From: Alphaproteobacteria bacterium
Lineage (GTDB): Bacteria; Pseudomonadota; Alphaproteobacteria; UBA2966
Direction of reading: 5' to 3'
DNA length: 64,000 nucleotides
Assembly (NCBI GenBank): GCA_018650465.1
Contig: JABIFY010000074.1
Coordinates: 1 to 64,000, forward strand
Part shown: positions 1 through 64,000 of the stretch, one piece after another
Layout: the number at the start of each line of letters is the position of its first letter
How positions within the stretch are numbered: the stretch's first letter is position 1
Made by a program: the position numbers and the translations under genes
The notes under the pieces: generated by a model
The model's database searches: none
What the model was told of the DNA's origin: nothing
Seen by the model: the letters and a program-made list of their open reading frames with translations, nothing else

Positions 1-2
1 AA

Positions 3-77
3 TGGTGGGCACGGCTGGGATTGAACCAGCGACCCCTGCAATGTCAATGCAGTGCTCTCCCGCTGAGCTACGCGCCC
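3..77 (-). tRNA. tRNA-Val (GAC)
   Basis: The reverse complement folds as a 75-nt tRNA with an encoded CCA end. It starts GGGCGCG, has the D-arm AGCTCAGCGGGAGAGC, and the T-arm GGTTCAATCC. The anticodon stem CTGCA/TGCAG closes the loop TTGACAT, giving anticodon GAC, which reads valine GUC codons. Confidence 0.95.
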
Positions 78-170
78 TTGAAGCCGTGGTTTATAGCGAA
101 ATGGACGTGTTTGGCAAGCCCCGCGAGGGTCTGAGGCGAAAAATGTTGGCTGGCAAGGCATCACAGCGGC

Positions 171-255
171 ACATTCACGCAACATTCACATCACATCCAC
201 ATCACATCCACATCACATCCACATCACATTCACATCACATTCACACTACATTCAC
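171..255. repeat. Short tandem repeat of CACATC/CACATT units
   Basis: About 85 bases consist almost only of the hexamers CACATC, CACATT and CACTAC in a 12-base higher-order pattern (ATCACATCC alternating with ATCACATTC). The repeat lies between tRNA-Val and the next gene. It leaves several frames open on this strand, and I treat the His/Thr-rich peptide it could encode as spurious. It has the look of a slipped-strand repeat; no function is evident. Confidence 0.8.
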
Positions 256-316
256 TGCGGCAAATCTGCCAAACAGGGTTGCCCGAACCGCGCCTTCGCC
301 GTAATTATCAAGGGTC

Positions 317-1225
317 ATGTCAAATCCGGAAATCCCCTTGGGCGACAGTTATCAGCCCACATATATTAATGCCTTCGAGGTTCGCCAGCCTGAGCGGGCG
401 CTGTCGCCGTGCATCTTTACCTCCCCCCACAGTGGTGCCAATTATCCGGCGGCCTTTGTTGAGGCATCGCGCCTTGATCCAGTGGCGTTGCGCGGATCTG
501 AGGATGCTTTTATCGATGAACTGTTTGCCGCTGCACCCGCGCACGGTGCACCTTTACTGAGCGCCCTTTATCCGCGCGCCTTCGTTGACATGAACCGGGA
601 GGCCTGGGAACTGGATCCGGCCATGTTTGACGGTGAATTACCACATTTTGTAAATACGGCATCACAGCGCGTGTCCGGTGGGCTTGGTACCATTGCCCGG
701 GTGGTCAGCAATGGCTCAGAAATTTATGCCCACAAGCTGCCCTTTGCCGAAGCTGAACGACGCATCCGCGAAATCTATATGCCGTATCACAATGCCCTGA
801 AGGACCTGATCGCCTGCACTCAGGATGCCGTTGGTTGTGCCGTGATTGTTGATTGTCATTCCATGCCGTCCATTGGTGGCCCCATGGACGAGGACAAGGG
901 ACGCCACAGGGCCGATATAATTCTGGGGGATCGCTTTGGCTCCAGTTGCAACAATGTTGTGACCGACACGGCAGAAGAAACTTTCCAGGGCCTGGGTTAT
1001 TCTGTGACCCGCAATCTGCCCTATGCCGGCGGTTTTACCACACGCAATTATGGTCGCCCAATTGGTGGCATCCACACCCTGCAAATTGAAATGAACCGGG
1101 CCTTGTATATGAACGAAGAAGACATCACCCGGGGCCCGGATTTTTCCACTATTCAGGGCCACATGCAGGTGGTGGTGGAGCGACTGTGTGCACTGGACCC
1201 GGAACCACTGGCACCCTTGAGGTAA
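317..1225 (+). CDS. N-formylglutamate amidohydrolase (FGase family)
   Basis: This 302-residue protein matches the FGase/N-formylglutamate deformylase family, a zinc hydrolase releasing formate from N-formyl-amino acids such as the last intermediate of one histidine degradation route. Visible family segments are SPHSGANYP near residue 35, DMNRE near 92, DCHSMPS near residue 179 and the late QIEMNR segment near 257. The ATG follows the weak ribosome site AAGGGT. No other hut genes are in view, so the substrate could be another N-formyl or N-acyl amino acid. The GNAT gene begins 7 bases downstream, suggesting co-transcription. Confidence 0.85.
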   Translation: MSNPEIPLGDSYQPTYINAFEVRQPERALSPCIFTSPHSGANYPAAFVEASRLDPVALRGSEDAFIDELFAAAPAHGAPLLSALYPRAFVDMNREAWELDPAMFDGELPHFVNTASQRVSGGLGTIARVVSNGSEIYAHKLPFAEAERRIREIYMPYHNALKDLIACTQDAVGCAVIVDCHSMPSIGGPMDEDKGRHRADIILGDRFGSSCNNVVTDTAEETFQGLGYSVTRNLPYAGGFTTRNYGRPIGGIHTLQIEMNRALYMNEEDITRGPDFSTIQGHMQVVVERLCALDPEPLAPLR

Positions 1226-1232
1226 CCAGGTC

Positions 1233-1766
1233 ATGCCGCAAGCCATAACCATTCGCCCGGCCGTGGAAACAGACCTGCCTCAAGCGCTGAAGATTTATGG
1301 TCACCATGTGCTGCATGGTCTGGCGTCGTTCGAAGAGCAACCACCCGAACTGGCCGACTTCACCAGACGCTGGAAAGCCATTGTCGAAAAAGACTTGCCC
1401 TATGTTGTGGCCGTCACTGAAACGGGCAACCTGTTGGGATACGCCTATGCCGGGCCATACCGGGCCCGCCCGGCCTATCGGCATTCGGTTGAAGACAGCG
1501 TCTACGTCGCCCCTGATGCCCCCCGCCAGGGCTTGGGCAAAAGGCTGCTGTCACGGGTCATCGAAGATTGTGAAACGCTGGGTTGGGTGCGCCAGATGAT
1601 TGCCATCATCGGCAACAGCGGTAACGACGGCTCCATCGGGCTGCACGCACATCTGGGATTCGAGATGGTGGGCACCCTGAAGTCCGTCGGCTTCAAACAT
1701 GGCGGCTGGGTCGATACCGTGATGATGCAACGCGCCATCAGTAATGGCGATACAGTCCTGCCCTGA
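1233..1766 (+). CDS. GNAT acetyltransferase, phosphinothricin acetyltransferase-like
   Basis: A 177-residue single GNAT domain. The acetyl-CoA pyrophosphate loop is visible as RQGLGKRLL (residues about 94-102), and the N-terminal start IRPAVETDLPQ with the later GNSGNDGSIGLHAHLGFE segment is typical of the Pat/Bar/YncA subgroup that acetylates small amines such as phosphinothricin, methionine sulfoximine or amino acids. The real substrate cannot be read from sequence. The gene follows the amidohydrolase with a 7-base gap, so it is probably the second gene of a two-gene unit. Confidence 0.85.
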   Translation: MPQAITIRPAVETDLPQALKIYGHHVLHGLASFEEQPPELADFTRRWKAIVEKDLPYVVAVTETGNLLGYAYAGPYRARPAYRHSVEDSVYVAPDAPRQGLGKRLLSRVIEDCETLGWVRQMIAIIGNSGNDGSIGLHAHLGFEMVGTLKSVGFKHGGWVDTVMMQRAISNGDTVLP

Positions 1767-1817
1767 GGATTTGTGGCAGGTGCCCAAACGACTATTTCCC
1801 TCGTCAAATAACGACTG

Positions 1818-2738
1818 CTATTTCTGCCAATACCGGCGTCTTAATTCGGTCGGTGGGGCACCGAAGTGTTCTTTGATGTGGCGTGAAAAATGGTTGGCGT
1901 TCTCGTAGCCGCACCGGTAGGCGATCTCTGCCACTGACAGGCCACTTCGGCGTAGCATCTGAGCGCCCTTTTTGGCGCGGAGAGACCACAAATATTTAAT
2001 TGGTGGCTGCCCCGTTTCGTGTTTGAAAATTCTGGTCAGGTGTTGCGGGGTAACGTTGGCGTATCGGGCAATGCTGTCCAGCGTGCAAGGTTCGGATATG
2101 TTCTGTTCAATGAAGGCCCTGGCGCGCAATACTGAGCGATGGATTGGTCGCTCACGTATCCTCAAATCAGCCTGGTAGAGGAATTCCTGAAACAAGGCAC
2201 GGCCGAGTGCCGCAGCCAAAAGCACAACTTCGTTTTCCGATCCAGATCCCAAATCCATGCCCATACGCTGCAGTTCCAACATGCGCCTGGAAACAGGCAA
2301 CATCATTGGCTGCGCTGCCACCAGGGAAATCAGGGCTGTATGGGACGGCGGCAGCGTGGCCTCACACCACAGAACCCGCGTGTCGATACCGTCACGGTAG
2401 TCGTACTGAAGAGAGCTCTGGCTCAGAACCAATGCTGCATAGCCTTCGATAATCTGACGATTGCTGCCATCAACGTTGATCTCGACGGCACCGCTCTGAA
2501 CAAAGACGAACTCCAGTTGCGGTTGCCTTATGGGACCATACCGACCCCCGCCAACATAGGTATCCTCGCCGAACAGACAGGTTTCGATTGTTGAAAGCGC
2601 ATTCATTTCAAAAAGACCGAGTTCATCAGATATTGGAAAAACAGGTCGCATTTCTCCATATACTCGCGACTTGTGCCTACTAAAATACTCGCGACTTGTG
2701 CCTACTAAAGCAACACTATCCAATTTGCATATATTCAT
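1818..2738 (-). CDS. AraC family transcriptional regulator
   Basis: This 306-residue regulator has an N-terminal ligand-binding domain (AraC-binding-like-2 type) and a C-terminal double helix-turn-helix, from about residue 205, ending in the classic segment SVAEIAYRCGYENANHFSRH near residue 273. It is divergent from the deaminase genes at 2868-5661 and is the obvious candidate regulator of them. The start is uncertain. The ATG at 2738 has no clear ribosome site and the first 30 codons cross a 25-bp tandem duplication. An internal ATG at 2651, just after GGAGAA and beyond the duplication, would give a 277-residue protein. Confidence 0.85.
   Translation of the reverse strand: MNICKLDSVALVGTSREYFSRHKSRVYGEMRPVFPISDELGLFEMNALSTIETCLFGEDTYVGGGRYGPIRQPQLEFVFVQSGAVEINVDGSNRQIIEGYAALVLSQSSLQYDYRDGIDTRVLWCEATLPPSHTALISLVAAQPMMLPVSRRMLELQRMGMDLGSGSENEVVLLAAALGRALFQEFLYQADLRIRERPIHRSVLRARAFIEQNISEPCTLDSIARYANVTPQHLTRIFKHETGQPPIKYLWSLRAKKGAQMLRRSGLSVAEIAYRCGYENANHFSRHIKEHFGAPPTELRRRYWQK
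2660..2709. repeat. Perfect 25-bp tandem duplication at the 5' end of the AraC gene
   Basis: The sequence ATACTCGCGACTTGTGCCTA followed by CTAAA occurs twice back to back (2660-2684 and 2685-2709). Because 25 is not a multiple of three, the two copies are read in different frames, so the extreme N-terminus of the longer AraC reading is probably not conserved. Confidence 0.95.
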
Positions 2739-2867
2739 TTGAGTAAGAAACTGAAGAAACAGAGATATTGCCAGGACCTGTGATATCAGGGAATGTTTGC
2801 CTCAACGCAGCAAGGTGGTGGAAGCGATCAGTCGTTGCTCATCACAGTCGAGACTACAGAGGAAAAT

Positions 2868-4631
2868 ATGAAAATCAGAGACCTTATCCGTGCGGGTGCG
2901 GGGGACATAAAATCAGACCTTGTTATCACCAATGGCAACCTGATCAATGTGGCCTCGTCAGAAATTTACCCGGCAGAAATCGCGATCAAGGGAACGCATA
3001 TCGTCGCCATCGGTGACGTGGAACATTGCAAAGGCCCTGACACACAGTATCTGGATGCCAAAGGTCAATACCTGAGCCCTGGCATGATCGATGGCCACCT
3101 GCATGTGGAATGCAGCAAATTGTCGGTGACCAGCTTCGCCAAACTGGTGGTGCCTCTCGGGACCACAAGTATTGTTTCCGGACTGGATCAAATTCTCGTC
3201 GTTTCCGGCCTTGAAGGGGTGCGGCATTTTCTTGACGAAGCCAATGCCGGCCCGATGACAATTTTTTGGGGTGCGCCCTGCAAAACGCCTTACACCATGC
3301 CCACGTCGACGGTTGGACACTATTTCAAGCCTGGGGATCATCGCGCAACTCATGACTGGCCCGAATGTATTGGTATCTGGGAGACAGTGCGTGAATTCAT
3401 TCAGGAAGAAGATGACGACGTCCTGGAAGCCCTGGAAATTGCCGCCAAAAACAAGCTGCCGGTCTTTGGCTGCGCGCCTATGTGCCGGGGCCACAAGCTG
3501 GCCAGTTACGCCAGTGCGGGCATTCGTCTTGACCACGAAAGTTACAGTGCGGACGAATCACTGGAGAAGCTGCGTAACGGCATGTTCGTCGTCGTACGCG
3601 AAGCCTCGATCTCGCACTTCCTGAAGGAAAACATTCAGCTGGCGACAAAGCTGGCGCCCAAGGCCGCGCACCGTATCAGCTTTTGTACCGATGATGTGGT
3701 GGCCAGTGACGTGCTGAAACGCGGCCATCTCGACAACATGGTCCGCATGGCCATTGCCGAAGGTGTCGACCCGCTCAGCGCCATTCAGATGGCCACAATC
3801 AACAGTGCTGTGGCTTATCGTATTGATCATAAAGTCGGTTTAATAGCACCTGGTCGCCTCGCTGATATTGTAATTGTCGATGACCCTGCGACATTTAATG
3901 TGCAACAGGTAATTGCCAAGGGAGAACTGGTTGCGCAAGGCGGCAAGATGATTGTTGACCTGCAACCGCCAGCCCGCCCGGCTTATCTTCAGGGCACCCT
4001 GAAAGTTAAACCGGTGACGCCCGATGAACTGAAACTCCGCACTGACATTGATGCTGACGAAGTTAATGTCCTGGCCATTAGCGTGACGAACGAAATTTTT
4101 ATTCGCAAGCGGCATGACGCCGTCATGAAGGTCAGCAACGGTGTCGTCGAACCCGATGTGGCGCGAGACCTTTTATACATCACGGTTGTGGAGCGTTACG
4201 GCAAAACCAACAATCGCCCCACTGGCATTGTCTCAGGCTTTCACCTGGAAAGCGGTGCCCTGGCCACATCAACATCACCTGACGATAACAATATCGTATG
4301 CGTGGGTACCAACAGTGAAGACATGGCCATCGCCATCAATCGGATCATCGAAGGCGGCGGCGGGCAGGCCGTGGTAAACAATGGTGAAATTCTGGAGTTC
4401 CTGGAATTGCCCATCGCAGGTATTGTCTCTGATATTGAGCCTGAGGAAATGGCCGGTTTTGAAGAACGCCTCGACGCCGCCGCCCGATCATTGGGCTGCG
4501 ATTTGCCCTGGCCGCTCATGTACATGTTCGTCCTGTCGATCACGGCAATCCCGGATTATGCCATGACGGACCTGGGTGTCGTGGATTGTGTCGCCCTGGA
4601 AATCGTCGACCCCGTGCAAAGCGCCGCCTGA
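2868..4631 (+). CDS. ade: Adenine deaminase (Ade family amidohydrolase)
   Basis: A 587-residue cytoplasmic metal-dependent amidohydrolase of the Ade type, expected to convert adenine to hypoxanthine and ammonia. Visible features are the N-terminal composite domain, the metal motif GHLHVE (His77, His79), the segment AGIRLDHES in the middle, FCTDD before the C-terminal part, and the long C-terminal adenine-deaminase domain with GIVSDIEPEEM. The reading frame is open from 2793, but the ATG at 2868 is preceded by GAGGAAA and gives the family length. It is followed after 22 bases by a second deaminase. It is a rather divergent Ade, so a modified purine is possible as substrate. Confidence 0.85.
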   Translation: MKIRDLIRAGAGDIKSDLVITNGNLINVASSEIYPAEIAIKGTHIVAIGDVEHCKGPDTQYLDAKGQYLSPGMIDGHLHVECSKLSVTSFAKLVVPLGTTSIVSGLDQILVVSGLEGVRHFLDEANAGPMTIFWGAPCKTPYTMPTSTVGHYFKPGDHRATHDWPECIGIWETVREFIQEEDDDVLEALEIAAKNKLPVFGCAPMCRGHKLASYASAGIRLDHESYSADESLEKLRNGMFVVVREASISHFLKENIQLATKLAPKAAHRISFCTDDVVASDVLKRGHLDNMVRMAIAEGVDPLSAIQMATINSAVAYRIDHKVGLIAPGRLADIVIVDDPATFNVQQVIAKGELVAQGGKMIVDLQPPARPAYLQGTLKVKPVTPDELKLRTDIDADEVNVLAISVTNEIFIRKRHDAVMKVSNGVVEPDVARDLLYITVVERYGKTNNRPTGIVSGFHLESGALATSTSPDDNNIVCVGTNSEDMAIAINRIIEGGGGQAVVNNGEILEFLELPIAGIVSDIEPEEMAGFEERLDAAARSLGCDLPWPLMYMFVLSITAIPDYAMTDLGVVDCVALEIVDPVQSAA

Positions 4632-4653
4632 AATTACGAAAGAGAAGATAACG

Positions 4654-5661
4654 ATGGAAAATCTGGACAAATTTATTGAAGGCATGCCGAAGGCCGAACT
4701 CCATGTTCATGTGGAAGGAACGCTGGAGCCAGAGCTTAAATTCAAGCTGGCAAAACGTAATAACCTGGACTTGCCTTACGCTTCAGTAGAAGAAATGCGG
4801 GCCGCCTACAATTTCGATGATTTACCATCGTTTCTGAAAATGTATTACGAAGGCATGGGCGTCTTGCTTGTCGAGCAGGACTTTTATGACCTGACATACG
4901 CCTACCTCGAAAAGGCCCGGTCCCAGAACGTTGTCTATGCAGAGATATTTTTTGATCCACAGGCCCATACCACACGCGGCATTTCCTATGACACTGTCAT
5001 AAGCGGTATTCACCGGGCGCAAATGGAGGCGCAAGAAAAACTCGGAATCAAAACGCAACTCATTATGTGTTTCCTGCGCGATATGACACCAGACTCCGCG
5101 ATGGAAGCTCTGGAACAGTCGTTGCCCTACAAAGACTGGATCATCGGCGTCGGCCTTGATTCAGATGAACGGAATAATCCACCCATCAAGTTCGCCCAGG
5201 TATTTGAACGTGCCAGGGCGGAGAATTATTTGCTCACTATGCACTGCGATGTGGATCAACAGAATTCAACGACACACATCTGGCAAACCCTGAATGATAT
5301 TGGCGTGGATCGCATTGACCACGGGGTTAATGCCCTGGAGGACGCAGCGCTTTGCGATGAAATCAAAAACCGCAAGCTGGCGTTGACCGTCTGTCCAATT
5401 TCAAACGGTTATGTGACCGACAGTATGAAAACGACTGAAATCAAGGCCATGCTGGAAAAGGACATACGGGTAACGGTGAACTCCGATGACCCCGCTTATT
5501 TCCCGGGATACATGAACGAAAACCTGATCGCCACCCAACGTGAAGCCGAACTCACCAGGGCACAGGTTATTCAACTCACCATCAATGCATTTGAGGGGAG
5601 CTGGTTACCGACCGCTGACAAAACAGCATTCTTGCAAAAACTCGACACTTACGTGGCCTGA
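4654..5661 (+). CDS. Adenosine/adenine deaminase superfamily protein with altered active-site motif
   Basis: A 336-residue TIM-barrel deaminase of the adenosine deaminase superfamily, closest in layout to bacterial adenine deaminases of the PA0148 type. It has the N-terminal metal pair HVH (His17, His19), a third His at 197, the catalytic RIDHG His223 and SDDPAYF (Asp278-Asp279). Where the family normally has HAGE, this protein reads HCDV (197-200), so the proton-shuttling glutamate is missing from its usual place. The ATG at 4654 follows AAAGAGAAG. It is co-oriented with ade 22 bases upstream, so both probably act on related purine-like substrates. Its exact substrate is not known to me. Confidence 0.8.
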   Translation: MENLDKFIEGMPKAELHVHVEGTLEPELKFKLAKRNNLDLPYASVEEMRAAYNFDDLPSFLKMYYEGMGVLLVEQDFYDLTYAYLEKARSQNVVYAEIFFDPQAHTTRGISYDTVISGIHRAQMEAQEKLGIKTQLIMCFLRDMTPDSAMEALEQSLPYKDWIIGVGLDSDERNNPPIKFAQVFERARAENYLLTMHCDVDQQNSTTHIWQTLNDIGVDRIDHGVNALEDAALCDEIKNRKLALTVCPISNGYVTDSMKTTEIKAMLEKDIRVTVNSDDPAYFPGYMNENLIATQREAELTRAQVIQLTINAFEGSWLPTADKTAFLQKLDTYVA

Positions 5662-5798
5662 ACACAGCGAAGCCAGAGGCGGTCCATATCGGTTTTCGGC
5701 GGCATCGGGAACTATGGCGTTCATACGATTGTGATTTGATTCCCACAGGCAAAGTCGCGGTAATACTGTCGGGAACAAAAATACCTCTGGAGGGGAAA

Positions 5799-6191
5799 AT
5801 GTCAGAAAATATAAATGTCGCATTGGTGGGACTGGGCCGGATCGGCCAACAGTTTGCGCTGAGTTTAGCCAGTCACATCAAGGAAGGTGACAAACCTATC
5901 ACCATCATTGCCGTCGCTGAACAAGACCCGAACTCCGAGGCTGCCAAACAATTTGCGGATGAGGGTGTATCTGTTTTCACTGACGCTGCCGAGATTGCGG
6001 CTCTTGGTGACCATCTGGATATTATCTTTGATCTGACAGGGGTTCCGGCGGTGCGTCAGGCCCTCCGCGAGAAGCTTCAGGAAACGGGTAACCGCAATAC
6101 CGTCATCGTTCCCGAAGTCTTTGCAAGATTGCTCTGGTCTTTTCTGGAGGATGGTGCCGAATTGGCTGCGCCAGTCAGAAAGGGCTACTGA
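5799..6191 (+). CDS. Small NAD(P)-binding Rossmann protein
   Basis: A 130-residue single-domain protein with a dinucleotide-binding start VALVGLGRIGQQFA (residues about 7-20) and a conserved-looking FDLTGVP segment, as in the N-terminal domain of Gfo/Idh/MocA or homoserine dehydrogenase-like oxidoreductases. No catalytic second domain follows. The ATG at 5799 has a very strong ribosome site (GGAGGGG). It lies 137 bases after the deaminase, in the same direction, so it may belong to the same unit. It could be a truncated oxidoreductase or a redox-sensing protein; function unknown. Confidence 0.65.
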   Translation: MSENINVALVGLGRIGQQFALSLASHIKEGDKPITIIAVAEQDPNSEAAKQFADEGVSVFTDAAEIAALGDHLDIIFDLTGVPAVRQALREKLQETGNRNTVIVPEVFARLLWSFLEDGAELAAPVRKGY

Positions 6192-6486
6192 TTGCTGCCG
6201 CTTTGAACCACAAAGTAAGCCGCTATTCAAAGAGCACTGAGCCAGCGTTGGAAAGCAGGCATTGTCCTGGACCTCATTGGTAATCCTGTTCGGGTGCCTG
6301 GATGCCGGAGGATGGGTGCAAATGATTGCATAAGGCTCAAACCTGTTAAACCGTGCCTGCTCCAAACCTGGTTTTCGGTTGCCGGCGAACCCATATACTG
6401 TGTAGCAAATATTGACCGTGGTAAACGTTGTCTATTTTTCATACCTTCAGTTGCCAGGATAGGTCGTTGAGCCTGGGAGCGATGGT

Positions 6487-6870
6487 ATGGCCGAAATATC
6501 CACTCACATCGATGATAGTAGAAATATTGTGACCTTTGTCATTCGTGGAACTGTAACCTCAAGTGACATTGTCAATGTGGCGCGCCAACAGCCTGAATTT
6601 CGTATCCTCAATCATTTGGTTGATATGACAAAGGCCGATCTCAGCTCACTCGACTCAGTTGGAATCCAGGAGATCGTCAAGGAATTTGCCAAACATGACA
6701 AGGCTCGCCAAAACGGGCGTACCGCTGTGGTCGTTGCGAAGGAAGCTGAATCAGGTCTGGTGAAACTGTTTGCCACTATGTCTGAAGTTTTGGCAAACAG
6801 CGAAGTTAGCTATAAGACCGTATTTTCACATAGCGAAGCACTTGAATGGCTTTCGCCACCCCCCTGCTGA
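6487..6870 (+). CDS. STAS-like (SpoIIAA/SEC14-like) protein
   Basis: A 127-residue soluble protein resembling the bacterial STAS/SpoIIAA-like family: alternating beta strands and helices, with NIVTFVIRG at residues 13-21 and DMTKADLSSLDSVGIQEI at about 46-63. Such proteins bind lipid-like or nucleotide ligands or act in anti-sigma switches, but none of those partners is nearby. The ATG follows GGGAG. The 295-base gap before it shows no recognisable element. Confidence 0.65.
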   Translation: MAEISTHIDDSRNIVTFVIRGTVTSSDIVNVARQQPEFRILNHLVDMTKADLSSLDSVGIQEIVKEFAKHDKARQNGRTAVVVAKEAESGLVKLFATMSEVLANSEVSYKTVFSHSEALEWLSPPPC

Positions 6871-6964
6871 GATAGAGGGGTAATCAAGGAAAATTCTGGA
6901 GCTTGGTTGCTTTCGGGGCCGTTACCGACAAAGTCGAAAATCGCTTCATGTGACGGCTAAACAT

Positions 6965-7687
6965 TCAGGGTGGAGAAGTTTCTGCGTTGTTCCAGCCGTC
7001 GACATTGTTGAGATAGTTCACGCAAGTTTCCACGGACTCCACATCGGCAAACTTGGCGTCGATGTCATAGAGGTTCCAGGCGACAGCGCCTGGGACCCGG
7101 TCACCGATACATTCCCGTACGGCTATGGTGCGAAAGCCATCCTGAATACCGTCGCAGATCGTCGTCCGCACACACGCAGTTGCCGTAACGCCGGTTACAA
7201 TAATCGTATCCACGCCACAGGTTCGCAAATATCCGGCCAGTGGCGTTCCTGAAAAAGAGGATGCCCGCTTTTTCATCATCACCCATTCCCCCTCGATGGG
7301 CGCAATGCGTGAGTCGATCCCCCACAAGTGCTCGTCTTCCAGGCTAACCGCTTCAACGGGGATCTTGTTGTGCCATTGACCCATGTCGGTGTGTGGATCA
7401 TCCCGGTTCGTATTTTGGTAGGCCGTTGTCACGTGGACAACGGCATGACCATTGGCGCGGGCTGCTTCCAGCAAGCGCTGCATTCCAGGAATTATCTCGT
7501 TGTCCATTTTCTCCATATCGCAAGAAAATGGATTACCTGGTCGGGTCCAGGCGTTTGCCAAATCTACGCTAATGATGGCCGGCCTTTTTCCAAAGCCGAT
7601 GCGGCGTTGAAACCCGCGCTCCTGATAGATTTTGCTGCTTTCGTCGAATGCCTGTTGCAACATTTCATCCAAATTTTCAACGGACAT
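6965..7687 (-). CDS. N-carbamoylsarcosine amidohydrolase-like cysteine hydrolase (isochorismatase fold)
   Basis: A 240-residue isochorismatase-like hydrolase. The catalytic triad is visible: Asp42 in ISVDLANAW, Lys140 in MMKKRAS and the nucleophile Cys172 in TGVTATACVRTT. The segments RPAIISVDLANAWTRPGNPF and the long N-terminal helix are typical of N-carbamoylsarcosine amidase, which cleaves a carbamoyl group from N-carbamoyl amino acids to give CO2 and ammonia (creatinine or methylated nitrogen compound breakdown). It is transcribed divergently from a LysR regulator, with a perfect dyad between them, so LysR control is likely. Confidence 0.8.
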   Translation of the reverse strand: MSVENLDEMLQQAFDESSKIYQERGFQRRIGFGKRPAIISVDLANAWTRPGNPFSCDMEKMDNEIIPGMQRLLEAARANGHAVVHVTTAYQNTNRDDPHTDMGQWHNKIPVEAVSLEDEHLWGIDSRIAPIEGEWVMMKKRASSFSGTPLAGYLRTCGVDTIIVTGVTATACVRTTICDGIQDGFRTIAVRECIGDRVPGAVAWNLYDIDAKFADVESVETCVNYLNNVDGWNNAETSPP

Positions 7688-7815
7688 TTTCTTCTCGCTC
7701 CTTTGCCTGGGTTCTGTTGTTTAACCGGTAACCTTCGGGTCATGGACCACTCGGCCGATCACTTTCACTATCGAAGCCGAAAAAATACCCTGCGTGAATA
7801 GCCGTTTTCACCTAT

Positions 7816-7838
7816 GTTAATGTGAAATTCACATTAAC
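7816..7838. promoter_or_regulatory. Perfect 11-bp dyad between divergent hydrolase and LysR genes
   Basis: GTTAATGTGAA, one central A, then TTCACATTAAC form a perfect inverted repeat. It lies 19 bases ahead of the lysR start and about 128 bases from the divergent hydrolase start. It fits a LysR-type binding site (T-N11-A core inside a dyad) that also mediates autoregulation. Binding is inferred, not shown. Confidence 0.7.
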
Positions 7839-7856
7839 CCAGGTCAGGACGTCGCC

Positions 7857-8756
7857 GTGAAAACGCTGCCCGACATCAGTCAAATAACGGCCTTCATGGT
7901 TGTCTCGGAGGAGTTGAGTTTTAAACGAGCGGCAGAGAGGCTTGCCGTAGATCCTTCTGCAATTTCCCGGCGGATCAAGGAGCTGGAGGTTACACTCGGA
8001 TTTCCATTGTTTTATCGATCGACCCACGACGTCCGATTGACCGACGCGGGACGTCACTTTTATGACGGAAGTCTGGACCTCGTCGGCACGCTGCGAGATA
8101 CGATTGCAACGGCTTCCCGCGTTGCCAAAGGCAATGTCGGACACATCCGGATCGCCTACATGACCTTTGCCGGATTGAGTATGTTGCCGACGGCACTTTC
8201 GGAATACAGGAAGCTGTTTCCTGAATTAGCCGTGTCTCTTTCATATCAGCCGACACAAGATCAAAGAATTTCGTTGGCGCGCGGCGAAATTGACGTGGGG
8301 TTGATGCTCGGACCATTCAAACATACGGAGTTTGATGTTTTGAGTGTGGCGAGCGAGTGCCTTTTTGTTGCGATGCCAAACCAACACCCTCTTGCAAGCA
8401 AAGCAGAGGTTTCAGTTTCGGATTTTTCGGACTTGCCCCTGGTAATGGGAACTGATCGCCAATGGGATTTCTATCGAAGCCGGGTTGGTCAAAGTCTCTC
8501 TCTAACTGACCTCGAGTCCCGTATCGAATATGAAGCGCCCGACATGATGGGCATGCTTGGGCTTGTAAAATCAGGCCTCGGCATCACAATCGTGCCGGAA
8601 GTCATGAAGGGTTATTGCCCCAGTGGCGTGGCCATGCGTCGCATTACCGGAAGTGAAGGGGCCATTGAGACCATTGCCAGCTGGCGAAGACCGGTTGAAG
8701 CGAAAGTAATTGACTTCACGAATATACTGAAAAAAATCTCAAAGCAGCCCAAATAG
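7857..8756 (+). CDS. LysR family transcriptional regulator
   Basis: A 299-residue LysR-type regulator with an N-terminal winged helix-turn-helix (segment SFKRAAERLAVDPSAISRRI, residues about 21-40) and a C-terminal periplasmic-binding-fold effector domain (from about residue 92). The start codon is a GTG. Its position divergent from the N-carbamoylsarcosine amidase-like gene and next to a perfect dyad suggests it controls that gene in response to the pathway substrate. Confidence 0.9.
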   Translation: MKTLPDISQITAFMVVSEELSFKRAAERLAVDPSAISRRIKELEVTLGFPLFYRSTHDVRLTDAGRHFYDGSLDLVGTLRDTIATASRVAKGNVGHIRIAYMTFAGLSMLPTALSEYRKLFPELAVSLSYQPTQDQRISLARGEIDVGLMLGPFKHTEFDVLSVASECLFVAMPNQHPLASKAEVSVSDFSDLPLVMGTDRQWDFYRSRVGQSLSLTDLESRIEYEAPDMMGMLGLVKSGLGITIVPEVMKGYCPSGVAMRRITGSEGAIETIASWRRPVEAKVIDFTNILKKISKQPK

Positions 8757-9069
8757 CAGGCCTCGCTTGAGGACACCTGAGGTCCGATCCGGGTCCAGGA
8801 GCGGAGCTCTTTGGCAAATTACAGATACTTTTCAAAAGACATATGACCCACAAATGACAGTGGCCGCATCGGTGTCTGCGAGGGGAGGTCGACACCGATG
8901 CGGCCTCCGTCTGGAACGATGCCCAATATGTGAACATCTGGGCCCGGTGCAACGAGGGGGGAGGTCACGGGCCTGCATGAGATATGGGGTCGCCAGGTGG
9001 CAAATACCAGAGGCCGGTCACGAGAAATTTACTAGCCAAAGCCCTTGAGTTGCAAGGGTTTTAGGCGCT
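8757..9069. other. Gap of about 310 bases with a perfect 15-bp inverted repeat
   Basis: No convincing gene is present. The gap contains GGCCGCATCGGTGTC (8862-8876) and its exact complement GACACCGATGCGGCC (8891-8905) around a 14-base loop. There is no T-tract after the hairpin on either strand, so it is not a normal intrinsic terminator. One frame after it reads like protein (DTDAASVWNDAQYVNIW) without a start, possibly a relic of a lost gene. Confidence 0.6.
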
Positions 9070-10167
9070 TCAGGCGATCTTCACGGGCTGGCGTTTGCGG
9101 CCCCAGTCACCAGGCAAGCCATTGAAAATACCGGCACAAACATGGCCGCAGGCTGTGCAGTTCCCGGCCTCTGTCAGGCCCCAGTCAGATAATTTATACC
9201 AGTCCCGCCCGATCAGTTTATGGCCACATGACGGGCACCATGTGCTGCTGGCTACCTCGTCATGCACATTGCCGACAAATACATAATGAAGCCCGGCATC
9301 CAGGGCGATCTGGCGGGCGCGTAACAGGGTCTGGTGTGGTGTGGCTGGAATATCGCGCATACGGTAGTCAGGATGAAATGCCGAAAAATGCAACGGCACA
9401 TCCGGCCCCAGGTTTTTCATGAACCAGGCCGCCAGTTCTTTCAGTTCGTCATCGCCATCGTTCTGGCCGGGGATCAACAATGTTGTGACTTCAAACCAGA
9501 CGTCTGAGTGGTGGCGCAACCAGATCAATGTTTCCAGCACCGGCGACAAACTGCCCGTGCAAAGGTCGTGATAAAATTCTTCCGTAAAACCCTTTAAGTC
9601 GATATTCGCCGCGTCTATGTGGGCGAAGAATTCGGCCCTGGGTTCAGGGCAGATATAACCGGCCGTCACCGCCACCGTCTTGAGGCCCAGGTCATGGCAG
9701 GCTTTGGCCGTGTCGACGGCATATTCCAAAAAGATCGTTGGATCGTTATAGGTGAAAGCAACTGATTTACAGCCATGGGCTTGCGCCGCGCGTGCCAGTT
9801 GTTCAGGTGTGGCCTTGTCGGCCAGGGTATCCAGCTCACGGGATTTCGAGATATCCCAGTTCTGGCAAAACTTGCAAGTGAGATTGCAGCCCGCCGTGCC
9901 AAAAGACAGGACCGGTGTGCCTGGCAGAAAATGATTGAGCGGCTTCTTTTCAATGGGATCGATACAAAAGCCGCTGGATCGCCCCCAGGTCGTCAACAGC
10001 ATCTCGCCACCCTTGTTGGCGCGCACAAAACACAGTCCGCGCTGGCCGTCCTGCAATTTGCAAAAGCGTGGACAGACATCGCACTGCAAACGCCCATCAT
10101 CCAAGCGGTGCCAATAGCGCGCGGGTGTGCCGGAAATTTCTGTTTCTGTGATGTTGGTTTCTGGCAT
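9070..10167 (-). CDS. amrS: AmmeMemoRadiSam system radical SAM enzyme
   Basis: A 365-residue radical SAM protein. The SAM/[4Fe-4S] motif is CNLTCKFC (Cys94, Cys98, Cys101). It is preceded by a Cys-rich N-terminal segment CDVCPRFC and followed by a C-terminal zinc-ribbon-like part with CPSCG and CTACGHVC. This arrangement is characteristic of AmrS, related to pyruvate formate-lyase activating enzymes. Its partner proteins AmrB (Memo) and AmrA (AMMECR1) are fused in the divergent gene starting 147 bases away. The reaction of the system is still not established. Confidence 0.9.
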   Translation of the reverse strand: MPETNITETEISGTPARYWHRLDDGRLQCDVCPRFCKLQDGQRGLCFVRANKGGEMLLTTWGRSSGFCIDPIEKKPLNHFLPGTPVLSFGTAGCNLTCKFCQNWDISKSRELDTLADKATPEQLARAAQAHGCKSVAFTYNDPTIFLEYAVDTAKACHDLGLKTVAVTAGYICPEPRAEFFAHIDAANIDLKGFTEEFYHDLCTGSLSPVLETLIWLRHHSDVWFEVTTLLIPGQNDGDDELKELAAWFMKNLGPDVPLHFSAFHPDYRMRDIPATPHQTLLRARQIALDAGLHYVFVGNVHDEVASSTWCPSCGHKLIGRDWYKLSDWGLTEAGNCTACGHVCAGIFNGLPGDWGRKRQPVKIA

Positions 10168-10314
10168 GTTTTATTATCCATTGCTAACCACCGGCAATCC
10201 GACTTCTAATGGTCGCATTAGCAAAGACTTGCCGGATTGCCAGGCGACGCCCTATCATACATGTATTGCCCTGAACTGATGATCAATTTTTCCTGTAATT
10301 CAGGAGAGCGCCAT

Positions 10315-11718
10315 ATGAACGATCCACAAAACATGTCAGCACCATCTGTGCGACCACCAGCCGTTGCGGGTCAGTTTTATCCGGGCGACGCGGCTACGCT
10401 TGGGCAAACGGTTGATGATTTTCTGGATCAGGTTTCGCTTGCACAAGATGATCGGGTCAGCTGGCTCAAGGCCATCATCGCGCCCCATGCGGGTTATGTT
10501 TATTCAGGCCCCGTGGCGGCTTCGGTTTATGCCTGCCTGCGGGCCGCAAAGGACACCGTCCAGCGCGTTATCTTGTTGGGGCCGGCCCACCGCGTTGCCT
10601 TTCGTGGGATGGCCGTGCCCTCCGTCGCGGGCTTTGATACGCCGCTGGGTGTGGTGCCGCTGGATACCCAGGCGATTGAGCAAATCAAAAGCTGCTCTTC
10701 GGTCATCATTTCAGATGAGGCCCATGCGCAGGAGCACAGCCTGGAAGTTCACCTGCCATTTCTGCAACGCGTTCTTGGTGAATTTTCTCTTGTGCCGATC
10801 TGTGTGGGCGATGCCCGGCCAGAAGATGTCGCCCAGGTTCTGGAGATGCTGTGGGGCGGGCCGGAAACCCTGGTCGTGATCTCAACCGACCTCAGTCATT
10901 ATCACGCCTACGATGAAGCCCGCTTGCTGGATCAGGCAACTGCCCAGGCGATTACAGACTGTCGTGCTGATAACGTCAGCACACATGGTGCCTGTGGTGG
11001 GCGGCCTGTGAATGGATTGCTGAAGGTTGCGCAAATTCGCGGTCTGAAAATCACCTTGCTGGATTTGCGCAATTCAGGGGATACGGCAGGCAGTAAAGAT
11101 CGCGTTGTTGGTTATGCGTCGTTTCGGGTGGATGAGCCGGACGTCGAGGTGAAACCCGCGGCCGTTTATGATTCGGCACAGCGACAAATAATGATTGATG
11201 TGGCGCGCCAGGCAATTGAGCATGGTCTAGAAACAGGGAAGCCGCCGGACCTCTCGGCAACAGATTGGCCCGGCTGGGCCCAGCAATCCGGGGCAGCATT
11301 CGTCACCCTGGAAATAGACGGAAAGTTACGCGGCTGCATCGGGTCACTTGCAGCGCATCGGACCCTGATTAATGATGTCGCAGAAAATGCCTTCGCCGCC
11401 GCTTTTCGTGACCCGCGCTTTGCCAATTTATCGGGACAAGAATATGAACATCTGGATATCGGCATATCTGTATTAAGTGAGCCCGAACCGCTGAACATTT
11501 CCGGTGAGGCGGATTTGCTGACAAAGATGCGACCAGGCATTGATGGCCTTATTTTGCAATCCGGGTCCCGTCGCGGTACCTTTTTGCCCCAGGTTTGGGA
11601 ACAATTGCCTACAAAAAGCTCGTTTTTAACGCACCTGAAAACGAAGGCAGGACTTGCCACCGATTACTGGTCAGATGACATTCGAATCTGGCGCTACACC
11701 ACGGAATCCTTCAAATAA
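10315..11718 (+). CDS. AmmeMemoRadiSam protein B-A fusion (Memo plus AMMECR1 domains)
   Basis: A 467-residue fusion. Residues about 10-275 are a Memo-like extradiol-dioxygenase-fold domain with APHAGYVYSGPVAA, HSLEVHLPFL and STDLSHY. Residues about 285-465 are an AMMECR1 domain with FVTLEIDGKLRGCIGSL. An open frame begins at 10237, but the ATG at 10315 follows AGGAG and yields the expected N-terminus before RPPAVAGQFYPGD. Separate genes are also known; fusion confirms joint function with the divergent radical SAM gene. The substrate is unknown. Confidence 0.9.
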   Translation: MNDPQNMSAPSVRPPAVAGQFYPGDAATLGQTVDDFLDQVSLAQDDRVSWLKAIIAPHAGYVYSGPVAASVYACLRAAKDTVQRVILLGPAHRVAFRGMAVPSVAGFDTPLGVVPLDTQAIEQIKSCSSVIISDEAHAQEHSLEVHLPFLQRVLGEFSLVPICVGDARPEDVAQVLEMLWGGPETLVVISTDLSHYHAYDEARLLDQATAQAITDCRADNVSTHGACGGRPVNGLLKVAQIRGLKITLLDLRNSGDTAGSKDRVVGYASFRVDEPDVEVKPAAVYDSAQRQIMIDVARQAIEHGLETGKPPDLSATDWPGWAQQSGAAFVTLEIDGKLRGCIGSLAAHRTLINDVAENAFAAAFRDPRFANLSGQEYEHLDIGISVLSEPEPLNISGEADLLTKMRPGIDGLILQSGSRRGTFLPQVWEQLPTKSSFLTHLKTKAGLATDYWSDDIRIWRYTTESFK

Positions 11719-11770
11719 TGCGCGCCGAAGCCTTTACCTGAAAGGCCGCAGCCGTTAGACAAAGGCAATA

Positions 11771-11959
11771 TTATTGACCTGTTGCCTGCGCTGCATTTCC
11801 CCTCAAAACTTGCGATATTTCTAAAGCTGATTCAACCACGGACTCCAGATACATCCTGGCAATTTCTTCATATTTGCATGAGAGAAATGTTGGAATGCAT
11901 TGATTCAACAGGTAAAAATGCTTGACTTCGATTCGAGGTTTGAGCATCTTGTTTTTCAT
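11771..11959 (-). CDS. Possible small protein, unrecognised
   Basis: A 62-residue reading frame on the minus strand within the 318-base gap between the Memo-AMMECR1 gene and the M23 peptidase. The composition looks protein-like (helical segment EEIARMYLESVVESALEI), but no ribosome site is seen ahead of the ATG and no family is recognised. It would be convergent with the Memo-AMMECR1 gene. It may be chance. Confidence 0.3.
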   Translation of the reverse strand: MKNKMLKPRIEVKHFYLLNQCIPTFLSCKYEEIARMYLESVVESALEISQVLRGNAAQATGQ

Positions 11960-12036
11960 ATTTGTGTGAAACCCGCAGTTTCCGGCCACATGGCAAGATA
12001 TTCTGCAGGAATAGAGGCCCGCTTCAGGAGAAGAAA

Positions 12037-13518
12037 TTGCAGCAAGGCGACACTGAACAGCCGCAAATGAGCGCACCAAAAGACCGTCTGGATGCGCCGA
12101 GGCTCGCAGCCTTCGCCGCGATTACTTTGGCCGGCGTCGCTCTGGTTGTTGTTTCCGTAACCGGTGCCCCCAGCGTCGGTGCCAGCATCATCAATAATCT
12201 GCCGCTGACAACGGTTACCCACGGTGAAATTGTCGAGCGCTCAGCTGTATCTGTTGCAGCCCAGGCTAACTCAACACCCGTTCAGACTGCGTCTGTGCAG
12301 CAACCTGAAGTTCAACTGGCCGCGCTATCGCCGGTTACGGCGCCCTCGAAAGCACCAGATGTCGAAGCCGAAGCTGTTGTGGCACCTGCACCGGAAATCA
12401 AAACAATTCGTGTGCGCAAGGGTGATACCTTGATGAAGGCACTGGTTCGCGCCGGTGCGCCGCGCCCACAGGCCTACAAGGCTATCGCGTCCCTGGGCAA
12501 AAATTTTGACCCCCGGCGTCTGAAAATCGGCCAGAAACTGCAAGTTGCCTTTGCACCTAACAATGGCGCGCCCAAATCAAAAGCGGAACTGCTTTATATT
12601 CAGATCAACGCTGATGTTGATCGGGATGTTATTGCCCAGCGCAATGAAGACGGTTTTACGTCACGCGAAATCTTGCGTGAATTGAACAAAGTCCATATGC
12701 GCAGTACCGGCACGATCAATGACAGCCTTTATCTGTCGGCCCGCCGCAGTGATATGCCGGTCGCCATCCTGATGGAGATGATCCGTATCTTCAGCTGGGA
12801 CGTAGATTTCCAGCGCGATATCCAGCGCGGCGATAGTTTCGAACTTTTCTACGAGCAATTTAACGATGACAGCGGCAAGGCCGTTAAATTCGGTGATGTT
12901 CTCTATGCCAGCATGATTCTGAGTGGCACCAAAGTTAACCTCTATCGTCACAAGCTGGCTGATGGCGCGGTCGATTATTTCAATCAAAAAGGCCAGAGCG
13001 CCCGCAAGGCCCTGCTGCGCACACCGGTAAACGGTGCCCGGTTATCATCCCGTTTTGGCAAGCGTCGCCATCCCGTGTTGGGATATACCAAAATGCACCG
13101 CGGCCTCGATTTTGCAGCGCCGCGCGGCACACCGATCATGGCAGGTGGCGATGGCGTCATCGAAATGTCCCAGCGCAACGGCTCCTACGGCAACTATGTG
13201 CGGATCCGGCACAACAACAATTACAAGACGGCCTACGGGCATCTAAAGAATTTTGGTCGTGGCATCCGTCGCGGCAAGCGCGTCAAGCAGGGCCAGATCA
13301 TCGGCTATATCGGCACAACGGGCCGCTCCACCGGACCCCACCTGCACTATGAAATTCTTAAAGCTGGCCGCCAGATCAATCCTTTACGGCTGAAACTGCC
13401 AACAGGCAGAAAGCTCAAAGGCAAGGCCCTGGCCCGCTTCCAAAGTACCCGGATCAAGACAGATCAGGCATTGGCAACAATCCTGACAGCCTCGGAAGTC
13501 GCCAGCAACACCAAATAA
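12037..13518 (+). CDS. M23 family murein DD-metalloendopeptidase with LysM/OapA-like domain
   Basis: A secreted or inner-membrane-anchored cell-wall hydrolase of about 493 residues. One N-terminal transmembrane segment (AAFAAITLAGVALVVVSV) is followed by a linker, a LysM/OapA-like domain (IRVRKGDTLMKAL onward) and a C-terminal M23 domain with the zinc ligands HRGLDF, YGHLKN and GPHLHYE. It is expected to cut peptide cross-links of peptidoglycan, like MepM. Start: a TTG at 12037 has the ribosome site AGGAGAAG, while the ATG at 12067 has none; I prefer the TTG but both keep the membrane segment. Confidence 0.85.
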   Translation: MQQGDTEQPQMSAPKDRLDAPRLAAFAAITLAGVALVVVSVTGAPSVGASIINNLPLTTVTHGEIVERSAVSVAAQANSTPVQTASVQQPEVQLAALSPVTAPSKAPDVEAEAVVAPAPEIKTIRVRKGDTLMKALVRAGAPRPQAYKAIASLGKNFDPRRLKIGQKLQVAFAPNNGAPKSKAELLYIQINADVDRDVIAQRNEDGFTSREILRELNKVHMRSTGTINDSLYLSARRSDMPVAILMEMIRIFSWDVDFQRDIQRGDSFELFYEQFNDDSGKAVKFGDVLYASMILSGTKVNLYRHKLADGAVDYFNQKGQSARKALLRTPVNGARLSSRFGKRRHPVLGYTKMHRGLDFAAPRGTPIMAGGDGVIEMSQRNGSYGNYVRIRHNNNYKTAYGHLKNFGRGIRRGKRVKQGQIIGYIGTTGRSTGPHLHYEILKAGRQINPLRLKLPTGRKLKGKALARFQSTRIKTDQALATILTASEVASNTK

Positions 13519-13666
13519 TCAGGCCTCTGATTTTGCACGGTTGATCGTCAACAAAACCGCCAAGGCGGCTTTAACTCGCCCCGAATGTTGGTTAATCTTT
13601 CTGACTGATTTTTGATTTTCCGTCCCCGCCACAGGCTCGCCCCCCGATATATCTCTGGAGATAATT

Positions 13667-14638
13667 ATGCAAACCCGCATCACAGAACTTTTTGGTATCA
13701 AGCATCCCGTCATTCAGGGCGGCATGCATTATGTTGGCTTTGCTGAGCTGGCCGCCGCCGTTTCCAATGCGGGCGGAATGGGTATCATTACTGGCCTGAC
13801 GCAGAAAACACCGGCAGACCTGGCCAACGAGATCGCCCGTTGCCACGATATGACGGGCAAACCCTTTGGCGTCAATTTGACCTTCCTGCCGTCTTTCGCG
13901 GCCCCGCCTTATCCTGAATATATCGAAGCCATCATCAAGGGTGGCGTCAAGATTGTGGAGACCGCAGGCCGCAGCCCGGAAGCCTATTTGCCTGCCCTGA
14001 AAGAAGCCGGGATCAAGGTGATTCACAAATGCACGTCTGTGCGACATTCCCTTAAGGCTGAAAAAATTGGCTGCGACGCCGTCAGTGTCGACGGCTTTGA
14101 ATGTGGCGGTCATCCGGGTGAAGACGACATCCCCAACATGATCCTGCTGCCGCGCGCAGCCGAAGAACTGACCATCCCCTTTGTCGCATCTGGCGGCATT
14201 GGCAACGCCCAACAACTAGTTGCAGCACTTGCCCTGGGCGCAGAAGGCATCAACATGGGCACACGTTTTATCGCCACCACCGAAGCACCTGTGCATCAAA
14301 ATGTTAAGGACGCAATTCTGGCGGCTAGCGAGCTGGACACCACCTTGATTATGCGTGGATTGCGCAATACAGAGCGCGTCATAAAAAATCCGGCTGTCGA
14401 CAAGATTGTCGAAATTGAACGCGACAAGGGTAACGATCTTGCTATTGAAGATATTATCGATCTGGTTGCAGGCGTTTATCCAAAGGTTATGGAAGACGGT
14501 GATATGGACTCCGGGGCCTGGAGCTGTGGCATGGTCGCCGGCCTGATCCATGACGTGCCCAGCTGTCACGACCTGGTCAACAATATGGTCGCCGAAGCTG
14601 AGGATATCATTCGCGGCAGACTGGCCGCCTTCGCCTGA
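13667..14638 (+). CDS. Nitronate monooxygenase (2-nitropropane dioxygenase family)
   Basis: A 323-residue FMN-dependent TIM-barrel enzyme of the NMO/FabK-like family. Visible features are HPVIQGGMHYVG at the N-terminus, GFECGGHPGE around residue 144-153 with the conserved His, and the FMN phosphate site ASGGIGNAQQLVAALALGA. These enzymes oxidise alkyl nitronates such as propionate-3-nitronate. The ATG follows GGAG. It is a stand-alone gene with no obvious regulator. Confidence 0.85.
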   Translation: MQTRITELFGIKHPVIQGGMHYVGFAELAAAVSNAGGMGIITGLTQKTPADLANEIARCHDMTGKPFGVNLTFLPSFAAPPYPEYIEAIIKGGVKIVETAGRSPEAYLPALKEAGIKVIHKCTSVRHSLKAEKIGCDAVSVDGFECGGHPGEDDIPNMILLPRAAEELTIPFVASGGIGNAQQLVAALALGAEGINMGTRFIATTEAPVHQNVKDAILAASELDTTLIMRGLRNTERVIKNPAVDKIVEIERDKGNDLAIEDIIDLVAGVYPKVMEDGDMDSGAWSCGMVAGLIHDVPSCHDLVNNMVAEAEDIIRGRLAAFA

Positions 14639-14688
14639 TCTGAACGGGTAAATCCTGGGGTAGCTCCAGGGCTGTATCCACATGTCAG

Positions 14689-14716
14689 AGGACCAGGGCG
14701 TCACTTTCCTGGTCCT
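14689..14716. terminator. Hairpin, possible weak terminator
   Basis: AGGACCAGG and CCTGGTCCT form a perfect 9-bp stem around a 10-base loop, 51 bases after the nitronate monooxygenase stop. Only a short T-poor tail follows, so termination would be weak or factor-aided. Confidence 0.4.
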
Positions 14717-14826
14717 TCAGCACATTTTCGCGTGACAACGCTCAAACAGCTATTGGCGTGAAGGTTAAGGTGGCGTAGACACATACTCAAATTCCCATCC
14801 CCCGCCATATTGGAGCGACCCTCATC

Positions 14827-15855
14827 ATGACATCTGAAGTCAATCGCGAAGTTCACCTCGTAAGCCGCCCCGTCGGCATGCCAACGCCCGAAAATTTTAG
14901 TGTCGTCGACGCGCCGATGCCGACAGCGGGGGCTGGCGAAGTTTTGATCCGTAACGTCTGGATGTCGGTTGACCCCTACATGCGTGGCCGCATGTATGAC
15001 CGCAAAAGCTACGCCCCGCCTTTTCAGTTGAACGAAGCCATGGGCGGTGGTCATGTTGGCCAGATCATGACCTCGGACAATGCCAATTTTGCAGTTGGTG
15101 ACTATGTTGTCGGTTTCATGGGTGGCTGGCGTGAGTATTTTGTCTCCGATGGCATGGGCCTAGAAAAAGTAGATCCTGACCTCGCGCCACTATCCGCTTA
15201 TCTCGGCACATTTGGTATGCCTGGCTTCACAGCCTATGTGGGTTTGCTACGGATTGCTGAACTGAAAGACGGCGAAACCGTCTTTGTCTCAGGTGCCGGT
15301 GGCGCTGTTGGTACCGTGGCCTGCCAGATCGCCAAAATCAAAGGCTGTCGGGTGATCGCCAGCGCTGGATCAGACGAAAAGCTCGCTTGGCTGAAAGACG
15401 AATGCGGCGTTGACGAAGTCATCAACTACAAGAAAGTAAGCGACCTCAACGAAGCTGTTAGAGCGGCCGCCCCCAAAGGCATCGACGTTTACTATGAAAA
15501 TGTTGGCGGTGAGCACCTTCAGGTCGCGATCAACAACATGAACGCGTTTGGCCGTATCGCTGCCTGCGGCATGATCTCCGAATATAACGCAACTGAGCCC
15601 GCCCCTGGTCCTTCAAACATGTCCATGATCGTTGGCAAGAGCATCAAGATTCAGGGCTTCATCCAGACTTTCCATCTCGATATGCGCCCCGAATTTGTCG
15701 CCGACATGGGCAAGTGGATGTCGGAAGGCAAACTCAAATGGCAGGAAACTGTCCGTGAAGGTGTTGATAACGCTGCAGGTGCTTTCATCGGCCTGTTCAG
15801 TGGTGAAAATACCGGCAAAATGGTTGTCCGCCTGGGCCCCGATACGGTTGATTGA
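14827..15855 (+). CDS. NADP-dependent oxidoreductase, MDR superfamily (CurA/LTB4 dehydrogenase-like)
   Basis: A 342-residue zinc-free medium-chain dehydrogenase/reductase. The N-terminal segment WMSVDPYMRGRM and the NADP-binding loop SGAGGAVGTVACQIAK (about residues 157-172) are those of the double-bond reductase/curcumin reductase group, which reduce the carbon-carbon double bond of enones. It is a single gene followed by a good terminator. Confidence 0.85.
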   Translation: MTSEVNREVHLVSRPVGMPTPENFSVVDAPMPTAGAGEVLIRNVWMSVDPYMRGRMYDRKSYAPPFQLNEAMGGGHVGQIMTSDNANFAVGDYVVGFMGGWREYFVSDGMGLEKVDPDLAPLSAYLGTFGMPGFTAYVGLLRIAELKDGETVFVSGAGGAVGTVACQIAKIKGCRVIASAGSDEKLAWLKDECGVDEVINYKKVSDLNEAVRAAAPKGIDVYYENVGGEHLQVAINNMNAFGRIAACGMISEYNATEPAPGPSNMSMIVGKSIKIQGFIQTFHLDMRPEFVADMGKWMSEGKLKWQETVREGVDNAAGAFIGLFSGENTGKMVVRLGPDTVD

Positions 15856-15891
15856 TCAGAATACCTGAACCGATATCGGCTACAAAAAAGT

Positions 15892-15918
15892 GTCCCCGAA
15901 AGGGGACCCTTTAATTTT
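15892..15918 (+). terminator. Intrinsic terminator after the MDR gene
   Basis: GTCCCC, loop GAAA, GGGGAC, then CCTTTAATTTT, 36 bases after the stop codon. It directly abuts the left attachment-site copy. Confidence 0.75.
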
Positions 15919-15931
15919 GGCGGAGAGAGAG
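15918..15931. other. Left attachment-site copy (14-bp match to tRNA-Ser 3' end)
   Basis: TGGCGGAGAGAGAG here is identical to, and in the same orientation as, positions 37788-37801, which form the CCA end and acceptor strand of tRNA-Ser. The element carrying the integrase lies exactly between the two copies. The same bases could also form a small hairpin with TCCGCC just after, so chance is not excluded, but the nearby arm motif supports an att site. Confidence 0.7.
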
Positions 15932-15982
15932 TCCGCCTATATACCGCAGAAAATATGGTCATATTGTCTACTAAAAATATCT

Positions 15983-16000
15983 ACCCACGTTTCTACTCAT
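15983..16000. other. Putative integrase arm-type site, left end
   Basis: ACCCACGTTTCTACTCAT matches 16 of 18 bases of the motif at 37644-37661 near the integrase start, in the same orientation, and lies 51 bases inside the left attachment copy. Confidence 0.55.
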
Positions 16001-16231
16001 GTTTCCGTCGTTGATTGACAGATATTGGCAACCAACTGGCCCCACAACAAATTGCCCTGACAATCGTCGTAAAGGCGTGCCAATTGTTTTTCTGAACAGA
16101 TGCTGCGTTTGAACGCCAACGCATCTGAACACCGATCCTCAGAACACTGGCACACACTGAAAGCGGGATCACCGCCACAGTTACGACAACGAAAGACATG
16201 AGGCTCTTGATGCCTGGGGGCAATGGTTATC
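15997..16231 (-). pseudogene. Cys-rich protein remnant without a start codon
   Basis: On the minus strand a frame ending in TGA at 15997 reads a cysteine-rich stretch (CRNCGGDPAFSVCQC, then two more Cys pairs spread over about 70 residues) but an in-frame TGA stands upstream and no ATG, GTG or TTG precedes the Cys-rich part. It looks like the tail of a zinc-binding protein truncated during element rearrangement. It overlaps the left arm site. I do not recognise the family. Confidence 0.25.
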
Positions 16232-16478
16232 TGTCATGCTGTCAGACTAACTCGCTGTTGCGCCATACAGCCGGTTTCGCGACACTTGCCCGCTCGCCTA
16301 TGCCTAAAGCCACAAGTCATCGCAACTGCTCTCAGACCAGCTAAAGTGGCCCTACCCGTATCCTCAAGATATACAATTTCTCTGGCAGTCATCATCGTCA
16401 CTTTGGCAACCATAAGTGACAAATCTGAAAAGTCGTATACAGTTTTTGATGCTGGAAACGCTAGACTAATTGTGGGGC

Positions 16479-17531
16479 ATGGGTCGTTTGGGGGAATCAC
16501 CAAATTTTTGCTTTTTAGAAAGCCACACGCCGCAATTAATGCGGCTGGGTGTGCTGGCTGAGCGCTATTTTGCCGAGGACCCAAATACCAGCATTATGAA
16601 GTTGCGTCAGTTTGCTGAAATCATGGCGCAGTTAACCGCCGCAAAGATGCGGGTCTACACAGAGGACGACAACCGTCAGGTAGCCCTATTGGCGCGCTTG
16701 CGGGATGAGGCTGGCATCAACAAAGGAGTGCTTGACCTTTTCCACAATTTGCGAATTTCAGGCAATAAGGCTGTCCACAATCTGAAAGACGATCATGGTC
16801 TGGCCCTCACCAGCCTGAAAATAGCGCACCGTCTGGCGATCTGGTATCACCGTTCGTTTGGCAAGGATCGGCAGTTTACGCCTCAACCATTTTCGCCCCC
16901 ATCTGACCCCACAGATGCCACCTCGGCACTGCACGATGAAATAGCAAAACTTCAGGCTAGGTTGAATGAAACCCTGACTGCTTCACAGGTCGCCCAGCGC
17001 CAGGCCGACCACGAAGCGGCACTTCGCCTGACGGCTGAAGAAGAAAGGAGCCGACTTGAAGCCTTGAATCAAGAGGCTGAGGCGCAGGCTGCACAACTAA
17101 ATGCACAATTGGCAAAGATACAGGCGGATGCTGAAGTCCAGGATGTTGCCCATTTTGACTCAATGGTCAGCGAAGCCAATGTTGCCGCCGAAGGACTCGA
17201 CCTTGATGAATCGGATACGCGGCGAATAATTGACGCTCAATTGCGCAACGCGGGTTGGGAGGCCGACACAGACAATCTGAATTACAAGGCTGACGTGCGC
17301 CCACAGCAAGGCAAAAATCTCGCAATCGCTGAATGGCCCACTTCCAGTGGCCCCGCTGACTACGTTCTGTTTATTGGCCTGAAATGCTCCGGCTGTTTGC
17401 AGCTTCATGTGTTAATCAGGCCTGATCACAGACGTTTTGGCTTGGCTGAGCCGCCTTACATACCAAACTGCGCCTACCACGCTGTGACCAGCTTGTCAGG
17501 CGATTGGACAGGTCTGCCTCAAGGTGATTAG
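16479..17531 (+). pseudogene. Truncated type I restriction endonuclease R subunit (hsdR N-terminal part)
   Basis: The first approximately 300 codons match the N-terminus of HsdR-like proteins: LMRLGVLAERYFAEDPNTSI, then the DUF4145-like helical part (GNKAVHN), a coiled coil (about 145-240), and the start of the nuclease domain (RRIIDAQLRNAGWEAD ... ADYVLFIGLK). At about position 17385 similarity stops just before the catalytic VEAKR region; the remaining 48 codons look unrelated and the helicase domains are absent. No hsdM or hsdS lies nearby. This is a deletion remnant at the left end of the mobile element. It should be non-functional as a nuclease. Confidence 0.75.
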
Positions 17532-17883
17532 CAGGCGTGATTCTTCGCCTGCTTGATTGTCGGTTATTAGCCAAAGGTGGAATAACTTGTGTAGTCCAAC
17601 CACATAGAAACTGTTTGGCCACACCGAAAACCATGTCTCCAGGGTTTCTTTGACCTTGATCGTGATAGTTCTCCTTGGTTCGCAACCGAAGCTGCCGTTG
17701 ATCAACTCGCGGGCCGCAGCCGAAACATGAACCTTGCCAGATTCGCCTCAGCGCACCATTCGGCTTGCGCCTTTCACGGTGCCGCATACGTCAAACTGTC
17801 AATTTGAAGTGTCGGTTATTCCAACGACAACCGCGCCTGAATACTCGCCAAACTGAATGATTATTTCCAACTCGCGCAGGAAT
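17532..17883. other. Gap with no recognised gene
   Basis: About 350 bases after the hsdR remnant. It holds a 7-bp hairpin (GCAGGCG at 17531-17537, CGCCTGC at 17546-17552) without a T-tract. Several open frames exist, but none has a recognisable product or good start. Probably rearranged element DNA. Confidence 0.5.
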
Positions 17884-18030
17884 CTACTGCAGTTGGTCAA
17901 TCATATTCTGTGCCGAGGCCATAGTGATATCGATGAAGTATTTATCAGCGACGGTACGTATCTTTTTCTGGTCGCGCATTTCCACAAACCAGTCTAATAT
18001 CGAAAACATTTTGTTGAGTGATTCGACCAT
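17884..18030 (-). CDS. Possible 48-residue protein, unrecognised
   Basis: A minus-strand ATG preceded by TAGGGA opens a 48-codon frame with protein-like composition (amphipathic: MFSILDWFVEMRDQKK and later IDITMASAQNMIDQL). It is downstream of, and in the same direction as, the DUF gene at 18141. It could be a small real protein or the C-terminal end of a truncated one. Confidence 0.35.
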   Translation of the reverse strand: MVESLNKMFSILDWFVEMRDQKKIRTVADKYFIDITMASAQNMIDQLQ

Positions 18031-18140
18031 TCCCTACGGCATCACCCAGGAAAACAGGAGTCCAAGACCGCCGACGTGCAGCCATATTCTGATTGGTTTA
18101 CCGGGCGTCAACGTTTCCCGTGGGGCCTCGCCGAGGGATT

Positions 18141-18467
18141 TCAGAGTTCGTTTTTGGCCTGCTGGATTAATTGTGCAAGGCCGTCAGTGGGGCCATCTTT
18201 TGGTTTGTGGACGCCGAGATAATGTTCAAAAAAATCGATGAACTCGTCGACCATGGTATTCGGGTCTTTTGGCAGTTCCTTGATGCCAAAGAAGGCAAAG
18301 GCGGAAAAGTTTGCGGCGGCGTGACGCATGCCTGAGGCAATCGCCTCCGGACTTTCACCACTTTCCAGCTGTTTGTTGGCAAGGTCGATGATCTGGTTGG
18401 CGATCTGAACACCCCTGCTGGCATGTTCATCGTCGTGGTTGTGGGGTGTTTCATCGCTCATCGTCAT
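18141..18467 (-). CDS. DUF3144-like protein of the formate dehydrogenase cluster
   Basis: A 108-residue soluble helical protein. The segment QIIDLANKQLESGESPEAIA and the following MRHAAANFSAFAFF resemble the DUF3144 family of unknown function; a related DUF5076-type assignment is possible. It lies 50 bases after the Fe-S accessory gene in the same direction and probably belongs to its transcript. The longest frame uses a TTG at 18476; I place the start at the first ATG (18467), with another ATG two codons on. Confidence 0.65.
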   Translation of the reverse strand: MTMSDETPHNHDDEHASRGVQIANQIIDLANKQLESGESPEAIASGMRHAAANFSAFAFFGIKELPKDPNTMVDEFIDFFEHYLGVHKPKDGPTDGLAQLIQQAKNEL

Positions 18468-18517
18468 ATCCCGCAAGGTGGGTGTGAATTTGATATCTTG
18501 TTTCGCCGGCCACGAAC

Positions 18518-20551
18518 TCAGTGAACCGTCGGATCATCTTCGTCATCTGTCAGTTTGCCCGAGATATATTCGTCCGTGGATCGCGGTAGCGGCCGGGCAC
18601 CGCCGGCCATGGGGTCGGGGGCGTTTTGGACCATATCGACAACCCGGCAGTCGGCGCACATTTTCAGGCGGTTCAGGGCCTGTTCGTCGCCGAACATGCT
18701 GTGGCCGGAAAGTTTTTCCACCATGTGGTCGATGGTTGACCTGACGCCATAGGGTTTGCCACAGCTGATACAGGCAAAGGGCTCTTCTTCATGCAGCACA
18801 CGTTTTTCCATGACATCCGGGGTCAGACGCAACCGGGTCTCCAGGCTGATAACCTTTTCCGGACAGGTCTGGCGACACAGGCCGCACTGGATGCAGGCGT
18901 TCTCCAGGAAGGACAGTCGCGGATAGTCAGGCGTGTCCGACAGGGCACCGACCGGGCAGGCGCTGACACAGGAGAGGCACAAGGTGCAGCCCTTTGTTTC
19001 GATGTTTACCGAGCCAAAGGGTGCGCCATCGGGCAGGGCGATCTGGTCGACCGGCTGAGGCGCGGCTTCATGCAGCATCTGCAGGCCCAGGCGCAATACT
19101 TCGCGTTTGTTGCCAAGGGGCAGGAAGGTCGCCGGTTTTGCCGCCGCGATGGCTTTGTCGGCCAGGTCGTTGAGCCGTGCCCCCAGGGCTTCGGGATCGG
19201 CCTCGTCCAGCAGGTGAACCCCGTATCTCTCATAGCCAAGACCGGCCTGGACGGCATCAACCCAACCGGCAATTTCCCGCAATCCTTCCGCCTCGTCGAC
19301 CCTGGCGGGCGGTACCAGCAGGGCAATTTGTGCGGCCCCCCAGGCCTGGGCGCTGATCAAAAATTCCATGCCAGTCTGGGTCACTTCGTTGACGGCAAAG
19401 GGCAGGACGTTGGCAGGCAGTCCGCCGAAATGGCGACCGATGTAGGTGATCATTTCTTCGCCATGGCGGGTGTCATGGAGCAGCAGCACGGGCTTTTCGC
19501 CCCCCGCTTTTCCATAGGTTGCCAGCAAGGTCCGGCCCCGGGTCAGCAGGGTCGACGACGTCGGGACCTGATAACCGGCGGCACCCGTCGGGCAAACGCT
19601 GGCACACATGCCGCAGCCACCACAGACATGGGCATCGAAGCTGACTTTTTCTCCGGCACGAATGATGGCACCGGCCGGGCAGATATCCAGGCAGCGCGTG
19701 CAGCCGTCGATGCCACTTCGGTTATGGGCGCAGATCCCGGCGTCGTATCGTACATATTCCGGCTTGCTGAATTCCCCCACCATATCGGCCAGGTCAAAAA
19801 GTGTATCGGCAACGGCCACGGAATCGTTGGTGTCGACCCTGAAATAGCCATCCCGCTTTTCCGGCGCCGTAATCAGTGATGCCGACCGCGTCAGGTCCAG
19901 AACCAGATCAAACTTCTGTTGTTGTGGGGTGCCGGGTCCGAAGGTCATGACCTCACGGGACGCGGGCAGCATCATGGCAAGGTTGCCAAAATTGACGTCA
20001 AAGGCTCCCAGATGACCGACCAGTCCGGCAACCTGGCCACGGTAAATCGGAAAGGCGTCGATGGCGGGCGGTGCCAAGGCGAAATCAGTTGTTATGACAA
20101 GGGTGACATCCAGTCGTTCGGACAGGCGGCGGGCACTTTCCAGGGCAGCCTCATCCTCGCCCAGCACCAGAACATGCCCCTCGCTTTCCATCTCGATCGT
20201 GGCGTAACCCGGTTGTTCGACCAGGGCTTCCGCCAGCAGGGCGGCCATTTTGGCGGTCGCGGGTGCCTGACCCCGGCTCCAGCCGGCTTTCTCGCGAATG
20301 TTCAGGAACTGCAGGTCGGCGTCGTGCCCGGTTTCTTCGGCGGTCTCAAGAAAGACCGCTGCCTCCTGGGTGCAGGCAATTAAAACAGGCGCATCTCCGG
20401 CCAGTGCTTTTTCCGCCCGGGCCAGGCCTGATCGACAGAGATCAGTTGCGGCTTCAGGAATTTCCCTGTCCAGACTGTCGGCAATTAAAGTGTGATCGAT
20501 GTGCATGCTGTTGTTGCAGCTACACAGTAAAATACGTCTGGAATTACTCAT
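18518..20551 (-). CDS. Formate dehydrogenase-associated multi-[4Fe-4S] ferredoxin protein
   Basis: A 677-residue cytoplasmic iron-sulfur protein. Two pairs of [4Fe-4S] motifs are visible: CTRCLDICPAG with CGGCGMCASVCPTG in the middle, and CTLCLSCVSACPVG with CIQCGLCRQTCPE towards the C-terminus. A final CISCGKP and CADC may bind a further metal. The N-terminus carries a CSCNNS segment. Such proteins accompany DUF3305/DUF3306, TorD and formate dehydrogenase genes and may supply electrons for, or help mature, the enzyme; the exact role is not established. It is divergent from the DUF3305 gene 105 bases away. The ATG at 20551 is preferred over an upstream GTG. Confidence 0.8.
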   Translation of the reverse strand: MSNSRRILLCSCNNSMHIDHTLIADSLDREIPEAATDLCRSGLARAEKALAGDAPVLIACTQEAAVFLETAEETGHDADLQFLNIREKAGWSRGQAPATAKMAALLAEALVEQPGYATIEMESEGHVLVLGEDEAALESARRLSERLDVTLVITTDFALAPPAIDAFPIYRGQVAGLVGHLGAFDVNFGNLAMMLPASREVMTFGPGTPQQQKFDLVLDLTRSASLITAPEKRDGYFRVDTNDSVAVADTLFDLADMVGEFSKPEYVRYDAGICAHNRSGIDGCTRCLDICPAGAIIRAGEKVSFDAHVCGGCGMCASVCPTGAAGYQVPTSSTLLTRGRTLLATYGKAGGEKPVLLLHDTRHGEEMITYIGRHFGGLPANVLPFAVNEVTQTGMEFLISAQAWGAAQIALLVPPARVDEAEGLREIAGWVDAVQAGLGYERYGVHLLDEADPEALGARLNDLADKAIAAAKPATFLPLGNKREVLRLGLQMLHEAAPQPVDQIALPDGAPFGSVNIETKGCTLCLSCVSACPVGALSDTPDYPRLSFLENACIQCGLCRQTCPEKVISLETRLRLTPDVMEKRVLHEEEPFACISCGKPYGVRSTIDHMVEKLSGHSMFGDEQALNRLKMCADCRVVDMVQNAPDPMAGGARPLPRSTDEYISGKLTDDEDDPTVH

Positions 20552-20656
20552 GAACCCTGTTTTCCCCACCTCGGCAAGGGAGGAATATTGCGCGGATCAC
20601 CTGCATGATGCAAGCTGACCCGACAAGTAGGTGAATATATTCCTTTGGGGAAAATC

Positions 20657-21178
20657 ATGCAGGCAGACGCAGAAGTTTATTTGGGGGTCGTCGTTGAACG
20701 CCGGGAAATTGATAACCCCTGGGAGGACTATATCTGGCGACCGGTCATGGTCATGCCGGGTGCGCCAATGGATGTTGCGTGGAAGGACATCCACGAAGGC
20801 GAGGGCTGGAAACACTTTCTGGCACGGACCCTGCCGCTGGAACTTCATAAAAGCGATACCGAAGGCTATCGGGAGAACCTTGGCCAGCCTGTGCCACTGG
20901 TTTTTGTTGCCCTGCGACCCGGCGAAGAAGTTGAGGAAGAAGAGGTTGAGCCTTTTCTGCTGACCGCCTGTCCCCACGAGGCCTCTGGCTATATGGAAAG
21001 TGGCGACGTGATCGTCGAAGGTGTGGAAATGCCACCTAGCGTGGCGGCCTGGCTGGTTGAATTTGTCGAACAACATCATGTCGACGAACCCTTTCGCAAA
21101 CGCAAGAACAAACGCCACGAGGACCGCGACCAGGGGTCCCGGCCGCGCGGACGTTTTGGTGGCGGAGTCCCTTCATGA
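20657..21178 (+). CDS. DUF3305 family protein
   Basis: A 173-residue protein with the family opening VYLGVVVERREIDNPWEDYIWRP shortened here to its key parts VVVERR and NPW. It is acidic in the middle with an EEVEEEEVEP run and ends in a basic tail. DUF3305 proteins are found with formate dehydrogenase operons and are of unknown function. The ATG at 20657 follows GGGG. Its stop overlaps the start of the DUF3306 gene (ATGA), so the two are translationally coupled. Confidence 0.8.
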   Translation: MQADAEVYLGVVVERREIDNPWEDYIWRPVMVMPGAPMDVAWKDIHEGEGWKHFLARTLPLELHKSDTEGYRENLGQPVPLVFVALRPGEEVEEEEVEPFLLTACPHEASGYMESGDVIVEGVEMPPSVAAWLVEFVEQHHVDEPFRKRKNKRHEDRDQGSRPRGRFGGGVPS

Positions 21179-21804
21179 GCACCAATGGCAAGGCCCCGGA
21201 TACAGATACTGGCGCTGGTGCTGGCACAGACGCGCTTCCCGGCGAATCCCGGTTTCAGCGATGGTCGCGTCTGAAGTCGGACGACCGCAGCGGGCCGGCT
21301 GAGCCGGATCAGTCGCTGGTTGTTGATGATCCGGAAGGACTTTTGGCCGGGGCCGATGAGGCTGATGAGGTGGCAGATACAAGGACGACGGAAGAGATTG
21401 TCGCCGATTTGCCGGACATCGAGACGCTGGAAAAAGACAGCGACTTCACCGGCTTCATGCAGGCAGGGGTGCCGGAGGAACTGAAGAACCTGGCCCTGAA
21501 AAAGCTCTGGCTGAGCGATCCTGTGCTCGCCAATGTGGATGGCCTCAACGACTATGACGACGATTTTAATGTCATCGACAAGGTCATTGAAATCGCCTCG
21601 GATGTTCTCGACAAGGTCTCGGACTCAGCTGAAAAGCTGGAAGAGGTATCGGAGACTGAAGCCGCGACAACGGCGGAAAATGCTGGCGAAGAGGTCGCGC
21701 CAGCGTCCGCGGAACCGTCAGAAGCCATCGTTGCGGAAGTGGATGAAGAATTGCCCGCCCAACCCGATATACGACCGCCGGATGGCCTGGAACCTGATAA
21801 ATAG
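21175..21804 (+). CDS. DUF3306 family protein
   Basis: A 209-residue, very acidic protein containing RFQRWSRLK near residue 24 and the conserved-type core FMQAGVPEELKNLALKKLW followed by LNDYDDDF, typical of DUF3306. The remainder is low-complexity Glu/Ala/Asp. The start overlaps the DUF3305 stop by 4 bases. Both are part of the formate dehydrogenase accessory set; the function is unknown. Confidence 0.8.
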   Translation: MSTNGKAPDTDTGAGAGTDALPGESRFQRWSRLKSDDRSGPAEPDQSLVVDDPEGLLAGADEADEVADTRTTEEIVADLPDIETLEKDSDFTGFMQAGVPEELKNLALKKLWLSDPVLANVDGLNDYDDDFNVIDKVIEIASDVLDKVSDSAEKLEEVSETEAATTAENAGEEVAPASAEPSEAIVAEVDEELPAQPDIRPPDGLEPDK

Positions 21805-21988
21805 TCATATTGTCCGACTATATGAAATAAAAAGTTTACATTTTGGGAATTCGGGCCTAGCATTTGACTCTCCCAGGTTGCAGATACTGCCTGTAATATC
21901 AGGTGGTTATATTTTTATTTTGTAATATTCAAAGGCCTGGGGCAAAAATGAGAACAAGAATAGAGTAAATCCAACGGGGAGTTGGGGT

Positions 21989-22612
21989 ATGAGCGAGGTT
22001 CATACGACAATAGTCGAAACCTCTGCAGAAGCGGACTTTGACGGGATTCGCGCGGGGTTTTACGCGCTTCTCGCGCGTTTGCTCGCCCGCCCTCTGGACG
22101 ACGAATTTCTTGATCATGTATCCCGCCTCGAAGGCGATGACAGCGCACTTGGCCTGGCGCTGACGAAAGTCGCAGGGCTGGCGAAGGCGGGGTCGGATGA
22201 TCATTTCCAGGACGAATATTCCCGGCTGTTTTACGGTCAGGGCCAGGGTGGCGAACTGCTGCCCTTCTCCTCCTATTATCTGACCGGGCAGCTTTACGAT
22301 GCGCCATTGGCCGCTGTCCGCGATGACATGGCGACGCTTGGCATCCAGCCGACCGGGTCTGTGAAGGAGCCGGAAGACCATATCGCCGGATTGCTGGACA
22401 TGATGCATGGCCTGATCACCGGTCGCTTTGATGCCGGGACCGTCAACCTCGTCGGCCAGCAGGATTTTTATGATCGCCATATTGGTCCGTGGGCCAGCGA
22501 TTTTTTTGCAGACCTGAAGAAGGCTGACTCCGCTGAATTTTATGCGGCGGTGGCCGAACTGGGACTGGCCTTTACGGATATTGAGGCGGAGGCATTCAGA
22601 CTGGCCGCCTGA
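21989..22612 (+). CDS. TorD-family molecular chaperone
   Basis: A 207-residue helical protein of the TorD/DmsD family of redox-enzyme maturation proteins, which bind the twin-arginine leader of molybdoenzymes and hold them for cofactor insertion. Recognisable segments are FYALLARLLARPL near the N-terminus and EPEDHIAGLLDMMHGL near residue 131. Lying just ahead of fdhA, it is the likely dedicated chaperone for that catalytic subunit. The upstream 184-base gap is AT-rich and contains a CCTG-N6-CAGG dyad, a possible regulator site ahead of this operon. Confidence 0.85.
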   Translation: MSEVHTTIVETSAEADFDGIRAGFYALLARLLARPLDDEFLDHVSRLEGDDSALGLALTKVAGLAKAGSDDHFQDEYSRLFYGQGQGGELLPFSSYYLTGQLYDAPLAAVRDDMATLGIQPTGSVKEPEDHIAGLLDMMHGLITGRFDAGTVNLVGQQDFYDRHIGPWASDFFADLKKADSAEFYAAVAELGLAFTDIEAEAFRLAA

Positions 22613-22737
22613 GGTATGGGTCCGGCAAGGCTGTATGAAATTTTACCGGAACAGAAGACAGAAGCACTGACAGAAGCACAGAAAGACGGATCGCCCGAGG
22701 GCGAAACAACAAATCAAAAAACGGGAGACAGGGCAAG

Positions 22738-22941
22738 ATGGATCACAAAGACAAGAGCTCAAAACCTGAAAAACGCGGTCGTCGGGAATTTTTGACCCTC
22801 GCCGGCATAAGTGCCGCGGGCGTTGGTGCGCTGGCGGCTGCCGGTACGGCGGAAGCCGCAGAAAGCAAACAAACGGACAAGGGACAAGGCTATCAGGAAA
22901 CGGCCCACGTCCGCACATACTACGAGCTGGCCAAATACTGA
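22738..22941 (+). CDS. Small twin-arginine protein (formate dehydrogenase region TAT target type)
   Basis: A 67-residue protein with a twin-arginine signal GRREFLTLAG (Arg-Arg at about 15-16), a hydrophobic stretch AAGVGALAAAGTAEA and a short mature part ending YYELAKY. This matches the small TAT proteins regularly found one gene ahead of fdhA. The ATG is preceded by AGACAGGGCAAG, a weak ribosome site. It may be exported with, or help assemble, the periplasmic enzyme. Confidence 0.8.
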   Translation: MDHKDKSSKPEKRGRREFLTLAGISAAGVGALAAAGTAEAAESKQTDKGQGYQETAHVRTYYELAKY

Positions 22942-22996
22942 TTTTCGTAAATCAGACAGCCAATAAAAAAGCAGGAAAACAATACAGGAGGCTCGA

Positions 22997-25864
22997 ATGC
23001 TTGCAAAAAAAAGCAGCGCAAAGGCCAGCGGGAAGAAACTAAAAGATTCGTTGAACGGTGTCGTCGGACAAGGTGTTGACCGTCGCTCCTTTCTGAAAAA
23101 GTCGGGTATCGCCATGGGCGGCGTCGCCCTTGCCGGGACAGCATCGCCAGGCATTGTGAAAAAGGCCAAGGCCCAGACGGCGAAGGCCGACGTCAAGAAA
23201 ATCAAATCCATCTGCACGCACTGTTCAGTTGGCTGTACGGTTATGGCCGAAGTTGACAAGGGTGTCTGGACCGGACAGGAGCCAGGCTTCGACAGCCCGT
23301 TCAACCTTGGTGGTCACTGCGCCAAGGGTGCCAGTGTGCGCGAACATGCCCACAACGAACGCCGCCTGAAGTACCCCATGAAATTGACGGGTGGAAAATG
23401 GCAGCGCGTTTCCTGGGAACAGGCCATCAACGATATCGGCGACAAGATGTTGGATATCCGCAAGGCCTCGGGTCCGGATTCGGTTTATTGGCTGGGCTCT
23501 GCCAAGTTCAATAACGAACAAAGCTATCTGTTCCGCAAGTTCTATGCTTTCTGGGGTTCCAACAACGGTGACCACCAGGCACGGATTTGTCACTCGACCA
23601 CGGTTGCAGGTGTGGCAAACACCTGGGGCTATGGCGCCATGACAAACTCCTACAACGATATGCATAATTCGCGGTCGATGTTCCTGATCGGATCCAATCC
23701 GGCAGAAGCACATCCGGTCGCGGTGCAGCATATCCTGCGGGCCAAGGAACGGAACAATGCAGCCCTGATCGTTTGTGATCCGCGCTTTACCCGGACCGCA
23801 GCCCACGCTGACGAATATGTCCGCTTCCGTCCGGGCACGGACGTCGCCCTGATCTGGGGTATCCTGCATCACATCTTCAAGAACGGCTGGGAAGACAAGG
23901 AATTCATTCGCCAGCGCGTCTGGGGTCTGGAACAGATCAAGGCTGAAGTGAAGAACTGGACGCCGGAAGAAACCGAACGGGTCACCGGTGTTCCGGGCGC
24001 GCAACTGAAGCGCGTTGCCCGCACTCTCGCCAATAACCGTCCGGGCACCATCGTCTGGTGCATGGGTGGCACACAGCACACCAACGGCAACAACAACACC
24101 CGCGCCTACTGCATCCTGCAGCTGGCCCTTGGCAACATGGGCAAGGCCGGTGGCGGTGCCAACATTTTCCGCGGCCACGACAACGTGCAGGGCGCAACCG
24201 ATTTCTGCATCCTGTCGCACAGCCTGCCGGGCTATTACGGCCTGTCATCCGGTGCCTGGAAGCACTGGAGCCGTGTCTGGGATGTTGATTACGACTATAT
24301 CAAGGGTCGCTTTGCCACCAAGAAACTGATGGAATCCAAAGGCATTCCGGTGTCTCGCTGGATCGACGGTGTGCTTGAGCAAAAAGAAAAGATCGATCAG
24401 CCGGATAATGTCCGGGCCATGGTTCTGTGGGGCCACGCTGTGAACTCCCAGACCCGTTTGCCGGAAATGAAGAAGGCCATGGAAAAGCTGGATCTGATGG
24501 TGATCATCGATCCGGTGCCGACTTTTGCTTCCGTCATTCCGGACCGCCAGGATGGTGTCTATGTGCTGCCGGCGGCAACACAGTACGAGACCTATGGCTC
24601 GGTCACGGCCTCCAACCGCTCACTGCAGTGGCGTGACAAGGTCATCGAGCCGATCTTCGAAGCCAAGCCCGATCACGAAGTGATGTATCTCTTCGCCAAG
24701 AAGCTCGGCTTTGAGAAGGAGATGTTCAAGAACATCAAGGTCAATGATAACGAGCCGTTTATTGAAGACATCACGCGTGAATTCAATGGCGGCATGTGGA
24801 CCATCGGCTATACCGGTCAGTCACCTGAGCGCATGCGCAAGCAGATGGCGAACCAGCATACCTTTGACCGCACAACCCTGCAGGCCAATGGCGGTCCTTG
24901 CGACGGTGAATATTACGGTCTGCCCTGGCCTTGCTGGGGCACGCCGGAAATGGGCCATCCAGGCACGCCGATCCTCTATGATCCGTCGAAGTCGATTGCC
25001 GAAGGTGGTCTGACTTTCCGGGCACGCTTTGGCGTCCAGCGCGAAGGCACCAACCTGCTGGCCGAAGGTTCGTATTCGGTTGGTTCGGAAATCAAGGACG
25101 GCTATCCCGAATTCACCATGGCCATGCTCAAGAAGCTTGGCTGGGATGGTGATCTGACGGCTGCGGAACGTGCGTCCATTGAAAAAGTCGCCGGGGACAA
25201 GACCAACTGGAAAACCGATCTTTCGGGTGGTATCCAGCGGGTTGCCATCAAGCATGGTTGTGCCCCCTTCGGCAACGCCAAGGCCCGGACCGTTGTCTGG
25301 ACCTTCCCCGATCCGGTGCCGTTGCACCGCGAGCCGCTCTATACGCCGCGGCGCGATCTGTTGCCGAAGTACGAGACCTACAAGGACAAGCAGGCCTATC
25401 GTCTGCCGACCAAGTTTGCCTCGATCCAGAAGAACGATTTCTCAAAGGATTTCCCGACCATTCTGACATCGGGACGTCTGGTGGAATATGAAGGCGGTGG
25501 TGACGAAAGCCGGGCCAACAAGTGGCTGGCTGAACTGCAGCAGGAAATGTTCCTCGAGATCAATCCACGCGATGCCAATAATCTCGGCATTCGTGCCGGC
25601 GGCCAGGTCTGGGTGCACAGCCCGGAAGGCGGCAAGGTTCTGGTCGCTGCCCTGATCACCGAACGGGTTGCGTCCGGCGTGGTCTTCATGCCCTTCCACT
25701 TCGGTGGTCACTGGCAAGGCAAGAGCCTGCGGGACAAGTATCCGCCCGGTGCCGATCCTTACGTTCTCGGCGAAGCCATGAACATGTGCGGCACCTACGG
25801 CTATGACTCGGTGACGCAGATGCAGGAAACCAAAGTGACGCTGTGTCGCGTCGAAGCGGCATAA
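22997..25864 (+). CDS. fdhA: Formate dehydrogenase catalytic subunit alpha (molybdopterin/tungstopterin, Tat-exported)
   Basis: A 955-residue catalytic subunit oxidising formate to CO2 in the periplasm. It has a twin-arginine signal (RRSFLKK, Arg29-Arg30), a [4Fe-4S] site with Cys73, Cys76, Cys80 and Cys108, and the metal-pterin ligand Cys198 in ARICHST. The ligand codon is TGT, so this is the cysteine and not the selenocysteine type. Molybdopterin dinucleotide-binding domains follow to the C-terminus. Strong ribosome site AGGAGG. It heads fdhA-fdhB, with fdhC after a hairpin. Codon use looks richer in G+C than the flanking backbone, consistent with transfer. Confidence 0.92.
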   Translation: MLAKKSSAKASGKKLKDSLNGVVGQGVDRRSFLKKSGIAMGGVALAGTASPGIVKKAKAQTAKADVKKIKSICTHCSVGCTVMAEVDKGVWTGQEPGFDSPFNLGGHCAKGASVREHAHNERRLKYPMKLTGGKWQRVSWEQAINDIGDKMLDIRKASGPDSVYWLGSAKFNNEQSYLFRKFYAFWGSNNGDHQARICHSTTVAGVANTWGYGAMTNSYNDMHNSRSMFLIGSNPAEAHPVAVQHILRAKERNNAALIVCDPRFTRTAAHADEYVRFRPGTDVALIWGILHHIFKNGWEDKEFIRQRVWGLEQIKAEVKNWTPEETERVTGVPGAQLKRVARTLANNRPGTIVWCMGGTQHTNGNNNTRAYCILQLALGNMGKAGGGANIFRGHDNVQGATDFCILSHSLPGYYGLSSGAWKHWSRVWDVDYDYIKGRFATKKLMESKGIPVSRWIDGVLEQKEKIDQPDNVRAMVLWGHAVNSQTRLPEMKKAMEKLDLMVIIDPVPTFASVIPDRQDGVYVLPAATQYETYGSVTASNRSLQWRDKVIEPIFEAKPDHEVMYLFAKKLGFEKEMFKNIKVNDNEPFIEDITREFNGGMWTIGYTGQSPERMRKQMANQHTFDRTTLQANGGPCDGEYYGLPWPCWGTPEMGHPGTPILYDPSKSIAEGGLTFRARFGVQREGTNLLAEGSYSVGSEIKDGYPEFTMAMLKKLGWDGDLTAAERASIEKVAGDKTNWKTDLSGGIQRVAIKHGCAPFGNAKARTVVWTFPDPVPLHREPLYTPRRDLLPKYETYKDKQAYRLPTKFASIQKNDFSKDFPTILTSGRLVEYEGGGDESRANKWLAELQQEMFLEINPRDANNLGIRAGGQVWVHSPEGGKVLVAALITERVASGVVFMPFHFGGHWQGKSLRDKYPPGADPYVLGEAMNMCGTYGYDSVTQMQETKVTLCRVEAA

Positions 25865-25879
25865 GGGAGGAGACATATC

Positions 25880-26476
25880 ATGGCCAGAATGAAGTTCCTG
25901 TGTGACTCCGAACGCTGCATCGAATGCAACGCTTGCGTTACCGCCTGTAAAAACGAAAACGAAGTTCCCTGGGGCGTCAACCGGCGTCGTGTGGTGACCA
26001 TCAATGATGGCTCACCTGGGGAACGGTCCATTTCCGTCGCCTGCATGCATTGCTCGGATGCACCATGTATTTCGGTGTGTCCGGTGGATTGTATCTACCA
26101 GACCGAAGACGGTGTTGTGCTGCACTCCAAAGACCTCTGCATCGGGTGTGGCTATTGCTTCTATGGTTGCCCGTTTGGCGCCCCGCAATATCCGCAGGCC
26201 GGCAACTACGGCAGTCGCGGCAAGATGGACAAGTGCACCTTCTGCAGCGGTGGTCCGGAAGAAGATCATTCCTCAGAAGAATTCACCAAATACGGCCGTA
26301 ACCGTCTGGCTGAGGGCAAACTGCCGCTTTGTGCAGAAATGTGCTCAACCAAGGCCCTGTTGGCCGGTGATGGTGACACGGTTTCAAATATCTACCGGGA
26401 GCGGGTCGTGGAACGCGGCTTCGGGTCCGGTGCCTGGGGCTGGGGGACCGCCTACAAGCAGAAGTCCGGGTCCTGA
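25880..26476 (+). CDS. fdhB: Formate dehydrogenase iron-sulfur subunit beta
   Basis: A 198-residue electron-transfer subunit with four [4Fe-4S] sites: CIECNACVTACKNE, CMHCSDAPCISVCPVDC, CIGCGYCFYGCPFG and the split KCTFC with CAEMC. It passes electrons from FdhA to the cytochrome b subunit. No Tat signal or C-terminal membrane anchor is visible, so it presumably crosses the membrane in complex with FdhA. It starts 15 bases after fdhA, preceded by GGGAGGAG. Confidence 0.92.
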   Translation: MARMKFLCDSERCIECNACVTACKNENEVPWGVNRRRVVTINDGSPGERSISVACMHCSDAPCISVCPVDCIYQTEDGVVLHSKDLCIGCGYCFYGCPFGAPQYPQAGNYGSRGKMDKCTFCSGGPEEDHSSEEFTKYGRNRLAEGKLPLCAEMCSTKALLAGDGDTVSNIYRERVVERGFGSGAWGWGTAYKQKSGS

Positions 26477-26511
26477 TGTGACGTCTGGACAGGACATTTG
26501 AAGTAACGATT

Positions 26512-26552
26512 GGCTGATCAGTCGCCATTAACCGGCTGGTCAGCCTTTTTTT
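26512..26552 (+). terminator. Intrinsic terminator-like hairpin between fdhB and fdhC
   Basis: GGCTGATCAG and CTGGTCAGCC form a 10-bp stem with one G-U pair around a 14-base loop, followed by seven T. It stands 36 bases after the fdhB stop and 55 before the fdhC start, so it may reduce fdhC transcription or mark a separate fdhC transcript. Confidence 0.75.
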
Positions 26553-26606
26553 GCCAAACCCGAATGACGGGGGACGGTTGATGTTTTCATTTGGGAGGTT
26601 TCGACA

Positions 26607-27692
26607 ATGAAGACAGTCGGAAGCATAATTCTTGCGCTGGTGATGGTGCTTTTGGTTGCGACGACCGGGCAGCCGGCGAAAGCGGCTGATGTGCGGGCAC
26701 CGTCAAATGCCACCCAGGCAACCATGGGTGCGGTACCGGGAAATGTTTCCGGCAATCTCAGCGATGCCACGATCTGGGGCAAGGTTCGCCACGGGGCCGC
26801 AGGGTCCGTGACCATTCCTGACAAAAAAGCCGCGGTGCTGGTTCAGGATGGCGGCGAGCGTTTACGGCTTTTCCGCAATGGGGCCCAGACCAAATGGGGG
26901 ACCTGGATCCTTCTGGCCGCTGTAATGGCCTGCGTGGCCATGTATGTCGGTCGCGGCAAAATCCGCATCGAAAGCGGACCCAGTGGCCGAACCGTGCAGC
27001 GCTTCAACGAACTTGAACGGTTCACGCACTGGTTGACGGCGGGCTCCTTTATCGTGCTGGGCCTCAGTGGTCTGAACATGATGTTCGGCAAATTTGTCTT
27101 GCTGCCTGTGATCGGTGCCAGTGCTTTTGGCACGCTGACCCTGTGGGGCAAATACGCCCATGATTTCCTGGGTTTTGCTTTCATGGTCGGGCTGATTCTG
27201 TTGCTGATTATCTGGCTTCGCCACAACATTCCGAACCGGCTGGATATTGAATGGCTGAAGAAGGGCGGTGGGCTGTTCAGTGAAGGAACGCATGTCCCGG
27301 CCCGCAAATTCAATGCCGGTCAAAAGCTGATCTACTGGGCCGTGATCCTGCTGGGCATTTCATTGTCGGCCAGCGGTCTGGCCCTGTTCTTCCCCTATGA
27401 TATCCATTTGTTTGGCGGAACCTTCAAGCTGCTGAACCTGTTTGGTCTTGAACTGGAAACCAATCTGACGCCGTTGATGGAAACCCAGTTGGCCCTGGTC
27501 TGGCATGGCACAGTGGCCCTGGTGATGGTGGCAATAACCATCGCACATATCTATATCGGTTCGATCGGTATGGAGGGGGCGCTGGATGCCGTGGTCAGTG
27601 GTGATGTGGACGAAAACTGGGCCCGCGAACATCACGAACTGTGGCTTGAAGAAATCAACACATCAGTCGTCAAATCCGAACCGGCTGAATAG
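26607..27692 (+). CDS. fdhC: Formate dehydrogenase cytochrome b subunit gamma
   Basis: A 361-residue membrane subunit carrying electrons to the quinone pool. An N-terminal signal/hydrophobic segment and a periplasmic stretch are followed by a first membrane helix near residue 95 and then the four-helix cytochrome b561-like domain. Heme-ligand histidines are seen in ERFTHW, KYAHDF, WHGTVAL and AHIYIG. The extra N-terminal region is typical of the periplasmic FDH gamma subunits of this group. It has its own ribosome site GGGAGG and may also have its own promoter after the hairpin. Confidence 0.9.
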   Translation: MKTVGSIILALVMVLLVATTGQPAKAADVRAPSNATQATMGAVPGNVSGNLSDATIWGKVRHGAAGSVTIPDKKAAVLVQDGGERLRLFRNGAQTKWGTWILLAAVMACVAMYVGRGKIRIESGPSGRTVQRFNELERFTHWLTAGSFIVLGLSGLNMMFGKFVLLPVIGASAFGTLTLWGKYAHDFLGFAFMVGLILLLIIWLRHNIPNRLDIEWLKKGGGLFSEGTHVPARKFNAGQKLIYWAVILLGISLSASGLALFFPYDIHLFGGTFKLLNLFGLELETNLTPLMETQLALVWHGTVALVMVAITIAHIYIGSIGMEGALDAVVSGDVDENWAREHHELWLEEINTSVVKSEPAE

Positions 27693-27775
27693 CCTGGACC
27701 TTGACTATCCGGACACCTATGAACCGGACCGTGCCAACACTGACGTTATAATATCTGTCGTTAAAACATCTCTGC

Positions 27776-27820
27776 AAAGGCTGCTCTCCACTGATGAGGT
27801 GGAGGCAGCCTTTGTTGTTT
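27776..27820. terminator. Bidirectional terminator between convergent fdhC and the small membrane protein gene
   Basis: AAAGGCTGC plus CTCCAC pairs with GTGGAG plus GCAGCCTTT (one T bulged), 83 bases after fdhC, followed by GTTGTTTTT on the plus strand and by TTTGCAGAGATGTTTT on the minus strand. It serves both converging transcripts. Confidence 0.85.
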
Positions 27821-27943
27821 TTAAAGCCGCACGCTGGATGTACTGAAGGCAACATCCGTGCCGGTATTCATGCCTGTCAGGGCGAAGCCCGCAACAAGTG
27901 CAATGACAATGGCAACTGCAAAGCCCAGAAACATCGGTTTCAT
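27821..27943 (-). CDS. 40-residue membrane protein next to the formate dehydrogenase genes
   Basis: A small protein of 40 residues beginning MKPMFLGFAVAIVIALVAGF, i.e. a single transmembrane helix or uncleaved signal, with a polar tail ending SSVRL. It has a very strong ribosome site (AAGGGGG four bases ahead of the ATG) and ends at the terminator, which argues for a real gene. It lies 59 bases downstream of the WD40-cytochrome c gene on the same strand, so it is likely co-transcribed and may anchor or assist that protein. No family recognised. Confidence 0.7.
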   Translation of the reverse strand: MKPMFLGFAVAIVIALVAGFALTGMNTGTDVAFSTSSVRL

Positions 27944-28002
27944 ATTTCCCCCTTCAGGGTTCGTCCCTGAAATAACTTCTGACAGGCCGGACTATACCAT
28001 AG

Positions 28003-29349
28003 TCAATGTGGCCTTGTCAGGATTTCAAGGTAGTCGATCAGGTTGCCCAGATCGACCTCGTTGCCAATCCGTTGCACGGGCATTTTTGTGCCCGGCAGGA
28101 ACCGGTCCGGCCCTTGCGAAAAAAGTTGCATCAGGTTTTCCCGGTTCCAGGCAAGATCGCCTTTCTGCAAGGCCCGGGAATAGCGATAACCCGTGACGCT
28201 GCCCATGACCCGGCCGGGCAAACCCTGGAAATGGGGGCCGGAACGTTGTGGTTCGGACGCCGTCAGGGCATGGCAAATGGCGCATTTGCGGAAAAGCGCG
28301 GCACCGGGGTGCGGGCTGTCCAGCCACGGCGTCGGACGCTGGAAGGTTGTTTCCCCTGCCAGCGTTATCCTGTCGCCGGAGTCAATGTGCCAGACCCGGA
28401 TACGTTCAGACTTGCCCGCACTTAGCAGAAACCGGTTATTGGCTGTGAAGGCAAGGGACCAGACCGGACCGTTATCCGCCTGCAGCTGTCTTTGCATAAC
28501 GCCTGTGACGGCGTCGACGATCATTACCGTGCCATCCAGATAGCCCACGGCGAGAAGGCCACCGTTGGTGTTGACGGCACTGGCGCTGACCCGCCGGTTG
28601 GACGCGACGCCATATTCATGCAGCAACTGAAATCCTTCCAGATCCCAGATTTTCACAAAACTGTCCGGTCCGACGGTGAGCAGCCGTTGCCCGTTGGCTG
28701 ATCGCTGCAGTTGGAAAAGGCTGACATTATGCGCCTGCAGTTTCGCGGTGCGGACGCCATCGGACAAACGCCAGCGGGCGATATCGCCGCTGCGCCCGGC
28801 GGCGATCAGATGCCGCTGATCTGCGGTGATGGCGACACCAACGACAGCTTCCTTCATATCGAATTCTGCGGTTGCCGCGCCACTTTGCACATCCATGAGA
28901 ATTATTTTGCCGTCCCAGCCGCCGCTTATCAGGTGTGTCGCGTCGACCGCCGCCAGGGATGTTATGCGCCCCCGGTGTGCCTTGATACGGTTCTGAATCC
29001 TCATGTCCGGCCCACCCCAAATGATGACCTGACCGTCTGCGCCGGCTGTCGCAATGCTGTTGGAGGACAGGAAAATGGCATCATTCACGGGTCCGTCATG
29101 GCCATTCAGAACCTGAATGGTGGATTGCTCGTCCAGGCGCCAAAGGCGGGCGCTGTGGTCAAAGCTGGCGGACAACACAACCGATCCATCGGGCGAAACC
29201 CGCAAGGCACGGATCATACCGCCATGGCCGGTCATGTCGGCAATCACCTGTGCTGGCAGTCCAACGGCCAGCACGCTGGCAAGCAGAAGTCCGGCCAGGA
29301 AATATCGGTATCCTCCTGCACGGTGACTGTATGTTGTACCCTTCAACAC
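28003..29349 (-). CDS. Exported WD40-repeat protein with C-terminal cytochrome c domain
   Basis: About 448 residues. A signal sequence (FLAGLLLASVLAVGLPAQVIA) is followed by roughly seven WD40-type repeats with phrases such as SASFDHSARLWRL and SGGWDGKIILMD. The C-terminal 100 residues form a mono-heme cytochrome c domain with CAICH and a later GTKMP axial Met. The protein should sit in the periplasm, possibly docking onto the formate dehydrogenase or another electron carrier. The start is taken as a GTG at 29349, placed 7 bases after GGAGG; an open frame continues upstream. It is divergent from the MurD-like gene. Confidence 0.8.
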   Translation of the reverse strand: MLKGTTYSHRAGGYRYFLAGLLLASVLAVGLPAQVIADMTGHGGMIRALRVSPDGSVVLSASFDHSARLWRLDEQSTIQVLNGHDGPVNDAIFLSSNSIATAGADGQVIIWGGPDMRIQNRIKAHRGRITSLAAVDATHLISGGWDGKIILMDVQSGAATAEFDMKEAVVGVAITADQRHLIAAGRSGDIARWRLSDGVRTAKLQAHNVSLFQLQRSANGQRLLTVGPDSFVKIWDLEGFQLLHEYGVASNRRVSASAVNTNGGLLAVGYLDGTVMIVDAVTGVMQRQLQADNGPVWSLAFTANNRFLLSAGKSERIRVWHIDSGDRITLAGETTFQRPTPWLDSPHPGAALFRKCAICHALTASEPQRSGPHFQGLPGRVMGSVTGYRYSRALQKGDLAWNRENLMQLFSQGPDRFLPGTKMPVQRIGNEVDLGNLIDYLEILTRPH

Positions 29350-29473
29350 ACCTGTTCCTCCCCGAAACAAATATAAGCCAAATTGGTCCAAAATCCTGAA
29401 ATTTCTGCTCCTCGTGCGTTGGATTGTCTGGTCCCCGGGGGTACCATTTTTTGACTTAATTCAGGGGATTAAA

Positions 29474-30436
29474 ATGATCGATGTTTTTCCGTTTTCCGGC
29501 TTTACGGTGGCCGTTCTGGGGCTTGGGCCTTCCGGCATCGCGGCAGCCCGGGCGTTATCGCTGAGTGGCGCCACCGTCCGGGCCTGGGATGACGATGCGG
29601 CCCGGCGGGACCAGGCCGCCAATGCCGAAGACGGCCAGTTTGAGATACTCGATCTGGCGGACAATGACTGGTCCGAAACGGTCAGTCTGATTGTTGAACC
29701 TTCATTGGCCCCGACCGACGATGCCGTTCATCCGGTCGTTGCCGCAGCAAAAGTAGCTGACTGCGAAGTGATCTCGGATGTTGAACTGCTGGCCCGGGCC
29801 CAGCGCGATGCCAGTTATGTGGGTGTGGCCGACCGGAACCACGATGGCCGGGCACTTGAGGTTATTACCCATGTCCTCAGTGCGACCGGACAGGACGTTG
29901 AAGCGGCTGGCACGGATGACTTGCCTGCTCTGGATTCATGGGCGCTGGAGGCCGGATGCACCTATGTGCTGTCCATGCCACCGGGTCGCAGTGCCCATAC
30001 CTTGTCGATAACCTTTGACGCCGCGGTTTTGCTGGATACCGGTTCCGGCGCCTGGCCACCTTATGGCAGCATCAAGGAAAGCAAGGCCGCCACGAACTGG
30101 CTGTTCCACCGTCAAAGCGGACCCCAGGGCGCCATTCTGAACCTGGACAACCCGGCCATCGCAAAGGTTTTTCAGGAACTGAAGCGTAAAAAAGCCCAGA
30201 TTGTAATTGGCCTGTCGACGCGAAAAAAGATTCCCGGCGGCGTCTACGTCCTGAACGGCCAGCTGTATGATGATATTGCCGGACAGGACGTGCCTGTCTG
30301 TCAACTGTCAGAGGCGGAAGACGAAGCCGGACGACGGGATCATCTTTATGCCGCCGCCGCCTATGCCTGCGCCGCGATCCGCGATGTCCCGCCTCATATG
30401 GCCGTGGCGTCCCTGATGGCGTTCCTCAGTGTTTGA
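29474..30436 (+). CDS. MurD-like protein lacking the ATP-binding P-loop
   Basis: A 320-residue protein. The first 100 residues look like the UDP-binding Rossmann domain of MurD (VAVLGLGPSGIAAARALSLS, then AWDDD). Where Mur ligases have the ATP loop GTNGKST, this protein reads VADRNHDGRAL, and the overall length is about 130 residues short of MurD. It cannot be a normal peptidoglycan ligase. It follows the formate dehydrogenase cluster, divergent from the WD40-cytochrome gene. It may bind a nucleotide-like ligand in a non-ligase role; I do not know its function. Confidence 0.6.
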   Translation: MIDVFPFSGFTVAVLGLGPSGIAAARALSLSGATVRAWDDDAARRDQAANAEDGQFEILDLADNDWSETVSLIVEPSLAPTDDAVHPVVAAAKVADCEVISDVELLARAQRDASYVGVADRNHDGRALEVITHVLSATGQDVEAAGTDDLPALDSWALEAGCTYVLSMPPGRSAHTLSITFDAAVLLDTGSGAWPPYGSIKESKAATNWLFHRQSGPQGAILNLDNPAIAKVFQELKRKKAQIVIGLSTRKKIPGGVYVLNGQLYDDIAGQDVPVCQLSEAEDEAGRRDHLYAAAAYACAAIRDVPPHMAVASLMAFLSV

Positions 30437-30947
30437 CTTTGAGAGCAGCATTCCGGAGACAAGGAAATATTGAACATACTGGTGGTTACCCCACGATTCT
30501 GGCATCACATGCATAAAAGGTTCCCGGCTTCAGCCGAGAACGGTTGCTTGGGGCCTCTCCGAACCGTCAGGCGGATATCGTGGTAATTGCTGCGCATTGG
30601 ACAAGGTTGGTACAGGAACTCATAATTTTGTTTCCATAGCGCACGAATGGTGCCCCTCGGGGCGATCAAACACGTCGCAACACCGCACGCCACGGCTCTC
30701 GAATTCAGTTCACCCTTTGATTTAACTATCCCGGTCGGCCATCAAGTGTCGTAGTTTGATTCAGGACCATGTTTCGCAATCAGCGACCGGCCAATTCTCT
30801 GTGCCACTATTTCAACAACAAAGAAAAATCCCAATTTCGATAATTGGATCAAAGAAGCATGTCCGCTTTGGGCTGTGGGTGGAAAGCGGACTTGATGATA
30901 ACCGGCATTTTATACAGACGGTGATTACAACAGCCCCCCTGGGGCAT
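30437..30947. other. Gap of about 510 bases with no recognised gene
   Basis: No convincing gene. A TTG preceded by AAGGAAA at 30471 opens a 38-codon frame that I do not recognise. A small GCCCCTCGGGGC hairpin lies around 30651-30662. This is the transition between the formate dehydrogenase cargo and the replication/integration genes and probably contains degraded element DNA. Confidence 0.5.
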
Positions 30948-31181
30948 TCACGCCAGCCCGCCCCCTCCCCTGGCAAAAACATGGCCTGCCGCCACGCAAA
31001 ACTTTAATGCCGCGGTCAGCGGCCACCAATCGCCGCCCCACAAGATACAGCCAACAACTCGGTCACCACCTTCCTTGAGCCATTCAGCCCCGACCAAACA
31101 GCCCGGTCCCAGCCAACCCAACCTGCCGCCGAAACACGGCGCGACCGGGCTAGCCAGTTTTACAACCCGGTTGGACTCCAT
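30948..31181 (-). CDS. Hypothetical element protein, unrecognised
   Basis: A 77-residue frame, Gly- and Trp-rich, with the segment GCILWGGDWWPLTAALKF. The ATG is preceded by GGGGG ten bases upstream. It is divergent from the membrane protein at 31268. The downstream end contains a C/G-rich run (CCCCCTCCCC) that recurs in similar form at 35360-35375, upstream of the primase gene. The coding status is doubtful. Confidence 0.35.
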   Translation of the reverse strand: MESNRVVKLASPVAPCFGGRLGWLGPGCLVGAEWLKEGGDRVVGCILWGGDWWPLTAALKFCVAAGHVFARGGGGLA

Positions 31182-31267
31182 TGTGCAATTCCCCCATACT
31201 CAACCTACATGTGGTCTCCGGTGGCGGGATGGCCATCGGCGGCTGCAACGGGGGAAGATATTTTGAC

Positions 31268-31753
31268 ATGGTGAAACAGGAAGACCCATCTGAGGAACAA
31301 TTCGCCAAATGGTATAATCATAACAACCCCATAGATCAACGGTTATCCGATTTCTCAGAAGCCGGGTCGGCGATGATGATCAAATTTCTTGGAGCTGCAA
31401 ATGCGGGGGGAATTATCGTCATATTGACTTTTCTTTCCACAGCATCGAAGGACGTCACGGTTATCAGTATCTTGTGGGGCCCGCTGGCTTGTTTTGTCCT
31501 CGCAACTAACTGTGTCGGTGTTGCTACGTTTTTACGTTCTACCAGAATGACCATTCAAGCAAACATATTTCACAAGTGGATGGTGGAAGTTTCGAGGCGC
31601 GAGGCCGACCTCACTAAGCAACCGTCGTTCTCATCGACCAACCCACTCGTAACCTGGAATGAAAGATTGTTTGGTATCTCCGGGGTGTTGTTCATCTTCG
31701 GCTCCATTTGGGCCCTGGCTACGATGTACTTTTTCTTGCGGTCGGCCAGTTAA
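31268..31753 (+). CDS. Hypothetical membrane protein with about three transmembrane helices
   Basis: A 161-residue protein with hydrophobic helices around residues 38-54, 62-82 and 136-158 (GGIIVILTFL; VISILWGPLACFVLATNCVGV; GVLFIFGSIWALATMYFF). The region between helix two and three is polar. The frame is open from 31181; the ATG at 31268 is chosen because the upstream part is not protein-like, though its ribosome site (GGGGGAAG) is distant. No family recognised. It lies inside the mobile element as possible cargo. Confidence 0.55.
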   Translation: MVKQEDPSEEQFAKWYNHNNPIDQRLSDFSEAGSAMMIKFLGAANAGGIIVILTFLSTASKDVTVISILWGPLACFVLATNCVGVATFLRSTRMTIQANIFHKWMVEVSRREADLTKQPSFSSTNPLVTWNERLFGISGVLFIFGSIWALATMYFFLRSAS

Positions 31754-31818
31754 GGGTCGCCAGTTCGGCATCCAAGCCGGGATGATCAGTGGAGGCGGCG
31801 GCGACTTCTTTTGCAGCC

Positions 31819-32028
31819 TTATTTCCTCTCCCGTCCCACCCGCATCGCCGCCAACGTCCGTGCCAGCCCGTCAACCGTGCGCGGTCCCGTACTCAACCCA
31901 CCATGATTACGACAGCGCCCGTTACGCGGCTCGTCCCCGACCTTGTCCCAGACAGCCCGTGCCTTGCAATTGCCGCCAGACCGCGTCTTTGCGCCACAGC
32001 GGGGTCGTTCCGATTTGGCTGTCGTCAT
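31819..32028 (-). CDS. HGGxSTG domain small protein
   Basis: A 69-residue basic protein with RCGAKTRSGGNCKARAV, then RCRNHGGLSTGP. This Cys-rich HGGxSTG pattern is widespread in phages and integrative elements of proteobacteria, function unknown. Presence here supports the mobile character of the region. No strong ribosome site is seen. Confidence 0.75.
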   Translation of the reverse strand: MTTAKSERPRCGAKTRSGGNCKARAVWDKVGDEPRNGRCRNHGGLSTGPRTVDGLARTLAAMRVGRERK

Positions 32029-32101
32029 TGGTCAAAGTCCATGTCGTGCGCGCGCAAATGTAATGGTTTACTGTAGGCAATGCCGCCCCCGCCAAAATTG
32101 T

Positions 32102-32278
32102 TCATACACATAAATCACCCGCACTAATTTCAGCCAGCCTCTGCTCCGCCACACGAACGCGGATTGCGCGACGAATAAACTCTGACTGATCCACGCCCTC
32201 TTTGGTGCAGGCAGTGGTCATATGATCAAGATCGTTCTGTGCGATGTTGAAAATCAGTTTCTTTGCAAACTTTTTCAT
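32102..32278 (-). CDS. Ribbon-helix-helix (CopG-like) DNA-binding protein
   Basis: A 58-residue protein with an RHH pattern: a short basic strand KKFAKKLIFNI, then helices LDHMTTACTKEG and SEFIRRAIRVRVAEQRL. The ATG is preceded by AGGA eight bases upstream. It is downstream of the primase in the same direction and next to a long inverted repeat with doubled GAAAGTGAC units, so it may bind there and control element replication or primase expression. Binding is an inference from position only. Confidence 0.7.
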   Translation of the reverse strand: MKKFAKKLIFNIAQNDLDHMTTACTKEGVDQSEFIRRAIRVRVAEQRLAEISAGDLCV

Positions 32279-32310
32279 TTGATGGTTCCTGCTATTTGCC
32301 TACGCTTATC

Positions 32311-32428
32311 GAAAGTGACGAAAGTGACGTTTTTGTGCCAACCAATAATATTTAAAAACAATTACTTTTGAGTTTTTTAGTTTTTCCCCCGCGATTGGTA
32401 TGACTAATTTCGTCACTTTCGTCACTTT
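32311..32428. promoter_or_regulatory. Long inverted repeat with doubled GAAAGTGAC units around an AT-rich core
   Basis: GAAAGTGACGAAAGTGACG (32311-32329) is a direct repeat of GAAAGTGAC, and its complement CGTCACTTTCGTCACTTT lies at 32411-32428. About 80 AT-rich bases separate the arms, which also enclose an inner ACCAAT/ATTGGT pair. The block sits between the primase-helicase stop and the ribbon-helix-helix gene. It could be a replication origin with iterons, or an operator. Confidence 0.6.
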
Positions 32429-32467
32429 TTGCTGCGGACGAGCACTGGCTGTCTCCGTGTGCGGGCG

Positions 32468-35284
32468 TTACATGTCTTGAGGGTCGAAGTAATGTCCGTC
32501 CACAGCGAGACCGAACACAGTCTGGCCAGTGTTTTGCTTGCGCACGTCGTAACCCAGGTTGGCGAGATTCGCTTTGACGATGCTTTTTGAGGGAACACCG
32601 CGAATGCCGGATTCTTCAGCCCAGTCTTGAAACTCTTTATAGAGTACTTTCAACGGCGCGTTCGCGCTGACGGAAGAACTACACTTTTCATCGATGAATG
32701 CTTTGAGCGGATTTGCATGATTCAGCCAATCATCCACAGCGTGTACGCAGTCTATTGGTTGTGCGAATCGCCCTCGCTGTCTTAACCGGGCCAACCCTTC
32801 AATCGCACGGTTGAGAATGCCGGACATTTCGTGTTCCCAGATGTATGGGAATAAGGTGTTGTCGGCATCGTCATCAGTAAAAACCCGATCGAATGGTATG
32901 ATTTGCGCTCTGCGTAGAAGTCCCTGAGATAAATCAGCACTGAAAGGCGGGTTGTTGGCGAGCATCACCACCATCGCAATGCAAACAAATTCAAAGCTGT
33001 CCTTGAACTTCAACTGACCAGTCATCAGCTTGCGCTCTGATACTTTCTTGATGAACCCATCCGGTAGTCTGGTGCCGGTGTCGACGTCGTCGTCGATCAA
33101 CAGAAGTTTTCCCGCAAGCGCACCAACTGCAAACTTGTCTTTTTCTATATTTGCCAATCGATCCGAGTATACTGCACTCTTGTTAACGAGCCGCTCAACG
33201 GTCTCAATGAGTTTGGTCTTTCCGTTGCGTCCCTTGCCACGCAACATGAACCATGAAGCAATATCTCTCACTGGCTGAACGGCGTAACCAACAAATTCTT
33301 CAATGTGCCTCGCCATATCAATTGGATCAGATGAATCGCGGAAGATATCCAGCAGCGCCTGATCAAAACGCGGGCAAGTAGCGGCGGGGTCGTACTCGAC
33401 ATCAAGTACATATGTCAGATAACTGCTGTGAGAATGAGGCCGAAGTTCAACATTGCCATCACTGGCTATCCATAACTCGCCGTTCTGGCAATTGATGACG
33501 GGTGGCGGTTCTTCAGTCAGCCTCAAAATGTCTCCTTCAGCAGCTTGCATTGCGACTGTTAAGTCCAGCGCAGCGCGCACAGTTGATGCGTAGGTCGCCT
33601 GTCCGGCAACGACTTTCTCATTCACAATGGACAGAATCTTGTTGCGAATCTGTTCATCCGTCGTTCGTTCCCAGTGCTTCCCGCTGTAGCGCCAAAAGCT
33701 TCTGTCCATTGCGCGGATAAGATAGGTTCCGTTGGCGAAGTATTTTTTCAACATTTGCTTTGCGACGGAGTGAGCAAGGTCGTCGCCCGAACCCTTTGGA
33801 CCTCGCTCCGCCTCAGCGAACGCTTTGCGAATGCTGGGAAGGGACATACCAGTTGCTGCTTTCATAGCAGACTGTAATTTATCTATTTCTATCGTATTCA
33901 GTTTGGCTTTTGCCGCCAATTTGACAACTTCCTGAATTTCGTCGGGTGAACTCTCCTTGTCCAACGCTGCGACAGCTTCAGCGCATTCTTCATAGGTAGC
34001 CTTGTCAGCGATGTCGTCAGCGTAAACAACCTTCAGATCGGTTCCGCCGTGTATGAATGAGCGGACAACAGCTTTTCGCTCACCATCGATATAAAGACGC
34101 GCCCAGATGTCGCTGATTTCTGTCGGGTCCTCGACATATTCGCCATTGCGGTTTTGCTCAATCAAGTCGGCGATAGTTATCTTTTCACCTGATTTTGTTT
34201 GCAACACCGTAATTGCGCTTATTGTACCTTTTCCAGCGGCGCAAAGCCGCTCGTACACATCTTCCGGCCTTTCACCTGATTTTTGAGCGATCTTGCTGGA
34301 GTAATCCCGGCGAACAGTTTCTTGCTCGGGTTTTAGCCACTCTTTCGCCTCCGCCACCATGATTTGATATTCACGTTCTTCGTCGTCAGAGAGGTCGGGC
34401 ATACGTGAGGTGTCAAGAATGGTTCCTTCTACATACTCTGTCTCAGGCAGCCGCTGTACCAAGCCATCTTCAAGGACTGCACCGCTGACGAAGTCACATC
34501 GTTCGGGGCTGAAAACAGAACCGTCAAAAACACTCCGAACATGTGCGGAACCATTTTTTGCCAGGCGGCAGTGTCCGTATTGATCTGTTGAGAGAATGGC
34601 GCCTTTTCCGTGGAGCCATAAGCGTTTGAACAATACGTCCTTAAACCTGGGCAGATCAGCGGCGTTGGATACAACAAAGTAGATGTGATATCCGAACTGT
34701 TCGTCACTCAAGCGGTTACCCTGCACATCGAAAATTTCGGCGCTTGTTGACAGCTTCACAACACGGGCAACTTCGGCAAATTCAGGAAACACTTTCGAAA
34801 TTATTTTCACCAGTTTTTCAGGCGTCAAGTATACTCCAACGCCATCTGGGTCGTGATCGAACATAGCCAGGCCCGGCTCATTTTCAGGATACGAAAAGTA
34901 GTCTTTCGTCCGATGAATGGTCCCTTCAACAGGATAGTCTTTTGGCGTGATCTGTATTTGGTCATAGCCGCAACGGCCATGTATCAGGCACTGATCCTTT
35001 GTCAGACCATCTATCACCGCCGGAAACTCGTCAAAACGGACTTCCACAGTTTTCGCGATACCCGAACCAGCGACAACGGAGGTTTTTGAAAGCTTTCCTT
35101 TGTCGAGCGATATCGTCTTCGTTAATTGTCGATTGCCAGTGAAGATGCTCAGTTTGAAACTGGGTGTGGTCAAGGCATTACCACCAATGTCTTCGGCAAT
35201 GGAACCAGCAAGAGATACGTTATCAGAACCGGTTCGCCGGTTGAGAAAATCAGGGATGTCAGGTTCTTGTTCAGAGATATTCAT
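32468..35284 (-). CDS. P4-type phage/plasmid DNA primase-helicase (D5 family)
   Basis: A 938-residue replication protein. The N-terminal third contains a primase-like part with ENEPGLAMFDHDPDGV, near residue 133. The C-terminal part is a D5-N plus superfamily 3 helicase, with Walker A RGKGRNGKTK near residue 684, Walker B LLLIDDDVD near 726 and the sensor-like MVVMLANNPP. Such proteins initiate and unwind DNA for satellite phages and integrative elements. It indicates that the element can, or once could, replicate on its own. It is transcribed toward the inverted repeat at 32311-32428. Confidence 0.9.
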   Translation of the reverse strand: MNISEQEPDIPDFLNRRTGSDNVSLAGSIAEDIGGNALTTPSFKLSIFTGNRQLTKTISLDKGKLSKTSVVAGSGIAKTVEVRFDEFPAVIDGLTKDQCLIHGRCGYDQIQITPKDYPVEGTIHRTKDYFSYPENEPGLAMFDHDPDGVGVYLTPEKLVKIISKVFPEFAEVARVVKLSTSAEIFDVQGNRLSDEQFGYHIYFVVSNAADLPRFKDVLFKRLWLHGKGAILSTDQYGHCRLAKNGSAHVRSVFDGSVFSPERCDFVSGAVLEDGLVQRLPETEYVEGTILDTSRMPDLSDDEEREYQIMVAEAKEWLKPEQETVRRDYSSKIAQKSGERPEDVYERLCAAGKGTISAITVLQTKSGEKITIADLIEQNRNGEYVEDPTEISDIWARLYIDGERKAVVRSFIHGGTDLKVVYADDIADKATYEECAEAVAALDKESSPDEIQEVVKLAAKAKLNTIEIDKLQSAMKAATGMSLPSIRKAFAEAERGPKGSGDDLAHSVAKQMLKKYFANGTYLIRAMDRSFWRYSGKHWERTTDEQIRNKILSIVNEKVVAGQATYASTVRAALDLTVAMQAAEGDILRLTEEPPPVINCQNGELWIASDGNVELRPHSHSSYLTYVLDVEYDPAATCPRFDQALLDIFRDSSDPIDMARHIEEFVGYAVQPVRDIASWFMLRGKGRNGKTKLIETVERLVNKSAVYSDRLANIEKDKFAVGALAGKLLLIDDDVDTGTRLPDGFIKKVSERKLMTGQLKFKDSFEFVCIAMVVMLANNPPFSADLSQGLLRRAQIIPFDRVFTDDDADNTLFPYIWEHEMSGILNRAIEGLARLRQRGRFAQPIDCVHAVDDWLNHANPLKAFIDEKCSSSVSANAPLKVLYKEFQDWAEESGIRGVPSKSIVKANLANLGYDVRKQNTGQTVFGLAVDGHYFDPQDM

Positions 35285-35423
35285 TGCTGAAACCCGCGAT
35301 GGGGCTTGTCATCATGGGAGGCTGTATATGTACCTGCCCCCCTGGCGACCGTTGTCAGCCCCCTCCCCCTTGCCAGTAAATCGGTTTGGAAAAGCAGCCA
35401 GGGAGAATAAGTCGTGATGGTCA

Positions 35424-35633
35424 TCACGCTGTGCCGATCACACGACGTGTTTGCCACGCTTTCGCCTCATCATCTGGAATAAGTGTTCGCTTTCCGACTT
35501 TGGAAATTTTGATGTCGCCGCGTTTTACTTCTTCGTAGAAAGTTGTTTTGCCAATCCCGTGAGCAGCACAGAAATCGCCAACCTGCCAATTGATTCGATC
35601 TACTGGATGTAGTGAGTTATTTTTTTTGGGCAT
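35424..35633 (-). CDS. AlpA/excisionase-like helix-turn-helix protein
   Basis: A 69-residue protein with a MerR-like winged helix: WQVGDFCAAHGIGKTTFYEEVKRG followed by KISKVGKRTLIP and DEAKAWQ, trimmed here to the key parts FCAAHGIGKTTFY and GKRTLIP. This is the AlpA/Xis-type pattern found beside integrases. The ATG at 35633 has GGAG six bases upstream; the longer frame from 35645 lacks one. It probably acts as excisionase or activates element genes. Confidence 0.8.
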   Translation of the reverse strand: MPKKNNSLHPVDRINWQVGDFCAAHGIGKTTFYEEVKRGDIKISKVGKRTLIPDDEAKAWQTRRVIGTA

Positions 35634-35742
35634 CGTCCGCTCCATTCAGTTGTGAACATAAACAGACTATCGCGCTTCTTGGCGGGATGGTCACAGGAGT
35701 GGATTAGACGAAATTGGCCTCTAACTCTTTACTCTTGGAATA

Positions 35743-36390
35743 TCATTCGACCTTACCTAGTTTTCTGGCGGCGATAAGGGCGACATGAGTTTTCTGATGG
35801 AAGGTCGTGATAATATCTATATTAAACTCAACAGCACACGCTTCCACAAAGCATTGAAAAGATGACGGACTGTCAGCATCAAATTCGTCCCCAATTTTGT
35901 TGGACGTTGCTCGCTTGCCGCTAACTTTCTGAAACAGGTTGGCTAAATCCCTAATTAGATGTGGAAATGCTAAATCTTCGTCTTTGCCTCGCTTGACCTT
36001 GGGCCTCAGATCGACGTTCATTTCAGATGCAATTTTGGCTGAATTACGCAGAGCATCTATCAATGGTTCAAACCAATGAGGAGTGCCGTCTTCTACGTGC
36101 GCTTCGCCACCGTCATCGAATTCATACTCGTATCGATGTTCAATGAACTCGATATAGTCGTTTGACGACCGCTCAATCTTATCCAACCAATCTCTCAGTT
36201 CCTTTAAGGAAGGGTACGGCTCAGAAAATCTATTCTCGCCTGTTTGAGAAAGCCTGATTTGCCAATAATTGCATCTAGCGTCCCAAAGTGCGGTTCGGAA
36301 AGCCTGTATATTGCAGCCATCTATAAACGAAACTGTTTCACTAATTCTCTGGAAACCTCCTTCGCTGATGAATGGCCTAATGACAACCAT
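35743..36390 (-). CDS. Hypothetical protein coupled to the integrase
   Basis: A 215-residue soluble protein without a recognised domain. It is acidic in the middle (YEYEFDDGGEAHVEDG) with a basic KVKRGKDED stretch. Its ATG overlaps the integrase stop codon by one base (TAATG), which implies translational coupling and a role with, or tolerance by, the element. The lower G+C content resembles the rest of the integrase-side genes. Confidence 0.65.
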   Translation of the reverse strand: MVVIRPFISEGGFQRISETVSFIDGCNIQAFRTALWDARCNYWQIRLSQTGENRFSEPYPSLKELRDWLDKIERSSNDYIEFIEHRYEYEFDDGGEAHVEDGTPHWFEPLIDALRNSAKIASEMNVDLRPKVKRGKDEDLAFPHLIRDLANLFQKVSGKRATSNKIGDEFDADSPSSFQCFVEACAVEFNIDIITTFHQKTHVALIAARKLGKVE

Positions 36391-37625
36391 TACATCTTTC
36401 CCTCAACCACAAACTCATTCGCAGTACTCCCAATTTGATCTTGATCACAGAACTCAGCCCAACTGTCCATCAGAAGCATCCGTTTCTTGAGAAGATCACT
36501 GCGAAGATATGCAGCTTCAACCTTGTTGCCGATGGCATGAGCCAGAGCCATTTCAATCACTTCGCGTGAATGCCCGGTTCGTTCGGCTGCCCAGTCCCTG
36601 AACGTTGATCGGAAACCATGAACGGTTACATCAACACCCATTCGCTTGAGTAGCGTTAGAAACGCCATGTTTGACAGTGGGGCATTTGCCTTTTGCCCAG
36701 GGAACACGAAATGGCTTGATTTCAGCCTTCTGGCAACACCAAGCACCTCAATTGCCCTTGGAGACAGCGGAACACGATGCTCCTTACCCGCCTTCATTCG
36801 GCCTGCCGGAACTACCCAGACCCCTGTATCCAGATCAAACTCATCCCACGTCGCTTTAATAACTTCTGTTGTTCGTGCCGCTGTGAGGATCAGGAATTCC
36901 AGGCCAATGGCTGAGACACCGCTTTGCCCACGCAGGCGAGCAACAAATTCTCCGATTTCGTTAACCGGCAAAGCTTTATGATGTTTCTCTTTCCGAACTT
37001 TTGACTTCGGGGCCAGTATCTGGTCCAAATGCCCCTTCCAACGGGCTGGATTCTCACCCTCCCGGTACTTCATGGTTGTCGCCCAATCCAATATCGATTC
37101 AATCCGCCCTCTTACACGAGAGGCAGTTTCGGTCTTTGACTGCCAAATTGGCTCCAACACCAACTTCATCAATTCAATATCAATATTTTGAACGGGCAGA
37201 TCGCCAAAAACAGGGAAGGCGTACGTTGCCAATGTGTTGGACCATTGGCTGGAGTGTTTAAGGTTTTTCCAGCCAGCACTATGTGACGAAATATATGCCT
37301 CACTGCATTCCCTGAAGGTCTTCACCTTCCTGGCATCGACCTGACGCCGGGCCCGCAGCAATTTCCTCGCTTCGATGGGGTCTTCTCCATTGCGTACCAT
37401 TTTGCGACATTTCAGTGCTTCCTCACGCGCCTCAGCGAGACTGATCGTATGTACTGGCCCAAGCCCCATGTCGCGGGTCCTATTGTTCATCGCGAAACGG
37501 AATACCCAGGATTTGCTGTCATAATTGCTGACTTGTAAATACAGACCGCCGCCATCGGCGTGCATGCCACGCTTCTTTACGGTACTTGCTACTCTTGCCG
37601 AAAGCCGGTTAATCCTGCGTCCCAT
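36390..37625 (-). CDS. Tyrosine recombinase/integrase (P4 type, DUF4102 arm-binding domain)
   Basis: A 411-residue integrase. The N-terminal DUF4102-like arm-binding domain begins around RGMHADGGGLYLQV. A core-binding domain follows, and the catalytic domain shows Arg in LTAARTTEV, HGFR, ALAH and the nucleophile Tyr in VEAAYLRSD. P4-type integrases insert elements at tRNA 3' ends; the tRNA-Ser gene begins 162 bases upstream of this gene, matching that rule. It is the key evidence for an integrated element extending from 37.8 kb leftwards. Confidence 0.95.
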   Translation of the reverse strand: MGRRINRLSARVASTVKKRGMHADGGGLYLQVSNYDSKSWVFRFAMNNRTRDMGLGPVHTISLAEAREEALKCRKMVRNGEDPIEARKLLRARRQVDARKVKTFRECSEAYISSHSAGWKNLKHSSQWSNTLATYAFPVFGDLPVQNIDIELMKLVLEPIWQSKTETASRVRGRIESILDWATTMKYREGENPARWKGHLDQILAPKSKVRKEKHHKALPVNEIGEFVARLRGQSGVSAIGLEFLILTAARTTEVIKATWDEFDLDTGVWVVPAGRMKAGKEHRVPLSPRAIEVLGVARRLKSSHFVFPGQKANAPLSNMAFLTLLKRMGVDVTVHGFRSTFRDWAAERTGHSREVIEMALAHAIGNKVEAAYLRSDLLKKRMLLMDSWAEFCDQDQIGSTANEFVVEGKM

Positions 37626-37643
37626 AGCCTCGCCTGCCTTTTA

Positions 37644-37661
37644 ACCCATGTTTCTACCCAT
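37644..37661. other. Putative integrase arm-type site, right end
   Basis: ACCCATGTTTCTACCCAT contains two ACCCAT units 12 bases apart and matches 16 of 18 bases at 15983-16000 in the same orientation. It lies between the integrase start and the tRNA-Ser 3' end. Confidence 0.55.
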
Positions 37662-37787
37662 AGCATAAACATGGTTTTAGGTGAACACAAGCGAACCTTT
37701 ACGAAGGTCAATGTGTAATTATATGTGCTGTGTGCTTTAGTTAGCAGGACATACACGATTTTGCGCGAACGTCTATGAACATGAAAA

Positions 37788-37877
37788 TGGCGGAGAGAGA
37801 GGGATTCGAACCCTCGATACGGTTTCCCGCATACACGCTTTCCAAGCGTGCGCCTTCAGCCACTCGGCCACCTCTCC
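37788..37877 (-). tRNA. tRNA-Ser (GGA), integration target
   Basis: The reverse complement is a 90-nt class II tRNA beginning GGAGAGG with a long variable arm and ending in an encoded CCA. The anticodon stem CACGC/GCGTG encloses the loop TTGGAAA, giving anticodon GGA for serine. The integrase gene faces away from its 3' end, and the 14 bases at that end recur at 15918-15931, so this tRNA is the likely insertion site. Confidence 0.95.
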
Positions 37878-37950
37878 GTTTCGGGGCGGAAACTAACACC
37901 GCCGCTCCTGGCTTTCAATACGTGAGCGCAGGGTAATCCAAATTATTGGT

Positions 37951-38859
37951 TTATTTCACGGGACAGGAGATATCGCGACGGAAAAGTTCGAAATGCAGGG
38001 TCTTGCCGCGCTCCCCAGCCGTGCACATCCACACGACCGCTTCTTTTGTGCCATCCTCTGACGGCACCAAACCTTCGGCCAGGCTGCGGGCGAACAATAA
38101 CTGCACACCGACATGCCCGGCTTCAGCACCTTCGAGGAAGACCTGATAGGCGCGGTCGATATCCTTTTTCACGCTTTCGCCACCCAGATACATCATGGCC
38201 AAGGCACCATAGGCGGCACCAAGTCCGGCCTTGCCTGCCGTTTCATAGTAGCCGATTGCCCGGGCCACATCGGTTTTAACAAAATTGCCCTGGCGATAGA
38301 TCACAGCCAGTGAAAAACTTGCATAGGCATTTCCGGCTTTGGAATAATCTTCCAGACGCGCCAGGCCCTGGTCAATTTTTTTCTCTGTTCCAGTGCCTTC
38401 GACAAGCCAGGTGGCAGCCGAGGCTTGGGCATATTTGCTGCCTTGTGTGGCGGCTTTTTCGGCCCAGTAATAAGCCTGTTTGGCATCGCCCTTGAAAAAA
38501 TTGCCAGAGCTATAACCGCTGGTCAGCAATAGTTGAGCTGCCAGATATCCATTTTCTGCAGCCCGGATAACCTGTTTCAGGCCCTGTTTCTTGTTTTTGT
38601 GCAAAAGCAGCAAGCGACCGAACTGATAGGCAAGGCGCGGATTGTCCTCATTCAGAATTGTCGCCTTGTTGCAGGCGGCCATCGCTTCGTCACTCATCAG
38701 TGTTTGATAGGATACACCGTCAGCGACACGGGCCCGGTCCATGGGGTCAGTCGCCAGACGGTCACACTCGGTGATGGTCTCCGATTGTACGGGCATAGAC
38801 AGGGGCAGCAATGCAGCAAGGGACAAGCCAAAAGCCAGTGGAAGGTTTTTTAATCTCAT
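37951..38859 (-). CDS. Exported SEL1-repeat protein
   Basis: A 302-residue periplasmic protein with a signal peptide (LPLAFGLSLAALLPLSMPVQS) and several SEL1-like TPR repeats (for example AQLLLTSGYSSGNFFKGDAKQAYYWA shortened to AKQAYYWAEKAATQG, and ARAIGYYETAGKAG). Such repeats mediate protein contacts; no specific role can be given. The ATG at 38859 with AGGA upstream is preferred over the open frame from 38895. Confidence 0.8.
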   Translation of the reverse strand: MRLKNLPLAFGLSLAALLPLSMPVQSETITECDRLATDPMDRARVADGVSYQTLMSDEAMAACNKATILNEDNPRLAYQFGRLLLLHKNKKQGLKQVIRAAENGYLAAQLLLTSGYSSGNFFKGDAKQAYYWAEKAATQGSKYAQASAATWLVEGTGTEKKIDQGLARLEDYSKAGNAYASFSLAVIYRQGNFVKTDVARAIGYYETAGKAGLGAAYGALAMMYLGGESVKKDIDRAYQVFLEGAEAGHVGVQLLFARSLAEGLVPSEDGTKEAVVWMCTAGERGKTLHFELFRRDISCPVK

Positions 38860-39010
38860 TTGATCAATTTTCCTGAGTAAAAATATTGCCTGCATTTTAG
38901 CACAAACTCACTTTCCTGAAATCCTTCAATGACACAATCCCGTCATTCAGGGCACAGAAAAGAATACCTGGCTTGCATGCCGGGCCAAAGGCGTTAATCT
39001 TCCGCACATT

Positions 39011-39310
39011 ATGATTATTGGACGCATAATAGGCTGGCTTGTCTGCGCCATCGCCCTGATGGCGCTGGGGGCCGAGACGCTCGCATCCCTCGAAGGTGGC
39101 GGCTATCGTGGTCTTGCCATTGGCGAGATCTGGTATCTGATTGACCGGGGCAGTCTGAACCTGATGCAGGCCGTCGTTCAGCGCCACCTGATCCCGTCTA
39201 TGTGGGACGGATTTGTGGTTATCCTGCAACAACCGGCCTGGCTGATATTTGGCGCTTTGGGGCCAGTGCTGGTCCTGCTGTTTGGTATCAACACAAAATC
39301 TGACAAATAG
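39011..39310 (+). CDS. Small hypothetical membrane protein
   Basis: A 99-residue protein with two hydrophobic helices, near residues 3-22 (GRIIGWLVCAIALMALGAE) and 75-93 (PAWLIFGALGPVLVLLFGI), and a polar middle. It looks like a conserved small inner-membrane protein of alphaproteobacteria, function unknown. No strong ribosome site is visible. It is convergent with lepA. Confidence 0.6.
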   Translation: MIIGRIIGWLVCAIALMALGAETLASLEGGGYRGLAIGEIWYLIDRGSLNLMQAVVQRHLIPSMWDGFVVILQQPAWLIFGALGPVLVLLFGINTKSDK

Positions 39311-39357
39311 CGTGGCTGATAAATAACCTGGCTGACAAATAAGCTGGAAAATGCGGC

Positions 39358-41160
39358 TTAATCGTCGCTGGTTTTGAGTGCCGCGATAAAGGCTTCCTGG
39401 GGAATGTCGACCTTGCCGAAACTCCGCATGCGCTTCTTGCCCTTCTTTTGTTTGTCGAGCAATTTGCGTTTACGACTGATGTCGCCGCCATAACATTTGG
39501 CCGTTACATCCTTGCGCATGGCGGCGATGGTTTCGCGGGCAATCACACGCCCACCAATGGCTGCCTGTACCGGAATTTTGAATAACTGGCGCGGGATCAA
39601 ATCCTTCAGGCGTTCACACATGCCACGACCGCGGGCCTCAGCCTGGGCTTTGGGTACGATAACGGCCAAAGCATCAACTGGTTCAGCATTCACCAGAATT
39701 GACATCTTGACCAGATCGCCGGTCTCGTAGCCATCCAGTTGATAGTCAAAACTGGCATAGCCACGGGAAACTGATTTCAGGCGGTCATAAAAATCGAAAA
39801 CCACTTCGTTCAGGGGGAGGCGGTATATCACCACAGCGCGGGCGCCAGCATAGGTCAAATCAACTTGTACGCCACGGCGTTCTTCACATAATTTCAGCAC
39901 ACTACCCAGATGCTCATCGGGGACCATGATCGTGGCTTTGATCCATGGCTCTTCAATATAATCCACATGCACCGGGTCCGGCATATCGACCGGATTGTGC
40001 AGTTGGATCATCGAGCCGTCGTTACTATAAATTTTGTATACCACGCTGGGCGCAGTCGTGATCAGGTCGAGATCGAATTCACGGGACAGGCGTTCCTGAA
40101 TGATCTCGAGATGCAGCAAGCCCAAAAATCCGCAGCGGAAACCAAAGCCCAGAGCGGCAGATGTTTCGGCTTCAAATTCAAAGCTTGCATCGTTAAGGCG
40201 CAGCTTCAGCAGGCTTTCCCGCAGACGGCTATAATCACCGTTATCAATGGGGAACAGGCCACAGAAAACAACCGGCACGCTTGGTTTAAATCCCGCTAAA
40301 GCTTCCGAAGCAGGTTTTCTGTCATCGGTGATGGTATCACCCACATTGGTATCGGCGACTTCTTTGATACCGGCGATGATATAGCCCAATTCACCGGGCC
40401 CGAGCTGGTCAATCTTTTCGGTCTTGGGACGGAAAACACCGACTTGCTCGACAAGGTGGCTGGAGCCTGCGGCCATCATACGAATCTTCTGGCCCTTGCG
40501 AATAATACCGTCGCGCACACGCACCAGGATCACAACGCCCATATAGGGGTCGTACCAACTGTCGACCAGCATGGCTTTTAATTCAGAATCTGCGTTGCCG
40601 GTGGGTGCCGGTAATTGCGTGATAATGCGTTCAAGCACTTCTGGCACGCCGTCGCCGGTCTTGGCCGAAACGGGTAAAGCATCACTGGCGTCGATGCCAA
40701 TGACTTCTTCGATCTGGGCCTTGATTTGTTCTGGTTCCGAGGCAGGTAGATCGATCTTGTTCAGGACAACAACAATTTCATGGTTGGCATCAATGGCCTG
40801 GTAAACGTTGGCCAGGGTTTGTGCTTCGACACCCTGGCTGGCATCCACCAACAATAATGAGCCTTCACAGGCTGCCAGCGAGCGCGATACTTCGTAGGCG
40901 AAATCCACATGGCCAGGTGTATCCATCAAATTCAGGACATATTTTTCACCATTTTCAGCCGTGTAATCTAGGCGTACGGTTTGGGCCTTGATGGTAATGC
41001 CGCGTTCACGCTCGATATCCATGGAATCGAGCACTTGTTCCGTCATCTCACGTGCCGTCAAACCGCCGCAGACCTGGATCAAGCGGTCGGCCAGGGTCGA
41101 CTTGCCGTGATCAATGTGGGCAATGATCGAAAAATTACGGATGTGGCTAAGGTCTGTCAT
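39358..41160 (-). CDS. lepA: Elongation factor 4 (LepA)
   Basis: A 600-residue ribosome-associated GTPase. The GTP-binding motifs are complete: [17 protein letters not shown] and NKIDLP. The LepA-specific C-terminal domain, ending around [20 protein letters not shown] (positions near residue 560-580), is intact. It acts in ribosome biogenesis and back-translocation under stress. The ATG at 41160 gives the standard N-terminus [12 protein letters not shown]. Confidence 0.97.
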
Positions 41161-41185
41161 GAGGGCGGCTTCTATCACTCAATTG

Positions 41186-42124
41186 CTAAACAGGCAAATC
41201 AAAGATGGTTTGAGGGGATACAACGTCAAAGGATTTAGCGGTTCGTTTGTTGACACCACTGGAGCGCACAACCGGGTCGCCATCAACCGACAGCAGACAT
41301 GTTGAAAAGGCCATATTTCGTGTCATGCGAATAACCTCGGTCTCGCCGATCAGCCAGGCACCTGCCTTTACCGGCACGGCAAAATCTGTGGACATGTGCA
41401 TGGTGGGCATAAAATTGAATTCATCGGTCTTGAACATGGTGCCGATGCCCATTTGCACGTCAGCAAACATCATCAAGGTGCCGCCGTGGCACCAGCCAGC
41501 TGTGTTGCAATGACGGTCTTCAATGCGCAAGCCAAGGCGCAGGTTGTTGCCTTCAAGATGCGCATGGTACGGACCGTTCACATCCAGGACGGGTCCGGGC
41601 ACATTGGCCAAACGAAAGCCTTCTGGTGGATTAGACGGGCCTTGATCAGCAATGAAAGCGGGGGCGGTGTCTGTAAACAGCTGTGCCGGATCAAGGGGCG
41701 CGAAATCCGTGCGCCGCAAGACGCCACTGCACCGCATGGCCAGTTCGTCGTCGACAAAGACCATGGCTTCGGCAAATACCAGATTGCGCGTCGCCCGAAT
41801 GACCTTTGTTTCACCCCTGAACCAGCCATCCACCACACCGGGCCGGACAAAATCGACCGACGTGTTCACGGTCATCAAGGGTGAATAGTCATCCATTTTT
41901 GCCATGGCACCCAGAACAAGTTGGGTATCGGCAAAGGCCATGGACATGCCACCGTGACAAATGCCACCAACATTGGTGTGCTGAACACCGATTTTTAAAC
42001 CCAGCTGAATGTCATTACCGTCGTGGCGGCCATAAATTACACCGTTTTGTGAAAGGAATTTTCCTGATCCTACATTCAGGGGGCGAAACCCTTCAGCGAT
42101 ATCAAGTTGGGGTAAAGCTGTCAC
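41186..42124 (-). CDS. Tandem hot-dog thioesterase-like protein (PaaI family, two domains)
   Basis: A 312-residue protein built of two related hot-dog (4HBT/PaaI) domains, about residues 10-145 and 165-300. Each has a GICHGG or GWCHGG motif followed by a helix with AFADTQL or MFADVQM and a later FVRP or FAVP strand. Both belong to acyl-CoA thioesterase-like folds. A third single-domain copy is encoded 5 bases upstream, so the gene arose by tandem duplication. Substrate unknown; probably a fatty or aromatic acyl-CoA. Confidence 0.8.
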   Translation of the reverse strand: MTALPQLDIAEGFRPLNVGSGKFLSQNGVIYGRHDGNDIQLGLKIGVQHTNVGGICHGGMSMAFADTQLVLGAMAKMDDYSPLMTVNTSVDFVRPGVVDGWFRGETKVIRATRNLVFAEAMVFVDDELAMRCSGVLRRTDFAPLDPAQLFTDTAPAFIADQGPSNPPEGFRLANVPGPVLDVNGPYHAHLEGNNLRLGLRIEDRHCNTAGWCHGGTLMMFADVQMGIGTMFKTDEFNFMPTMHMSTDFAVPVKAGAWLIGETEVIRMTRNMAFSTCLLSVDGDPVVRSSGVNKRTAKSFDVVSPQTIFDLPV

Positions 42125-42129
42125 TTTGA

Positions 42130-42630
42130 TCAGGCCTCGGCAGGTTCGAAAAAACGCTCAAGGTCAACGGTTCGGGTTTCGTCCTTGCCGGCACGTTTCA
42201 TGATGCCGCTGCCGCGAAATACAGGTTCTTCCCCATGCCAAAGGATGCATGACGAGAACAAAAGATTTTTGGTCACCCGGATGATATCTGTGGTGCCAAA
42301 AATAAAGGCACCCATGGGCGATGCCTGAACGAAATCACAGGTCATGTTCACAGTGGGCAAAAACTCCCAGGCCTTTGTCCGGGCCATAGAGCCAACACCC
42401 AACTGCATATCCGCCAGTGTCATCAACATGCCGCCATGACAAATGCCAACAGGATTGAGGTGGCGTTCTTCCACGGAAAAGCCCATGGAAAGGCCTTCAT
42501 CATCCAGTTGCCCGAACAGCGGGCCGTTGAAGCTGGCGAAAGGGCCACCAATGCGCATGCGACGATAACTGGACGGAATATCGTCGATCTTTGCGTCTTT
42601 ATCCGGGCCCTTGTTTGTTGATACTGGCAT
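42130..42630 (-). CDS. PaaI-family hot-dog thioesterase
   Basis: A 166-residue single hot-dog domain with GICHGGMLMTLADMQLG near residue 68 and the strand DFVQASP, closely resembling each half of the following gene. It starts 2 bases after the pheT stop, so it is co-transcribed with pheST. A double-hot-dog protein lies just downstream. The expected activity is acyl-CoA hydrolysis. Confidence 0.8.
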   Translation of the reverse strand: MPVSTNKGPDKDAKIDDIPSSYRRMRIGGPFASFNGPLFGQLDDEGLSMGFSVEERHLNPVGICHGGMLMTLADMQLGVGSMARTKAWEFLPTVNMTCDFVQASPMGAFIFGTTDIIRVTKNLLFSSCILWHGEEPVFRGSGIMKRAGKDETRTVDLERFFEPAEA

Positions 42631-42632
42631 GA

Positions 42633-45041
42633 TTATCCCCGTAAGGCCCCGCCGGTTGCCTTGACCACCTGGCCGACAACACGATCGGCGACGGCGTCGA
42701 TTTCATCTTCTGTCAGGGTTTTATCCGACGGCTGCAAACGCACGCGTATGGCGACAGATTTTTTGCCTTCGCCCAAAGAAGCTCCTTCAAAGACGTCAAA
42801 CACGACGACATCCACAATCAGATTTCTGTCGACACCTTTTGCAGCCCGGACGATTTCCTGAGAGGGCACGTCCTGGCCCACAACAAAAGCAAAATCACGA
42901 TCCACGGCAGGCAAGTCTGACACGATCAGGGCTGACCGGTTATGGCTGGCCCTGGATTTTGATTTGGGCAGGTTATCAAGGAAGACCTCGAAGCCAACCA
43001 GCGGGCCTTTGACATCCATGTCAGCCAAAACACGTGGGTGCAATTCGCCAAAGGCTGCGAGGATTGTTTTAGGGCCCAAACGCAAAGTGCCTGAGCGTCC
43101 AGGGTGGTACCAGTCGGGGGCTTCAACAAATGTCTGCAAATTGCTGACGGGGGCACCGATTTCTGCCAGCACAGCCATGGCATCGGCCTTGGCATCAAAC
43201 ACATCTACATCACGCGCGGCTTGTGACCAGTGCTTCTGGGCATTTTCGCCTCGTCGCACGCCACCGGCGACAGTTTGCTGTTCATCCGGCTTCACACCGC
43301 TGTAGGTGTTGCCGACTTCAAACAAGGCCACATTGGCGACGCCGCGATCTACGTTGCGTTTTATAGCGTCGATCAGGTTCGGCAGGGTAGACGGCCGCAT
43401 AATGTCGATGTCGGAACTAATCGGATTGGCCAGGCGCAGGGCATCAGCCCCACCACCAAACATTTCTGCCCAGGGTGTTTGGGTGAAAGACCAGGTTACG
43501 GCTTCGTTCATGCCACGCGAGGCCAGCACCCTTTTGGCGGTCACCATCTGGCGTCGCAGCGGGGTAATGGCCGGACGGGTTACAGGTGCCGGATTTCGCA
43601 GGGGAATGGCCGGAATAGCATCATAACCAACAATGCGGGCAACTTCTTCTACAAGGTCGGCTTCGTCATGCACGTCCATGCGCCAGGTCGGCACGGAAAC
43701 TTCCAGCACATCGCCCTTGTTTTCCAGAATGCCAAAGCCAAGGCTTTCGAGAATGGAGATGCTTTGTTCAGGCGATGTATCCAGGCCGCCCAATGTCTGC
43801 ATGCGGGCTAGCCGGAAAGAGACTGTCTTGTTCCATTCAGGTTGCGCGCCAGCTGAGATGATTTCACTTGCTTCACCGCCACAAATTTCCAACACCAGTT
43901 TGGTGGCCCGTTCCATGCCGGAGACAACAGCTGCCGGATCAATGCCGCGTTCAAAACGATAGCGGGCATCGGAGTCGATTTGTAATTTTCGACCGGTCGT
44001 TGCCGTGCGAATGGGATCAAACAAAGCCGCTTCTATGAAAACGTTGACCGTTTCTTCGGTACAGCCAGACGGCACGCCACCGATGACACCCCCCAGACCA
44101 AGAACACCATTGTCATCACAGACAGTGGTCATCTCGTCGTCCAGGTCATAGGATTTATCGTTCAGGGCGTCGATGCTTTCACCTGATTTGGCGAGACGCA
44201 AATGAATATTGCCCGCAACCTTGTCCGCATCAAACACGTGCAAAGGGCGGCCCATATCAAAGGTGATGTAGTTGGTCATATCAACCAGTGCCGAGATCGG
44301 GCGCAAACCAATGGCCAGCAAACGGTCCTGCAGCCACTTGGGGCTGGGGCCATTTTTGATCCCGCGCACATAGCGACCCACGAAATATGGACAGGCATCA
44401 GCAGCGTCATCAGCAAACTTCATCTCAACCTTGATGGGGCTTTCGAAGGTGCCTGCCAGGGTTTCAGCGTCCGGGGTGATGACCTTGCCAAGACCCGCCG
44501 CCGCGAGATCACGGGCAATGCCCGCAACGCCTAAGGCGTCCTGATGGTTCGGCGTAATGGCAATCTCAATAATCGGATCATCCAGACCGGCCAGTTTGGC
44601 GAAGGGTTCACCAAGGGGCGCGTCTTCCGGTAAATCAATTATGCCGTCATGTTCATCCGAGAGACCCATTTCCCGTTCAGAGCACAACATACCCTTGCTT
44701 TCCACACCGCGAATTTTAGTTGCGGAAAGCAACATGCCATTGCCGGGGATGGTCGTACCCACATCCGCGAACACACCTTTCATGCCTGTGCGGGCATTGG
44801 GGGCGCCACAGACGACTTGTGTTGTGCCGTTACCTGTATCGACCGTCAGGACGCGCAATCGATCAGCATCGGGGTGCTGAACGGCTTCAATGACGTAAGC
44901 CACGGTGAAGGGGGCGAGGTCCCTGGCGCGGTCGGTGACTTCTTCGACTTCCAGACCAACAGCGGTCAGGGTGTCAACGATCTGATCGAGGCTCGCGTCA
45001 GTTTCCAGGTGTTCTTTAAGCCATGAGAGAGGGAATTTCAT
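42633..45041 (-). CDS. pheT: Phenylalanyl-tRNA synthetase beta chain
   Basis: An 802-residue beta subunit with the full domain order: N-terminal EMAP/tRNA-binding-like domain (residues about 40-150), B3/B4 editing domain, B5 domain and C-terminal FDX-ACB domain. The length is normal for a bacterial PheT. Its ATG overlaps the pheS stop (ATGA), consistent with coupled synthesis of the alpha2-beta2 enzyme. Confidence 0.97.
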
Positions 45042-46114
45042 CGGGCCAGTCCTCCGGCAAGACCGGGTACATCCAGGGCGGAAAACCCGTAATGACGCAG
45101 CCAGCGCAAGTCAGATTCGAAAAAGGCGCGCAGATCAGGAATGCCATATTTCAGCATGGCGATCCGATCAATGCCCATGCCAAAGGCAAAGCCTTGCCAT
45201 TCGTTGGGATCAACGCCGACATGTTCCAGCACCTTGGGATGAACCATACCGCAACCGAGAATTTCCAGCCAGTCATCGCCGCCGATGGTCAGGTTGTTGC
45301 CCTCGCGGGTACAGCCGATATCCAGTTCGGCGCTGGGTTCTGTGAAGGGAAAATAGCTGGGACGAAAACGCACGCCCAGGTCTTCCACATCAAAGAAGGA
45401 GCGGGCGAATTCAGCCAGGCACCCCTTCAGGTGACCCATGTTGATGTCGCGATCAATGACCAGACCTTCGACCTGATGGAACATCGGTGTATGGGTCATG
45501 TCTGAATCGCAACGATAGGTGCGGCCCGGTGCAATGATCCGGTACGGCGGCTTGTTGTTTTCCATGGTACGAATTTGCACAGGTGATGTATGCGTGCGCA
45601 GCAACATGCGCTCAGCCCCATCGCCCTGGTCGTTCAAATAGAACGTATCATGCATCTGACGCGCAGGGTGTTCCGGTGGAATGTTCAAAGCCGTGAAATT
45701 ATAAAAATCCTGTTCGATATCCGGGCCTTCGGCAACCGAAAATCCCATGTCACCAAACACAGCTGTGATTTCATCGATGACCTGGCTGACAGGATGGATA
45801 AAACCATCGCGTTCCGGGCGCGGTGTCAGGGAAACGTCAACCCGCTCCGTGGCCAGACGCACATCCATTTCAGCTGCTTCCAACGCCTGTTTGGCGCTGT
45901 CCAAGAGACCGGCAATTTCATCTTTTAAGGCGTTCAGGGCAGGGCCAGCGGTTTTACGCTCTTCCGGCGACATGCCTCCCAGACCCTTCATCAACTGGGT
46001 CACCTGACCTTTTTTACCAAGGGCACTGACACGAACAGCTTCCAGGGCGGCCTGGTCTTGTGCAGCTGCAATATCAGCTACCAGGGTTTGTTTCAGATTT
46101 GCGATATCATCCAT
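45038..46114 (-). CDS. pheS: Phenylalanyl-tRNA synthetase alpha chain
   Basis: A 358-residue class II synthetase catalytic subunit. It has the N-terminal coiled coil, the motif-2-like [15 protein letters not shown] and the C-terminal [18 protein letters not shown] motif 3. It charges tRNA-Phe together with PheT. A strong terminator hairpin with seven T ends only about 15 bases before its ATG, pointing to control by attenuation. Confidence 0.97.
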
Positions 46115-46128
46115 GTCATTTGCTCAAC

Positions 46129-46255
46129 AAAAAAAGGGGCCTTTTGGAAGAGGCCCCTGGAGGTACTGCCACTCTGGTGATGTTGCTTTGAAGCAACGCC
46201 ACCAGAGTGATAGCCCGATATTGTTTTTGGATACTGACGACAGCGCCAGTGGGCC
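46129..46255 (-). promoter_or_regulatory. Putative transcription attenuator ahead of pheS
   Basis: Read on the minus strand, three parts follow rplT. First is GGCCCACTGG (46255-46246). Second is a strong two-stage hairpin CACTCTGGTG...CACCAGAGTG with inner GTTGCT/AGCAAC (46209-46170). Third is an intrinsic terminator GGGGCC...GGCCCC with seven T (46157-46129). The first segment can pair with CCAGGGGCC, the ascending arm of the terminator, with one bulged A, giving an alternative antiterminator. No Phe-rich leader peptide is visible, so the control signal is unknown. Confidence 0.65.
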
Positions 46256-46260
46256 CGAAG

Positions 46261-46626
46261 TTATCCGGCTTTGTCGAGAGCAGCTTGTGCCTGTCCGACA
46301 AGGTCCTTGAAGGCCTCAGGTTCGCGTACGGCGAGATCGGCCATGACTTTACGGTCAAGTTCGATGCCTGCGAGGTTGAGGCCGTTGATAAATCGACCGT
46401 AGTTCAAGCCATGCTCGCGGGTCGCGGCGTTGATGCGCGCGATCCACAAAGAGCGGAAGCTGCGTTTCTTGGCCCGACGGTCGCGGTATGCGTACTGGAG
46501 GCCTTTTTCAACGCGTTCAATCGCTGCCGTGAAGATCGATTTATTACGACCACGATAGCCTTTTGCGCGTTTGAGTACTTTACGGTGGCGGGCGTGGGTT
46601 GTTACGCCGCGTTTAACACGTGCCAT
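46261..46626 (-). CDS. rplT: 50S ribosomal protein L20
   Basis: A 121-residue ribosomal protein with the family start [19 protein letters not shown] and the basic N-terminal extension, then the compact C-terminal domain ([18 protein letters not shown]). It binds 23S rRNA early in 50S assembly and autoregulates the infC-rpmI-rplT unit in other bacteria. A strong ribosome site GAGGAG precedes the ATG. rpmI lies 13 bases upstream. Confidence 0.98.
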
Positions 46627-46639
46627 TGTTCAATCTCCT

Positions 46640-46837
46640 CTAGCCGTAGGGCAGCATTTTTTTGATGATCTTTGAATCCTGCGGCGACAAAATAGTTGTC
46701 CCACGCAAATTCCGGATCTGCTTGTTTGTGCGTTTAATCATGCCATGCTGTTTACCAGCCTGGTTCGCACGAACCTTACCTGAGGCAGTAAGACTGAAGC
46801 GCTTTTTGGCGCCACTCTTGGACTTCAATTTGGGCAT
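46640..46837 (-). CDS. rpmI: 50S ribosomal protein L35
   Basis: A 65-residue basic protein with the family sequence start [14 protein letters not shown] and later KHGMIKR-like and [17 protein letters not shown] parts. The frame is open further upstream but the ATG at 46837 with an AGAAAGGAAG ribosome site gives the canonical N-terminus. Unlike the usual order, infC is not directly upstream but about 1.7 kb away. Confidence 0.97.
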
Positions 46838-47124
46838 TTGCTTCCTTTCTGATAGAGGCAACGGATCAAGCAATTCTGTCCGATGCTTAAGTTCTGCCTG
46901 ACGATCCCTTATGGATTATCGGGCCGAAGCTTCTGAGGTGCCACGGCATGCCCTAACAGGCCGGACCACTCGCAAGAGCGGGGTTTATAACGGGGACTTG
47001 GGAGCTTTGCAAGCCCGAATGCCCGGTTTGTAAGGGATTCAAGCCAGAGCGACGTTCGCGAGAACCGAATCACCGGGATTCCCATCCAACAGCAGAGTAA
47101 TTTTAATGGTTCGCTCAGGCTTCC
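46838..47124. other. rpmI upstream region, no gene seen
   Basis: The sequence upstream of rpmI up to the arsR promoter contains no convincing reading frame. It must hold the rpmI promoter on the minus strand, since infC is displaced, but I could not assign -35 and -10 boxes with confidence. Confidence 0.4.
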
Positions 47125-47170
47125 TTGACATTTGATCAACATCCAACTACATATGAATAACTGTTCATAT
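47125..47170 (+). promoter_or_regulatory. arsR promoter and SmtB/ArsR-type operator
   Basis: A consensus-like promoter TTGACA (47125-47130), 17-base spacer and TACATA (47148-47153) overlaps the dyad ATATGAATAACTGTTCATAT (47151-47170). TGAA-N6-TTCA dyads of this kind are bound by metal-sensing ArsR/SmtB repressors. The overlap with the -10 box implies repression by blocking polymerase, released by metal. Confidence 0.8.
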
Positions 47171-47202
47171 TTACATACCTTACTTTTACCAAAGATAACA
47201 CA

Positions 47203-47520
47203 TTGACTGACACGATCACGCGAATAGACCTGAATGAAGGCCAAACTGAAACCCTGGCAGACATGCTGCATCTGATGGGGGAGCCTAACCGGTTACGCAT
47301 CCTGATGCTTTGCCTTGATCAGGAATGCGCCGTTGGGGACATCGCAACCGGACTGCAAATGACACCCTCATTAACCAGTCACCATTTGCGTTTGTTAAAA
47401 GCAGCCCGACTGGTGAAGGGGCGACGTCAGGGCAAACAGGTCTTTTATAGCGCTGCTGATGATCATGTGCGCCATGTCTTGCGAGACCTGATTGCCCATA
47501 TCAAGGAGGATTGGTCATGA
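47203..47520 (+). CDS. ArsR/SmtB family metal-responsive repressor
   Basis: A 105-residue winged-helix repressor. The helix-turn-helix is MTPSLTSHHLRLLKAARLV, and the wing GRRQGKQVFYS follows. An ECAVGDIA segment has a Cys in the alpha3-type position, and Asp/His near the C-terminal helix (DDHVRHVLRDLIAHI) resemble the alpha5 zinc site of SmtB/CzrA. The apparent start is TTG at 47203 without a good ribosome site. It is coupled with the efflux gene by an ATGA overlap and probably represses both. Confidence 0.88.
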   Translation: MTDTITRIDLNEGQTETLADMLHLMGEPNRLRILMLCLDQECAVGDIATGLQMTPSLTSHHLRLLKAARLVKGRRQGKQVFYSAADDHVRHVLRDLIAHIKEDWS

Positions 47521-48152
47521 GTGCGGGCTGCGGTCACCATGTCGACACATCAAATGTCACAAAATCTCTCAAGCGCGTTCTGTGGGCCGTCCTTGTAATC
47601 AATGCATCCATGTTTGTTGTTGAGATCAGCGCCGGTGTCTATGCCGGGTCCGTGTCCCTACTGGCGGACGCCGTTGATTTCCTCGGCGATTCTGCAAGCT
47701 ATGCCATCAGCCTCTTTGTCTTGTCGAAAAGTCTGCGCTGGAGATCGGGAGCAGCTTTGTTGAAAGGCTTGTCCATGGGGGCCTTCGGCTTGTGGATTCT
47801 GGGGACTGTCATCTATAACGCCATCAACACGGGCACACCTGTCGCCAGCGTCATGGGATCGGTTGGCCTGATGGCTATGTTGGCCAACCTTGTAGCGGCG
47901 TTCTTGCTTTATCAATACCGCGATGGCGATGCCAACATGCGCTCGGTCTGGCTTTGCACCCGCAATGATGTTTTGGGGAATATTGCTGTGGTCATCGCCG
48001 CCTCCGGCGTTTTTGCGACCGGCAGCCAATGGCCTGATCTGGCGGTCGCCCTGATCCTTGCATCGTTAGCCCTGCATGCGTCGGTGCAGGTTCTGAAACA
48101 AGCGCTTGGTGAACTAAAATCAACGAACACCGAGTCACCTCAAACTTCCTGA
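47517..48152 (+). CDS. Cation diffusion facilitator-type efflux transporter
   Basis: A 211-residue inner-membrane protein with about six helices. It starts with a potential metal-binding CGHHVD, then the CDF-type acidic motif LADAVDFLGD in helix two and RNDVLGN in helix five. The cytoplasmic C-terminal domain of larger CDF proteins is absent. It likely exports zinc, cobalt, cadmium or a similar metal by proton exchange. It overlaps arsR by four bases, with the ribosome site AAGGAGG inside arsR. Confidence 0.85.
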   Translation: MSAGCGHHVDTSNVTKSLKRVLWAVLVINASMFVVEISAGVYAGSVSLLADAVDFLGDSASYAISLFVLSKSLRWRSGAALLKGLSMGAFGLWILGTVIYNAINTGTPVASVMGSVGLMAMLANLVAAFLLYQYRDGDANMRSVWLCTRNDVLGNIAVVIAASGVFATGSQWPDLAVALILASLALHASVQVLKQALGELKSTNTESPQTS

Positions 48153-48307
48153 CTGAAGCCAGTTACAGCAAGGATAAATTTTGTCTAAAAATTTAGGCAA
48201 ATTGGAAGAGAAGTTTAGATAAATCCGAATCGATAGTTCGTGAAATTTGTAACGAATTCAATTATATAAATGGTAACTAACGATGAGTGTTATCAGGAGT
48301 AAACATC

Positions 48308-48478
48308 ATGTCCCCCAGTTCCATTGGTTCCTACGCCCAGGCCGCTGAAGCAACACCACCGCCCAAGCGCGATGAAGGTCAAAGCGTCAAAGATAAAGCC
48401 GCAGAAGAAGATAAGGCAGCTGGCTTGAAATCTGCCGCCGGAGAAGGTCGTGGCGGAAAAATTGATATCAACGCCTGA
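48308..48478 (+). CDS. Small hypothetical protein, Lys/Ala/Glu-rich
   Basis: A 56-residue polar, probably unstructured protein beginning MSPSSIGSYAQAAEA with repeated charged KDKAAEEDKA. The ATG has a good ribosome site (CAGGAG) and the gene ends 37 bases before a strong terminator, both supporting expression. No family recognised. Confidence 0.6.
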   Translation: MSPSSIGSYAQAAEATPPPKRDEGQSVKDKAAEEDKAAGLKSAAGEGRGGKIDINA

Positions 48479-48514
48479 TCAGGTTTTTGCAACTTCAATA
48501 AACCTTCAAACGTA

Positions 48515-48540
48515 AAACGCCGGGCAGAAGCCCGGCGTTT
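48515..48540. terminator. Bidirectional terminator between a small gene and infC
   Basis: AAACGCCGGGC, loop AGAA, GCCCGGCGTTT is a perfect 11-bp stem between two converging genes. On the minus strand it ends in TTTT. Confidence 0.85.
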
Positions 48541-48565
48541 CGCGTTTGGTTATTCGAGCTAATCT

Positions 48566-49102
48566 TTATCTCGGGCCCATCACCATGGTCATCATGCGGC
48601 CTTCCATCTTCGGAAACTGCTCGATCTTGGCAACTTCGTCGACATCGGCACGTACACGATTGAGCACATTCATGCCCAGTTCCTGGTGGGCCATTTCACG
48701 ACCACGAAACCGCAGCGTTACTTTGACCTTGTCACCTTCAGCAATGAACTTGAAGATCGATCGCATTTTAACGTCATAGTCATGTGTGTCGATATTCGGA
48801 CGCATCTTGATCTCTTTCAGATCGATGGTCTTTTGTTTCTTGCGGGCAACATTGGCTTTTTTCTGGGCTTCGTACTTAAACTTTCCATAGTCCAGAATCT
48901 TACAGACGGGTGGGTCGGCGTTGGGAGATACCTCAACCAGATCCAAGCCATGATCCGCTGCCATTTCGCGGGCAGCGACGACAGACATGACGCCTTCCAT
49001 TTCACCATCGGGTCCGACAAGACGAACCTCGGGGACTGTAATAAATTCATTAACGCGCGGGCCCTCTCGGGTCGGCGGCGCTGCAACGGGCCTTCTAACT
49101 AT
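48566..49102 (-). CDS. infC: Translation initiation factor IF-3, apparent ATA start
   Basis: A 178-residue IF-3 with the N-terminal domain ([19 protein letters not shown]), linker [17 protein letters not shown] and C-terminal domain ending [11 protein letters not shown]. No ATG, GTG or TTG occurs near the family N-terminus. An ATA codon at 49102 follows GGAG with eight bases spacing and gives [10 protein letters not shown], the expected IF-3 beginning. Rare start codons allow IF-3 to repress its own translation in other bacteria. The gene lies about 90 bases after thrS, as usual. Confidence 0.93.
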
Positions 49103-49241
49103 GGACCATACTCCTTCAGTGTCCGTTTCGAAATATATGCATCCAGGCAATCTCTATTTTATTGCCCGGACATAGTTAAGTGTTCCTGTCTCGCCTGAAT
49201 GTCAAGCACTTGTCGCCAAACAAGCGCTTATCAAGTACGTA

Positions 49242-51161
49242 TCAGGTGCCTGGAATCCTGGATTCTTCCACCAGACTAGCAATCGCGTCGTCCAAATCAA
49301 GGATTTGTTGACCTTTTTCGCCCAAACGACGCACCGCGACTTTGCCGGATTCGACTTCTTGGCGGCCAACGGCAACGATGACCGGCACCTTGGCCAGCGA
49401 ATGTTCGCGGACCTTGAGATTGATCTTTTCGTTGCGCAAGTCGACATCGCCCCGCAAGCCGGCGGCTTTCATTTTGGCCTGAACCTCAAGAGCAAAATCA
49501 TCAGCATCACTGACGATGGCGCAGACAACAAACTGTTGCGGTGCAAGCCACAGCGGGAATTTACCGGCATATTCCTCGATCAGGATACCTGTAAAGCGTT
49601 CCAGTGAACCAAGGATCGCCCGGTGCAACATAACCGGTGTATGCTTTTGGCTGTCTTCTCCGATATAGGAGGCACCCAGTCGTTCGGGTAGCACAAAATC
49701 AGCCTGCAGGGTGCCGCATTGCCATTCACGCCCGATGGCGTCGGTCAGGACAAAATCAAGCTTCGGGCCATAAAAGGCACCGTCGCCGGGGTTGAGTTCG
49801 AACTCGTAACCTGCTGCAATAACTGCATCTTTCAGCGCACTCTCGGCCTGATCCCAAACCTCGTCTGTACCCGCCCGCACTTCAGGGCGATCTGAAAATT
49901 TGATAGCGACGTCCGTGAAACCAAAATCCTTGTAGACCGACATCAGCAGGTCGCAAAAGTCTTTCGTTTCGGAGGCGATCTGGTCTTCGCGGCAGAAAAT
50001 ATGGGCATCATCCTGAACAAAACCGCGCACTCGCATCAAACCGTGCAAGGCACCCGAAGGCTCGTAGCGATGACAGGAGCCAAATTCAGCCATGCGCAAA
50101 GGCAGATCGCGATAACTTTTCAAACCCTGGCGGAAGACCTGAACATGACAAGGACAGTTCATGGGTTTAAGGGCGTATACACGATCCTCGAATTCCGAGA
50201 TATACATGTGTTCGCGGTATTTTTCCCAGTGGCCAGATGCTTCCCACAACATGCGATCAACCAGCTGCGGTGTCTTGATTTCTACATAACCCGCAGTATC
50301 AAGCCGAAGACGCATATAGTTTTCCAGGCTGCGATACAGGGTCCAGCCTTTGGGGTGCCAGAAAGCCATCCCGGCGGCTTCTTCCTGAAAATGGAATAAA
50401 TCCATTTCCTTGCCCAGTTTGCGGTGATCGCGCTTTTCTGCTTCTTCAATGCGCAACAAATACGCATTCAGTTCCTTTTCACTGCGCCACGCAGTGCCAT
50501 AGACCCGCTGCAGCATCTCGTTATCCGATTTGCCGCGCCAGTACGCGCCTGCCAGCTTCATCAATTTGAAGGCGTGACCCAGTTTTTTTGTCGACGGCAG
50601 ATGTGGGCCCAGGCACAGGTCAGTGAAGTCGCCCTGGGTATAGACGGTAATCACTTCGTCTCCCGGCAGGTCAGAAATCAGTTCGGCCTTGTAATGTTCG
50701 CCGATGCCCTTGAAATAGTCGATGGCCTTGCTGCGTTCCCAGACATCACGCTCGAGCTTTTCATCGCGATTGACGATCTCGTGCATGCGCTTTTCCATGG
50801 CGTCCAGATCGTCTGGCGTGAACGGTTCAGCACGGGAAAAATCGTAATAGAAGCCATTTTCGATGGACGGGCCGATTGTCACCTGGATGTCAGGCCACAA
50901 TTCCTTGGCAGCTTCGGCCAGGATATGCGCGGCGTCATGGCGCAACAAATTCAGAACCGTTTCGTCATCATCTTTCAGGGTCACAATGGCCACGGCAGCA
51001 TCGGTCTCGATGGGCCGATGCAGGTCCCAAAGGTTTCCATCCACGCGCACGGCAAGGGCGGCCTTGGCCAACCCAGGTCCGATGTCAGCGGCTAAATCTG
51101 CACCTGAGGCTGCACCGTCAAATTCACGAACGCTGCCATCAGGAAGTGTCAGGGCAACCAT
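49242..51161 (-). CDS. thrS: Threonyl-tRNA synthetase
   Basis: A 639-residue class II synthetase of normal length. It has an N-terminal TGS domain, the editing domain with [10 protein letters not shown] (zinc-like His pair) and [15 protein letters not shown], the catalytic core with [10 protein letters not shown] and [17 protein letters not shown], and the anticodon-binding C-terminus. It attaches threonine to tRNA. The first gene of the thrS-infC pair; the upstream gap contains its promoter, not resolved here. Confidence 0.97.
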
Positions 51162-51488
51162 GCCAGTCCATATCCTTAAGAAGTTGAAAATGTGTCAGGG
51201 TGAAAAGCGCCCTGAAAGCCGGAAAACTATAGGGATTCGGGGGTCTGTCAAGCAAGCTAAGGCAATTCCGCCTCAAGCGGAAATGCTTCTGCATCAATTA
51301 TTGGTGCATGCCTTCAGTTTGATGTAGCGCAGCGTTTCCTTAAAACGCGGAAACGCGTTGGACCGGAAATACATTTAGTCTTTACACATTTATGCTAAAT
51401 TTGCGCATACTCGCTCAGGCTGTTTGCCCTCGGTTATATATCTCCACGTTGGCAGATAGAAAATATAAACCAGATCATGGGGTCGTTC
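51162..51488. other. Gap between divergent thrS and DUF898 gene
   Basis: About 330 bases without a gene. It holds the divergent promoters. I saw no leader hairpin of the thrS autoregulatory type that I could call, and no repeats. Confidence 0.4.
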
Positions 51489-52649
51489 ATGACGGACAGA
51501 CAAGATATATCGGGTTCATCGTCATCAGGTGCAGGCGATACCGTCCAGGGTGGCGCTGACTTTCAGGGCTTGTCCCGTGAGATCATCTGGCTGGTGATCA
51601 AGAACCTGCTGCTGACTATCGTCACGCTGGGCTTCTATCGCTTTTGGGCACGCACCAATGTGCGACGATATCTGTGGGAAAAGATGCATGTTTTTGGCTC
51701 GCCCCTGGAATATACCGGTACCGGCAAGGAACTTTTTCTCGGGTTCCTGATCGTTGCCTTCGGATTTTTCGTGCCGGTATTCGTGATCAACCTTTTGGTC
51801 TCCATGCTGGATAATTATGTGGTTGCTGCCATATGGGGTCTGTCGCTTCCGTTTTTGTTTTTCTATCTTATCGGCGTTGCCATCTATCGCGCCCGACGAT
51901 ACCGGCTGTCCCGCACACGCTGGCGCAGTATTCGCGCTGGTCAGACCGGAGGTGGCTGGACCTATGGTCTGTGGCACATATTGCTGAATGCCCTGATGAT
52001 TTTCTTTGCCCTGATCTTGCCCTACAAAAACATGAAGCTGTGGCGGATCAAAATGCAGAACACGCATTTGGGAAACAGGTTTTTTGTCTTTGACCAGGAC
52101 GGTGCGGCACGCCAAACACTGGTGACCCTGTATCTGTCCTATGTTGTGATCGCGTTGGTCGTGATCGTTGTTTACGCCCTGCCATTCATTGCTGTTGGCC
52201 TGACCCTTGGGGGGGAAGTTTTCACGGGCGCCTTGAGCCAGGCGGAAATCCAGACCCAGGTTGAGATGAAGCTTCAAACCAACTCTGGTATGCTGACAAT
52301 GTTTGCTTTGGTCTGGCCGATATCCTTGCTGGTTTTTGCCATCGGCATGGCCTGGTACAAATTGAAGGAAACCAGGTTTCTGGTGGGTTTGACGACTTTT
52401 GAAGACCTGAAACTCTCCTTCAATGCCACGTTGCTCTCCTTCTTCTGGCTGTATCTTGGCAATATGTTGATCCTGATTTTCACCCTTGGCATTGGCTTGC
52501 CCTTCACCCAGGTGCGCTACGCCCGTTTCCTGGCTCACCACACCGGCATCGACGGGGAACTGGATCTGGGCACGATCAGCCAAAGTGCCGACGATGACCT
52601 GACAAGTGGAGAGGGCCTGGCGGAGGCTTTTGATATGGGTGCTGTTTGA
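51489..52649 (+). CDS. DUF898/YjgN family membrane protein, first copy
   Basis: A 386-residue polytopic inner-membrane protein of the YjgN family. The segment TLGFYRFWARTNVRRYLW and YRARRYRLSRTRWRSIRAGQTG (key part RTRWRSIRAGQ) are typical. About eight to ten hydrophobic helices are seen. The start at 51489 aligns with the start of its paralog (MTEQ...) and has GGGG upstream; an ATG also occurs at 51477. Followed by a paralog and an M48 protease, a recurrent arrangement whose role is unknown. Confidence 0.8.
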   Translation: MTDRQDISGSSSSGAGDTVQGGADFQGLSREIIWLVIKNLLLTIVTLGFYRFWARTNVRRYLWEKMHVFGSPLEYTGTGKELFLGFLIVAFGFFVPVFVINLLVSMLDNYVVAAIWGLSLPFLFFYLIGVAIYRARRYRLSRTRWRSIRAGQTGGGWTYGLWHILLNALMIFFALILPYKNMKLWRIKMQNTHLGNRFFVFDQDGAARQTLVTLYLSYVVIALVVIVVYALPFIAVGLTLGGEVFTGALSQAEIQTQVEMKLQTNSGMLTMFALVWPISLLVFAIGMAWYKLKETRFLVGLTTFEDLKLSFNATLLSFFWLYLGNMLILIFTLGIGLPFTQVRYARFLAHHTGIDGELDLGTISQSADDDLTSGEGLAEAFDMGAV

Positions 52650-52760
52650 ATATTTGGGAATACCGGTAGAGCGATGGTAGCTGGAAATCAACGAAATACA
52701 ATTTTATAGTGATTCGAAATTATGTTTTTCTATTCTCTATAAAGTGCAACGTATTATCTA

Positions 52761-53951
52761 ATGACTGAGCAGCAAAACGATCCGGCGTCCGACGGTTCTG
52801 GTGTGAACACCATAAAGCATAAGGCCTTTGGCGATATTATTTTTCATGGTCGCGCCAGAGAGATCATCGGCCTGGTTTTCAGGAACTTCGTTCTGAACAT
52901 CTTCACAATTGGTTTTTATCGATTCTGGGCCAGGACCAAAGTGCGACGGTATCTGTGGGAAAACATGTACATCATGGGTTCGCCACTGGAATACACAGGT
53001 ACGGGCAGGGAATTATTCCTCGGATTCCTGATGATCATATTTGTCATCTTCCTGCCCTATGCCGTATTGAACGGATTCCTGGACGGCATGGGCTATCTTC
53101 AGGACACTTCAACATCATTCTGGATCAGCCTCGGAACCGGCGCTATTTTTGTCTATCTGATCGGCGTTGCCTCCTACCGCGCCAGGCGATATCGCCTGAC
53201 ACGAACCAGATGGCGCGGGATCAGAGCTGGTCAAACCGGCTCCAGTTGGAAATACGGTTTATGGTACATTTTATATACATATCTGACTGCAATACTGGGT
53301 TTGATAATGCCGTGGAAAAATATGCACCTGTGGCGCCTGAGGACAAAAAACACTTTTGTTGGTAACAGGTATTTTGTTTTTGATCCGGACAATCAGGCGA
53401 GGAAATGTCTGGTCGGGCTTTACAAAAATTTCACAGTATTTTGGTTGATTTTGACCACAAGTGTAACGGTGCCTGTTATCGCATTCTGGTATTTGTATCA
53501 AACGGCATCCAACAGATATCCTGGACTTACCAGTGAAGAAGCAGGCAGCATTGCAGGCAGCAATATTGGATCGATGTTCGATAAAGATGTCTATGGATAC
53601 ATTCTCCTGACCATATGGGTCATATTGCTTCTGGCGGCACCGGTCGCGTTGGCATGGTACAAACTTCATGAAACCAGGGCTTTGATGCAACTCACAACGT
53701 TTGAAGGCTTGCGACTTTCTTTTCGAGCCGGGCTCTTCAAATTTTTGGGCATGTATGTCGGAAATCTTGTCATCACAATTTGTACCCTGGGGTTTGGCAC
53801 AGCTTTTACCCAAGTAAGGTTTGCGCGTTTTGTTGGCAGACATACTGACATCAACGGCGAGCTTGATCTCGCCACGATAATGCAAAGCGATGATGATGAT
53901 ATATCCAATGGTGAAGGTCTCGCCGATGCCTTTGATATGGGTGCCGTCTAG
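52761..53951 (+). CDS. DUF898/YjgN family membrane protein, second copy
   Basis: A 396-residue paralog of the preceding gene with the same landmarks (TIGFYRFWARTKVRRYLW, RTRWRGIRAGQTG, C-terminal GEGLADAFDMGAV matching GEGLAEAFDMGAV in copy one). The pair clearly arose by tandem duplication. It ends 3 bases before the M48 protease gene, so the protease is translationally close-coupled. Confidence 0.82.
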   Translation: MTEQQNDPASDGSGVNTIKHKAFGDIIFHGRAREIIGLVFRNFVLNIFTIGFYRFWARTKVRRYLWENMYIMGSPLEYTGTGRELFLGFLMIIFVIFLPYAVLNGFLDGMGYLQDTSTSFWISLGTGAIFVYLIGVASYRARRYRLTRTRWRGIRAGQTGSSWKYGLWYILYTYLTAILGLIMPWKNMHLWRLRTKNTFVGNRYFVFDPDNQARKCLVGLYKNFTVFWLILTTSVTVPVIAFWYLYQTASNRYPGLTSEEAGSIAGSNIGSMFDKDVYGYILLTIWVILLLAAPVALAWYKLHETRALMQLTTFEGLRLSFRAGLFKFLGMYVGNLVITICTLGFGTAFTQVRFARFVGRHTDINGELDLATIMQSDDDDISNGEGLADAFDMGAV

Positions 53952-53954
53952 CTA

Positions 53955-55043
53955 ATGACCGACAATTCGATAACAGGGGTTTATCCAGCTGAATTTTTTG
54001 ACGGCTACTCGGCTTTGTCCAGGCAAGTCATGGTTCGTGTGGAACTTGAGAATTTACAGATTTCAGATTTGCAAACGGCTGAGCTTATCCAGCGGTGGCT
54101 TATTTCCGAAACACGCTGGATCAGCGGCAAAGGCCCTGCGGCACTCACAACCGCCAAGACCCCTGATGCCCGGCTTATCCTCAAGCGCCCGACACTTGCC
54201 AACAAGCTTCTGGATTTGAACCCTGATCTGAAGAAGCCGGTCAAATCTGCGAAATCGCAAAAGACCCACAAAATGGCGTGGGTGCTGGGTATTTGTGCGG
54301 TGGTGTTGATTGTCGGACTTTTGGCGATGGCACCTTTGCTGTCCGGGCCCTTGGCGAAGATGGCCACTGACGACTGGCGGCAAAGGATCGGCAAACAATC
54401 TTCTGCCCAGATCGAAGCCTTCCTTGGCAAGTCTTGTTCCGGTGATCAGGGTCAGGTTGCCTTTTCCGACCTGGCCCGACGCCTGGCATATCATTTGCCG
54501 GTTTCAGAGAAACTGAACGTCAAGGTTATCGACAACGACATGGTCAACGCCTTCGCCCTGTCCGGTGGCAATATTCGGTTCATTCGTGGCCTGATTGACG
54601 AAGCAAATGACCCGGATGAAATAGCCGGCGTTCTGGCCCATGAAATAGCCCATGTGGCCCTGCGCCATCCAGAAGAACTGGCCTTTCGCAATATGGGCTA
54701 CGACATCCTGCTTTCGACTTTTGCTGACAGCGGCGCGGTGACAGAGGTTGCAGCGTCAGCTGGCATCATGTTGGTCAATGCGGCCTATTCACGTGAAGCG
54801 GAATCAGCAGCTGATGCCCTGGCTTTCCAATTGTTGAAGGAGGCAAATATTTCGAGCACAGGTATGGCGAGTTTCTTTGCCCGTATCGAAAAGAAGGAAG
54901 GCACGTCTCCACGGTTTCTGAAATATTTCAATTCCCACCCGGCGACAGGCAAGCGTCGTGAGGCGGCAACTGCCCATGCCAGCGAAGGCTATGCGGCCTT
55001 GTCAGTCAAAAGCTGGCAAGCCCTGAAGGCAATCTGTGACTGA
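53955..55043 (+). CDS. M48 family metalloprotease with one N-terminal membrane segment
   Basis: A 362-residue protease. A cytoplasmic N-terminal part is followed by one transmembrane helix (AWVLGICAVVLIVGLLAMAPLL, key part AVVLIVGLLAM) and then a periplasmic M48 domain with the zinc motif HEIAH and the third-ligand region SREAESAADA. The final part contains FNSHPATGKRREAA, as in BepA/LoiP-like proteases. It likely acts in envelope quality control, together with the two YjgN-type membrane proteins upstream. Confidence 0.85.
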   Translation: MTDNSITGVYPAEFFDGYSALSRQVMVRVELENLQISDLQTAELIQRWLISETRWISGKGPAALTTAKTPDARLILKRPTLANKLLDLNPDLKKPVKSAKSQKTHKMAWVLGICAVVLIVGLLAMAPLLSGPLAKMATDDWRQRIGKQSSAQIEAFLGKSCSGDQGQVAFSDLARRLAYHLPVSEKLNVKVIDNDMVNAFALSGGNIRFIRGLIDEANDPDEIAGVLAHEIAHVALRHPEELAFRNMGYDILLSTFADSGAVTEVAASAGIMLVNAAYSREAESAADALAFQLLKEANISSTGMASFFARIEKKEGTSPRFLKYFNSHPATGKRREAATAHASEGYAALSVKSWQALKAICD

Positions 55044-55048
55044 AGCCG

Positions 55049-56023
55049 TCAAGGCTCCATCCTGGTGACTTTGATGCCCGTGAAGTGATCACCGCCACTG
55101 CCCAGTCCGGCCGTCTCGACAACATCCAGAAACGGAATACCTGAGGTCATCATGGCACTCAGGATCGTAACATCCGACCCCCGTTGGCCGCAAAGTTTGG
55201 GATCAGAATCGGTACTGAACAAGACAACGGTTTTACATCCCGTGGGCGCAATCAAGTGCATGGGGCCGGTATCGTTGCCAATGGCGACACGGGCGTGCCG
55301 GGCCAGTTCGGCTATGTCCGCCAGACTTGTTTTGCCGCAAAGATTACGCGCCAAAGGCACATCATGCGCGACCTCGGCACAAACGTCTGCTTCAGCCTCT
55401 GCGCCAATAATTACGGGCGCAGTGCCTTGCTTTGCCATGTGTCGGCCCAGTTCCCGATAGGCCACAGCGGGATAGCGTTTGCCGGGCCTGTGGTGCGCCC
55501 CTCCTGGCACCAGCAAGGCATAATCTTCCGGCAGGTCAAAGTGACTGACATCGGATGTCAAAAAAGAGACATCAGGTGCAGGCAGATCTTGGATCCCGGC
55601 CATATGAAGCTGTTCGGCCTGGCGTTCGATGGTGTGCATTTCGTCCCGAAAGGCATTGTCGTGGGGGTGTGAGCAACCCTCGGCAATGCCGGACCAGTCC
55701 GGTTTGGGCGCGCGCAACAGTTTGAAATACCAGGACGTGCGGGTCGAGGTTTGCAAATCATACACGCAGGTAAAATTCGAATTGTTCAAGCGCTGGCGCA
55801 GTTCCATCCAGGCGCCTGGCTGCCAAAGCTTGGGCTTGTGATCGATCCAGATATCATCAAACCACCCCCCCTGGCGCGCCATGTCCGCATAGGGTTCGGT
55901 CGTCAGTAAGGTAATATGGGCATCAGGATAAGCTTGACGGATGGCTTTGAATGGCCCGGTCGACAAGATGAAATCACCCAGCGCACCATGCTTGATGACC
56001 AGGACCCGGTCAGGTTTTGCCAT
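55049..56023 (-). CDS. Glycosyltransferase family 9 (heptosyltransferase-like)
   Basis: A 324-residue GT-B enzyme of the lipopolysaccharide heptosyltransferase family. VIKHGALGDFILSTGPFKAI at the N-terminus and IGNDTGPMHLIAPTG near the C-terminal nucleotide-sugar site are diagnostic. Expected to add heptose or a related sugar to the LPS core. The ATG at 56023 is chosen; the frame is open further but that part is a recent duplication. It follows the GT4 gene in the same operon. Confidence 0.88.
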   Translation of the reverse strand: MAKPDRVLVIKHGALGDFILSTGPFKAIRQAYPDAHITLLTTEPYADMARQGGWFDDIWIDHKPKLWQPGAWMELRQRLNNSNFTCVYDLQTSTRTSWYFKLLRAPKPDWSGIAEGCSHPHDNAFRDEMHTIERQAEQLHMAGIQDLPAPDVSFLTSDVSHFDLPEDYALLVPGGAHHRPGKRYPAVAYRELGRHMAKQGTAPVIIGAEAEADVCAEVAHDVPLARNLCGKTSLADIAELARHARVAIGNDTGPMHLIAPTGCKTVVLFSTDSDPKLCGQRGSDVTILSAMMTSGIPFLDVVETAGLGSGGDHFTGIKVTRMEP

Positions 56024-56070
56024 CAGTTTTTTTCCGCTTCCGGAGACATCAGTTTTTTTCCGCTTCCGGA
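56021..56070. repeat. 26-bp-period tandem duplication at the GT4-GT9 gene junction
   Basis: CATCAGTTTTTTTCCGCTTC followed by CGGA occurs at 56021-56044 and again at 56047-56070. The right copy holds the GT4 stop and the left copy the GT9 start, so an ancestral TGATG overlap has been pulled apart by 26 bp. Confidence 0.9.
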
Positions 56071-57272
56071 AATGTTTTGGCTTCCGGAAAGCCCAATAAT
56101 TCGCGATAGACAAACATCGTCCGCGCGGTCATCAGTTCGACTTTGTATTCTTCCAACACATGGGCACGACCGGCTGAGGCCATTTCGGCGCGGTCATCCG
56201 GATCAAGGTGCACAGCCTTGCGCAAGGCGCTGGCCAGTTCAAGGGCATCACCTGGTGGCACCAGCCAGCCGGTGATGCCTGGCAATATTGTTTCCCGTGC
56301 GCCGCCATGATCTGTGGCAATTACCGGGCGACCCATGGCCTGTGCTTCAACAGCGACCCGGCCAAAGGCTTCCGGATCGGTTGAGGCGGAAACCACAACA
56401 TCCGCCAACATGTAAGCCGCGGCCATGTCGTTGCAATCCCCGACAAATCGCACAACACTTTCGAGATTATTTTCACGCACCAAGGCTTCCAGCTCTTCAC
56501 GATATTTGGTCCGGCCTTGATCATCTCCCACCAGAACACAAATCACGTCCTGTTGACCGTAATGTTTCAGGGCATCAATCAGGACAGTATGGCCCTTCCA
56601 GCGCGTCAGGCGGCCCGGCAACATGATTACCGGCAAACCATCTGTCAGCCGCCAGCGATCCGCCAGCTGAATGATGCGTTCGGCACTGACGGCAGCGGGA
56701 TTAAAGAAACGGGTGGTTTCAATACCGCGGGGAATGGTTATCAGGCGCCCGGCGTCATCGCCAAGGCCCATACCATAATCCTTGCGTACCCGATCCGCGA
56801 TAAATTTCGAATTGGCAATAACACGATCTCCGCGCGTCATGACCGAATTATAGAGCTTCTTGAACGGCCCCTTAAGGCCATAGGTGCCGTGAAAGGTTGT
56901 CACAAAGGGCACCTTGTTACGCCGGGCGGCCATCAAGGCGCTCCAGGCGGGTGCACGGCTACGGGCATGTACCAGGCTGACACTCCGGTCATAGATCAGC
57001 GCCGCCAGCTGAGCCGCATTTTTATGGATTTGCAGGGGGTTTTTTGAGGCCAGGGGCAAAACAATATGTTCAGCACCGATGCGGTCAAGTTCGTGCTGCA
57101 TGCGGCCGCCTTCGGACGCCACCAAAGCCGTCCAGCCAGCAGCCGTTATGGCTTTTGCCATATCCACTGCCGTACGTTCAACGCCACCGGTTTCAAGCGC
57201 GGGCAGAACCTGAAGCACGATGGGCTTCTTGTTCCCGCCCCCGTCGATGTTATGCTCTGTCGTAACAGACAA
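56049..57272 (-). CDS. Glycosyltransferase family 4
   Basis: A 407-residue GT-B glycosyltransferase with the N-terminal QVLPALETGGVERTAVDMA and the donor-binding ASTDPEAFGRVAVEAQAMGRP (key part PEAFGRVAVEAQAMG). It probably builds LPS core or other surface glycan with the downstream heptosyltransferase-like enzyme. The start seems to be a TTG at 57272 preceded by AGGA. It is divergent from the hydrolase gene 32 bases away. Confidence 0.85.
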   Translation of the reverse strand: MSVTTEHNIDGGGNKKPIVLQVLPALETGGVERTAVDMAKAITAAGWTALVASEGGRMQHELDRIGAEHIVLPLASKNPLQIHKNAAQLAALIYDRSVSLVHARSRAPAWSALMAARRNKVPFVTTFHGTYGLKGPFKKLYNSVMTRGDRVIANSKFIADRVRKDYGMGLGDDAGRLITIPRGIETTRFFNPAAVSAERIIQLADRWRLTDGLPVIMLPGRLTRWKGHTVLIDALKHYGQQDVICVLVGDDQGRTKYREELEALVRENNLESVVRFVGDCNDMAAAYMLADVVVSASTDPEAFGRVAVEAQAMGRPVIATDHGGARETILPGITGWLVPPGDALELASALRKAVHLDPDDRAEMASAGRAHVLEEYKVELMTARTMFVYRELLGFPEAKTFPEAEKN

Positions 57273-57304
57273 ATTGAAATTCCTGAATATTCATCAAGGT
57301 CAGA

Positions 57305-58081
57305 ATGAACGATACCAGTAAAATAGATGCGCAACCTGATATATTGGCACGCCCTGATGGCCAGACAATCGCTTATCACGCTTGGCCAGGCAAGTCACCG
57401 GGTGTGATCTTTTTGGGCGGCTTTATGTCAGATATGACCGGCACCAAGGCGTGCGCCCTGGAACAGGCCTGTCGGGACGAAGGCCGGGCCTTTGTACGCT
57501 TTGATTATTTCGGTCACGGGCAATCGTCCGGGGGTTTTGTGGACGGCACCATCGGGCGCTGGAAAGACGATGCTGTCGCCGTGCTGGATGAAGTCGCGCA
57601 AGGGCCACAAATTATGGTCGGTTCCAGCATGGGGGGCTGGATCATGTTGCTGACAGCCCTGGCTCGCAAGGACCGGATTGCCGGACTGGTGGGCATCGCA
57701 CCGGCACCAGACTTTACGCGATCCTTGATGTGGGAAGATTTTAACGATGAAATCCGGGCAACCCTGAAACGGGATGGCGTTTATCATGAGCCCAGCGAAT
57801 ATTCGGACGAACCCTACACCATCGCCTACAACCTGATTGAGGAAGGCGACAACCATATGATCCTGGAAGAGGGTATCGATCTGGATTGTCCTGTGCGAAT
57901 TCTTCAAGGCATGCAGGACCCGGACGTACCGTGGGAACATGCACTGAAACTTGTTGCAGCCCTGAAATCAAACGACGTCACCCTGAACCTGAACAAATCC
58001 GGCGACCATCGCTTGTCAGAACCGGATGATATTGAGCGACTTGTCCGTACAGTCGAAACCCTGTGCCGACAGGTTTCATGA
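57305..58081 (+). CDS. Alpha/beta hydrolase
   Basis: A 258-residue single-domain serine hydrolase. The nucleophile elbow GSSMGG lies near residue 103, an acid is likely in QDPDVPW and the His in GDHRLS. An FDYFGHGQSSG segment precedes it. It resembles the palmitoyl-thioesterase/carboxylesterase (ABHD10-like) group of alphaproteobacteria. Substrate unknown. Its stop overlaps the start of the HAD gene. Confidence 0.85.
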   Translation: MNDTSKIDAQPDILARPDGQTIAYHAWPGKSPGVIFLGGFMSDMTGTKACALEQACRDEGRAFVRFDYFGHGQSSGGFVDGTIGRWKDDAVAVLDEVAQGPQIMVGSSMGGWIMLLTALARKDRIAGLVGIAPAPDFTRSLMWEDFNDEIRATLKRDGVYHEPSEYSDEPYTIAYNLIEEGDNHMILEEGIDLDCPVRILQGMQDPDVPWEHALKLVAALKSNDVTLNLNKSGDHRLSEPDDIERLVRTVETLCRQVS

Positions 58082-58695
58082 TGAACGCAGCTGTGGACAC
58101 TGTTGTATTTGATCTGGGCAATGTGCTGATCGACTGGGACCCGCGCCATCTGTATCGCCAGGTGTTCGATGATGAAGCGCGGGTGGAGCAATTTCTTCGA
58201 GACGTATGTTCGCCCGATTGGATCCGGCAAAGTGATGCCGGCAAGCCCATGGCCCAGTGCGTTGCGGAGCTGGCCGATCAGCACCCGCACGAAGCTGAGT
58301 TTATTGAGTTGTTTGAAAGCCGATGGCCACAAATGATGCGCCAATGCATTGGCGGCAGTCTGCAAATTCTGGAGAAGCTGAAATCTCAGGGCACCCCCTT
58401 GTTTGTACTAAGCAACTGGTCTGCTGATACATGGCCACGGGCGGTTGAGCAATTTGATTTTCTGGATTTATTCGACGGTCTGGTTGTCTCGGGCCTGGAA
58501 GGTGTGGCCAAACCAGAACCGGAAATCTATCGCCGGCTTGAACGCTTTGGCGTGAACCTTGAACGCGCAGCCTTTATCGATGATCGACCGGAAAATATTG
58601 AAGCTGCCAACGCCCTGGGCATGACGGGCATTTTATTTACCGAGGCAGATGTCCTGGCAACTCGATTGTCAGAACTGGGGTTGTTGGCGGAATAG
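58078..58695 (+). CDS. HAD-superfamily hydrolase, HAD-IA type
   Basis: A 205-residue phosphatase-like protein. Motif I is FDLGNVLIDWD near residue 10 (nucleophile Asp), motif II LSNWSAD, motif III Lys in VAKPEPEIY and motif IV IDDRPENIEAA. This pattern matches YihX-like haloacid dehalogenase phosphatases acting on sugar phosphates. The ATG at 58078 overlaps the hydrolase stop by four bases. Confidence 0.87.
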   Translation: MMNAAVDTVVFDLGNVLIDWDPRHLYRQVFDDEARVEQFLRDVCSPDWIRQSDAGKPMAQCVAELADQHPHEAEFIELFESRWPQMMRQCIGGSLQILEKLKSQGTPLFVLSNWSADTWPRAVEQFDFLDLFDGLVVSGLEGVAKPEPEIYRRLERFGVNLERAAFIDDRPENIEAANALGMTGILFTEADVLATRLSELGLLAE

Positions 58696-58723
58696 GGGGC
58701 ACCCCAAGCTACTCACACCAAGG

Positions 58724-59680
58724 CTATTCAGCTTCGAAAATTGTCCGCAGCCCGCTTTGGTAATCCGGGTACTTCAATGTCACGCCAAGTTCTTCGTGCA
58801 GTCGATCATTGCGCACACGTTTATTATCTGACCAAAACGTCTGTGCCATGGGTGACAGGTCTGCCTGCTCATAGGGGATGATTGGCGGCACCGGGACGTT
58901 CAAAAGCTCACAGGCGAATGCCGTCACTTCCGATGGCGCTGCCGGATTATCGTCACAGACATTGTAGGCGGCACCGGCATTGGGTTTTGCCATAGAGGCC
59001 CGCAAGATCGATACGATATCTTCCACATGTATGCGGCTAAAGACCTGGCCGGGACGATGTACCCGTTTGGCCCGGCCCGCCCTGACCTGGTCCAAAGCAC
59101 TGCGTCCGGGCCCATAAATGCCCGCCAGGCGAAACAGGTGAACAGATATGTTTGCGGCTTTGCCCAGGGCCAGCCAGCCATCCTCGGCATCAACCCGTCT
59201 TTGACCCCGTTCAACTGCCGGGGTCCGCGGCGATGTCTCGTCCACCCAGCCACCATCCCTGTTGCCATAAACCACTGTTGTCGAGAGATATCCGACCCAA
59301 TCCAGATCCTTGCCAAGGGATTGCAGGTCTCTGGCGTGGCAATCCAGTACCGGATCGCCTGAAGCGTCCGGCGGTATTGAGGCCAGCACATGCGTGACGC
59401 CTTCCAGTAGCGCGGCAAGGTTATCAAGAGGCTGGTCCCGGTCAAAGACAACAGCATCAATACCCTGCGCCTGGAGCAAAGCAGCGGTTTCTTGCGTGCG
59501 GCAGGTTCCGGCCACTTGCCAGCCATCTGCAATCAGTGCACACGCCAAAGCCTCGCCTGTATATCCAATGCCGAAGCAGAACAGTTTTCCCGTAATTGCC
59601 TTAATCCTCACTAAATCATTGTAAATAAGAGCCAAATTCTCCAAGGCATCTTGAGTAAAGCCAAGTAGAATGAATTTCAT
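58724..59680 (-). CDS. NAD-dependent epimerase/dehydratase-like SDR protein (YeeZ-like)
   Basis: An extended SDR protein of up to 318 residues. The nucleotide loop FGIGYTGEALA replaces the usual GxxGxxG, as in YeeZ-type proteins, followed by LSTTVVYGNRDGGWVDE in the active-site region. Typical proteins start just before the beta strand LFCFGIGYTG. The ATG at 59680 adds about 30 residues, and a GTG at 59611 is a plausible true start; I kept the long form. Function unknown. Confidence 0.75.
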   Translation of the reverse strand: MKFILLGFTQDALENLALIYNDLVRIKAITGKLFCFGIGYTGEALACALIADGWQVAGTCRTQETAALLQAQGIDAVVFDRDQPLDNLAALLEGVTHVLASIPPDASGDPVLDCHARDLQSLGKDLDWVGYLSTTVVYGNRDGGWVDETSPRTPAVERGQRRVDAEDGWLALGKAANISVHLFRLAGIYGPGRSALDQVRAGRAKRVHRPGQVFSRIHVEDIVSILRASMAKPNAGAAYNVCDDNPAAPSEVTAFACELLNVPVPPIIPYEQADLSPMAQTFWSDNKRVRNDRLHEELGVTLKYPDYQSGLRTIFEAE

Positions 59681-59749
59681 CTGAATTTATTACAAAGCTG
59701 TTACAAAATAGCACTTATCTGACATAAGCCTGATACATAGATTGTGTTT

Positions 59750-59947
59750 AATTGAAGTCGACAAGAGCGGTCATCAGGGCCATCCAGCTGGATTTGAGGT
59801 TTCTCTCCACTGGATTACATCCCCAGGCCCTGGCTGCCCCCTTCTTGTCTTCCCTGACCGGCACCCCCCTGCCGGTCCAGACTGACGCCTCCCCGTCAGT
59901 CTTCCCTGTCTATAACTTCCCCTCGCTTTTGCGAGGGAATTTTTTTG
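59750..59947 (+). ncRNA. Candidate small RNA with three hairpins and C-rich loops
   Basis: Three hairpins follow one another without a reading frame. GACCGGCA/TGCCGGTC encloses CCCCCC (59856-59877), GACTGAC/GTCAGTC encloses GCCTCCCC (59880-59901), and CCCTCGC/GCGAGGG is followed by a seven-T run (59920-59947). C-rich hairpin loops able to pair with Shine-Dalgarno sequences, plus an intrinsic terminator, are typical of trans-acting alphaproteobacterial sRNAs. The 5' end is only estimated, since I could not assign a promoter; the core is 59856-59947. Flanking genes point away or converge, so it is not a leader. Confidence 0.6.
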
Positions 59948-60027
59948 TTCACTGTCCAGGCGATTCCGGTTTAGACGTAATCGCTTCAGATTTGTTCATT
60001 GACGCACACCTGGAGCTTGAAGCAACG

Positions 60028-61185
60028 CTACGTTTCCGTGAGCCCGGAAACGTTCTCCCATTCTGCCCGAACGTCCGCATCTTCTTCCTGCGCGGTATGT
60101 TTTTCAGCCAGGTCGGCAAATTCCTGGGCAGACTTTAGTTGAGACAGCGCCCAAATGGCAGCGCCCCGGACAACAGGTGCTGGATCATGCAACAAGTCTT
60201 CGGCTTTTGTCGCAAGTTCAGGCATATTTGAGTTGCCAATAGCGATCAATACATTGCGGACAAACCGGTCCCGCCCGGTTCGTTTGATGGGAGAGCCTGA
60301 AAACACCTGTCGAAAAGCTGCATCATCCAGCGTGACAAAATCCCGCAATTGCGGTGCCGTCAGTTCAATGCGCGGTAAAAATGCCGGTTCTTTATGAGCA
60401 TCTGCAAACTTGTTCCAGGGACAAACAGCGAGACAATCATCGCAGCCATATATGTGGTTGCCCATGGCTTTTCGATACTGCCTGTCGATGTGACCTTTAT
60501 GTTCGATGGTCAAATAGGAAATACAGGCCCGGGCATCCATTTTGCCGTCGGGCGACAATGCCCCGGTAGGGCAGACCTGAATACAGGTTCGACAACTGCC
60601 GCAATGATCTGTGTGGGGTTGGTCCGGTTCAATTTCCAGGGAGGTAAAAACTTCACCCAAAAACAGCCACGAGCCGAATTCACGTGACACCATATTCGTG
60701 TGTCGCCCCTGCCAGCCCAGTCCGGCAGCTGCGGCCAGGGGTTTTTCCATAACAGGTGCGGTATCAACAAATACCTTCACATCACCACCAGCCTCTTCGA
60801 TCAACCAGCGCGCCAGGCGCTTGAGACGACTTTTTACCAGATCGTGGTAATCCCGCCCCCGGGCATAGATTGCGATATTGCCACGCTCAGGGTGGTTCAG
60901 CAGGTGCAACGGGTCATCTTTTGGCGCATATGACAGGCCAAGAGAAATCACCGTCCGGACATCTGCCCAAAGGCCATTGGGGTCCTGGCGCCTGTCCGTG
61001 TTGCGCGCCATCCAGTCCATTTCACCGTGCCGGTCATCGGCGATATAGGCAGTTAGATCATCCGCTTGTGGTCCGCCCACAAAGGCTGTTGCCGGTGCAA
61101 ATCCGACGGCATCAAACCCGAGGGCGATGGCCTGCGCCCTGATTTTTTCTTTAAGGTCAGCGTCTACGGGAAGATCGCCGCTCAT
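60028..61185 (-). CDS. queG: Epoxyqueuosine reductase QueG
   Basis: A 385-residue cobalamin-dependent reductase for the last step of queuosine synthesis in tRNA. The DUF1730 domain (ISLGLSYAP) is followed by two [4Fe-4S] motifs, CGSCRTCIQVCPTG and CDDCLAVCPWNKF with an earlier Cys, and a C-terminal HEAT-like repeat region (VVRGAAIWALSQL). The ATG at 61185 removes an upstream extension in the open frame that would overlap nothing conserved. It lies 44 bases after the GST gene in the same direction. Confidence 0.92.
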   Translation of the reverse strand: MSGDLPVDADLKEKIRAQAIALGFDAVGFAPATAFVGGPQADDLTAYIADDRHGEMDWMARNTDRRQDPNGLWADVRTVISLGLSYAPKDDPLHLLNHPERGNIAIYARGRDYHDLVKSRLKRLARWLIEEAGGDVKVFVDTAPVMEKPLAAAAGLGWQGRHTNMVSREFGSWLFLGEVFTSLEIEPDQPHTDHCGSCRTCIQVCPTGALSPDGKMDARACISYLTIEHKGHIDRQYRKAMGNHIYGCDDCLAVCPWNKFADAHKEPAFLPRIELTAPQLRDFVTLDDAAFRQVFSGSPIKRTGRDRFVRNVLIAIGNSNMPELATKAEDLLHDPAPVVRGAAIWALSQLKSAQEFADLAEKHTAQEEDADVRAEWENVSGLTET

Positions 61186-61229
61186 ATGAAACCCGCCATC
61201 CCTGTGAAGTTCGTCATCCGGGGATGCAC

Positions 61230-61898
61230 CTAAAAGTCCAGGTCGGCGTAATGTTTGGGTGGCGGCAAACCAGGAATATGATCCGCCAGAAGGGGGCGGA
61301 AAGTCGGGCGCGATTTGATGCGTGCATACCAGTCCTTGGCCGCCTGATGATCTTCCCATGGCACATCGCCAAGATAGTCAAGACAACTGAGATGTGATGC
61401 GGCCGCAATATCGCCGAGGCCATATTCGTCTCCTGCCAGCCAGTTGCGCCGTTCCGTCAGCCAGCCGATATAGTCCAGGTGCGTGTGTAAATTATAATGT
61501 CCTGCCCGCAAGGCATCGGAATTTGGCTCACCAAGTCCCAGAAAGCGTCGCCAGACCTTTTGATCCAGCAAATTAACAGAGACTTCCTGATTGAACTTTT
61601 GATCAAACCAGGCGACCAGGCGGCGGGTTTCCGCCCGTGTTTTCACGTCCTTGCCAAGCAATGGTGGATCGGGATGTAATTCGTCCAGATATTCACAGAT
61701 TACCATGCTGTCAGAAACCACGGTTCCGTCTTCATCGATCAAGACCGGAACCGTGCCCGCAGGATTAAGCGCCAGAAATTCTTCCCTGCGTTCCCAGGTT
61801 TTTTCCGCCTCAAAATCCGCGACAAGATCTTTTTCGCCGAGTACGAGACGAACCTTGCGGGAGAAGGGCGAGAGCCATTGATGATAAAGCGTGCGCAT
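61230..61898 (-). CDS. Glutathione S-transferase family protein
   Basis: A 222-residue GST with the thioredoxin-like N-terminal domain (TLYHQWLSPFSRKVRLVLGEK, key part SPFSRKVRLVL), the NPAGTVPVLIDEDG cis-Pro segment and the glutathione-binding DSMVICEYLDE, then an all-helical C-terminal domain. A catalytic Ser is plausible in WLSPFSR. It is upstream of queG in the same direction. Substrate unknown. Confidence 0.88.
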   Translation of the reverse strand: MRTLYHQWLSPFSRKVRLVLGEKDLVADFEAEKTWERREEFLALNPAGTVPVLIDEDGTVVSDSMVICEYLDELHPDPPLLGKDVKTRAETRRLVAWFDQKFNQEVSVNLLDQKVWRRFLGLGEPNSDALRAGHYNLHTHLDYIGWLTERRNWLAGDEYGLGDIAAASHLSCLDYLGDVPWEDHQAAKDWYARIKSRPTFRPLLADHIPGLPPPKHYADLDF

Positions 61899-62101
61899 TT
61901 GCCAGAAAGTCAGATTAAATCCGTTAAAGCCGACATCACTCTACAGTGGTTCCTGGAAACGTTGAATCACTTCGATGGAAAATTTAGCTATATATCAAAA
62001 AATTGTACCTTATCAGCGAATCGAGTTTCGTTGATAAGCCTTAAAGGGCGCAGCAGCTGTTTCTCAACTACTCTACGCCCCTGATGAGCTTGGTTATGTG
62101 A

Positions 62102-64000
62102 TCAGGCCAGTTGTTGTGCTTCTTCATCGCTGTCTGAAAGTGGCTCTTCCAGCTTGCCGATCATTTCCTTTGGGCAAACTTGCCAAAAATGCCCCACAAC
62201 CGTTTCCCATTCCGCCAACATATTCGTGGCGAAAGTAGATTGGGTCTGGTGCGCATGTTCGCGAACCTGGGCCTTCAAAATCTCTTCCCAATAACTGCTG
62301 CGCAAACGTTGATAAACGACTGAGTCCGGGTTCACATGGCTTTCAAAATTATTGCCACGATCATAGATGAACGCCATGCCGCCGGTCATACCGGCACCAA
62401 AGTTTTCACCCACCGAGCCCAGAATAACGGCCATGCCGCCGGTCATATATTCACAACCGTTGGCTCCACAGCCTTCAACAATCGCCAGACCACCTGAGTT
62501 GCGGACACAGAACCGGTCACCAGCCTGGCCCGCGGCATAAAGTTCGCCGCCGGTCGCACCGTAAAGCGTGACGTTGCCGATGATGACATTGTCCTGTGAC
62601 TTTAATGGCGAGGACGTCATCGGGCGCACAACAATAGTGCCGCCTGACAAACCCTTGCCTACATAATCGTTGGCGTCGCCAAAGACTTCCAGTTTCAAAC
62701 CCTGGACGGCAAAAGCGCCCAGAGACTGACCGGCAGAGCCCCGGATACGGGCCGTGATATGACCAGGCTGCAATCCATCCATGCCAAATCGACGCACAAT
62801 GTGCGATGACAGCCGGGTGCCAATGGCACGTTGTGTATTCTGGATGTTGTAGGCTAACTGCATTTTTTCGCCCACTTCAAATACCGCACTGGCATCTTCG
62901 ATCATTTGGGCATCCAGTGTATCCGGCACTTCGTTACGCCCCTCGAGGGTGCAATAGCGTGGATTGTCACCTGGATCAGCCATCGCCAGCAGCGGGTTAA
63001 GATCAAGATCGTCCAGATGTTCGGAACCACGACTGACCTGGGCCAGCATATCAGCGCGACCGATGACATCTTTCAGGGAACGCACGCCCAATGAAGCGAG
63101 AATTTCACGAATTTCCTCGGCCATGAAACTGACGAGGTTCACGACTTTTTCTGCTGTCCCTTCAAACTTGGCCCGCAAGTCTTCATCCTGGGTGCAAACC
63201 CCGACCGGGCAAGTATTGGAATGGCACTGACGCACCATGATGCAGCCCATGGCCACCAGAGCCAGGGTACCAATACCAAATTCCTCGGCACCCAGCATGG
63301 CGGCAATGACGATGTCACGACCGGATTTTATGCCGCCATCAGCCCGCAAGATGCAGCGGTGGCGCAGATTGTTCAATGTCAGGACCTGGTTGACCTCGGC
63401 CACACCCATTTCCCACGGCAATCCGGCATATTTGATGCTGGATTGTGGACTGGCACCGGTTCCGCCATTGTGGCCCGACAGCATAATCACATCAGCTTTG
63501 GCCTTGGCGACACCGGCCGCAACCGTACCAACACCGGATTCAGCCACAAGTTTGACCGACACCCGGGCTTGTGGATTGATCTGCTTCAGATCATAAATCA
63601 GCTGCGCCAGATCTTCGATGGAATAAATGTCGTGGTGTGGCGGCGGTGAAATAAGCGTCACGCCTTCGGTCGAATGACGCAGGCGGGCGATGGCTTCGGT
63701 CACTTTGAAACCAGGCAACTGCCCGCCTTCACCAGGCTTGGCGCCCTGGGACACCTTGATTTCGATTTCGCGGCAGTTGTTAAGGTAATCTGCTGTGACA
63801 CCAAAGCGGCCTGAGGCCACCTGCTTGATCTGGGAGTTGGCGTTATCGCCATTGGGGCGTGGACTAAAGCGCTCCGGATCTTCGCCACCTTCACCTGAGT
63901 CAGATTTTGCACCGATCCGGTTCATGGCAATAGCCAGGGTTTCGTGGGCTTCTTTCGACAAGGCCCCCAAAGACATGGCTCCCGTCACAAAGCGCTTGCG
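62102..64000 (-). CDS. gltB: Glutamate synthase (NADPH) large subunit, C-terminal part, cut by window edge
   Basis: 633 codons of the C-terminal part of the GOGAT alpha chain. It has the FMN-binding TIM barrel (LRADGGIKSGRDIVIAAMLGA), the [3Fe-4S] cluster site GCIMVRQCHSNTCPVGVC and the GXGXG beta-helix domain (GGTIVVRPM). The N-terminal amidotransferase part lies beyond position 64000. It makes glutamate from glutamine and 2-oxoglutarate together with GltD, which is not in view. Confidence 0.95.
   Translation of the reverse strand, partial: RKRFVTGAMSLGALSKEAHETLAIAMNRIGAKSDSGEGGEDPERFSPRPNGDNANSQIKQVASGRFGVTADYLNNCREIEIKVSQGAKPGEGGQLPGFKVTEAIARLRHSTEGVTLISPPPHHDIYSIEDLAQLIYDLKQINPQARVSVKLVAESGVGTVAAGVAKAKADVIMLSGHNGGTGASPQSSIKYAGLPWEMGVAEVNQVLTLNNLRHRCILRADGGIKSGRDIVIAAMLGAEEFGIGTLALVAMGCIMVRQCHSNTCPVGVCTQDEDLRAKFEGTAEKVVNLVSFMAEEIREILASLGVRSLKDVIGRADMLAQVSRGSEHLDDLDLNPLLAMADPGDNPRYCTLEGRNEVPDTLDAQMIEDASAVFEVGEKMQLAYNIQNTQRAIGTRLSSHIVRRFGMDGLQPGHITARIRGSAGQSLGAFAVQGLKLEVFGDANDYVGKGLSGGTIVVRPMTSSPLKSQDNVIIGNVTLYGATGGELYAAGQAGDRFCVRNSGGLAIVEGCGANGCEYMTGGMAVILGSVGENFGAGMTGGMAFIYDRGNNFESHVNPDSVVYQRLRSSYWEEILKAQVREHAHQTQSTFATNMLAEWETVVGHFWQVCPKEMIGKLEEPLSDSDEEAQQLA

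Follow-up and report, generated by a model that had tools for sequence, protein, structure and literature searches.

The window analysed here is a stretch of 64,000 nucleotides from an alphaproteobacterial contig, and the segment of interest within it is flanked by an SDR-like gene and queG. Both genes are on the minus strand, leaving the plus strand between them without any gene that leads into the segment or follows it. The original prediction had placed in this segment a free-standing small RNA with anti-Shine-Dalgarno-like loops and no gene downstream on the same strand, and the orientation of both neighbours agrees with it on the last point. Its gap of 347 bases holds for a start of the SDR-like gene at 59680, but because relatives align only from about residue 26-32, the ATG assigned there (within 59590-59680, minus strand) is probably too far upstream and the real gap probably larger. 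The features of the locus, with identities to a congener that is introduced below, are as follows.

58724-59680, minus strand: SDR-like gene, on one flank of the RNA
59689-59706, plus strand: upstream block TTACAAAGCTGTTACAAA, which matches the congener in 17 of 18 columns and contains TTAC...TTAC repeats with a spacing of 11 bases
59719-59736, plus strand: PhoB-box-like direct repeat CTGACAT-AAGC-CTGATAC (congener CTGACAT-ATAG-CTGAAAC)
59747-59752, plus strand: candidate -10 element TTTAAT, assigned from sequence, 10 bases after the repeat (congener TCTAAT)
59758-59946, plus strand: predicted sRNA gene of about 189 nt, from the fold z-score, congener identity and the edges of conservation; its predicted 5' end may be off by a few bases
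59758-59852, plus strand: 5' structured domain, a long branched stem-loop of about 95 nt, drawn from the fold and from conservation in the congener
59856-59877, plus strand: hairpin A, 8 perfect pairs, with loop CCCCCC (59864-59869) as candidate anti-Shine-Dalgarno site 1
59879-59902, plus strand: hairpin B, 9 perfect pairs, with loop CCUCCC (59888-59893) as candidate anti-Shine-Dalgarno site 2, like AbcR motif M1 (CUCCCC)
59883-59947, plus strand: part of the RNA that aligns to R2, a covariance model of AbcR-locus RNAs
59901-59919, plus strand: linker CUUCCCUGUCUAUAACUUC, candidate anti-Shine-Dalgarno site 3, like AbcR M2/aSD2 (UUCCC), from the R2 match and the M1/M2 definitions (PMC5461406)
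59920-59946, plus strand: intrinsic terminator, a hairpin (59920-59937) of 7 pairs with loop TTTT, then AA and seven T (59940-59946)
Other flank of the RNA, minus strand: queG (TIGR00276)

The plus strand from 59758 to 59946 folds as one compact RNA with an energy of -84.2 kcal/mol, where its shuffles average -51.0 (z -8.4). The wider segment 59740-59960 gives a z of -6.7, and for neither segment did any of 200 shuffles reach the stability of the native sequence. All three hairpins of the original prediction are present with the pairs listed above, as is the terminator with its seven T, which is the sole terminator-like site in 59500-60150. The loop sequences also stand, with the small qualification that the form in which the second was given, GCCTCCCC, takes in the closing G-C pair of hairpin B. 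Absent from the earlier description were the 5' structured domain and the conserved putative promoter (59689-59752). A peptide encoded inside the RNA was considered and rejected: the window copy is without an ATG, and any reading frame is shifted in the congener by an insertion and a deletion of one base.

A BLAST search of 60 relatives found the RNA in only one congener, at 88% identity over 189 nt. There it occupies the same place, between the SDR-like gene and queG, and folds alike (z -7.2). Conservation extends over both parts of the molecule: the 5' domain is identical in 82/96 columns, the 3' half in 86/94; the loop and stem of hairpin A are invariant between both genomes, the outermost pair excepted. 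Outside the RNA, identity falls to 16/49 columns immediately before the putative promoter block and to 4/14 beyond the terminator. The consensus pairs (53/53) form in both genomes, four of them with one side changed and one with both. No pair is broken in the whole RNA. With only two sequences carrying the full RNA, 258 of 500 shuffles equalled the covariation score. Taken together, fold stability and conservation with every consensus pair kept uphold the central claim of the original prediction, further strengthened by the conserved putative promoter block and by the independent recovery of the RNA with an AbcR-type covariance model. We regard it as very probable that 59758-59946 is a bacterial sRNA gene.

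Searches further afield trace a narrow distribution. A full-length model of the RNA (R1), run against 385 genomes of the class, gave strong matches solely in the two congeners. It gave no strong match in the five remaining family genomes, and the weak ones there were noise, apparently inside coding sequence. The 5' domain (59758-59852) was not found outside the genus, and plasmids searched for the RNA yielded none. Neither the named neighbours found via the SDR-like protein nor the neighbours of queG showed such a double hairpin. As far as sampled, the RNA is restricted to this genus. Five weak R1 matches in the class were set aside as other RNAs, terminators or chance. Two of these weak class matches proved to be RNAs that read ACGUCUCCCAGACGU...CCUCCCUGUUNAACUU-terminator, and they led to the RNAs of the AbcR locus.

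The same RNA is present in this genome, in the congener and in a further member of the family (G003). In this genome and in G003 its neighbours are trxB and a LysR gene, which is how the abcR locus has been described (PMC7486931). A covariance model (R2) was built from five such RNAs, with the window RNA left out, and used as an independent test; four of these RNAs have a confirmed LysR or trxB neighbour, and the fifth, from G389 (L078), does not. On this genome R2 scores the canonical trxB-LysR copy at 74.7 bits, the window RNA at 35.7 and a third site at 22.1, and on the congener, in the same order, 74.6, 37.8 and 21.0. The E-values for the window RNA are 1.7e-9 in a search of the window and the congener locus and 1.2e-7 in a search of the genome. 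For comparison, the weakest LysR/trxB-linked members score 40-43 bits. R2 spans 65 nt, part of which is a terminator common to many RNAs. Of 61 genomes, 39 contain R2 matches. Among the 30 best loci, 23 adjoin LysR and/or trxB genes.

Of the defined AbcR pairing motifs, M1 (CUCCCA) lies in the loop of the first hairpin, while M2 (GUUCCC) occupies the linker before the next (PMC5461406); the corresponding sites of the Sinorhizobium meliloti AbcR RNAs are aSD1 CUCCUCCC and aSD2 UUCCCCUC (PMC8844928). At the M1 and M2 places the window RNA carries CUCCCC and CUUCCC; the former equals M1 of S. meliloti AbcR2, and the linker is one base off GUUCCC. We therefore consider the window RNA likely to be a trans-acting, AbcR-like anti-Shine-Dalgarno sRNA, in appearance a diverged, additional relative of the AbcR RNAs.

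The canonical copy in this genome (G000 C115:55128-55203; L149, L165) carries the M1 motif CUCCCA, is missed by the Rfam model RF02345 (ar15) and falls below the suhB cut-off. With this copy missed, and with R2-type RNAs in 39 of the 61 relatives, this AbcR branch seems under-represented in Rfam. The window RNA likewise has no match to RF02345, and no Rfam family was assigned to it at gathering or relaxed thresholds. The original prediction gave no family name. AbcR (alpha-r15 type) comes nearest, but its strict locus and Rfam features are lacking.

The ancestry of the RNA and the part it plays admit several readings. Lying between the SDR-like gene and queG, the window RNA is not beside trxB-vtlR/lsrB, and because this locus and the Rfam model both fail and the match covers only 65 nt, true descent from AbcR is unproven, if marginally probable. 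It is a serious, though not quite probable, alternative that a C-rich-loop sRNA of independent origin has become AbcR-like by convergence, with the same mechanism and a different ancestry. Anti-Shine-Dalgarno loops followed by a terminator are a common sRNA design, and several unrelated families share the layout (NfeR1/alpha-r14, MmgR/alpha-r8, SorX/SorY, anti-hemB). The Burkholderia sRNA anti-hemB (RF02837) gives a weak match to 59853-59946, at 20.2 bits against a cut-off of 49.5, which the C-rich loops and terminator common to both RNAs probably explain. A position away from the AbcR locus and a 5' domain without counterpart in the R2 family also fit a separate origin, whereas the R2 match does not fit so easily: it takes in the linker UCCCUGU, beyond the loop alone, and scores 13 bits more than the genome's next site.

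Two further readings are much less likely. The RNA might be a cis element or untranslated region, such as the long 3' UTR of a neighbouring gene, an attenuator or a terminator region, as its place between two genes and the terminator at its end could suggest; with both neighbours on the minus strand, no plus-strand gene before or after it, and a conserved putative promoter block of its own, this is highly improbable. Nor is it likely that the C-rich loops serve as a sponge or protein-binding RNA, capturing another RNA (a G-rich sRNA or mRNA) in place of repressing a large number of mRNAs. There is precedent in Caulobacter, where the C-rich SisA-D are bound by the G/A-rich sponge CrfA, placing such RNAs in sRNA-sRNA pairing (PMC12559287), but the anti-Shine-Dalgarno loops of studied relatives act on mRNAs (PMC8844928).

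As an AbcR-like sRNA, the molecule would be a free-standing, trans-acting RNA of about 189 nt whose 3' half comprises a CUCCC-loop hairpin, the single-stranded linker CUUCCCUGU and a U-tailed terminator, and to this half a second C-loop hairpin and the genus-specific 5' domain would have been added. The U-tailed terminator would presumably anchor Hfq, whose gene is present in the genome. The three C-rich sites could then pair with G-rich Shine-Dalgarno regions of mRNAs and block ribosome entry, silencing a set of genes probably concerned, as with AbcR, with nutrient uptake and metabolism. A single pattern search of this genome counted 37 cases of GGGGAGG 4-10 bases before an ATG; the reversed pattern, as a control, gave 9. 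With gene names read from sequence, the first genes with such leaders in the two genomes include an ABC-transporter ATPase, ABC permeases, a periplasmic binding protein and a glutamine-synthetase-like gene; in both genomes the leader also precedes a gene for sulfate adenylyltransferase. These genes are target leads only, because any SD-rich gene would pass.

Pattern search of the upstream region found no sigma-70 consensus promoter; what is found is a conserved -10-like element with direct repeats upstream, within a second conserved block (59718-59752) in which 27 of 35 columns are identical in the congener. Direct repeats followed after 10 bases by a -10 element are the layout of PhoB-activated promoters. 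The repeat scores 11/14 against CTGTCAY-N4-CTGTCAY, equal to the best box before pstS of this genome (CTGTCACAAAAACTTCAC), whose 11 matches were counted by eye. The Markov chance of such a box is 0.9% for the region and 0.04% with the -10, for a site spotted before scoring; the box is an imperfect one, and scores of at least 11/14 are reached by 20 sites in the window. Because the PHO-box pattern is not enriched genome-wide (13 against 12 in a control), the case for a box is drawn from position and conservation alone. The pst region encodes a full PhoB that passes the NCBIfam cut-off. Transcription would probably be switched by an OmpR/PhoB-type regulator acting through the direct repeats just upstream of the -10, and may respond to phosphate shortage. 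PhoB itself is a tentative candidate for this role, and another OmpR-type regulator is possible. Farther upstream, the block at 59689-59706 may hold distal half-sites of a regulator or may belong to the promoter that serves the divergent SDR-like gene. The combined picture, of a phosphate-starvation-induced, PhoB-controlled AbcR sibling in which the AbcR anti-Shine-Dalgarno module is fused to a new 5' domain and second C-loop, is rather unlikely to hold in full. If true, it would wire AbcR-type pairing and silencing of uptake genes to phosphate status in this genus, and would show sibling anti-Shine-Dalgarno sRNAs gaining new inputs with their pairing sites kept.

Judged by sequence, the window RNA is probably a new, structurally enlarged AbcR-like sRNA, genus-restricted within the sampled genomes, and it would add an expanded member of this kind outside the well-studied rhizobia. 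The trxB-LysR-linked AbcR-type RNAs are themselves widespread in alphaproteobacteria, yet missed by current Rfam models. Another alphaproteobacterium (G053) has two copies of a multi-anti-Shine-Dalgarno, R2-type RNA that parallels the window RNA, at C2:1037066-1037132 and C1:1701292-1701358 (L197, L198), with C-rich loops, the linker GUCUUCCCU and a terminator; they differ from the window RNA in stems and 5' part, score 31.1 and 28.9 bits with R2 and are not found by R1. A further genome carries two tandem RNA copies (G036 C3:381882-382101; L200) with ACCUCCCUGUUGGACU before the terminator, the wording of Rhodobacter SorX/SorY.

Among known systems, MmgR/SisA-D (alpha-r8, RF00519 suhB) resembles the window RNA in having a single C-rich anti-Shine-Dalgarno stretch before the terminator; RF00519 gave no match to it up to an E-value of 10, and alpha-r8 is linked to a formylglutamate amidohydrolase gene (PMC12559287). 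NfeR1 (alpha-r14) shares the plan of several hairpins with anti-Shine-Dalgarno loops, and redundant action of such sites is known from NfeR1 (PMC8844928, PMC7143759), but that RNA is 115 nt long with three identical motifs, whereas the window RNA has three differing sites and no Rfam match. The closest parallel is with AbcR1/AbcR2 (alpha-r15) of the Rhizobiales and Brucella, with which the window RNA shares a 3' module of CUCCC-loop hairpin (M1/aSD1), C-rich linker (M2/aSD2) and terminator. It departs from them in its size of about 189 nt against 114-121, in its extra C6-loop hairpin and 5' domain, and in a promoter that looks PhoB/OmpR-type and, unlike that of AbcR, not LysR-type.
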